Shown piece after piece: positions 1 to 35,169 of a stretch of DNA of 35,169 nt. Position numbers and translations under genes: made by a program. The stretch is taken from the NCBI GenBank assembly GCA_003576855.1, contig QEVI01000033.1, positions 1 through 35,169 on the forward strand, in the 5' to 3' direction. How positions within the stretch are numbered: the stretch's first letter is position 1; every line of letters begins with the position of its first letter. Under the pieces are notes generated by a model that saw only the letters and a program-made list of their open reading frames with translations, did no database searches and had not been told where the DNA came from. The DNA comes from Planctomycetota bacterium (lineage in GTDB: Bacteria; Planctomycetota; Planctomycetia; Pirellulales; Lacipirellulaceae).

Positions 1-472
1 GCCAGGTACTGGGCGTTCGACGGGGCGTAGGAGCCGCTGATCTTAAACGACCGCGCCGTCGGCGCCACGTCGTTCACGCTGGGCGGCGCGGCGGGAAGAA
101 AGCCAAGATACCCTTCCGGGTCGGCGAACCAGTGAAACGTCAGCTTCTTGGCCAAAAACTGATGCGACGAGACGCCGCGGCCTGGACGGAACCGCAGCTT
201 CTCGGCCTGCGGATCCCACTGGGCCTCGCGAAGATTGGCGTCGAACCGCGGACCGACGCCGCCCGGATTGACCAGCGGGTGATCCGGCACGTCGGCGGAG
301 CCGAGAAAATCGACTCCCCCTTGCAGCGAAAACTGCTCCCCGACGCTCGAAGCGATCACCACCGGCAGGTTGCTGAAGTCGGCCGGATTGTGCCCGGTGC
401 GTTGCCGCCGACCTCGATCGGCTTTTTCGCCGGGCGGATGAACATGCCGGGCGCGTTCCATAGCGGCGCCAT
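1..472 (-). pseudogene. Frame-broken 5' part of an unrecognised gene, running off the left edge
   Basis: On the minus strand an open frame with strongly GC-biased third positions starts at an ATG at 472 (M-A-P-L-W-N-A-P-G-M-F-I-R-P-A-K-K-P-I-E) and reads to about 390. There it hits a stop a few codons after the GC3 bias moves to the next frame. From about 390 to 1 that second frame stays open and codon-biased (N-P-A-D-F-S-N-L-P-V-V-I-A-S, then H-W-F-A-D-P-E-G-Y-L-G-F-L-P). One extra base near 388-396 would fuse both parts into G-T-N-P-A-D-F. So this is either a frameshifted gene or a sequence error. The second frame has an alternative ATG at 461, but its first codons lack the bias. No signal peptide is visible and I do not recognise the family. 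It is divergent from the FG-GAP gene at 573. Confidence 0.5.
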
Positions 473-572
473 GCTACGGCGTGTTAGAATGGGCTTTGCG
501 CGGATGGACGCAGCGATGCGCCGCGTTGGCTCTATCTTCTCTTAGCAGTTGCCACCAACCTGTTGCAGACGC

Positions 573-2450
573 ATGGCGCAAAAGCGTCTTTCGGTCGTTC
601 GTGGGGTTCCGCGCGGGTGGGCATGGCGATTGGGCCTGTCAGCGCTGGCGTGCCTGCCATGGGCGCCGCCGAACAGCGCGTCGGCGGTCGTATTCACGAA
701 CGCCACTGCCAGCGCCGGCATCACGCACGTCCACACGATCCAGGGCGTGCCGCAGGATCCGGCCCGCACCTTGTTCTATACCGGCGGGGCGGCGGCGAGC
801 GATTTCGACGGCGACGGCCTGGTGGATCTCGTCTTTACGCGGATTAACGAGCCGAACATCCTGTACCGCAATCAGGGCGACGGTACGTTCGAGGCCCGCA
901 CCACTGCGGCGGGCTTTACGACGCCCACGGCCGCTAACGGCGTCGTGTCTGGCGACGTTGACAACGACGGCGACTTGGATCTTTACACCACGACGGTCGG
1001 GGCGACGCGAAACTACCTGTACCTCAACGACGGGTCAGGATACTTCACCGACGTCGGCGTGGCCGAGCCGGCGGCCTTGTCGAACACCCGCGTCCGCAGC
1101 GGCCAGGGCGCCAGTTTCGGCGACTACGATAACGACGGCTATCTCGATCTGGCCACCGGCGATTGGGGCAACCTGGCCGCCAACAGCCAGTCGCGGCTGC
1201 TGCACAACCGCGGCGCGCTGGCGCCCGGCAGCTTCACCGACGTCACCGTGGCGGCCGGGATCAACGTGTACCGGTCGGCGTATTCTTTCCGATTTGCGCC
1301 GCGGTTCACCGATCTGGACCGGGACGGGCGAATTGACCTGACGTTTGCCGCGGATTTTGAGACCAGCCAACTGTTCTGGAACAACGGGGGCGGCGCGTTT
1401 ACCGACGGCACCTTGGCGGCGGGCGTCGGCACGGACCCCAACGGCATGGGCACGACGTTCGGCGATTACGACGGCGACGGCGATCTCGATTGGTTCATCA
1501 CCGCCACGACCAACGCACCGGGCATTCCCGGACCCCACGGCGGCGGCAACCGACTGTATCGCAACGAAGGGAACCGCACCTTCACCGACGTGACGCTTGC
1601 CGCGGGAGTATACGACGCCCGGTGGGCCTGGGGTACGACGTTTTTCGACTACGACAACGATGGCGACGTCGATCTCGCGGCGACCAACGGCTACAACGGC
1701 GCCGGTTGGGTGAACGACCAAACGTACCTGTGGCGCAATGACGACGGCCAGTTTACGGACGTTTCGACCGCCGCGGGAATCGTCGACACGGATCAGGGGC
1801 GCGGGCTGCTCCACCTGGATTACGACGCGGACGGCGACGTCGACCTGCTGGTGGTCAACAACGAAGGGGCGCCTGTCCTGTATCGCAACGACGGCGGCAA
1901 TGAGAACCACTACCTGCGAATCCGCACGCGGGGCACGATCTCAAACCGCGACGGCATCGGCGCTTGGATTACCGTGACGCCCGACCTGAACGACCCCGAG
2001 CGGCAACTCGTCTGGGAAATCGACGGCGGCAGCAGTTTCATCAGCCAGAACGAACGGACGGCTCACTTCGGCTTGGGGAGCCAGGTCGATCCGGTGGACC
2101 GCGTCACGATCGCCTGGCCTAGCGGCGTTACCCAGTCGCTGTACGACGTGGCCGTCGACCAGACGCTGGTGGTCAATGAGACGGCCTTTCCGCCGGCCGA
2201 TTTCGATGCGGACGGCGACGTCGATGGCGCGGACCTGGGGATGTGGATGTCCTGTTTTGGCGAAAGCGCCCAAGGCGACGCCGATGGCGACGGAACGAGC
2301 ATCGGCAGCGATTTTCTGGCGTGGCAACGGATGTTTGGGGACGCCCTGGTGAGCGGCGTCCCGGAACCGAGCGCCGGCGTGACGTTTCTCCTTGCCGCCG
2401 TGGGACTTGCGATTTCTCGGCGGGCCCGGCCTGCGCGAGCCGCTGACTGA
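573..2450 (+). CDS. Exported FG-GAP/VCBS repeat protein with ASPIC/UnbV, dockerin-like and PEP-CTERM regions
   Basis: This is a secreted beta-propeller-type protein, probably held at or sorted to the cell surface. I chose the ATG at 573 because the longer frame from 549 begins with TTG, and from 573 a basic start plus hydrophobic stretch ending S-A-S-A looks like a signal peptide. At least seven calcium-loop repeats follow (D-F-D-G-D-G-L-V-D-L, D-V-D-N-D-G-D-L-D-L, D-Y-D-A-D-G-D-V-D-L). An ASPIC/UnbV (CRTAC1-like) domain comes next, with I-G-A-W-I-T-V, G-S-S-F-I-S-Q-N-E and I-A-W-P-S-G. Then come two dockerin-like loops (D-F-D-A-D-G-D-V-D-G-A-D-L and D-A-D-G-D-G-T). The C-terminus is a PEP-CTERM tail: V-P-E-P, a hydrophobic helix, then arginines. 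PEP-CTERM tails are normally processed by an exosortase; none is encoded here. The ligand is unknown. Confidence 0.9.
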   Translation: MAQKRLSVVRGVPRGWAWRLGLSALACLPWAPPNSASAVVFTNATASAGITHVHTIQGVPQDPARTLFYTGGAAASDFDGDGLVDLVFTRINEPNILYRNQGDGTFEARTTAAGFTTPTAANGVVSGDVDNDGDLDLYTTTVGATRNYLYLNDGSGYFTDVGVAEPAALSNTRVRSGQGASFGDYDNDGYLDLATGDWGNLAANSQSRLLHNRGALAPGSFTDVTVAAGINVYRSAYSFRFAPRFTDLDRDGRIDLTFAADFETSQLFWNNGGGAFTDGTLAAGVGTDPNGMGTTFGDYDGDGDLDWFITATTNAPGIPGPHGGGNRLYRNEGNRTFTDVTLAAGVYDARWAWGTTFFDYDNDGDVDLAATNGYNGAGWVNDQTYLWRNDDGQFTDVSTAAGIVDTDQGRGLLHLDYDADGDVDLLVVNNEGAPVLYRNDGGNENHYLRIRTRGTISNRDGIGAWITVTPDLNDPERQLVWEIDGGSSFISQNERTAHFGLGSQVDPVDRVTIAWPSGVTQSLYDVAVDQTLVVNETAFPPADFDADGDVDGADLGMWMSCFGESAQGDADGDGTSIGSDFLAWQRMFGDALVSGVPEPSAGVTFLLAAVGLAISRRARPARAAD

Positions 2451-2584
2451 ACCGGCTGCGGGCGAGTCGGTGAGCCGTGTCGGCAAGCCCGAGGCAGGCG
2501 GTCGTGGTGATCCACGTTGGGCGATCGCACTGAAACCGCCTGGAAAGGTCGGCAAGGTGATTCCGCGAATACTGGAAAAAACAC

Positions 2585-2610
2585 TTGCAGTTCCCGTAGC
2601 GGGAATGCAA
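2585..2610 (-). terminator. Stem-loop with T-run on the minus strand
   Basis: TTGCAgTTCCCG and CGGGAATGCAA flank a TAG loop and pair with a single bulged base. Read on the minus strand, the stem is followed within a few bases by six T residues (plus-strand A-run ending near 2581), the layout of an intrinsic terminator. No minus-strand gene lies upstream of it, so its role is unclear. It could stop antisense transcription or be an RNA structure in the leader of the next gene. Confidence 0.35.
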
Positions 2611-2743
2611 CATGTTAGGCAGGGGTTCGCTGCGGCGGTCCTGGCAGTCCCGTTGCCGAAGTGCCGAGAGGGTCGGCCCCATCGCCGCCGAGCGGTGCTC
2701 CTCCAGGGTGACTTATCAAGAGGGGTGGTTTGTTTAGCGGGTC

Positions 2744-2755
2744 GAAAGCGCTTTC
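2744..2755. promoter_or_regulatory. Palindrome resembling a LacI-family operator
   Basis: GAAAGCGCTTTC is a perfect 12-base palindrome with a central CG, the usual form of LacI/CcpA-type operator cores. With flanks it reads TCGAAAGCGCTTTCA, one base away from the common TGAAAGCGCTTTCA form. It lies about 175 bases upstream of the PEP-CTERM start at 2931. No LacI-type regulator is encoded in this window, so binding is an inference. Confidence 0.4.
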
Positions 2756-2930
2756 ATTCGATCGCGGTAAGCGTTCCGCCTTTTCCTGCGAGCTTGTTCG
2801 TCGGCCGTTCTTCGTGTTTTGTGAGCAGCGGCGTAGGGACTGAATCGACCGATTGCGAACGCACCGTTCCCCGCGCGGCGGCTTGATTTGCTGTTTACGA
2901 TCCTGTTCTCAACTTTGGAGGTAAGAACTC

Positions 2931-3539
2931 ATGAGAAAGAGCATGATGGCGACGCTGGTCGCCGTGCTGATGGCCGCCGCTACGCAGGCATCGGCACAGA
3001 ATCTGTTAGCTAATGCGGGCTTCGAGGATCCCACCTCGACGACCACCTCTGACGGCAACTGGTTCCGCTTCGCTTCCGGCGGCACCGGCTTCTCTGAAGA
3101 AAGCACCGCCGCCCCGCATGGCGGCTCGCGGCACATCGATTTGCAAACGATCTCCTCAAACGCGTTCGCCGGCGTCTTTCAAAAGCTTCCCGTCCCGGTG
3201 AGCCCCGGCCAGAAGGTCATCTTCGAAGGCTGGCATAAATCGGTCGGTCCGTTCAATGGCACGGTCGAGCTCAAGATCGAATGGGCCGGCGCCCCGCAGA
3301 ACCGCGTCGACCTGCTCGCCCTGGGCGAAACCTATGAGTCGTTCATGCACATGGCGACCGCTCCGGCAGGCGTAACCGGCGCCACGATCACCTACGCCAT
3401 TTCGTCGTTCGGCGCCGGGCAGAGCGACATCCAGGTGCACATCGACGACTTCTCCGCGCGCGTCATTCCCGAACCGAGCACGATCGGCCTGGCGGGCCTC
3501 GGCTTGCTAGGGCTGGTGCGGATGCGTCGCCGCAAGTAG
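2931..3539 (+). CDS. PEP-CTERM protein with a jelly-roll-like (CBM-like) domain
   Basis: This is a 202-residue exported protein. Residues 1-22 form a signal peptide (M-R-K-S-M-M then hydrophobic, ending A-S-A). The body starts N-L-L-A-N-A-G-F-E-D-P and has G-G-S-R-H-I-D-L and a C-terminal I-H-I-D-D-F-S-A-R-V. This pattern is typical of carbohydrate-binding-like beta-sandwich modules in exported proteins. The tail is V-I-P-E-P-S-T followed by a hydrophobic helix and R-M-R-R-R-K, a classic PEP-CTERM sorting signal. The start is supported by GGAGG ten bases upstream. A strong terminator at 3594-3629 ends the unit. No catalytic motif is seen, so it is probably a structural or binding surface protein. 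The ligand is unknown. Confidence 0.85.
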   Translation: MRKSMMATLVAVLMAAATQASAQNLLANAGFEDPTSTTTSDGNWFRFASGGTGFSEESTAAPHGGSRHIDLQTISSNAFAGVFQKLPVPVSPGQKVIFEGWHKSVGPFNGTVELKIEWAGAPQNRVDLLALGETYESFMHMATAPAGVTGATITYAISSFGAGQSDIQVHIDDFSARVIPEPSTIGLAGLGLLGLVRMRRRK

Positions 3540-3593
3540 ACGGCAGTCGGACGACCCCGCGGCGGGCGCTGTGCCCTGCCTAATGCGTTATGA

Positions 3594-3629
3594 CGGGCGC
3601 TCAGGAGAGTTCTGAGCGCCCGTTTTTTT
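3594..3629 (+). terminator. Rho-independent terminator after the PEP-CTERM gene
   Basis: CGGGCGCTCAG pairs perfectly with CTGAGCGCCCG (11 bp, 7-base loop) and is followed directly by seven T residues. It lies 55 bases after the stop codon of the upstream gene and isolates it from the metallohydrolase gene at 3754. Confidence 0.93.
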
Positions 3630-3753
3630 ATGCATTCGTTCACGGCCGGTTGCTAGCAGGGTCGCGCGAAATGCCGTTCGCTGCGTTATACTTCTGCGCG
3701 TCGCGGCGTCTTCAGCCTTTTTCTCGCACTCCTCCGCCGTCAGCGAGGCCGCC

Positions 3754-6126
3754 ATGTGCAAGTCGTCTGCTCAACGATGCGCGTTCAGCGCGGTTTTCGG
3801 TCTTCTGATCCTCAGGGCGACTCTGGCCGACGAAGCCCTGGTGAAAAACATCGAAGCCCAGCCGCTGGCGGCGCAGGCCGAACGCCTCGTCCAGGCGCTA
3901 CAGATGGTCGGGGCGCCGCTATCGGACGCGGAACGCCGTCGTCTGGAGGAGGCGCTCGGCGAGTCCGACGACGCCGCATTGGTCGCCGGAGTGCAGCGGG
4001 TGCTCGATCCGCTTTGCCTCGTGCACGTGCACGTGAATCCCGAAAGCCGAGTCAAGGCGCATGCCGGCGCCGCGGCGCCGGAGCTTATGGAGCACGGCTG
4101 GCGGGTGTTTCTCGTAAAGGTAGTGAACGAAGCCGGCGTTACGGCGCCGCTGCGCATCAGCAGCCCCAACGCCAAGGAACCCTACGACGATTGGGTCGAC
4201 AGCCCGGATCCCCCGCAGACAGTTACGCCGCGCGACGTTCGCAACCGTTGGCTCGACTTGAGCGTTTACGATCAGCAGCCGCTGACGCCGAGCCTGTCGG
4301 GCTTGCCGCTGGAGTACCGCATCGTCGAGCTCTATAGCCGCGACCGCGGCCGGCGCGAAGGGCTGCTGGCGTTCGACGTGGGCCAAGGGACGCAAGATCT
4401 CGGCTTTCGCAATGAAGTGAACATGCTGTTCTCTTGCGAACCGTCGGCCGACGTCCGGCTTGAGGTCCGCGACGTCGACGGGACGCCCACGACGGGCCAG
4501 TTCGTCGTCCGCGACCAACGAGGCCGGGTGTACCCTGCCCGTTCGCGTCGCCTGGCTCCGGACTTCTTCTTTCACGACCAGGTCTACCGGGCCGACGGGG
4601 AGTCGATCCGTTTGCCGCCAGGCCGCTATGACGTGACCTTCACGCGCGGACCGGAGTACCGCGTGCTACGGCGCGAGGTAACGGTTCCGGAGACCGCCGC
4701 GGCAGAGCCGCACGCCGAGCGGTTCGAGCTGCAGCGCTGGATCAATATGTCCGAGCATGGCTGGTATTCCGGCGACCATCACGTGCACGCGGCGGGTTGT
4801 GCGCACTATGCGTCGCCCACGCGCGGAGTCGAACCGCAGGATATGATCCGGCACATTCGCGGCGAAGACCTCAACGTAGGCTGCGTCCTCACTTGGGGGC
4901 CGTGCTGGTATCATCAAAAGAAGTTCTTCGACGGCCGCGTCCACGAACTATCCACGGCGCGGCACATCATGCGATACGACGTGGAGGTGTCCGGTTTTCC
5001 CAGCTCGCATGCGGGCCATCTAACCTTGCTGCGGCTGGCCGAGGACGACTATCCCGGCACGGAGCGGATCGAGGACTGGCCGAGTTGGGACCTGCCGATT
5101 CTCAAGTGGGCTAAAGCGCAAGGCGGAGTCGTCGGCTTCGCCCACAGCGGCTGGGGACTGGAGGTACCCGCGACATCGCTACCGACCTACGACATGCCGC
5201 GGTTTGATGGCATCGGCGCCAACGAATACATCGTCGACGTTACGCACGATGCGGTCGATTACATCTCCACGGTCGATACGCCGGCGGTGTGGGAGCTGAA
5301 CGTCTGGTATCACACGCTCAACTGCGGGTTCGGCACGCGCATCAGCGGCGAAACTGACTTTCCGTGCATCTATGGAGAACGCGTCGGGCTGGGCCGCGCC
5401 TACGTGAAGCTTCCCGCCGGCGAAGAACTGTCGTTCGACGGCTGGGTGCAGGGGATTCGCGACGGGCGGGCGTATGTCTCCGAAGGACGCAGCCATCTGT
5501 TCGACTTCAAGGTCAACGGCCTGGGCGTCGGCGAGCCGGGCGCGGGCGGCCGCGCCAGCGTGCTGGCCATCGGCAAAGGCGAGCGGCTCCGCGCGACCGT
5601 CAAGGCCGCGGCGCTGCTGGATGCGGCGGCCGCTGATCGGGCCGCGCCCGGTGAATTCCAAGAAGCCGAGGAGGCCGAAGGCCTAACCGCGGCGGACGTG
5701 CGCCATACGCCGCTCGACGAAAAGCCGTACTGGCATATCGAACGGGCCCGCATCGGCGACACGCGCACCGTGCCGGTGGAACTGGTCGTCAACGGCGTTG
5801 CGGTGGAAAGCAAACCGATCTCGGCCGACGGCGCCGTTTCCGAGCTGACGTTCGACTACGCGCCCGAGCGTTCAAGCTGGGTCGCTCTGCGTATCTTTCC
5901 CGCGGCACACACCAATCCGATCTTCGTCGAGGTGGACGGCGCCCCGATTCGCGCGAGCCGCCGCAGCGCCCAGTGGTGCCTCGCCGCCGTCGCGCGGTGC
6001 TGGGAGTCGAAGCACCAGGCCATTCGGGAGTCGGAGCGCGAAGCCGCCCAGGCGGCCTACGACCACGCCCGCGAGACGTACCGCCGGATTGAACAAAAAT
6101 CGTTCGACGACGGTTCGCTTGAGTGA
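3754..6126 (+). CDS. Exported CehA/McbA-family metallohydrolase
   Basis: A 790-residue protein whose central part matches the PHP-superfamily CehA/McbA metallohydrolases. It has S-G-D-H-H-V-H-A-A near residues 339-347 (HxH metal ligands), F-A-H-S-G-W-G near 461 and S-G-E-T-D-F near 529-534 (further His and Asp ligands). The N-terminus (residues 1-25, ending L-A-D-E) looks like a signal peptide, so the enzyme is probably periplasmic. Residues 30-330 are an accessory region with beta-rich parts. The C-terminus beyond 560 is an Ig-like or beta-sandwich segment and a short charged helix. Known relatives hydrolyse carbamates or other esters and amides, but many planctomycete paralogues have no known substrate. 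A GAGG lies about eight bases before the ATG, and TATACT at 3687-3692 could be a -10 box. It is convergent with the next gene. Confidence 0.85.
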   Translation: MCKSSAQRCAFSAVFGLLILRATLADEALVKNIEAQPLAAQAERLVQALQMVGAPLSDAERRRLEEALGESDDAALVAGVQRVLDPLCLVHVHVNPESRVKAHAGAAAPELMEHGWRVFLVKVVNEAGVTAPLRISSPNAKEPYDDWVDSPDPPQTVTPRDVRNRWLDLSVYDQQPLTPSLSGLPLEYRIVELYSRDRGRREGLLAFDVGQGTQDLGFRNEVNMLFSCEPSADVRLEVRDVDGTPTTGQFVVRDQRGRVYPARSRRLAPDFFFHDQVYRADGESIRLPPGRYDVTFTRGPEYRVLRREVTVPETAAAEPHAERFELQRWINMSEHGWYSGDHHVHAAGCAHYASPTRGVEPQDMIRHIRGEDLNVGCVLTWGPCWYHQKKFFDGRVHELSTARHIMRYDVEVSGFPSSHAGHLTLLRLAEDDYPGTERIEDWPSWDLPILKWAKAQGGVVGFAHSGWGLEVPATSLPTYDMPRFDGIGANEYIVDVTHDAVDYISTVDTPAVWELNVWYHTLNCGFGTRISGETDFPCIYGERVGLGRAYVKLPAGEELSFDGWVQGIRDGRAYVSEGRSHLFDFKVNGLGVGEPGAGGRASVLAIGKGERLRATVKAAALLDAAAADRAAPGEFQEAEEAEGLTAADVRHTPLDEKPYWHIERARIGDTRTVPVELVVNGVAVESKPISADGAVSELTFDYAPERSSWVALRIFPAAHTNPIFVEVDGAPIRASRRSAQWCLAAVARCWESKHQAIRESEREAAQAAYDHARETYRRIEQKSFDDGSLE

Positions 6127-6165
6127 ACGATCGGGGAGCCGCTCGTTCCGCCGGTGAGCGGACGG

Positions 6166-6201
6166 GCGGCCGGCCTGGGGGCCGCGCCGCCAGCCGGCCG
6201 C
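6166..6201. terminator. GC-rich stem-loop between convergent genes
   Basis: GCGGCCGGC (6166-6174) pairs perfectly with GCCGGCCGC (6193-6201) around an 18-base GC-rich loop that can fold further. It lies between the ends of two convergent genes and includes the last base of the PQQ-like gene's stop codon. There is no T-run, so it would be a bidirectional block or mRNA end-protecting stem, not a classic intrinsic terminator. Confidence 0.4.
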
Positions 6202-7466
6202 TATTGACTGACGTCGAAGCACCACAACGTGCCGGTATCGTAGATGTACAGTTTGCCGTCTGCGATTACCGGGTAGGCCCACGCCTTGGAATTGCCGCGG
6301 TCCGGCGCGCCGGGGGGCGTGAAGCGGCCCTTCTCGCGGTATTGGCTGGGATTGGCTTCCACGAGGGCGACTTCGCCGTTCTCGCCGTGGAGATACAAAT
6401 GGCCGTCGGCGGCGCAGAGCGAGGCGGCGCCTAGCGAGCGCTCGCGCCACTTCACTTCGCCGGTCGTCGGTTCGACGCACATGAGCGAGTCGCTGCTGGC
6501 GCCGTACATATGGTCGTCGACGATCACCGTGCCGCCGATGGCCTTGGGCAGGTTGCCTTCGTAGTACGCTTCTTCGGCGGCCAGGCTTCCGTCTGCGTTC
6601 TTGACGATCTTTATCATGGCGCCGCCGCCGCGCCCGCTGGCGGTGTAGACGTAATCGCCGTAAACCAGCGGCGTGGGAATGTTGGCAGGGCTGCCTTGGG
6701 CGGTCCGATCGTAGCGCCAGAGCAGCTTGCCGGTGGCGGCGTCTACGCCTACCACTCCCTTGGCGAGGAACTGCACGTACTGCTTGACGCCCGCGGCGTT
6801 GGAAACGACGACCGACGAGTAGGCCGCCTCTTCGCCCCCCTCGATCGGCAGCTTCCAAAGGGGTTCGGCCGAGTTCTTGTCGAGGGCGATGATCGTCGCT
6901 TCGCTCCCGCCGGGGGTGCAGACCAGCACGTCGCCGTCGACGAGCGGCGATTCGGAATAGGCCCATTCGCCGGGGTCGCCGCCGAAGTCGGTGCGCAGGT
7001 TCTTCTGCCAGATCGTTTGACCGCTGGCCGCGTCGAGGCACAGCAGATCGCCGTCCGACCCCAGCACGTAGAGCCGCTGGCCGTCTACCGTCGGCGTCGA
7101 GCGAGCGCCGGGGTACGGCGGCCGCTGATTGGGTTCGCCGACCTTGCCGATCCGCTTTTGCCAAATCTGCTTGCCGCCGTCGACCGCATCGAGCGCCTGA
7201 ACGAATTCATTCTCCAGATCCGAACTGCCGAGAATGTAGAGTCGGTCGCCGACCACGGCGGGAGTGGAATAGCCGCCGCCCAGGTTATCTACCTGCCAGA
7301 GCAGCTTAGGGCCCTCGGCGGGCCACTCGTCCCGCAGGCCAGTCTCGGACGAGACGCCGTTGCGCTCCGGGCCGCGCCATTGGGGCCAGTTCGCTGCGTA
7401 AAGCATGGAGCTCGAGTTCGCCAAGGCAGCCAGGGCCACGAGTAATCCAACGTTCGGACGGCGCAT
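6201..7466 (-). CDS. Exported PQQ-like beta-propeller repeat protein
   Basis: About 421 residues. I chose the ATG at 7466 because the preceding GGAG sits seven to eight bases upstream and the product then opens with a signal peptide (M-R-R-P-N-V-G-L-L-V-A-L-A-A-L, cleaved near M-L-Y-A-A). The longer frame from 7544 lacks these. The mature start N-W-P-Q-W-R-G-P-E-R-N-G-V-S is a hallmark of planctomycete PQQ-binding-like propellers. Several blades show the A-x-D-x-x-x-G-x-x-x-W pattern (A-L-D-A-V-D-G-G-K-Q-I-W-Q, C-L-D-A-A-S-G-Q-T-I-W-Q, G-V-D-A-A-T-G-K-L-L-W-R). It could be a quinoprotein-like dehydrogenase relative or a BamB-like scaffold. No cofactor-binding set is certain, so the enzymatic role is open. 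Promoter candidate at 7507-7536. Confidence 0.88.
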   Translation of the reverse strand: MRRPNVGLLVALAALANSSSMLYAANWPQWRGPERNGVSSETGLRDEWPAEGPKLLWQVDNLGGGYSTPAVVGDRLYILGSSDLENEFVQALDAVDGGKQIWQKRIGKVGEPNQRPPYPGARSTPTVDGQRLYVLGSDGDLLCLDAASGQTIWQKNLRTDFGGDPGEWAYSESPLVDGDVLVCTPGGSEATIIALDKNSAEPLWKLPIEGGEEAAYSSVVVSNAAGVKQYVQFLAKGVVGVDAATGKLLWRYDRTAQGSPANIPTPLVYGDYVYTASGRGGGAMIKIVKNADGSLAAEEAYYEGNLPKAIGGTVIVDDHMYGASSDSLMCVEPTTGEVKWRERSLGAASLCAADGHLYLHGENGEVALVEANPSQYREKGRFTPPGAPDRGNSKAWAYPVIADGKLYIYDTGTLWCFDVSQ

Positions 7467-7506
7467 GATGAGTCTCCTATACATCCGGACCGGCGAGAGG
7501 GCCTGT

Positions 7507-7536
7507 AGTATAGGCGACCGGCTCGCGGCAAGACAA
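7507..7536 (-). promoter_or_regulatory. Sigma70-like promoter for the PQQ-like gene
   Basis: On the minus strand TTGTCT (7536-7531) and TATACT (7512-7507, five of six matches to TATAAT) are separated by 18 bases. Transcription would start near 7500 and give a leader of about 35 bases before the ATG at 7466, with the GGAG site inside it. Confidence 0.5.
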
Positions 7537-7632
7537 ATAGCCAAACCGGCGCGAGGGATTCAGAATCCGGCCGGCGAAGCGAGGGCCGGGGGCGGGTTTG
7601 AATTGCCGAGCGAGCCGCACGGCGTCCATTTG

Positions 7633-7675
7633 CCCGTCCGGAAGACGGGATGGCAAACCGGCTTTTATGCCGGCT
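7633..7675 (-). terminator. Two tandem stem-loops after the small secreted gene
   Basis: AACCGGC/GCCGGCT (7656-7675, loop of six, one G-U pair on the minus strand) and CCCGTC/GACGGG (7633-7649) lie directly downstream of the stop of the minus-strand gene ending at 7680. The first stem is followed on that strand only by TTTG, so termination would be weak or structural. Confidence 0.4.
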
Positions 7676-7679
7676 AACC

Positions 7680-8177
7680 TCACTCTTGCCGAGAGCGCTG
7701 GGGCTTCAGTTTTCCGCCGCGGGCAAGCGCCTCTTGGATACGCCGGTCGCCGCGGGGATCGGCGCCCTTAAAAAACTGCTCCGAGGGATAGCCCAGGCTG
7801 ATCCGCACGTCTTCTTCGCCCAACCCCTCGTCGAGCATCTGGGCATCGAGCACGATGACCGGAGTCGCGCGGCTTGACGACATCACGAGCGACCTCCAAG
7901 ACCCTTCATAGATCGGCTTGCCGCCGACCGCCACGACGAACGGCTCATCGCCCAGGACGCCTTTATGCAGGGCGTTGAGAAGCCAGCCCCGTACGCCTGG
8001 CGCCAGCGTAATCGTGTGGCTGCGCCAGTCATAGGCGACGATTTCCTCGCTCGCGACGAGGATCTTGCCGCTTTGGGCGCGAACATCAACCCGCGCGTCG
8101 GCGACGACGGAGCCCCCGTTCAACACGCTGGCCAACGTTAAAGACATACAGCACGCCAACCCGAATAGCGTTTTCAC
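7680..8177 (-). CDS. Small secreted protein of unknown function
   Basis: A 165-residue product that I do not assign to a family. It starts with GTG at 8177, with GAGG about eleven bases upstream. Residues 1-28 form a signal peptide (M-K-T-L-F-G-L-A-C-C, hydrophobic, ending V-V-A-D-A). The mature part begins R-V-D-V-R-A-Q-S-G-K-I-L-V-A-S-E-E-I and is mixed alpha/beta without cysteines after the leader. The charged C-terminus (R-G-D-R-R-I-Q-E-A-L-A-R) may be a helix. It has its own apparent promoter region shared divergently with the HlyD-like gene, and tandem stem-loops follow it. It is probably periplasmic; nothing in the sequence indicates a reaction. Confidence 0.75.
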   Translation of the reverse strand: MKTLFGLACCMSLTLASVLNGGSVVADARVDVRAQSGKILVASEEIVAYDWRSHTITLAPGVRGWLLNALHKGVLGDEPFVVAVGGKPIYEGSWRSLVMSSSRATPVIVLDAQMLDEGLGEEDVRISLGYPSEQFFKGADPRGDRRIQEALARGGKLKPQRSRQE

Positions 8178-8402
8178 AATCGAGCCCTCGGGAGGATCAT
8201 GGGCGACCTGCTCGCCATTTTAGGCCGGCGCCGGCGCGGTCCCTAGCGCTGTTCGGTAACGCCTGTGTAACCGCGCACGCCGGCGCCGCCGCGCAAGCGC
8301 CGGGCGGAATTTTCTGAGTGACTTGCCTTTCCCGCCGCGGCCTATTGTCGAGTATGATGGCGGGAATTCGTCCTTCCCCCGGCCGCTCGCAGACCACCGT
8401 CC
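8178..8402. promoter_or_regulatory. Divergent promoter region
   Basis: This spacer separates two divergent genes. Each direction has a -10-like hexamer followed by GG: TATGAT at 8353-8358 reading toward the HlyD-like gene, and TAAAAT at 8222-8217 reading toward the small secreted gene. No good -35 boxes accompany them. A GCCGGCGCCGGC-type GC palindrome sits next to the minus-strand hexamer, near 8224-8236. Confidence 0.4.
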
Positions 8403-9683
8403 ATGCCCGCCACCGACGCTCCCTCCCGGTCCCCTGCCCCGCCGAAGCCTGGTCTGCGCGGCGATCTGGCCGCGCTGAAGATCGATCGCTCGCAGGGTCG
8501 CCGGCCGTCGTGGCCGGCACGCCTGGCGTGGATCGTGGCGGGGCTGGCGCTGCTGGCGGCGGCCGCGGGCGCCGGCTATTGGGCCGTGCAAGACCGGCTG
8601 TTCCCCCTGCCGGTGGTAAAAGCCGATTCCGTCCGCATCATGACCCTCGGCCAGGCACGCACCACGCTCACCGCGACCGGCTACCTGGAATCCCGCTGGC
8701 AAGCGGCCGTCGGCGCCAAGGTTCCCGGACGCATCGCGAATATCCCCGTCGAGGAGGGGGACGAGGTCAAGGCCGGCGACGTGCTGGCGGAACTGGAGCA
8801 CTCGGATCTCGACGCTATGCTTGCGTCGCGCAAGGTCGCCGTGGCCCGCGCTGAAGCCGAATTGGCTGAAGCCGAACTGAACCTCCAGCAGGCCAAGCGC
8901 GATTTAGCTCGTGAACAAGGGATCTTCCAACGCGGCGCCGGCACGCAGGCGACGCTGGACCGCGCGCAAACGACATACGACGCCGCCGCCGCCGTGCAGC
9001 AGGCGCAGGTCGCCGCGGTCGAAGCTGCCAAGGCGGCCGTCGTCGAGGCGGAGGAGTCGATTCGCAACATGTTCATCTATGCCCCGTTCGACGGCACGGT
9101 CGTCACCAAGGACGCCGAAAAAGGCGAATCCATCATGCCCGGCGGCATGGGGGCCAGTTCCGGCCGCGGCTCGGTCATCACGCTGGCGAAGCTCGACGAG
9201 CTGGAGGTCGATACGGACGTCAAGGAAGATTACCTCAGCCAGCTTCACGAAGGCCAGCCGGCCCAGGTGGCCGTCGATGCCGTGCCGGATCGGCGCTACA
9301 ATGGCCGGCTTCGCGAGATCATTCCGATGGGAGATCGCACGCGCGGGATCGTGAAGGTCAAGGTGTCGATCCTCGACGCCGACGATCGACTATTTCCTGA
9401 GCTGAGCGCGACGGTCCATTTCCTGCCCGATGAAGCCGAGGGCGCCGAGGCAGCCCAGCAGAAAGGCGTATTCGCCCCCCTTGCGGCCCTGCAGGGCGAA
9501 GGCGACGACCGATTCGTCTGGGTGCTCGAAACCAACCGTGTGCGCAAGGCCGCCGTCAAGCCTGCCGGCGAGGCCAACGATGGCCTCGTTCAAGTCACCG
9601 GAGATTTGGTCGGCGGCGAACAAGTCGTCGTCAACCCACCGCCCGAACTGCAGGAAGGCGCCGAAGTTCAACTCGCGGAGTAA
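8403..9683 (+). CDS. HlyD/MacA-type membrane fusion protein of an ABC exporter
   Basis: A 426-residue periplasmic adaptor. A cytoplasmic Pro-rich start is followed by one membrane anchor at about residues 40-62 (A-W-I-V-A-G-L-A-L-L-A-A-A-A-G). The biotinyl-lipoyl-like half (V-G-A-K-V-P-G-R-I-A-N-I-P-V-E-E-G-D-E-V) and its partner I-Y-A-P-F-D-G-T-V-V flank an Ala/Glu-rich coiled-coil hairpin at about 130-215. A beta-barrel region (D-T-D-V-K-E-D-Y-L) and a membrane-proximal domain follow. Such proteins link an inner-membrane transporter to the outer envelope. With the ATPase and two permeases downstream this makes a MacAB-like or Lol-like export module. The gap of 157 bases before the ATPase has its own promoter candidate. 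The cargo is unknown. Confidence 0.9.
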   Translation: MPATDAPSRSPAPPKPGLRGDLAALKIDRSQGRRPSWPARLAWIVAGLALLAAAAGAGYWAVQDRLFPLPVVKADSVRIMTLGQARTTLTATGYLESRWQAAVGAKVPGRIANIPVEEGDEVKAGDVLAELEHSDLDAMLASRKVAVARAEAELAEAELNLQQAKRDLAREQGIFQRGAGTQATLDRAQTTYDAAAAVQQAQVAAVEAAKAAVVEAEESIRNMFIYAPFDGTVVTKDAEKGESIMPGGMGASSGRGSVITLAKLDELEVDTDVKEDYLSQLHEGQPAQVAVDAVPDRRYNGRLREIIPMGDRTRGIVKVKVSILDADDRLFPELSATVHFLPDEAEGAEAAQQKGVFAPLAALQGEGDDRFVWVLETNRVRKAAVKPAGEANDGLVQVTGDLVGGEQVVVNPPPELQEGAEVQLAE

Positions 9684-9696
9684 CGCAAAACAAAAC

Positions 9697-9725
9697 CGCT
9701 GATGAACGCTGACTGACGCCGATGG
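9697..9725 (+). repeat. Short degenerate ten-base repeat
   Basis: Three units with a period of about ten bases, CGCTGATGAA, CGCTGACTGA and CGCCGATGG, follow the stop codon of the HlyD-like gene. They look like a decayed copy of a simple interspersed tandem repeat. Confidence 0.4.
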
Positions 9726-9787
9726 CGAATAACGAGAGCTCACCATCAACGGTCCTGCGATGTTAAGCTCCGGAAGGCCGCATTTGG

Positions 9788-9816
9788 TTCATATTAGCGG
9801 TATCAGCAGTTATAAG
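9788..9816 (+). promoter_or_regulatory. Sigma70-like promoter ahead of the ABC ATPase
   Basis: TTCATA (9788-9793) and TATAAG (9811-9816, five of six to consensus) are separated by exactly 17 bases. The predicted start point is about 18 bases before the ATG at 9841. TGGTTC at 9785 and GAACCA at 9825 form an inverted repeat around the promoter, a possible operator. Confidence 0.5.
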
Positions 9817-9840
9817 TGGTTTAAGAACCAGGATTAGCGA

Positions 9841-10557
9841 ATGAGCGAACACGCCGACGCCGTCGTCGCCTTGCTGAACGTCAGCAAGGAGTTCATGCGG
9901 GACAAGATCCGCATTCCCGTCCTCAGCAACACGACGCTCCACATCCCGCGGGGCGATTTCGTGGCCGTCATGGGGCCGAGCGGCTCCGGCAAATCGACGC
10001 TGCTCAACCTGTGCGCTGGGCTCGACAGGCCGACCACCGGCGAGGTGATCGTCAATGGTCAAAACCTGGGCGACCTGTCCGAAGCCGGCCTCTCGCGGTG
10101 GCGGAGCGAGAATCTGGGCTTCATCTTCCAGTCGTATAACCTAATGCCCGTGTTAACGGCGCAGGAGAACGTCGAGCTGCCGCTGTTGCTCACGCCGCTG
10201 CGGCGGGCCGAACGGCGCAAGCACGCGGCGGCGGCGCTGGCCATCGTCGGACTGGAGGATCGGGCCGACCACTATCCGCGGCAGCTTTCCGGCGGCCAGG
10301 AGCAGCGGGTGGCCATCGCCCGGGCGCTGGCGAACGACCCGGTGTTGCTGCTGGCCGACGAGCCGACCGGCAACCTGGACGCCGCCAGCGCCCAGGACGT
10401 GCTCGATCTGCTCGTGCAGCTCAACGACCACTACGGCACGACGATCATCATGGTGACGCACGATCCCAAGGCGGCGCGGCGGGCGAAGCGGCTGCTCCAC
10501 TTGGAAAAGGGCGATTTTGTGCAGGCCGACATCGACGCCCTGGAGGCCGCGCGATGA
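9841..10557 (+). CDS. ABC transporter ATPase, LolD/MacB type
   Basis: A 238-residue ATP-binding subunit that powers the FtsX-type permeases next to it. Visible motifs are Walker A G-P-S-G-S-G-K-S at 45-52, Q-loop Q97, signature L-S-G-G-Q at 149-153, Walker B L-L-L-A-D-E at 169-174 and the switch His207 in M-V-T-H-D. Residues [12 protein letters not shown] are typical of the LolD/MacB/FtsE group. The signature continues Q-E-Q-R in place of the usual Q-Q-Q-R, a mild change. The stop codon overlaps the start of the first permease (ATGA at 10554-10557), which implies translational coupling. An AGGA lies about eight bases upstream of the ATG. Family assignment is firm; the transported substrate is not. 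Confidence 0.95.
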
Positions 10558-11717
10558 TCAAGTTCCTGCCGCTGGTCGTGCGTAACGTGGCGCGCAACAA
10601 AATCCGCTCGTTGTTCACGTGCCTGTCGATCGCCGTGAGTCTGTTTCTCGTCGTGATGCTGTACTCGTTTCTCACCGTGCAAGACGAAATGACGGTCGCT
10701 TCGCGGGTGTACAACCGGCTGATCGTCATGAACGTCCAAGGCCTCGCCGGCAACGTGCCGATCGCCTACGTCGATCGCATCCGCAAGCTCGACGGCGTGC
10801 GCAGCGCGACGTCCTTTTCCTGGTTCGGCGGCAAGTACCGCGATGAGAAGATCGTCTTCGGCCAGTTCGGCGTCGATCCGCAGAGCGTGGCGGACGTCTA
10901 CGAGGACTACGTCGTTCCGCCCGACCAACTTCAGGCGTTCCAAGCCGACCGCACGGGTTGCGTCGTCGGCGCCCTGCTGGCGAAGAACAAAGGATGGTCG
11001 ATCGGCGATAAGGTGCCGCTGAAGGGCGACATTTACCCCGTCAATCTCGAGCTGACGGTCCGCGGCATTTACGACGGAAGCTCGTCGATCGACCGCGAAA
11101 TGCTCTGGTTTCATTTCGACTATCTCGACGAGTCGCTCAAGGCCGCCCGCAGCACGATGGCCGGCAACGCCGGCATCGTCGTCCTGCGGGCCAAGAGCGC
11201 CGAAGCGATGAATCGGCTCACCGAGGACATCGAGCTGGCGTTCGCCAGCTCCGACGCGCCGGTGAAGGCGCTGACCGAGAAGCAGTTCCAGGCCGAGTTC
11301 ATGAGCTACATGGGCGACGTTCGGGCGTTTATTCGCTACACGTCCATCGCCATCGTGATCGCCCTGCTGTGCGTCGCCGCCAACACCATGGCCATGGCGC
11401 TGCGCGAGCGGACGCGGGAAATTGCGCTCTTCAAGGCCATTGGCTTCTCGCAGGCCAACGTGTTGTCGCTGTTCCTGGGAGAAGCCGTTGTCATCGGCGC
11501 CTTGGGCGGCGTCGTGGGGTGCCTGGGGGCCAAGCTGCTCTTCGCGACAGTTGACTTCAGCAAGATGCTTCCCGGCCTCGGATGGCTGTACGTGCCCTGG
11601 AGCACGGCCCTGGCCGGCGTTGCGCTCGCGGCGAGCATCGGCCTGGTGAGCGGCGTCGTCCCCGCGTGGCGGGCTGCCCATCTCAGCGTGCTGGAAGGCC
11701 TGCGGAAGGTGGTTTAG
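10554..11717 (+). CDS. FtsX/MacB-type ABC permease (first)
   Basis: A 387-residue membrane subunit. The first membrane helix is at about 20-42 ([14 protein letters not shown]). A large periplasmic domain follows to about 255, and then three C-terminal helices carrying [15 protein letters not shown] and the coupling helix [15 protein letters not shown]. This is the four-helix MacB/LolC-E topology. It starts inside the ATPase stop codon. It ends [18 protein letters not shown] as usual for the family. The stop at 11715-11717 is followed immediately by the heptanucleotide repeat block. Confidence 0.93.
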
Positions 11718-11857
<140 letters not shown>

Positions 11858-11874
11858 GCAGGTCCGCGAGCCGT

Positions 11875-11916
11875 CAATCACCAATCGCCAATTATGGATC
11901 ACCGATCACCGATCAT
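11875..11916 (+). repeat. Second, degenerate heptanucleotide repeat of six units
   Basis: Six consecutive seven-base units, CAATCAC, CAATCGC, CAATTAT, GGATCAC, CGATCAC and CGATCAT, lie 17 bases after the first block and nine bases before the second permease. Their shared core is RATCAC. The sequence is unrelated to CAGTAGG but has the same period. Confidence 0.7.
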
Positions 11917-11925
11917 TCTCCCCCC

Positions 11926-13086
11926 ATGGTCCCTTTGAAATACAACCTCCGTAGTTTACGGGCGCGTAAGGTCGGCTCGCTGATGACCGTCCTGGGCGTG
12001 GGGATGGTCGTTTGGGCCAGCATCTTCGCCTTTGGACTCTACGCGGGGCTGGAGCACACGCTGACCGTAAGCGTCAATCCGCTGGATGTGATTGTGCTTC
12101 GCCAGGGTTCGACGGCCGAAACGGCCAGCGCCGTCAGCGAGTCTGCCGCTCGCGACATCCTCGCGCTGCCTGGGATCGCCACCGACGCCGAGGGCCGCCC
12201 GCTCGCGGCGCCTGAGCTGGTCGCCATTGGGTACCTGCCGCGGCGCGACGCGGACGGCAACACCAACGTGACCGTCCGCGGCGTCGTGCCGGCCTCGGCC
12301 GCGCTGCGCGACGGCCTCACCATCGTCGAGGGCCGAAACTTCACGCCGGGCGTACGAGAGGCGATCGTCAGCCGGGCCCTCTCCGAGCGGTTCAAGGGGC
12401 TGAAGCTGGGCGAAAGCTTCAAAGTGCAGGACGCGATGTTCCAAGTCGTCGGATACTTCCAAGCCCATGGGGCGGCCGCTGAATCGGAAATCTGGACCGA
12501 TCAACGGGTGTTGGGGCAAGTTACCAACCGCACCGGATCCGTCTCCGCCGTGCAGCTGCGAGCCGCCAGCGCCGACGACCGGCAGCGGCTCATCCAGCGC
12601 ATCACAGCCGACGAACAGATCGGCCTTAAGGCGATCACGGAGAAGGAGTATTTCGCCGAGCAGGCCGAGCAGAGCCAATTCTTGCGAATCATCGGGCAGA
12701 TCATCGCGTTCTTCTTAACTATCGGCGCGATGTTCGCGGTCGCCAACACGATGTACGGCGCCGTCGCTTCCCGCGCGCGCGAGATCGGCACGTTGCGGGC
12801 CTTGGGCTTTGGGCGGGCCAGCGTGCTGGCGTCGTTCTTATTCGAATCGCTGGTGCTATGCTTACTGGGAGCGATTGTCGGTTGCCTCGGTGCGCTGGCC
12901 CTGGGCGACATTCGGACCGGCACGATGGGCGGCGCCTTTACCGAAGTCGTGTTTGCCTTTAACTTCGGCCCCCGCGTGCTCCTTTCCGGCGCGCTGTTGG
13001 CCATCGCCATGGGCCTGTTGGGCGGCCTGGCGCCGGCCGTTCGCGCGGTGCGAATGCGGGTCGTCAACGCGCTGCGCGAAGTCTAG
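11926..13086 (+). CDS. FtsX/MacB-type ABC permease (second)
   Basis: A 386-residue paralogue of the preceding permease. It starts M-V-P-L-K-Y-N-L-R-S-L-R-A-R-K, then a membrane helix at about 17-38. A periplasmic domain with V-R-G-V-V-P-A and F-K-V-Q-D-A-M-F-Q-V-V-G-Y-F follows. Three C-terminal helices carry I-G-A-M-F-A-V-A-N-T-M-Y and the coupling helix R-A-R-E-I-G-T-L-R-A-L-G-F-G. The ending R-V-V-N-A-L-R-E-V is typical. No Shine-Dalgarno is visible; the bases before ATG are a C-run after the repeats, so translation may depend on coupling or another start. With the first permease it would form a heterodimer, as in LolC/LolE. Both would use the single ATPase at 9841. Confidence 0.92.
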   Translation: MVPLKYNLRSLRARKVGSLMTVLGVGMVVWASIFAFGLYAGLEHTLTVSVNPLDVIVLRQGSTAETASAVSESAARDILALPGIATDAEGRPLAAPELVAIGYLPRRDADGNTNVTVRGVVPASAALRDGLTIVEGRNFTPGVREAIVSRALSERFKGLKLGESFKVQDAMFQVVGYFQAHGAAAESEIWTDQRVLGQVTNRTGSVSAVQLRAASADDRQRLIQRITADEQIGLKAITEKEYFAEQAEQSQFLRIIGQIIAFFLTIGAMFAVANTMYGAVASRAREIGTLRALGFGRASVLASFLFESLVLCLLGAIVGCLGALALGDIRTGTMGGAFTEVVFAFNFGPRVLLSGALLAIAMGLLGGLAPAVRAVRMRVVNALREV

Positions 13087-13476
13087 CGCCCGTCCAACCC
13101 GGCTTGGTCGTCAGCCGCCTTTCATCTCATGTTTCGGGGCAAAGCATTGCGCAGCCGTGGGATACGTCGCGGGAATCCGGCGCCCGGACAGCCCGCTTCA
13201 TTCGCGCGCTGCACCCGTTCGCTGGGCCGTTCTGGGCAAAATGCGCGGGCCTGATTGACTTTGCGAGCCAAGTGCGCTAGAACACCCGCTGAAGCGTACC
13301 GGCGGCTGGGGCGCTTTCCACGCTCTTCGGTCGCCATGCCGCGGCCATCGAGTTCGACGCCCAGCGGCGGCGCGCCTTGTGACTCTTTCTTGGGTGCTAT
13401 ACCGACGTCCAATGGCTGGCTGCATACAGCGGCCAGTGCGCGACGACCTGCATTCGCAACTGGAGGGTAAGCTCTT
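13087..13476. other. Intergenic region upstream of the LamG-like PEP-CTERM gene
   Basis: A 390-base stretch without a defensible gene. It carries one promoter candidate (13255-13283) and ends in a strong GGAGGG ribosome site before 13477. No terminator for the ABC module was seen. Confidence 0.5.
13255..13283 (+). promoter_or_regulatory. Sigma70-like promoter for the PEP-CTERM gene
   Basis: TTGACT (five of six to TTGACA) and TAGAAC (four of six) are separated by exactly 17 bases. The leader to the ATG at 13477 would be about 187 bases, close in length to the distance from the palindrome at 2744 to its own PEP-CTERM gene. Confidence 0.45.
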
Positions 13477-14700
13477 ATGTTGCAGCGAACGATGAACCCC
13501 ACCGCACGGACGCTCTGCGCAGCCACGTTGGCTGTGCTAACGATTGGTTCGGCCGACACAGCGCTCGCCGGCCGAAAGACCCGGTTGTTCACCTTTGAAA
13601 ACGGTTCGCCGGGCGCTACGACGTCCACCGCGCTGAATACCATCACGGGACCGTTCAAAGACGTGCCCGATTCGGTGTTCGGCGCCCCGTTCGATTATTA
13701 CGACGTCGGCCCCGGCGGCATTCCGGGCGGCTCGCTCTTGGGAGACTGGGTCGCGGCCAACTACGATCCTTCGCCGGACTTCACCGCGCAGCTCGGCGGT
13801 CAGCCGACGTATGTCAACGTCGCCAACGGATCGCCGCTGGATAGCCCTGTGCCGGGCAGCAACGTCGCGCTCGGGTTTTCGGGGGCCAACCAGGCGATGA
13901 CGAGCCAAGGCTTTCGCGGCACGTTCATTGCCGACGCGGCCGTGGCTAGCAATGCCCCGTCCGACAGCAACAACACGAGCACTTCGTTCACGGTGCTGAG
14001 CCAGGCATGGGTTCGACCCGATGCCGCGGCAGCAGGCACAAGCCAGGTGGTGTGGTCGGTCGGGACCGAAATGGGCGGCGTCCGCATCACTCCCGCCGGC
14101 GTCTGGGAGCTGACTTCGATGGGCCCGCCGGGCGACGTGACTTCGAGTCGCCCGGTATCCTTCGGCGACTGGACGCACGTCGCCGTGCTCCGCACCGGCG
14201 GCGCCGGCAGCTTGTACATCAACGGCACCATCGCCGCGCAGGCGAACGGTTTCTTCAACGCATTCGCCAACGAGATCGTTCTCGGCGCCGACCCGTTCTT
14301 CGCCGAGCCGTTTCGCGGCGTCGTGGATAACTTCTCGACCGTCGGCACCGCCGGATTCGGCATCACCATCTCGACGGACCTGGACGTGTTCAGCGACCTC
14401 GGCTTGCCGCAACCCAGCGGAGTCGCCGGCGACGTAGATCAGGACGGCGACGCCGACCAGGCCGACTACAACATCTGGTCGACGAACGTGGGCTTCAACA
14501 ATACCTTTGGTCAGGGCGACCTGACGACGCTTATCAAGGGCGACTTGGACCAGAACGGCAAGATCGACTTCTTTGACTTCCGCATCATCGCGCGGCAAGC
14601 CGCGGGCGCCGGCGTAACGCTGTCGCTGGCAGTGCCGGAACCCGCCGGCGCACTTGTTATCGCCCTGGGGTTGGCGGCGCTGGTCATGCGTCGTCGTTGA
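13477..14700 (+). CDS. PEP-CTERM protein with LamG-like and dockerin-like regions
   Basis: A 407-residue exported protein. Residues 1-31 form a signal peptide ending T-A-L-A. The body is a concanavalin/LamG-like jelly roll: L-F-T-F-E-N-G at the start, S-Q-A-W-V-R-P, F-G-D-W-T-H-V-A-V-L-R-T, S-L-Y-I-N-G-T and F-R-G-V-V-D-N-F. Dockerin-like calcium loops follow at about 318-375 (G-D-V-D-Q-D-G-D-A-D-Q-A-D-Y and G-D-L-D-Q-N-G-K-I-D-F-F-D-F). The PEP-CTERM tail V-P-E-P-A-G, hydrophobic helix and R-R-R close it. GGAGGG lies before the ATG. The dockerin-like loops may bind calcium or dock to cohesin-like partners; no cohesin is seen here. It is followed 65 bases later by another PEP-CTERM gene. Confidence 0.88.
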   Translation: MLQRTMNPTARTLCAATLAVLTIGSADTALAGRKTRLFTFENGSPGATTSTALNTITGPFKDVPDSVFGAPFDYYDVGPGGIPGGSLLGDWVAANYDPSPDFTAQLGGQPTYVNVANGSPLDSPVPGSNVALGFSGANQAMTSQGFRGTFIADAAVASNAPSDSNNTSTSFTVLSQAWVRPDAAAAGTSQVVWSVGTEMGGVRITPAGVWELTSMGPPGDVTSSRPVSFGDWTHVAVLRTGGAGSLYINGTIAAQANGFFNAFANEIVLGADPFFAEPFRGVVDNFSTVGTAGFGITISTDLDVFSDLGLPQPSGVAGDVDQDGDADQADYNIWSTNVGFNNTFGQGDLTTLIKGDLDQNGKIDFFDFRIIARQAAGAGVTLSLAVPEPAGALVIALGLAALVMRRR

Positions 14701-14765
14701 GCGCGAGCTAACCGTTCCGCCTCCTTGCAATCCGCATTCATTGGCAAACTCCTGGAGTTAATCGC

Positions 14766-16256
14766 ATGAACCGTCATGTTTGCCGGATCTTGTTCGTAGC
14801 CGCGGCGGCGGTGCTCTGCGCCGCGGCGCCCGCCGGGGCAGTCGTCATCGTCGCGGAAGACTTTTTCTACAACGAACCGACCAAGGCGATTGCGAATCTG
14901 GCCGGGTTCACGCTGCAAAGCTACGGCGGCGGCCAGAACGGCAGCGGCGTCTGGGACGATCGCTGGGTCGCCGTGGGCGGCACGACCATTGCCGGAGCGG
15001 GCGCCGACCCGCCGCTCGACGCCAATCCCCACACGGCCGTGGTGACCGAGGTGGCGACCGAGGCCAGCTTGCAGCGGACCTACGCACCCAGCGGCGCCGG
15101 CGCGTCGGCCTCCACCATTTATTTCGCCGGCGACTTTAAAGTCGATGACGTTAGTACGCCCAGCATCTTCGCCGAGTTTGGCATCCTCTCGCCCAGCGCG
15201 ACGCTCGGTCAGCCGAGCGTGAGCTTCGGCATCACCGACTCGCTGTCGACCATTCCGGCGACGTTCTTCGCCAAGATCGGCGGCGCCACCATTACGGCCG
15301 ATCCCGTGGCCAACGCCAACAACGCCGTGGCCAGCGGCACGTACGTCCGCATTTTCGGCAAGCTGGAGATCAACGCCCTCCCCGGAACCGGCGACTACGA
15401 CCGCAACGGCGTGACCGACGGCCACGATTTCCTCCTTTGGCAACGGCAATTCGGCACGAACGTCGCGCCCTCGACCGGCGCCGACGGCGACGGCAACGGA
15501 ACCGTCAACGCGGCCGATCTCGGTATTTGGAAAGGCGCCGTCGGGCAATCCGGCGACGAGCGCCTCACCGTCTACTTCAATCCCACCGGGGTGGAGCAAA
15601 CGGCCGCCACCGTGCTGACTGGCACGGCGCCGCTGATCAACAGCTTTAGCGACACGGCGTTGTCGCGAGTGGTCTCGCTCAACGGCAACGCCGTGACGGT
15701 CGATTCGGCGCGGCCGCACTATATCGACAACATCGCCATTGGCACGACGTGGGCCGACGTGGCAACGGTCAACGTCCCCCGGCTGACGCTCGAGGTCAAC
15801 TCGAACGGCCAGGTGCGCTGGATCAACAACACCAGCCAGGCGATCCCGCTGGCGTACTACGAGATTCTGTCGCCCAGCGGCTCGCTCAATCCGACCGCTT
15901 GGAACAGCCTGGATGAGCAAAATGTCAGTTCCGGCACGTGGGCGGAGAACAACCCCACGACGTCCCAGTTGATCGAGTCGAACCTCACCAGCGCTACCAC
16001 GCTGGCCCCCGGCGCCTCCTTGCCGCTGGGCGCGGCCTTCAGCGTAGGCGGCACGCAGGACCTGGTCGCCCGTTGGGGAACCAAGGAGGGATTCGACGGG
16101 CTGCTGAACGTCGCCAACGTGGTGACCGTAGGCGCCGTGGCCGCCGTTCCCGAACCGGCTGGGGCTGCGCTTGTAATGCTAGCCATCGGCGGGATGCTGC
16201 CGAGTATCCGGCGCCGCCGAGTCGCTGCTAGCTGGCGCCTTCGTCAAAATCGTTAA
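14766..16256 (+). CDS. PEP-CTERM protein with an internal dockerin-like segment
   Basis: A 496-residue exported protein. The signal peptide is residues 1-27 (F-V-A-A-A-A-V-L-C-A-A-A-P-A-G-A). A jelly-roll domain starts A-E-D-F-F-Y. At about residues 209-262 two dockerin-like loops occur (G-D-Y-D-R-N-G-V-T-D-G-H-D-F and G-A-D-G-D-G-N-G-T-V-N-A-A-D-L). They lie between the strands G-K-L-E-I-N and D-E-R-L-T-V-Y-F-N-P-T-G, so the module appears inserted in the domain and is not C-terminal as usual. After residue 340 a second beta-rich domain (L-E-V-N-S-N-G-Q-V-R-W-I-N-N-T) is followed by a PEP-CTERM tail: V-P-E-P, helix, R-R-R-R. An unusual 11-residue extension lies beyond the arginines. TGGAG precedes the ATG. 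Confidence 0.87.
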   Translation: MNRHVCRILFVAAAAVLCAAAPAGAVVIVAEDFFYNEPTKAIANLAGFTLQSYGGGQNGSGVWDDRWVAVGGTTIAGAGADPPLDANPHTAVVTEVATEASLQRTYAPSGAGASASTIYFAGDFKVDDVSTPSIFAEFGILSPSATLGQPSVSFGITDSLSTIPATFFAKIGGATITADPVANANNAVASGTYVRIFGKLEINALPGTGDYDRNGVTDGHDFLLWQRQFGTNVAPSTGADGDGNGTVNAADLGIWKGAVGQSGDERLTVYFNPTGVEQTAATVLTGTAPLINSFSDTALSRVVSLNGNAVTVDSARPHYIDNIAIGTTWADVATVNVPRLTLEVNSNGQVRWINNTSQAIPLAYYEILSPSGSLNPTAWNSLDEQNVSSGTWAENNPTTSQLIESNLTSATTLAPGASLPLGAAFSVGGTQDLVARWGTKEGFDGLLNVANVVTVGAVAAVPEPAGAALVMLAIGGMLPSIRRRRVAASWRLRQNR

Positions 16257-16340
16257 ACTCCGCCGCATCGCCGCGTCGAACATGGAGCCATAGGCCGTCG
16301 GACGGCGCAACTCCAGGTTCACTACGCGGACAGGTGCGAA

Positions 16341-17258
16341 GTGCTGCGATTCAATGCCACCGGAGGACCCGCGGCTGCGGCGCCAATCGGCGCCCTGGCC
16401 GCGGCGATTGCGCTCGCTGTTGCCGCCGCCAATGTGCGGGCCGAGCAGGCCGTTGAAATCGCAGGGCCTGATGTCCCGGCGCCATCGGCCGGGGCATTGC
16501 CGCCGGCGCCCGACGTCGCGGACTTCGCCTACGGCGGTTACGGCGGCTACGAACTGCTCGACCAGTACGACGGCCCCGTCGACAAACCGGTGAACTGGGT
16601 CTGCGGCCCGTATCTCAAGGCAGGTCCGGCCGGAGTCATCGGCGAGGGAATCCTCGACGATCCCGATGTGGCGTGGATCGCCTCCGGCGGCTATCGCCAG
16701 CCGCTGGGACCCGATCTCGGCGGCGACCGGTTGTTCTTTGACCTGGGCGGGTCGTACCTCTCCGCCTATGGCGAAACGACGCGCGGCACGCCCGGCTTAC
16801 GGGTGACGCGCGACATCTTCGGTAACGCTTCGGCCTCGGAAATCGTCGACGACGCGTTCGAAACCCAACTGAAGGAAGTGAAGCGCGGCAGCGCGCATGT
16901 GGCCCTGGGATGGTTCTGGGGCGATTACCTTGACCGGCCTGCCAACGATCCGCAGTATCGCATTGCTACGCGGTTGGGCGGCCGGGTGGGGCATGTTCGC
17001 GGCGAATTCGAGCCGGATGTGCGGCTCATCAACCCGGCCGGCAATCAGACGATTACGCCGATTTACGGCAAGACGGATACGTTCGGCGGGCTGTTCGTAG
17101 GCGCCGAAGCCGTGTTCCTTCAGCGCGGCTACACGTTCGGCAACGTCCAGTGGACCGTCGAAGGCGAACTGGCCAACGATTGGATCGAGCTGCATCATTT
17201 TGAATCGAGCAGCCTCGGCACGGCGTCGCTCATGCTGGGCTTTATGCTGACGAGGTAG
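16341..17258 (+). CDS. Putative outer-membrane beta-barrel protein
   Basis: A 305-residue exported protein starting with GTG; AGG lies about seven bases upstream. A signal peptide spans about residues 1-34 (hydrophobic, ending N-V-R-A). A Pro/Ala-rich linker and a Gly/Tyr-rich stretch (Y-G-G-Y-G-G-Y) follow. From about residue 90 amphipathic strands alternate with short turns (L-F-F-D-L-G-G-S-Y-L-S-A-Y, Y-R-I-A-T-R-L-G-G-R-V-G-H, T-F-G-G-L-F-V-G-A-E-A-V-F-L). The last strand is A-S-L-M-L-G-F-M-L-T-R. This strand pattern and the length fit planctomycete outer-membrane barrel proteins, but I cannot name the exact family. It may share a transcript with the preceding PEP-CTERM gene, 84 bases upstream. 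Confidence 0.65.
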   Translation: MLRFNATGGPAAAAPIGALAAAIALAVAAANVRAEQAVEIAGPDVPAPSAGALPPAPDVADFAYGGYGGYELLDQYDGPVDKPVNWVCGPYLKAGPAGVIGEGILDDPDVAWIASGGYRQPLGPDLGGDRLFFDLGGSYLSAYGETTRGTPGLRVTRDIFGNASASEIVDDAFETQLKEVKRGSAHVALGWFWGDYLDRPANDPQYRIATRLGGRVGHVRGEFEPDVRLINPAGNQTITPIYGKTDTFGGLFVGAEAVFLQRGYTFGNVQWTVEGELANDWIELHHFESSSLGTASLMLGFMLTR

Positions 17259-17414
17259 TGCGGCGGCCGGCAGCCGGGTCTTGGTCGCAGCTAGCCGTCG
17301 CGCGATCCATGCACGGCGGCGTAAGGGCTTGCCGAGCGCGTGCTCTAGCCGCGCCGCCTGAGCGAACGTCGCGCCCCTGGCTTGACCTGGCGCCGCCAAG
17401 CATAATGGACGCCC

Positions 17415-17759
17415 ATGAACAAGGCGTTCATCCGCGAGCCGGAGTTCGATGGCCGGGCTTACTGTCCGCGGTGCGGGACGCTCGGCGCGCCGGTCGAGCA
17501 CGAGCCGCTCGATGTGCATATTTGGCCGGAATCCCGCACGAAGATGGGTGATTTCGCCTGGTTTTGCGGCTACTTCCAATGTGAAGTCGCGTACTTCAAT
17601 CGATTCGACGCCGTGGTGCTGGTCGGCGAGCTGGTGGCTCCGGTATATCCAAAGGACCTCGACGCGCCGATCTGCGCCTGCTTTGGCCTGGGCTACGACG
17701 ACGTCGAGGCGGATGCACGGGCGGACTCGCCGCGACGCATTCGCGAGCTGCTGGCCTAG
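17415..17759 (+). CDS. Stand-alone CopZ-type zinc/iron-sulfur domain protein
   Basis: A 114-residue cytoplasmic protein. Metal-binding motifs are C-P-R-C-G at about 18-22, C-G-Y-F-Q-C at about 51-56 with V-A-Y-F-N directly after, and C-A-C-F-G-L near residues 91-96. This order and the Y-F-N context match the N-terminal domain of CopZ-type metallochaperones, which binds zinc and a 2Fe-2S cluster. The HMA copper-binding domain that usually follows is absent, because the protein ends R-R-I-R-E-L-L-A soon after. The start is chosen because CATAAT eight bases upstream could be a -10 box (TTGACC lies 13 bases further up), which would make a nearly leaderless message. No Shine-Dalgarno is seen. The role may be metal delivery or sensing. 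The lipid kinase downstream is not an obvious partner. Confidence 0.8.
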   Translation: MNKAFIREPEFDGRAYCPRCGTLGAPVEHEPLDVHIWPESRTKMGDFAWFCGYFQCEVAYFNRFDAVVLVGELVAPVYPKDLDAPICACFGLGYDDVEADARADSPRRIRELLA

Positions 17760-17780
17760 AGCAAGACTGCTGCGGCCCGG

Positions 17781-17814
17781 TGCACGGCGCTGGCCGCCGA
17801 TGGCCGGCCGTGCA
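17781..17814. other. Strong stem-loop after the CopZ-like gene
   Basis: TGCACGGC (17781-17788) pairs perfectly with GCCGTGCA (17807-17814), and an inner GGCC/GGCC pair extends the stem around a GCCGAT loop. There is no T-run. It lies 22 bases after the stop codon and may end or stabilise the transcript. Confidence 0.45.
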
Positions 17815-17918
17815 TTCCCGCCGTACAAGAGCTATACATGAAGCTCCGCCGGGACGACTAAACCTCCCGGCGACGTCTGCGCTGCCAGGTCTCCAAATCG
17901 TACACAGGCGTTCGAGCG

Positions 17919-18842
17919 TTGCGCCGGGTCGTCGCTATATTGAACCCTACTTCCGATCGCGGCCGAACGGCGGCGCTGGCCGCCTCGCTGCGGGATGCGC
18001 TCGCCAGCCGATTGGAAGTCGTGCTGCGGGAAACGACCTGTTCCGGCCAAGCCGCGCACCTGGCGACGGAAGCGGGCGGCGAGGGCTGCGACGCGGTCAT
18101 CGCCATCGGCGGCGACGGCACCGTGCACGAGACGGCCAACGGGCTGATGGCCATTCCGGCCGATCGCCGTCCTGCCATGGGCGTCATTCCGGCGGGCTCG
18201 GGCAATGACGTGGCCTACGCGCTGGGCATCGGAACGGATTGGCAACGCACCATTCAGTTGATTGAACGCGGGGACGCCCGGAGCGTCGACCTGGCCCAGG
18301 TGCGAGCCTCCGGCCGCGGCACGTGCTACGCCATTAACAACGTCGGCGCGTTGCTGGAAGGAACGATCAATCTGCTCAGCCATCAATACGCCTGGCCGCG
18401 TGGATCGGGGCTGTACGTTCGCGCCATGTTGCAAACGCTGATGCGTCCGATTCCGGTTGCCCAGTTGAAGCTGGCCATTGACGGCGTCCAGTCGCAGCGG
18501 CCGGCCATCATGCTTTCGATCGCCAACGGCCCCCGCTCCGGCGGCCGGTTCTTGCTGGCGCCCGAGGCAGACCCCTGCGACGGTCGCCTGAACTACGTGA
18601 TGGCGGCGCCGGCAGGGCGGCTGGCGCTGTTGCGAAAAGCCGCCACCGCATTGTGGGGCGGCTCGCCTGCGGACTGCTGGATCGAGCGGGGGACCTTCCG
18701 CCACATGCACTTCCGCTCGAGTTTGCCCTTGGCCGCGCATGTAGACGGCGAGCCGTGGCTGCGGCCCCAGGATGGCTGCACGGAGCTGGCCATCGAGGTC
18801 GTCCCCGGCGCGTTGCGGGTGATTTGCGGCCGTGGTCGGTAG
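17919..18842 (+). CDS. Diacylglycerol/sphingosine-kinase-like lipid kinase
   Basis: A 307-residue member of the DAGK catalytic family (YegS/DgkB/LCB5 group), which transfers phosphate from ATP to a lipid hydroxyl at the inner membrane face. Motifs are I-L-N-P-T-S-D at 7-13, nucleotide-binding G-G-D-G-T-V-H-E at 64-71 and P-A-G-S-G-N-D at 91-97. A C-terminal A-H-V-D-G-E-P-W is the metal/substrate loop of the second domain. The start is TTG at 17919; no in-frame ATG lies upstream and the usual family N-terminus (V-V-A-I-L-N-P) begins four residues in. The Shine-Dalgarno is weak. Exact substrate (diacylglycerol, sphingoid base or other) cannot be read from sequence. Confidence 0.9.
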   Translation: MRRVVAILNPTSDRGRTAALAASLRDALASRLEVVLRETTCSGQAAHLATEAGGEGCDAVIAIGGDGTVHETANGLMAIPADRRPAMGVIPAGSGNDVAYALGIGTDWQRTIQLIERGDARSVDLAQVRASGRGTCYAINNVGALLEGTINLLSHQYAWPRGSGLYVRAMLQTLMRPIPVAQLKLAIDGVQSQRPAIMLSIANGPRSGGRFLLAPEADPCDGRLNYVMAAPAGRLALLRKAATALWGGSPADCWIERGTFRHMHFRSSLPLAAHVDGEPWLRPQDGCTELAIEVVPGALRVICGRGR

Positions 18843-19208
18843 CAGGCCGCCGGGCGTTTTGAATTGCCGGTGGCGCCGGCTTTGCGCCCTGTAGGGGTCC
18901 CGCAGGCCGGCAGGTCGCCAGCTCGGGCCGGCGACGCGCGCTCTGCCTGGCGCACCTATTCTTTGTTAGCGGCGCCTGGTGGATCGCGGCGCTTGCGGTT
19001 GTCGTCGCTGCCGGTCATCGTGATTTATGCGCACCATTGTTTACTTTCCGGCGATGGACCTCGGTCGAACTACCGTGCCGGCCTACTTCTGCGCGGCAGC
19101 GGCCTGCGAGCGAATCGCTGGTTGCCGCGCCCCGGCTGCGACGGCCGATCCGACCCCGCGCATTGGCAACGATGAGGGGCAGGTTAAGTCCGCGGCGCTG
19201 CTGCGGGG
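18843..19208. other. Intergenic region between convergent genes
   Basis: A 366-base stretch between the lipid kinase and the DUF1501 gene end. Short open frames are present in both directions but none has a ribosome site or recognisable domain. A short GCCGG/CCGGC stem near 18867-18881, followed by TTTG, is the only terminator-like element. I see nothing else in it. Confidence 0.4.
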
Positions 19209-20684
<1,476 letters not shown>

Positions 20685-20773
20685 GATCGCGTAGTTTACC
20701 GTGCGAGACGACGCCCTATTCCCGCCTCCTGGCGACTCGGGCGCGCCGGCGTGGCGTTGTATCCAAGGGCGGT

Positions 20774-23164
20774 TCAATTGCGAGTTATGGTTTCGTTGAG
20801 GTTGAGCAGCACGCGAGTAACCGACGTCCACGCCGCGAGCTCCGCCGCGTCGATCGCCGTATCGCGTGACGAGACGCCGACGCCGACGAGCGATCCGGCG
20901 GCTTCGCGCTGGTCGCGGTAATGCCGCCGATGCTGTTCCAGCAGTCCCGCAAGCAGCGAGATCTCTTCGCTAGCGGCGCGCCTGCCGGTGGCAATTCGCC
21001 AGGCCCACTGCAGCCGATCGTCGTCGCTGGCGCCGCCGCTGTTGAGCGTTCGTTCCGCCAGGGCCCGGGCGGCTTCGACGAATGACGGATCGTTAAGCAG
21101 CACCAGCGCTGCGCTGGGAGTGTTGGAAACCGGACGCTGGGCCGTGCATTCCTCGCGCGTCGGGGCGTCGAACGCCACGAGCCATGGATGAAGAAATTGC
21201 CGTTGCCAATGGACGTACGCTGACCGGCGAAACTGGTTGGAATCTGTCGAGGGCTCGTACTCGCGTTCCGGGAAATTGAGCGGCGCATAGTAGCCGGCCG
21301 GCTGATACGGTCGCGAGACGCCGCCGCCGGTTTGCATGACCAGCAGTCCGCTCACGGCGAGCGCGTTGTCGCGAATCTGTTCGGCGTCGAGCCGGAATCG
21401 CGATTGCCGGCCGACAAGCCGGTTTTCCGGATCCACGGCATCCAGTTCAGGCCGCGGGCGCGACGATTGCCGATAGGCGTGCGACGTGACCATCAGCCGG
21501 ATGACGTGCTTGACGTCCCAGCCGCTCTCCATGAACTCCACGGCCAGCCAATCGAGCAGTTCCTGGTTCACGGGCCATTCGCCCTGCGAACCGAGGTCGA
21601 TCACGGTCTTCGACAGGCCGACGCCGAACAGCCGCTGCCAGAGGCGGTTGACCGTCACGCGGGCGGTCAGCGGGTTGTCGCGGGCGACGATCCACCGAGC
21701 CAGGTCCAGGCGGTTGGCCCGCCGGCCCTCGATATCCAATTGCTTGAAGCAGTGCGGGACATGCGGCTCGACCACCGGCCCCGACTCGTCCATCCAGTTG
21801 CCGCGCGGCAGCACGCGGACCGTGCGGGGTTCGATCGCTTGGGTGATCATGGTCGGCTCGAATCTGGATTCGAGCTGGGCCCGCGCCGCCTTCATTTCCG
21901 ACAGTTCATGGAGCCGCTCTTGCCACTTCGCGTCGATTACGCCGACGAGCGATTGTTCCAACTCGGCGATCCGCCGATCGCACTTCTCGATCTCTCGATA
22001 CACGGGCAGCGTCCACGCCAGCATTTCGGGCGGCCGCTCCGACGGGGTCGTGTTCTTGGCGACTTTCTCGAACGAACCGTAGTGATCAACGTCGGCGAAA
22101 AACGCGCCGAGGCCGTAGAAATCGTCTTGCGTGTAGGGATCGAACTTGTGGTCGTGGCACTCCGCGCAGCCCATCGAGGCTCCCAGCCAGGTTTCGGAGA
22201 CGTTCCGCACTCGGTCGGCGAGATGCTTCGCTCGGTATTCCGCGTCCTGGGCGCCTCCCTCGTGCGTCGTCTGCAGCAGGCGGTTGTAACCGCTGGCCAC
22301 CCGCTGCCACATCATAGGATTGGGCAACAGGTCGCCGGCCAATTGCTCGATCGTGAACTGGTCGAACGGGAGGTTGTCGTTGAACGACTTGATGACGTAG
22401 TCCCGATACGGCGTGATGCGATGCTCCTGATCGCCGTGGTAGCCCACCGTGTTTGCAAAGCGGACGAGGTCGAACCACCAAGAAGCCATCCGCTCGCCGT
22501 AAGCCTCGGAGGCGAGCAGTCGATCGACGAGCCGCACGTAGGCCTCGGGCGACTGGTCGTTCAAGTACTCGTCAACCTGTTCCGGCGTCGGCGGCAGGCC
22601 GGTCAGATCGAAGTACAGGCGGCGAACGAGCGTCGGGCCGTCGGCTGCGGCCGCCGGCGCCCATCCGAGCGACTCCAGCCGCGCGGCCAGGAAGCGATCG
22701 ATTTCGTTATGTACGATGGCCCCGATACTCGCTGCGGGCGCGACCGGGCGTTGCGGCGGAATGTACGACCAGTGCGGCTCGTAGTCGGCGCCGGCGGCGA
22801 TCCACTGCCGCAGCACATCGATTTGCTCCGGAGTGAGCGCCGGTTTATTCGCTTCGGCGGGCGGCATTCGCACGTCGGGATCGTTGCTTGCCACCCGCGC
22901 GATCAGCTCGCTGCGGTCAGGGTTGCCCGGCACGATGACCGACGCCAGCGCCGCTGCCTCTTGGTCCAAGCGCAAGTCAGCCTCGCGGGCGCCGGAATCC
23001 GGGCCATGGCACGCAAAGCACCGATCCGCAAGGATGGGACGAATGTCCCGGTTGTAGCTGGGCGGCGCCGCGCGGCCGGCCGGACAGGCTGCCAGCAAAC
23101 TGCATGCAGCCCAGCTCATCGCCGCGCGCCAGCCGGCGTTGCGTCGAACCTTCGTAGGTTTCAT
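20774..23164 (-). CDS. DUF1549/DUF1553 (PSD1) protein with cytochrome c-like domain
   Basis: About 796 residues. The start at 23164 (M-K-P-T-K-V-R-R) gives a signal peptide ending G-R-A-A-P-P; the frame is open for 45 more codons upstream without features. A planctomycete cytochrome C domain comes first (Y-N-R-D-I-R-P-I-L-A-D-R-C-F-A-C-H-G, haem motif CxxCH, with V-R-M-P-P as distal ligand region). DUF1549 follows (L-Y-F-D-L-T-G-L-P-P-T-P-E-Q-V and a second haem-like C-A-E-C-H-D-H-K-F-D-P). DUF1553 is last (A-R-W-I-V-A-R-D-N-P-L-T-A-R-V-T-V-N-R, then Q-S-R-F-R-L-D-A-E-Q-I-R-D). It is probably a periplasmic or surface redox partner of the DUF1501 protein in an operon. The two CxxCH motifs suggest covalent haem. 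The exact reaction is unknown. Confidence 0.93.
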   Translation of the reverse strand: MKPTKVRRNAGWRAAMSWAACSLLAACPAGRAAPPSYNRDIRPILADRCFACHGPDSGAREADLRLDQEAAALASVIVPGNPDRSELIARVASNDPDVRMPPAEANKPALTPEQIDVLRQWIAAGADYEPHWSYIPPQRPVAPAASIGAIVHNEIDRFLAARLESLGWAPAAAADGPTLVRRLYFDLTGLPPTPEQVDEYLNDQSPEAYVRLVDRLLASEAYGERMASWWFDLVRFANTVGYHGDQEHRITPYRDYVIKSFNDNLPFDQFTIEQLAGDLLPNPMMWQRVASGYNRLLQTTHEGGAQDAEYRAKHLADRVRNVSETWLGASMGCAECHDHKFDPYTQDDFYGLGAFFADVDHYGSFEKVAKNTTPSERPPEMLAWTLPVYREIEKCDRRIAELEQSLVGVIDAKWQERLHELSEMKAARAQLESRFEPTMITQAIEPRTVRVLPRGNWMDESGPVVEPHVPHCFKQLDIEGRRANRLDLARWIVARDNPLTARVTVNRLWQRLFGVGLSKTVIDLGSQGEWPVNQELLDWLAVEFMESGWDVKHVIRLMVTSHAYRQSSRPRPELDAVDPENRLVGRQSRFRLDAEQIRDNALAVSGLLVMQTGGGVSRPYQPAGYYAPLNFPEREYEPSTDSNQFRRSAYVHWQRQFLHPWLVAFDAPTREECTAQRPVSNTPSAALVLLNDPSFVEAARALAERTLNSGGASDDDRLQWAWRIATGRRAASEEISLLAGLLEQHRRHYRDQREAAGSLVGVGVSSRDTAIDAAELAAWTSVTRVLLNLNETITRN

Positions 23165-23341
23165 AAGAGTCGGCGTGAACGGCGAGAGAAGCTTCAGGCC
23201 CGAGGCCGATGCACCGAGGCGCGGCGTCCGCCGCATTCCGGAGGCGTCGAGGCGCGTGGCTGACGCCCCCAGTTTATCGTAATCGAGCGCCCAATTCACC
23301 CGCTCTATCGGCCGATTTCCGACGCCTCAGCGACGGCCAAT

Positions 23342-24811
23342 TCACGGGACAGGCCGGTCGCCTCCCGCGACGTTCACGCCGGCCGGACGCGCGGCCTGAA
23401 CCTCCGGGCGCCCTGACGCCGTTTGCTCGCCGTCTATCACTCCCACGACGCTGAGATCGTACCGGGTGTACGTGGCGTAATGCCCGCGCAGCCAGAGCAA
23501 CGCCCTGCGGCGATCGCTCCACTTCGGCACGACCGGGCGGAGATTGTCAACGGTCGAGTCGCTGGTGATCGGCGTCCACGACCAACTGGCGCCGCCGTCT
23601 CCGGTTATCCCTTGGTATAGCTCGTATCGCGCAGTCGGCTGTTCGGAACGCGGATCGACCTTGGTGGAAACGACTACTCGATCAGGATCGTCCGGGTCGA
23701 GCGCCGCCAGGCCTGTGTAATCGTTCTCCCTTTCGTACAAATACCCCCCGGCCTTGGCCAGTTGATGCACGCGCCATTTCTGGCCGTCGAAGCGGGCATA
23801 GAAGAACCGGTGATCTTCATCGCGGCCATTAGCGCGTGCTTGAAACACGGCATAGGGTTGGCCTCGACGGTCGATCTCCACGTCGATCGTCCATGCGTGC
23901 CGCATCGGTGCGCCGTCGAACTGGACCCCGGCGGCGAACACGCACGTTAGGTCCCGTGGCGCCGCCGCGCTGGCGTCGAACAAGTCGGCGTCCGCCGGAG
24001 CGCCCACGGAGTTGTAGAGCTTTCCGTCTTCGACGTAACCATGGTAGATGCTGTTGTCGAAGTTGCGGGGATGTTGCTCGGTGGTAATGAAATGAATTCG
24101 ATGGCTGTCCGACGAGTAGCGGACGTAGGGCCGTTGCCGGCCATCGCCTTGCGTCAGCAAGCGGCCGCCGTAGGACCAGGTCTGGCCGAAGTCGCGAGAG
24201 GCGAGCAGATTGGGATTGAAGTTGGTCGAGCGGGTGAAGTTGTAGAGCGTGCCGCCGCTCGCCTGCAGCCCGGCGAGGTAATAAAGGTTCGAATAGGTCG
24301 TTGACGCCCCGTTATCAAGAACTTGCTCCGGCGACCAACCGCCGATCTCGCCGGCGGCGTCCGAGACGCGCCAGCGGGAGTAGCGGTCGCCGCCGTGGCG
24401 GGAGTACATGGCTACGTAGCGACCGTCAGGACGCACCCAGAGCGCGGCGGAGTTATGGTCGTCGGCCCAGCCGCGATTGTCGCTACGGGGGCGGTTGAGG
24501 GTGAACCGCGTGACTTCACCCGACGCCATGTCATAGGCGACGACGTCGACGTCCCCGTCGCGGGCCTCGCCTTCGCGTCCGGCCGCGTTCGCCACGGAGC
24601 TGACGAGTATTTTGCCCGCCCGGGCGTCCACGACCGCACGTTCGTCTTCAAACCACGACCAGCCGCCGTTGTCGTTAAGCCGGATGAGCGAACCGGCCAC
24701 ATGGTCTGCCGCCGGGGCGGACGGCGCCGCCAGAAGCGGCGCAGCAAAGAGCAATGCGCCTGCAAGGCAGCGACGGACTCCCGAGCGGCGGGTGTTAACG
24801 AAGGTTTTCAT
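23342..24811 (-). CDS. Exported BNR-4 repeat propeller, possible polysaccharide lyase relative
   Basis: A 489-residue secreted protein. The signal peptide is residues 1-35 (hydrophobic, ending A-P-A-A-D). The mature protein begins L-N-D-N-G-G-W-S-W-F-E-D-E-R-A-V-V-D, the characteristic opening of BNR-4 propellers, including ulvan-lyase-type PL24/PL25 enzymes. Other features are D-D-H-N-S-A-A-L-W-V-R-P-D-G-R-Y, Y-S-N-L-Y-Y-L, S-R-D-F-G-Q-T-W-S-Y-G-G (Asp-box) and R-Y-E-L-Y-Q-G-I-T-G-D-G-G-A-S-W-S-W. The conserved D-D-H-N-S region holds a candidate catalytic His. ATG at 24811 is preceded by GAG only. It is first in a minus-strand run with the PSD1 and DUF1501 genes, so it may supply the substrate-binding or depolymerising step. 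Lyase activity is inferred, not shown. Confidence 0.82.
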   Translation of the reverse strand: MKTFVNTRRSGVRRCLAGALLFAAPLLAAPSAPAADHVAGSLIRLNDNGGWSWFEDERAVVDARAGKILVSSVANAAGREGEARDGDVDVVAYDMASGEVTRFTLNRPRSDNRGWADDHNSAALWVRPDGRYVAMYSRHGGDRYSRWRVSDAAGEIGGWSPEQVLDNGASTTYSNLYYLAGLQASGGTLYNFTRSTNFNPNLLASRDFGQTWSYGGRLLTQGDGRQRPYVRYSSDSHRIHFITTEQHPRNFDNSIYHGYVEDGKLYNSVGAPADADLFDASAAAPRDLTCVFAAGVQFDGAPMRHAWTIDVEIDRRGQPYAVFQARANGRDEDHRFFYARFDGQKWRVHQLAKAGGYLYERENDYTGLAALDPDDPDRVVVSTKVDPRSEQPTARYELYQGITGDGGASWSWTPITSDSTVDNLRPVVPKWSDRRRALLWLRGHYATYTRYDLSVVGVIDGEQTASGRPEVQAARPAGVNVAGGDRPVP

Positions 24812-25145
24812 CTAGCTCGATGCCGCGCCGCTTCGTTTGTTCGTCGCAGCCGCAGCGCGGTTTTGCACCACCGAAAAATACAAGTGTACGTTAAACGAGT
24901 CCCGGCCGGCATCCCCTTCGCTCTGCGTACAATCCGCATATCCGATACACAGCCATTTCACCGCTTTGCTTCGGGGTGTGACCTACATTTCTCAGGTTGA
25001 GGCCGGTCGCCCGCAAGGTCTTTATCCGCCGGGCGTTGGGGTTCACTTGAAGATTGCCGAGCGCCGGCTGGCAGCGACGCGGGTGGGTCTCCCGCTCGCC
25101 GCGGCGCCGTGGCGCTTGGGGTTGGCGGCGGCTTAGGATCGCAAC
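24812..25145. promoter_or_regulatory. Divergent intergenic region between BNR-4 and motA genes
   Basis: A 334-base divergent spacer. TACAAT at 24928-24933 matches five of six of the -10 consensus toward motA but has no good -35. Toward the BNR-4 gene an AT-rich patch around 24880-24900 gives TACACT- and TTGTAT-like hexamers. An AGGA about seven bases before the ATG at 25146 serves motA. No terminator or repeat was seen. Confidence 0.4.
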
Positions 25146-26006
25146 ATGATCGTCATCGTGGGATGCATCGTGGTGATCGGCGCGGTGCTCGCCGGCTTTA
25201 CCTGGGCCGGCGGCCACATCGGCGCGCTCATTCACCCGTCGGAAATCGTGACGATCGGCGGCGCTTCGCTGGGCGCACTTATCGTCATGTCGCCCAAAAA
25301 AGTGCTGGTGGACCTGAGCAAAGGCATTCTGCAATGCATTAAGGGTTCGCCGTTCAACAAGGCGATGTACGCGGACCTGTTTCGGCTGATGTACGACCTG
25401 CTGCGAACGGCCCGCCGCGAAGGCCTGCTGGGATTGGAGGTGCATGTCGCCCACCCGCACGACAGCACGATCTTCACCAAGTATCCGCGCGTGGCGAACA
25501 ACCACCATGTCTGCGACTTCATCTGTAGCGGACTGACGCCGCTGGTCGAAGGCACGGCCCGCAAGGAGCAGTTGCCGGCGCTGTTCGCGGCCGACATGGC
25601 GGTGCTCGAAGAAGAGCACCATTTGCCCACCACGGCCTTGGCCAAGACGGCCGACGGGCTGCCCGGCTTCGGCATCGTGGCCGCCGTGCTGGGCATTGTC
25701 ATCACGATGGGCCATATCGACGGCCCCGTCGAGGAAATCGGCCACAAGGTCGGCGCCGCGCTGGTGGGGACGTTCCTCGGTATTCTGATGTCCTACGGGT
25801 TCATCGCTCCGCTGGCGGCGCGGATGGAGCTGATGGGTTCGGCGGAGATGATGTTTTTTCGCACGATTGTGAGCATCATTATCGGCTTTGCCAATGATCT
25901 TCCGCCCAAGGTGGCGATAGACCAGGCCCGGCGCGGCGTCAGTTCTGAATTTCGACCGACGCGCGAAGAGCTGGAGGAGATCTTCCAGGAAGTGGACGCC
26001 ACCTAG
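25146..26006 (+). CDS. motA: MotA, flagellar motor stator subunit
   Basis: A 286-residue inner-membrane protein of the MotA/TolQ/ExbB proton-channel family that drives flagellar rotation with MotB. Four membrane helices are visible at about 2-22, 33-50, 172-192 and 205-225. Positions match the classic numbering: Arg90 and Glu98 in R-T-A-R-R-E-G-L-L-G-L-E for rotor contact, Pro173 in D-G-L-P-G-F-G-I-V and Pro222 in G-F-I-A-P-L-A-A-R. Length is usual for the family. AGGA precedes the ATG. motB starts 103 bases downstream. No other flagellar gene is in the window. Confidence 0.96.
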   Translation: MIVIVGCIVVIGAVLAGFTWAGGHIGALIHPSEIVTIGGASLGALIVMSPKKVLVDLSKGILQCIKGSPFNKAMYADLFRLMYDLLRTARREGLLGLEVHVAHPHDSTIFTKYPRVANNHHVCDFICSGLTPLVEGTARKEQLPALFAADMAVLEEEHHLPTTALAKTADGLPGFGIVAAVLGIVITMGHIDGPVEEIGHKVGAALVGTFLGILMSYGFIAPLAARMELMGSAEMMFFRTIVSIIIGFANDLPPKVAIDQARRGVSSEFRPTREELEEIFQEVDAT

Positions 26007-26108
26007 CCGCCGCGGAGCGCGATAGCGTCGGCAGCGAACATTCACGCCAGGCGTTGCCCGAATACCACGTTCTTCCATCAAGCCAGGTAACTCCAAACTT
26101 ACTCGTCC

Positions 26109-27002
26109 ATGGCAGGCAAAGGCGGCGGCGCTTGGAAGGTGGCTTACGCGGACTTCGTCACCGCGATGATGGCCTTTTTTCTGGTCATGTGGCTCGTGTC
26201 GCAAAAGGAGGGCGTCAAGGAAGCCGTGGCGGGCTACTTCCGCGATCCGTTCGCCACCTACAAAAGCCACGAAAAAGGAGCCGCCGGCACGGCCAAGCCG
26301 GTCAAGGACCCGATGTACGGCCACACGGCCCAGCCCCAGAAACGCCGAATCGCCATCTCTGGAGATCGCACCGACTATCAGTTCACGGTGCTTTTTCAGC
26401 CGGGACTCGCCGAGCTTGACGACGAGCAACTCGAAGCGATTCGTGAATTCGCCCCCATGATGGTCGGCAAACTCAATCGGATCGAAGTCCGCGGCCACTG
26501 CGTCCGGCAGCCGCTGCCGCCACACAGCCCGTACAAGAGCCACTGGGAGCTTTGCTTTGCCCGCAGCCAGGCGGTGATGGACGAACTGATTCGCAACGGC
26601 ATCGAAGCCCAGCGGATTCGACTCAGCCAGGCCGAAGGCAACGAGCCGCTGTCGCTCAATCTGTCCAGCGACGAGCTTAAGCTGAATTCCCGCGTCGATG
26701 TGATCCTGCTGCCCGACCTGGCCGACATCCCCTGGGAGCGGCAAAAGCGGTCGGCCAGCGACGCAGCTTCCGACGCCCACGGCGCGGGTGAACAGCCCAG
26801 CGCCGCCGGCGCTAGCCACGCAACTTCCAACCACGCCGCCGAGCATGCCATCGACGCCAGCGGCGGCCCGGCCGCAAACGACGCCGGCCCTTCCGGAGCG
26901 CATGAAGGCGACTCCGCCGCGGCCCAAGACCATGCGGCCCAGCCGCCGCGCGGCGAACCGGCGCACGCTGACCACGAGTCAGATGCACCCTCGGCGCACT
27001 GA
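26109..27002 (+). CDS. motB: MotB-like stator subunit with long Ala/His-rich tail
   Basis: A 297-residue partner of MotA. The N-terminus W-K-V-A-Y-A-D-F-V-T-A-M-M-A-F-F-L-V-M-W-L is the MotB plug-and-helix signature; Asp15 is the proton-carrying residue. An OmpA-like domain spans about 85-205 (I-E-V-R-G-H-C, W-E-L-C-F-A-R-S-Q-A-V, R-I-R-L-S-Q-A-E-G, N-S-R-V-D-V-I-L-L). The usual peptidoglycan-contact Asp after G-H-T is not present: G-H-C-V-R-Q-P-L-P-P replaces G-H-T-D. The Arg of A-R-S is kept. Residues about 215-297 are low-complexity and rich in Ala, His, Asp and Ser, longer than in standard MotB. The Shine-Dalgarno is weak. Convergent with the NDH-2 gene, 67 bases away. Confidence 0.92.
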   Translation: MAGKGGGAWKVAYADFVTAMMAFFLVMWLVSQKEGVKEAVAGYFRDPFATYKSHEKGAAGTAKPVKDPMYGHTAQPQKRRIAISGDRTDYQFTVLFQPGLAELDDEQLEAIREFAPMMVGKLNRIEVRGHCVRQPLPPHSPYKSHWELCFARSQAVMDELIRNGIEAQRIRLSQAEGNEPLSLNLSSDELKLNSRVDVILLPDLADIPWERQKRSASDAASDAHGAGEQPSAAGASHATSNHAAEHAIDASGGPAANDAGPSGAHEGDSAAAQDHAAQPPRGEPAHADHESDAPSAH

Positions 27003-27069
27003 GCGTGCGACGCCGTCGAAGGCCCGTTCTGCTTCGCCCAGGAACACGGCGGCGCAGGCGCTGAACGGG

Positions 27070-28473
27070 TCACTTCGCGGCCGCCGAGCCGCTGGGTGCT
27101 GGGTGCTTGGGCGGCGCGGCCAGCCGCTGCAGCGCGGCCAGGTCGGCGTCGTCCGGCACGTCGCCAGTGATGAGCCGCGCGGATCGGTCGTAGGTGAAGT
27201 AGTTCCACGACCACTGGGTAAGCACCAGCAGCCGATTGCGGAAGTTCACGATGTGCATCAAGTGCACCAGCAGCCATAGCCACCAGGCGAGAAATCCAGA
27301 GAAGTGAAACCGCCGTATCTGCGCGACGGCCGCGCTGCGACCAATCGTGGCGAGGTTGCCGAGATCACGGTAGTGGAACTGCCCGACGGCCGTGCCTTTC
27401 AGTCGCGCGACGATCAGCTTGGCGACGTACCGTCCTTGCTGGATGGCGACCTGCGCGACGCCGGGCAGCGGTGCGCCCCCCTGATGCGTAAAGCTTGCCA
27501 TATCGCCGATGACGAACACGTCCGGGCGTCCGGGCAGCGAGGCGTCGGCGTTCACCAGGATGCGGCCCGCGCGATCGGTTTGGGCCTGTGAATTGACGAC
27601 CAGAGCCTTGGCCAGCGGAGAGGCCAGCACTCCGGCCGCCCAAAGCACGGTTCTGGTCGGCCAGCGCTCGACGCCCGTGGCCGACTTCAGTTCGACGTCC
27701 TCGCGGGTGATCGCCGTGACCATCGTCGACGTGCGGACCGTAACGCCAAGCTTCTCCAACGATTGATGCGCCTTGGCCGAAAGATCCTCCGGGAAGCCGC
27801 CCAGCACGCGTTGGCCGGCCTCGACGAGCATGATCCCGGCATCGGCCGGATTGATGTGGCGGAAGTCGTTGCGCAGGCTGTGGCGAGCGATTTCGGCCAA
27901 GGCCCCGGCCAACTCCACGCCCGTCGGCCCGCCGCCGACGATGGCGAAGTTCAATAGCGCGCGCCGCAGCTCGGGGTCTTGTTCGTGCTCGGCCCGTTCG
28001 AACGCCGAGTACAATCGGCCGCGGATCTCGGTGGCGTCTTCGATGGTCTTCAGGCCGGGCGCCAGGTCGGCCCATTCGTCCCGGCCGAAATAGCTGTGCC
28101 GCGAACCGGCGGCCACGATGAGAAAGTCATAGGGAACGTCGCCTTCGGTCGTCAGCACGCGTCGCCCGTCGAGATCGAAGCCGACGACCTCGGCCAGCAC
28201 CACTTCGCAGTTGCGCTGGTTTCGGAAAATCCACCGCAGCGGCGCTGCGATGTTCGCCGGCGACAAGCCGCCGGTGGCCACCTGGTAGAGCAGCGGCTGG
28301 AATAGGTGAAAGTTCCGCCGGTCGATGAGCGTCACTTGCAGCGGGGCCTTGCGCAGGGCTTTCACGGCGTTCAAGCCGCCGAAACCGCCGCCCACGACGG
28401 CAACCCGCGTCGTCGCCTCAAGGCGTTCCCGCGGGACCGGCTCCATAACTTGCGACGTTTCGGCGTGGCTCAC
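27070..28473 (-). CDS. Type II NADH dehydrogenase (NDH-2)
   Basis: A 467-residue FAD-dependent oxidoreductase that passes electrons from NADH to quinone without pumping. The FAD-binding G-G-G-F-G-G is at 28-33, and F-H-L-F-Q-P-L-L-Y-Q-V-A at 56-67 is an NDH-2 hallmark. The NAD-binding fold has I-V-G-G-G-P-T-G-V-E-L-A at 178-189. The FAD site near the C-terminus includes V-F-V-I-G-D-M-A. A hydrophobic amphipathic stretch (F-L-A-W-W-L-W-L-L-V-H-L-M) anchors it to the membrane. It starts with GTG at 28473, with GAGGG eight bases upstream; an ATG nine codons in is an alternative. It follows an MFS gene by 36 bases on the same strand, so it is probably co-transcribed. Confidence 0.94.
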   Translation of the reverse strand: MSHAETSQVMEPVPRERLEATTRVAVVGGGFGGLNAVKALRKAPLQVTLIDRRNFHLFQPLLYQVATGGLSPANIAAPLRWIFRNQRNCEVVLAEVVGFDLDGRRVLTTEGDVPYDFLIVAAGSRHSYFGRDEWADLAPGLKTIEDATEIRGRLYSAFERAEHEQDPELRRALLNFAIVGGGPTGVELAGALAEIARHSLRNDFRHINPADAGIMLVEAGQRVLGGFPEDLSAKAHQSLEKLGVTVRTSTMVTAITREDVELKSATGVERWPTRTVLWAAGVLASPLAKALVVNSQAQTDRAGRILVNADASLPGRPDVFVIGDMASFTHQGGAPLPGVAQVAIQQGRYVAKLIVARLKGTAVGQFHYRDLGNLATIGRSAAVAQIRRFHFSGFLAWWLWLLVHLMHIVNFRNRLLVLTQWSWNYFTYDRSARLITGDVPDDADLAALQRLAAPPKHPAPSGSAAAK

Positions 28474-28509
28474 GCGCTTGGCCCTCGCAAGCTGTCGGCC
28501 GGCCCGCCG

Positions 28510-29988
28510 CTAATCGGGCAGCGGCCGGCCCTTCGTCTCTGGCAAAAACGGCAACGCCAACAGGCCCACCAGGAAGATGCCGGACATGACAAAGCCGGCC
28601 TCGCGCAGCGAGTTCTCCGTTCCTGCGAAGCGCTCAATGAGCTTCGCCTGGATCAGCGGTCCTGCCGCGGCGACGAAGCGTCCCACGTTGTAGCAGAAGC
28701 TGGTGCCCGTCGATCGCAGATGGGTGGGGAACAACTCCGGGAAATAGATCGCGTATCCCGCGAACAGCGATAGCTGGCAGAACCCCATGATCGGCACAAG
28801 GATGAAGATTTCCCAGAACTCGTTGAGAAAGCGGAACACCGCCGCTGTGCTGAGAAACGCCGCCACCAGGGCGATGACGAACGACTGCTTCCGTCCCAGC
28901 CGTTCCGCCAGGGCGCCAAAGCCGAACATCCCCAAAAACGCTCCCACGTTGATCATCAGCGACGTATAGCTGGCCCAACGGGCGGCGCGGCCATTGGTGA
29001 TTCGGTTGACTTCCTCCACCGCGGCTGCGTCGAGCTGGCCGGGACTGGCCGCTTGGCCGGAAGAGCCAAGCATCTGCTCCAGCGCGGCCGCGCGGGCGGA
29101 GTTTTGCTCCTGCTGAGCGTCGTCGAGCAATTCCTTGATGACGCGCTGTTTAATGATCGGCGTCTGCACGGTGCGGATGAGATCAGGCGTGAAAAAACCG
29201 ACTCCCCATAAACCGATGACGCCCGCGCAGGCCAACACCAAGCCCAAGAGCGCGTGCTTGCGCGTCGTGGGGTCGCGGAACAGCTCGCGATAGGAGCCCA
29301 ACGTCTTGCGCGCGGCGTCATCGTGCGACGCCCGCTGCCAGCGCTCCGGCTCTTTGAGTCTCCTGCGAATCACCACCGCCAGCAGGGCCGGCACGGCGCC
29401 GATGAGAAACATCACGCGCCACGGGCTGTGGACCAGGCCTTGTTCCTGGGCCACTCCCAGGCCCAGGTTGATGAAGGCGGCCGAGATGTTGCCCACGGCC
29501 GACAGGGCCTGCAGCAGGGCCAGGGCTCGCGGCCGGGCCGTCGCCGGCATGACCTCGGCCACCAGCGCCACGCCGACGGCGAACTCACCGCCGACGCCCA
29601 GACCGGTGAGAAATCGGTAGAGCGCGAAATCCCAAAACCCGCGCGACAGGGAACTGAGGCCCGTAAACGCCGAGTACATGAGAATCGTGATCATCATGAC
29701 CTTGGCGCGGCCCCAGCGGTCGCCGAGCACGCCAAAAAAAACGCCGCCCAGCGCCCAGCCGGCGAGGAAGATCGAGGTGGCGTAACCGCCGTAAATCCGC
29801 GCCGTCTGCTCAAACGCCTCCGGACTCGCCTGCGGCGGGAGCAGATCGCGCATCGCCGCCGGCCGCGCCAGAACGAACAACTGCTGGTCGAGGCAGTCGA
29901 ACAGCCACCCCAGCGCCGCCACGAGCAGAACGAACCAGTGGTACCTGGTCATGTCGCGATGCCAGCGACCGTCGGTCAGGCCGTTCAT
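28510..29988 (-). CDS. MFS transporter, organic-acid/sugar symporter-like (first)
   Basis: A 492-residue carrier with about twelve membrane helices. The A-motif loop G-V-L-G-D-R-W-G-R-A-K-V lies between helices 2 and 3, and a second copy A-L-A-E-R-L-G-R-K-Q lies in the second half. D-C-L-D-Q-Q in helix 1 and R-F-L-T-G-L-G-V-G-G-E-F in helix 4 resemble the metabolite:H+ symporter group. An unusual hydrophilic stretch at about 274-335 (charged, Ala/Gln-rich) separates helices 7 and 8. The ATG at 29988 has a strong GAGGTGA a few bases upstream. It is followed by the NDH-2 gene and preceded by a paralogous MFS gene (87-base gap). The substrate is not readable. Confidence 0.9.
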   Translation of the reverse strand: MNGLTDGRWHRDMTRYHWFVLLVAALGWLFDCLDQQLFVLARPAAMRDLLPPQASPEAFEQTARIYGGYATSIFLAGWALGGVFFGVLGDRWGRAKVMMITILMYSAFTGLSSLSRGFWDFALYRFLTGLGVGGEFAVGVALVAEVMPATARPRALALLQALSAVGNISAAFINLGLGVAQEQGLVHSPWRVMFLIGAVPALLAVVIRRRLKEPERWQRASHDDAARKTLGSYRELFRDPTTRKHALLGLVLACAGVIGLWGVGFFTPDLIRTVQTPIIKQRVIKELLDDAQQEQNSARAAALEQMLGSSGQAASPGQLDAAAVEEVNRITNGRAARWASYTSLMINVGAFLGMFGFGALAERLGRKQSFVIALVAAFLSTAAVFRFLNEFWEIFILVPIMGFCQLSLFAGYAIYFPELFPTHLRSTGTSFCYNVGRFVAAAGPLIQAKLIERFAGTENSLREAGFVMSGIFLVGLLALPFLPETKGRPLPD

Positions 29989-30075
29989 CGACTCACCTCG
30001 AGCGATAGGAATACGTATCGAACGTTCGCGACGGGCAGCGGCGCAACGGTCCGCTCGCTTCGTGCAGAGCCGCCG

Positions 30076-31569
30076 TCACTCCACCTGGTCGGCGGATTGT
30101 TCGGGCAAGAAGTAGGAGAGTATCAGGTTAGCCAGGTAGAGCGCCGCCGCCACGGCCGCGGCCACTTTAGCGGTCGCTACGGCGGCTTCAGCCGGCGTGG
30201 GCGCATCGCCGAGCATCGTCGCGGCCAGGACCTGCGTCACGTAGGCGAACGGCGTTCCGAACATCCGTCCGCCGATGTTGGCCGCGAAGCTCTCGCCCGT
30301 CCCGCGGAGGTGCACCGGATACGCCTTCGGCAAATAATTGCCCCAGAAACTGAACTGCGCGACCGTAAAGAATCCGGCGACGAAAATGCCCAAGCCCAAC
30401 AGCGAAACGCTCACGTGATGAAAGCCGGGCAGCCAGCTCATATCGAAGCTGACAAACACGTGCTCCGCGCCCCGCGCGAAGCCCAAAAACACCAGCGGCA
30501 AGAAAATCAATCCAGGAACCAGGAACATCCGCAGCAGCGCCCGGCGACTGGCGACGTGGGCCACGAGCAGCGCCAACGCGAATCGCCCAAACAGCCCGCC
30601 CGTCTCTTGCGCTTTGGTGTAGTTGGCGACCTTTTCCTGGATGACGCGCCCCGGGGCCGTCTTCTTTTGCTCGGCCGGCGCCCGTTCGACCGCCGCTTGC
30701 ACTTGCTGGCGCACCAGGTTGATGCCCGGCACGATCTGCGGCATCTGCTGGATGGCGCCGAAGGCCACGCCGTAGCTGCACGCGAACATCACCGTCGTGA
30801 TAATCGTCGTGCGGCGGAACTCCGGCGAGAACAACGCGGCGACGCTCGGCCGGCGCAGCGTGCCGGCCGCCTTCTTCGCCGCCCATTTCGGCGATTCCGG
30901 CAGAAACGGGCGAATCACGATCAGCGGGATCGCCGGAACCAGCCCGCTCATCAGCGTGTAACGCCAGGCGGCGTGTTGATGCGCGGCGTCAATCGAACCA
31001 AAGACCGGCTCCAAGAATGCGGGCATGGAGATCGCCGGCAAGTCCAGCGCGTGCCGCACGATCAGCCCGTTTACCACGGCCACGAGCAGCCCGCCGATCG
31101 AAGAAAACGCCTGCGTGTAACCGAGCACCTTTTCGCGTCGCACAGGATCGTCGAACAACTCCGCCAGCCATGCCACCGCAGCCACGAATTCCACGCAAAC
31201 GCCGATGAACGTCGTCGTCCGCAGCAACAGCAGCATGTAGAGGTTCGTCGAGAACCCGGCGAAAAACGCGCTGAAGGCGTACAGCAAAATGCTCCAGGTC
31301 AGCACGCGGCGGCGGCCGAACCGATCCGTCAGGTATCCGCCCAATAGCCCGAAGACGCCGCCGCACGCCGCCGGCACGTAGAACAGCAGCCCGAACCAGC
31401 GGGCGAATTCCGGCGTGCCGCGGGTGTAGCCGGCCAGCTCCTGCAAGGCCGGCGCCACCACCAAGGGGAGCATCAGCAGCTCGTAGATGTCAAACGCAAA
31501 CCCAATCGCCGCAATGACGCATACGGTCCAGAGCGAGAACGTCATCCGCTGCGTAGGTTGGCCGGCCAT
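30076..31569 (-). CDS. MFS transporter (second)
   Basis: A 497-residue carrier. I use the ATG at 31569; the frame opens one codon earlier with TTG. Helix 1 carries F-A-F-D-I-Y-E-L-L-M-L-P. The A-motif G-G-Y-L-T-D-R-F-G-R-R-R-V lies between helices 2 and 3, and R-P-F-L-P-E-S-P-K-W after helix 6 resembles sugar/acid symporters. As in its neighbour, a charged segment is inserted after helix 7 (about 280-325, Q-A-A-V-E-R-A-P-A-E-Q-K-K-T). The motif P-V-H-L-R-G-T-G-E-S-F-A-A-N-I-G-G-R parallels P-T-H-L-R-S-T-G-T-S-F-C-Y-N-V-G-R in the first carrier, so the two are related. It lies 90 bases downstream of the RND gene. Confidence 0.9.
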   Translation of the reverse strand: MAGQPTQRMTFSLWTVCVIAAIGFAFDIYELLMLPLVVAPALQELAGYTRGTPEFARWFGLLFYVPAACGGVFGLLGGYLTDRFGRRRVLTWSILLYAFSAFFAGFSTNLYMLLLLRTTTFIGVCVEFVAAVAWLAELFDDPVRREKVLGYTQAFSSIGGLLVAVVNGLIVRHALDLPAISMPAFLEPVFGSIDAAHQHAAWRYTLMSGLVPAIPLIVIRPFLPESPKWAAKKAAGTLRRPSVAALFSPEFRRTTIITTVMFACSYGVAFGAIQQMPQIVPGINLVRQQVQAAVERAPAEQKKTAPGRVIQEKVANYTKAQETGGLFGRFALALLVAHVASRRALLRMFLVPGLIFLPLVFLGFARGAEHVFVSFDMSWLPGFHHVSVSLLGLGIFVAGFFTVAQFSFWGNYLPKAYPVHLRGTGESFAANIGGRMFGTPFAYVTQVLAATMLGDAPTPAEAAVATAKVAAAVAAALYLANLILSYFLPEQSADQVE

Positions 31570-31659
31570 CAAGCGCTTCGCGGCTGGAGTGGGGCGAATA
31601 GAACGGAGAGCAAGCGCGGGTGCACCGGGCGCCTCCTGGCCAGCGACCTCCGGGCGTGC

Positions 31660-34533
31660 TTAGGCCTCCACGCTCGCCCCATGTTCCCTCAGCATCCGCC
31701 GACGGTCAAGCGGCGAAAGCAGCGAATCCTCGCGCGTCCGCACGCGAACCACCGCGCGCCGCTCCTTCTTCGACTTCAGCGAGAACACCGCGCCGATCGG
31801 GCCGAACATCAGCGACGGCAGCATCACCAGCTCCGCGATTATGCCGGCTACGAGGATCGTGAGCATCAGCCAGCCGAATCGCTGCGTCGGCGTGAAGGAA
31901 CTGGTCGCGAACACCGACAGGCCCAGCCCGTTGATCAGTCCGGCCTGGAGCGTCGCCGACGCGCTGCGGCGATAGGAGCACAACACCGCCTCGTGCCGAT
32001 CGCCCAGCGCCTTCAGGTCGTCCTTGTACCACGCCAGGAAGTGGATCGTATCGTCCACGGCCACGCCCAGCGCGATGCTCGCGGCCATCATCGAGCCGAT
32101 ATCCACGGGAATGCCTAGCCAGCCCATGCCGCCGAACACCACCAGCACTGGCAGCGTGTTGGGTATCATGACCACCACGCCGGACCAGACGCCGCGGGTC
32201 ACCCACATCATCAGCGGCATGATCGTGGCGAACGACCACCACGTGCTTTGCACCAGGCTTTCCAACAGCGCGTGCTGCGCTTTGTACACGACCGGCACGA
32301 CGCCGGTGTACGTGACGTCGACCCCCGAGATGTCGTCGAGGATGCTCTTGGCGTCGCGGGCTGCTTGCCGCGCGGTTTCTTGCGTCGCGAGCACGGCCAC
32401 GCCGGCCCGGCGCAGTTGTTCGTAATCCTCGTAGCGAAAGCCTTCGGCCATCACGACGCCGTCGAAGGGCGCGAGGCTCGCCTTCAGTTGCTCGTCGGAA
32501 AGCGCGCCGACATCCGCCTTGCCGGCCTGAGCGCGGACGTTCTTGGAAGTCAGCAGCGCGACGGCGTCCTCGGTGTTCACGTCCTTGTCGGCAGGCCGAA
32601 GCACGACGACGCGGGCTCCGTTCGGCCGGCCATGTCGGCGTTGGGCCAGCGCCTCCAGGGCGTCGGCGCTCATCTCGCGAGCCTCCAGCGCCGGCTGCAC
32701 CGCGTTGCGGATCCGCTGCACAAGCTCGCCATGGTCCATGCCGTGGAAAGCCGCCAGCCGCACGCTGATCCGCCACAGTTCCTCGCCGGCGCGGTCGCCG
32801 GCCTCGGGGCCTTCGACGCGAAAGTACCCCGAGCGGGCGAACTGGTCGCGGCTCTCGAGCAACTGCTCGTTGGCCCGCTCGCGGTACGTCGAAGCGTTCA
32901 GCCCGCTTTCTTCGCCGCCGAGATCGGGCGCGAACGTCGCGGCACTCATCGTGGCGCCGACCAAATCAAGCCCCTCCGGGCCTAACTGGCGATCGATGTT
33001 TTTTTGTATCCGTTCAACCAGCCTGAGCCGTTCAAAGAACGTGTGCCGGGTCACTAGCTCGCCCGGCGGCGTTCCGGGCGGGGCCTGCTCGCGCTGCACC
33101 TCCGGAGCGAACCGCACGACCAGTTCCATCGGCACGATCTTACCCAACCGGTCCTCGAACCACTCGTAGTCTTTCAGCAGTTGCGCGTCTTCGCTGAACA
33201 GCTTCAGCAGATCGATCGACGTCGTGGTCTTCGGCAGGCCGAAGCACAGCGCCACGATCACCAGCATGCAGCCGGCCAGCACGGCGGCGTGATGCCGGCG
33301 GATCATGCCGCCGAACGCGTTCCAGCCGCGAGCCCCGATCGTCAGCCCGTCCTGGCGGTGCTTCTTACTGCCGTGGTCCGTCTTGGCCAGCAGCTCCGGC
33401 GGCGTCCACGGCCAGCGCTTCAAGGCGGCCGGCAGCACCAAGAACAGCACCGCCAGCATCGTCATGGTCCCCAGCGCCGAGAAGCCGCCGAACTTCGCAA
33501 TGGGAATGATGTCGCTGGTCAGCAGCGACGCCAGGCCGATGGCGGTCGTGACGGACGTCAGAATCGCCGGACGCCAGGCGTGCACCACCGCGTGCTCGAT
33601 GGCGTGGTCCAGATTGCCTTCGTCGGCCGCCGCTTGGCGGTAGTAATTGATCAAGTGGACGGCGCCCGACACGGCCAGGACGTAAATCAGCGCCGGCATC
33701 GACATGAGGATGGCGTCCATGCGGCTGCCCAACAGCGGCACCGCCGCCAGCGCCACCGCCGCGCTGAGAATCCCGCAAGTGAACACAATCGCCGTCATGC
33801 GGACGCTGCGCAGCGAGAGGTACGCAAGGCTGATGCCCAAGAGTCCCGACAATCCCGCCAGTCGAATCAGCGTCCGCTCGCCTTCCTCGTCGATGGCTAC
33901 GTTGTCGATCGGCGGCCCGCCCAGACGAACCTGCGAATCGCTCAGACCCGCTGCCCGTATCGCCTGAAACAGCGGAGTCACCGGGCTGGTCCGAATGAGT
34001 TTCTTAATCGGTCGCCCAACAGACTGGCGCAGGTTCGCAGCGCCCGCTTCGGTGAGCGTGGCCATCAGCGCCGTTTGCTTGCCATCCGGCCCGATGAGCG
34101 AACCGGCGAGTCGCTTCGCCGCTTGCCGCGGCGACAGGCTGGTCGGCGGCGCCATGAGTTGCTGCATCACGTCGCGCGCCGTGGTGACTTGCTTGAAGAC
34201 CGACGCGCCAGGATGCTCCGAGTTCGCCGGCAGCTTCGCCTGCAATAGCTCCTCGGTCAGCTTGGCGATGCGGGGGTCGTCCTGGCTGCCGTCGGCCGCA
34301 TCGCCCAGCGTGCAGCCGTCCCAACTGATGAGCACGAACTGGTCAGCCACGAAATGCTTGCGGAACCAGCGCAGTTCGACTGTTTCGGGGTAGCTCTTCG
34401 GCAGCCAGTCGGATACGTCGTTGCGATTGCCTCGGATGGCCTTGATGGCGCCCCAGCACGCCAGCGGCGTGATAATCGCTGCGACCAGAAGGATGTGCGT
34501 GGCGTGTCGAGCAAGGAACGACTGTTTGTTCAT
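31660..34533 (-). CDS. RND/MMPL-family exporter
   Basis: A 957-residue membrane protein from the ATG at 34533; a TTG one codon upstream opens the frame. Helix 1 at about 12-32 is followed by a large periplasmic loop. A helix cluster at about 220-385 carries sterol-sensing-like features (I-L-M-S-M-P-A-L-I-Y-V-L-A-V-S-G-A-V-H). A second periplasmic domain and a second cluster at about 770-905 follow. The latter holds I-A-L-G-V-A-V-D-D-T-I-H-F-L-A-W-Y, the charged proton-relay motif of RND/MMPL proteins. The family exports lipids, hopanoids or other hydrophobic compounds. No fusion protein or outer-membrane channel gene is adjacent, as is usual for MMPL members. The cytoplasmic tail is Arg-rich. 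It is first in a minus-strand run ending with NDH-2. Confidence 0.92.
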   Translation of the reverse strand: MNKQSFLARHATHILLVAAIITPLACWGAIKAIRGNRNDVSDWLPKSYPETVELRWFRKHFVADQFVLISWDGCTLGDAADGSQDDPRIAKLTEELLQAKLPANSEHPGASVFKQVTTARDVMQQLMAPPTSLSPRQAAKRLAGSLIGPDGKQTALMATLTEAGAANLRQSVGRPIKKLIRTSPVTPLFQAIRAAGLSDSQVRLGGPPIDNVAIDEEGERTLIRLAGLSGLLGISLAYLSLRSVRMTAIVFTCGILSAAVALAAVPLLGSRMDAILMSMPALIYVLAVSGAVHLINYYRQAAADEGNLDHAIEHAVVHAWRPAILTSVTTAIGLASLLTSDIIPIAKFGGFSALGTMTMLAVLFLVLPAALKRWPWTPPELLAKTDHGSKKHRQDGLTIGARGWNAFGGMIRRHHAAVLAGCMLVIVALCFGLPKTTTSIDLLKLFSEDAQLLKDYEWFEDRLGKIVPMELVVRFAPEVQREQAPPGTPPGELVTRHTFFERLRLVERIQKNIDRQLGPEGLDLVGATMSAATFAPDLGGEESGLNASTYRERANEQLLESRDQFARSGYFRVEGPEAGDRAGEELWRISVRLAAFHGMDHGELVQRIRNAVQPALEAREMSADALEALAQRRHGRPNGARVVVLRPADKDVNTEDAVALLTSKNVRAQAGKADVGALSDEQLKASLAPFDGVVMAEGFRYEDYEQLRRAGVAVLATQETARQAARDAKSILDDISGVDVTYTGVVPVVYKAQHALLESLVQSTWWSFATIMPLMMWVTRGVWSGVVVMIPNTLPVLVVFGGMGWLGIPVDIGSMMAASIALGVAVDDTIHFLAWYKDDLKALGDRHEAVLCSYRRSASATLQAGLINGLGLSVFATSSFTPTQRFGWLMLTILVAGIIAELVMLPSLMFGPIGAVFSLKSKKERRAVVRVRTREDSLLSPLDRRRMLREHGASVEA

Positions 34534-34907
34534 CAATTACGGAATCTCGCGGTGCGCTGCGGCGGTTCGCCGCGCTACGTGACCCAAGCGGCAACGCGGC
34601 CGCGTGTTTCGCCAGCCAGAAGGCAGGCCGGCGCAAACGATTATTCTCGCCCGGTTGCAGACGTGGCTCAAGACGAACATCCCGCAATGCGCCCGTGCAT
34701 AGCCCCCGAAACGGCTCTTTGCTCCCCCAATCTGAGGCCTGCGGGCAATCCTTCGAGTTCCCCAGCCTGGCAGGCTGGGTGGTTCAAATCGACCTTGACG
34801 GCTTTCGCCGCTTGCCCGTACTCTCCCGCCAACCGTGCTGCACTTACTTTGCGTAGGCGATCGCCTGGCGTGCGTGCGGGAACTTTTTGTGAGGGGAGAT
34901 TCCTCCG
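34534..34907. other. Intergenic region between the RND gene and the basic peptide gene
   Basis: A 374-base divergent spacer. It contains a 19-base palindrome (34761-34779), a perfect 12-base palindrome AGGCGATCGCCT at 34855-34866 and, just before the small gene, a G-rich ribosome site. No convincing -35/-10 pair was seen on either strand. No coding region here is supported. Confidence 0.45.
34761..34779. repeat. Perfect inverted repeat CCCAGCCTG-g-CAGGCTGGG
   Basis: Nine bases on each side of a single G form a perfect palindrome. It could fold as a short hairpin or act as a repeat-family element or protein-binding site. It lies in the spacer about 130 bases upstream of the 27-aa gene. Confidence 0.5.
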
Positions 34908-34991
34908 ATGGCACAGCCCAAGAACACCGGAAAGAGCACCAAGCAACAACCCGCCGGCAAGGGCCAGCCCGCGCCGAAGAAGGGCAAGTAA
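34908..34991 (+). CDS. 27-residue very basic peptide gene
   Basis: A short frame, ATG at 34908 to TAA at 34989-34991. It encodes 27 residues with seven Lys and no acidic residue (M-A-Q-P-K-N-T-G-K-S-T-K, later P-A-P-K-K-G-K). The rest is mostly Gln, Pro, Gly and Ala, so the peptide should be disordered. Support for it being real is a strong GAGGGGAG ribosome site ten to seventeen bases upstream and an isolated perfect terminator 54 bases after the stop. Codon third positions are GC-biased. The family is not recognised. The composition resembles disordered, nucleic-acid-binding or ribosome-associated tails; that is only an inference from charge. It could be too short for standard annotation. 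Confidence 0.6.
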   Translation: MAQPKNTGKSTKQQPAGKGQPAPKKGK

Positions 34992-35045
34992 GCCAGCGCC
35001 GCGGCCCTCAAATCGGGCCGTGTGCCTACTACGACGCATGTCAGC

Positions 35046-35082
35046 AGGCGCCGCGGAGCCGTCCGCGGCGCCTAGTTTTTTT
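35046..35082 (+). terminator. Strong rho-independent terminator after the 27-aa gene
   Basis: AGGCGCCGCGGA (35046-35057) pairs perfectly with TCCGCGGCGCCT (35062-35073), a 12-bp stem with a GCCG loop. AG and then seven T residues (35076-35082) follow. It is one of the two best terminators in the window. No gene lies beyond it to the window end. Confidence 0.93.
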
Positions 35083-35169
35083 AAATCCAGCCCGGTTGCG
35101 TCCTGCCGGCGCTTCCGCGGCCGTAAACCCCAGCGGAACTCGCCCCGCCCCCCGCCCTCGCCCAGCCAG

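Follow-up and report, generated by a model that had tools for sequence, protein, structure and literature searches.

The sequence analysed here, the window, is an entire contig (C99, 35,169 bp, ending at position 35169) of a 417-contig draft genome from the genus Lacipirellula. Near its end lies a reading frame of 27 codons that starts with ATG at 34908 and closes with a TAA ending at 34991; its product, MAQPKNTGKSTKQQPAGKGQPAPKKGK, contains seven lysines and no aspartate or glutamate. An earlier note on this DNA had picked out this Lys-rich, acid-free frame together with a G-rich ribosome site and a perfect 12-bp terminator, and had read them as an independent small-protein gene. Each of these elements is borne out, and so is the reading, as conservation extends to the frame, the Lys content, the leader and the terminator. 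The coordinates are collected in Table 1.

Table 1. Elements of the small-protein gene near the end of the window.
Feature	Position	Strand	Support
Promoter-like site: -35 TTGACG (34795-34800), 18-nt spacer, -10 TACTCT (34819-34824)	34795-34824	+	Aligned elements in relatives
Structured leader: P1 enclosing hairpin P2, unpaired bulge on the 5' side	34831-34882	+	Match to covariance model R2; covariation
Hairpin containing the Shine-Dalgarno (SD) sequence GGGGAG (34893-34898)	34891-34905	+	Stem of at least 5 bp can form in 14 of 14 members
Reading frame, 27 codons + TAA, MAQPKNTGKSTKQQPAGKGQPAPKKGK, Lys-rich polycationic protein	34908-34991	+	Six of six genus genomes; pN/pS 0.15
Intrinsic terminator: 12-bp GC-rich stem, 4-nt loop, T7 tract	35046-35082	+	Fold z -5.4; compensating changes in relatives

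The promoter-like site is a candidate sigma70-like promoter, overlooked in the earlier note, that may drive the gene. A generic sigma70 scan did not report it because its -10 element is weakly matched; CTTGAC/CTTGNY and TAnnnT elements are aligned at this place in relatives. Transcription is predicted to start near 34831, where an mRNA of about 250 nt would begin, and the whole leader would span 34831-34907, up to the start codon. The terminator consists of the perfect stem and its loop (35046-35073), followed by AG and TTTTTTT. It folds at -28.8 kcal/mol, none of 200 shuffled sequences is equally stable, and its stem carries compensating changes in relatives, for example GGGGCCGTGAAC/GTTCACGGCCCC in G003. 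Promoter, leader, ribosome-binding site, frame and terminator align as a single unit among relatives. Transcription of this unit, like the direction of control and the polyanion binding discussed below, we infer from sequence features.

A gene for an MMPL-family exporter (31660-34536, minus strand) is divergent from the peptide gene, and 30076-31572 (minus strand) encodes another membrane protein that looks MFS-like on inspection. All six Lacipirellula genomes keep both genes on the upstream side of the peptide gene, and the downstream side is species-dependent. The genes flanking the unit are conserved inside the genus and different between genera, which indicates that the unit is autonomous; linkage to the MMPL exporter was rejected as functional evidence, since the neighbours change in other genera. 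Elsewhere the window encodes a tripartite export cluster with an HlyD-type membrane fusion protein and two MacB/FtsX-type permeases (8403-13086, plus strand), and an 841-aa PSCyt1-PSCyt2-PSD1 protein of planctomycete type (20774-23299, minus strand).

Conservation of the reading frame

The frame is present in all six available Lacipirellula genomes at 85-100% identity. Synonymous bias, which the earlier note had proposed as a check, is evident within the genus: the pooled pN/pS is 0.15 over 15 pairs (individual pairs 0.00-0.30), and length varies by whole codons only. A frame lost while the terminator and flanks were kept is contradicted by its presence in all six Lacipirellula genomes and in five more genera. 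The composition of the product is also rare in its surroundings. The window and neighbouring loci contain 580 ATG-initiated reading frames of 25-44 aa, of which 12 lack acidic and aromatic residues and have at least 20% Lys; ten of these are this gene, one is its longer in-frame start and one is unrelated. The 27-codon frame is, on these sequence grounds, almost certainly a protein-coding gene. An apparent second copy in G001 was rejected. The contig ends C241 (8735-8818) and C180 (8642-8765) share about 127 nt, made up of 43 nt of leader and 84 nt of the frame, and therefore represent one gene split by the assembly.

Structure of the leader and the Shine-Dalgarno hairpin

The leader is predicted to fold into an outer stem, P1, with the consensus CCG(U)GCAGs paired with sCUGCCGG, and an enclosed hairpin, P2, often closed over UGAU. 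The 5' side alone carries a bulge, about 12 nt long. An initial P1 pairing, TCCCG/CGGGA, was dropped because TCCCG is upstream of the predicted transcription start, and was replaced by CCG(U)GCAGC/GCUGCCGG. In an alignment of 13 leaders, 82.3% of cells are paired and 23 cells are double-changed. The covariation score is 0.295 against 0.123 +/- 0.022 in shuffles, none of 500 reaching it, although these counts overstate the significance because the leaders were aligned to fit the structure and are related to one another. RNAalifold, given an unfitted alignment, recovered P1 and not P2, and the window copy taken alone folds no better than its shuffles (z about -1.1 to -1.2). Outside Lacipirellula the bulge between P1 and P2 (columns 27-38 of alignment A9) keeps an ACUA(C/A)-like stretch, for example GACUAAAC, CUACUAC and GACUACU; a conserved unpaired stretch of this kind may be contacted by a ligand or a protein.

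The earlier note had also suggested that the ribosome site (GGGGA, 34893-34897) can pair with TCCTC (34901-34905) just before the ATG. This pairing is possible, and it generalises, as an SD-containing hairpin can be drawn in every member. In the window, two further registers are available: GAGGG (34891-34895) with the same TCCTC, which leaves the SD sequence partly in the loop, and GGAG (34895-34898) with CTCC (34903-34906). A stem of at least 5 bp can form immediately before the ATG in 14 of 14 members, with the SD sequence in the loop or in an arm. Together these stems amount to 80 bp compared with 44 +/- 8 in shuffles that hold the SD sequence fixed (0 of 300), a count in which the members of one genus are not mutually independent. 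The stems differ in sequence between members (GAGGG/TCCTC, CTCTTC/GAGGAG, TTGTCT/AGACGA, TGATC/GATCA, TGTCGT/GCGACA and GGTAGTG/TACTACC).

A covarying domain upstream of an SD hairpin is also the arrangement of translational riboswitches, thermometers and ribosomal-protein leaders. The present leader differs from this class in that the SD sequence is often in a loop rather than fully paired. No match to the Rfam 15 riboswitch and leader families was found in the window at the gathering score, and none to Rfam up to E 10 for the leader in the scanned loci of relatives. MicroRNA-like Rfam matches were rejected as GC hairpins or coding composition.

Distribution of leader and frame

A 630-bp DNA query gave short matches in G011 and G023, both of a second genus, where the loci encode MAQQQNKKGAKPQAAPTGKKGAAQPKKGK and MGQQQNAGKGAKPQATPAVKKGQAQPKKGK, respectively, and have a leader and terminator resembling those of the window. 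A two-ended DNA pattern was confined to two genera among 396 genomes of the order, with no matches for the reversed control. A third genus, represented by G015 with the product MAAKPTKPAASTKTPAAPTKGKPQAKKGK, was reached with a query derived from G023. A protein-only HMM built from the Lacipirellula peptides was discarded as a finder of relatives, as it reaches the genus only, and other peptide matches (E>0.2; loci L053 and L055 of G006) were set aside as chance low-complexity similarity. A degenerate DNA pattern found no match in viral contigs.

Further members were found through the RNA. Covariance model R1 was built from eight sequences covering the -10 element and the leader, and covariance model R2 from twelve, both excluding any information on the peptide. 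R1 recovered the known loci except G005 and added G010, G022, G025 and G006 (E 6e-9 to 5e-5); R2 added G019 to this set and matches the window at 34819-34883 (E 7e-11). The covariance search shows one leader per genome in the other genera of the Lacipirellulaceae. Directly behind each of the five new leaders lies a Lys-rich reading frame, of 39, 109, 37, 35 and 32 aa in G010, G022, G025, G006 and G019, respectively. These five matches, all made blind to the peptide and all preceding a Lys-rich frame, are the strongest support for leader and peptide being a single unit. In G005 the peptide is clear, yet its leader was undetected by the covariance model; this leader can form GCUGG/CCAGC around GGCAAGC-GGUU-GCUUGUC.

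At E<=0.001 the leader occurs in 13 of the 396 order genomes, all from one family. In a phylum-wide draw of 392 genomes the window alone matched, and a deeper leader search of 18 genomes of the family gave no additional convincing leader. Because searches on this scale evaluate just a dozen or so candidates in each genome, absence outside the family is provisional. Covarying structure stands upstream of one kind of gene, with all 13 leaders preceding a Lys-rich frame, and the leader is likely cis-regulatory.

Composition and possible function of the protein

The family conserved across the six genera comprises 14 members of 27-39 aa, apart from one of 109 aa. Their 508 residues include 138 Lys, 126 Ala, 66 Pro, 42 Gly, 40 Gln and 2 Arg, and no Asp, Glu, His, Cys, Phe, Trp or Tyr; the C-terminal end is mostly KKGK. 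Over the 14 members the proteins are Lys/Ala/Pro-rich with nearly no acidic or aromatic residues, the composition of a histone H1 tail, and Lys is encoded by AAG 131 times and by AAA seven times. The window peptide is rich in Gln, Gly and Asn besides Lys and Pro. Tandem KPAA-type repeats are present in the G022 protein and partly in that of G010, and are lacking in the 27-aa window protein. The G022 member (C1:5852108-5852434, minus strand, locus L088) is built of KPAAK-type repeats and contains 32 Lys, 41 Ala and no acidic residue. Within one genus, and behind the same leader, the protein measures 109 aa in G022 and 39 aa in G010, which points to repeat expansion or contraction.

The libraries searched contain neither peptide nor leader: no family in Pfam, NCBIfam, PHROGs or Rfam scored above its cut-off, and six members gave no match in Pfam or NCBIfam up to E 1. 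The G022 protein has no relative among solved structures and, as a query, revealed no second H1-like protein in these genomes at 1e-6. A search of open-licence papers found no description of peptide or leader. Given the H1-tail composition and no profile or structure match, we propose an H1-tail-like mode of working with moderate confidence, and not membership of a known family.

The closest likeness is to the KPAA-repeat C-terminal domains of AlgP and PhaF in Pseudomonas, which are likewise Lys/Ala/Pro-rich, predicted to be disordered and free of acidic residues, and which share the KPAAK-type units of the 109-aa G022 protein. In AlgP a helical N-terminal domain of 124 aa precedes a tail of 195 aa; peptides of this H1-like KPAA tail bind DNA, and AlgP organises polyphosphate granules (PMC9239181). 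The window protein, in contrast, has 27 aa, no N-terminal domain and no KPAA repeat; the likeness seen is in composition rather than in sequence. Chlamydial Hc1 and Hc2 belong to the PVC superphylum too and are likewise small, basic and rich in Lys; Hc2 ranges from 165 to 237 aa through its Lys-rich repeats (PMC2848022). The Lacipirellulaceae proteins differ in that the six members scanned lack a Pfam or NCBIfam profile match.

The reading we favour, again with moderate confidence, is a stand-alone gene for a tiny disordered Lys-rich cationic protein of the histone H1-tail type, its translation controlled by the leader. The 5' leader would fold into the covarying P1/P2 stem and then into the SD-bearing hairpin next to the ATG. 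As the hairpin holds the SD sequence just before the start codon, translation is probably tuned through it, either by melting of the hairpin or by the binding of some factor, possibly the peptide itself, and cis control of translation through this hairpin is the likeliest role of the leader. The 27-aa product, with seven Lys and no acid, would bind polyanions such as DNA, RNA or polyphosphate by charge, and on that basis H1-tail-like polyanion binding is somewhat favoured. The window peptide would then be the pared-down counterpart of the 109-aa KPAA-repeat protein that follows this leader in a related genus. The two appear to be homologous by their shared leader, start and composition, and not by protein alignment; the conserved RNA thus makes homology traceable where the protein gives no signal.

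It is possible, though unlikely, that the product instead works on the ribosome or some other RNA-protein complex, as a small, basic, ribosome-associated peptide similar to bTHX. Its size and charge suit such proteins, and structured leaders controlling the ribosome-binding site are common in ribosomal protein genes. However, bTHX-type peptides contain much Arg, whereas the family has 138 Lys and 2 Arg; no ribosomal family was matched in Pfam or NCBIfam; and a length of 27-109 aa with a sequence that drifts while composition stays is unusual for a protein with a defined binding site.

Less likely again, the transcript of about 250 nt would itself be the chief product and regulate in trans, the frame being secondary or one half of a dual function. 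The unit is compact, with a structured 5' part, a strong terminator and a single copy per genome, and the short Xanthomonas transcript sX6 (Rfam RF02225), which likewise has a small frame and a strong terminator, was initially taken for an sRNA. Yet sX6 was later found to encode a protein (PMC5559785), so RF02225 may itself describe a small-protein mRNA. Here the frame is under protein-level selection, composition being kept while its nucleotides differ, and in every case the ribosome-binding site follows immediately on the covarying domain. Structured 5' leader and frame go together one for one, which makes cis control simpler than a dual-function RNA. Membership of sX6 was rejected: the window has no match at the gathering score, and the best score, 34.9 bits in G010 (L087:1605-1799; gathering score 40), falls over the frame and terminator rather than the leader and was put down to a GC hairpin or coding composition.

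A secreted or membrane-active cationic peptide, such as an antimicrobial or the toxin of a toxin-antitoxin pair, would be equally small and highly positive, but is very improbable: the proteins have practically no hydrophobic residues (0-3 per member), no signal peptide, no transmembrane stretch and no partner gene, and the peptide gene is conserved in all members of the genus. A chance frame in GC-rich DNA adjoining a conserved terminator can be practically dismissed: the frame is very short and its product low-complexity and unmatched in profile libraries, but pN/pS is 0.15, six genera and 14 members share the frame and its composition constraint, and the leader model recovers the gene independently.

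Small Lys-rich proteins and structured leaders are each known kinds; what is new is their fixed pairing in a unit of 27 aa, and a homologous leader before a 109-aa repeat protein. Proteins below 30 aa, low-complexity ones especially, are mostly missed by annotation. A condensed nucleoid has often been described in Planctomycetes, and this mini-polycation gene, with a probable regulatory RNA of its own, is a candidate for nucleoid or polyphosphate organisation. As a tentative extension, the leader may be a new class of cis-regulatory RNA (P1/P2 plus an SD-presenting hairpin) for a new miniature H1-tail-like family whose protein binds its own leader and shuts off translation; such a self-regulated polycation would set nucleoid or polyphosphate condensation in the Lacipirellulaceae. 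Two hosts, Lacipirellula limnantheis I41 and L. parvula, are in cultivation.
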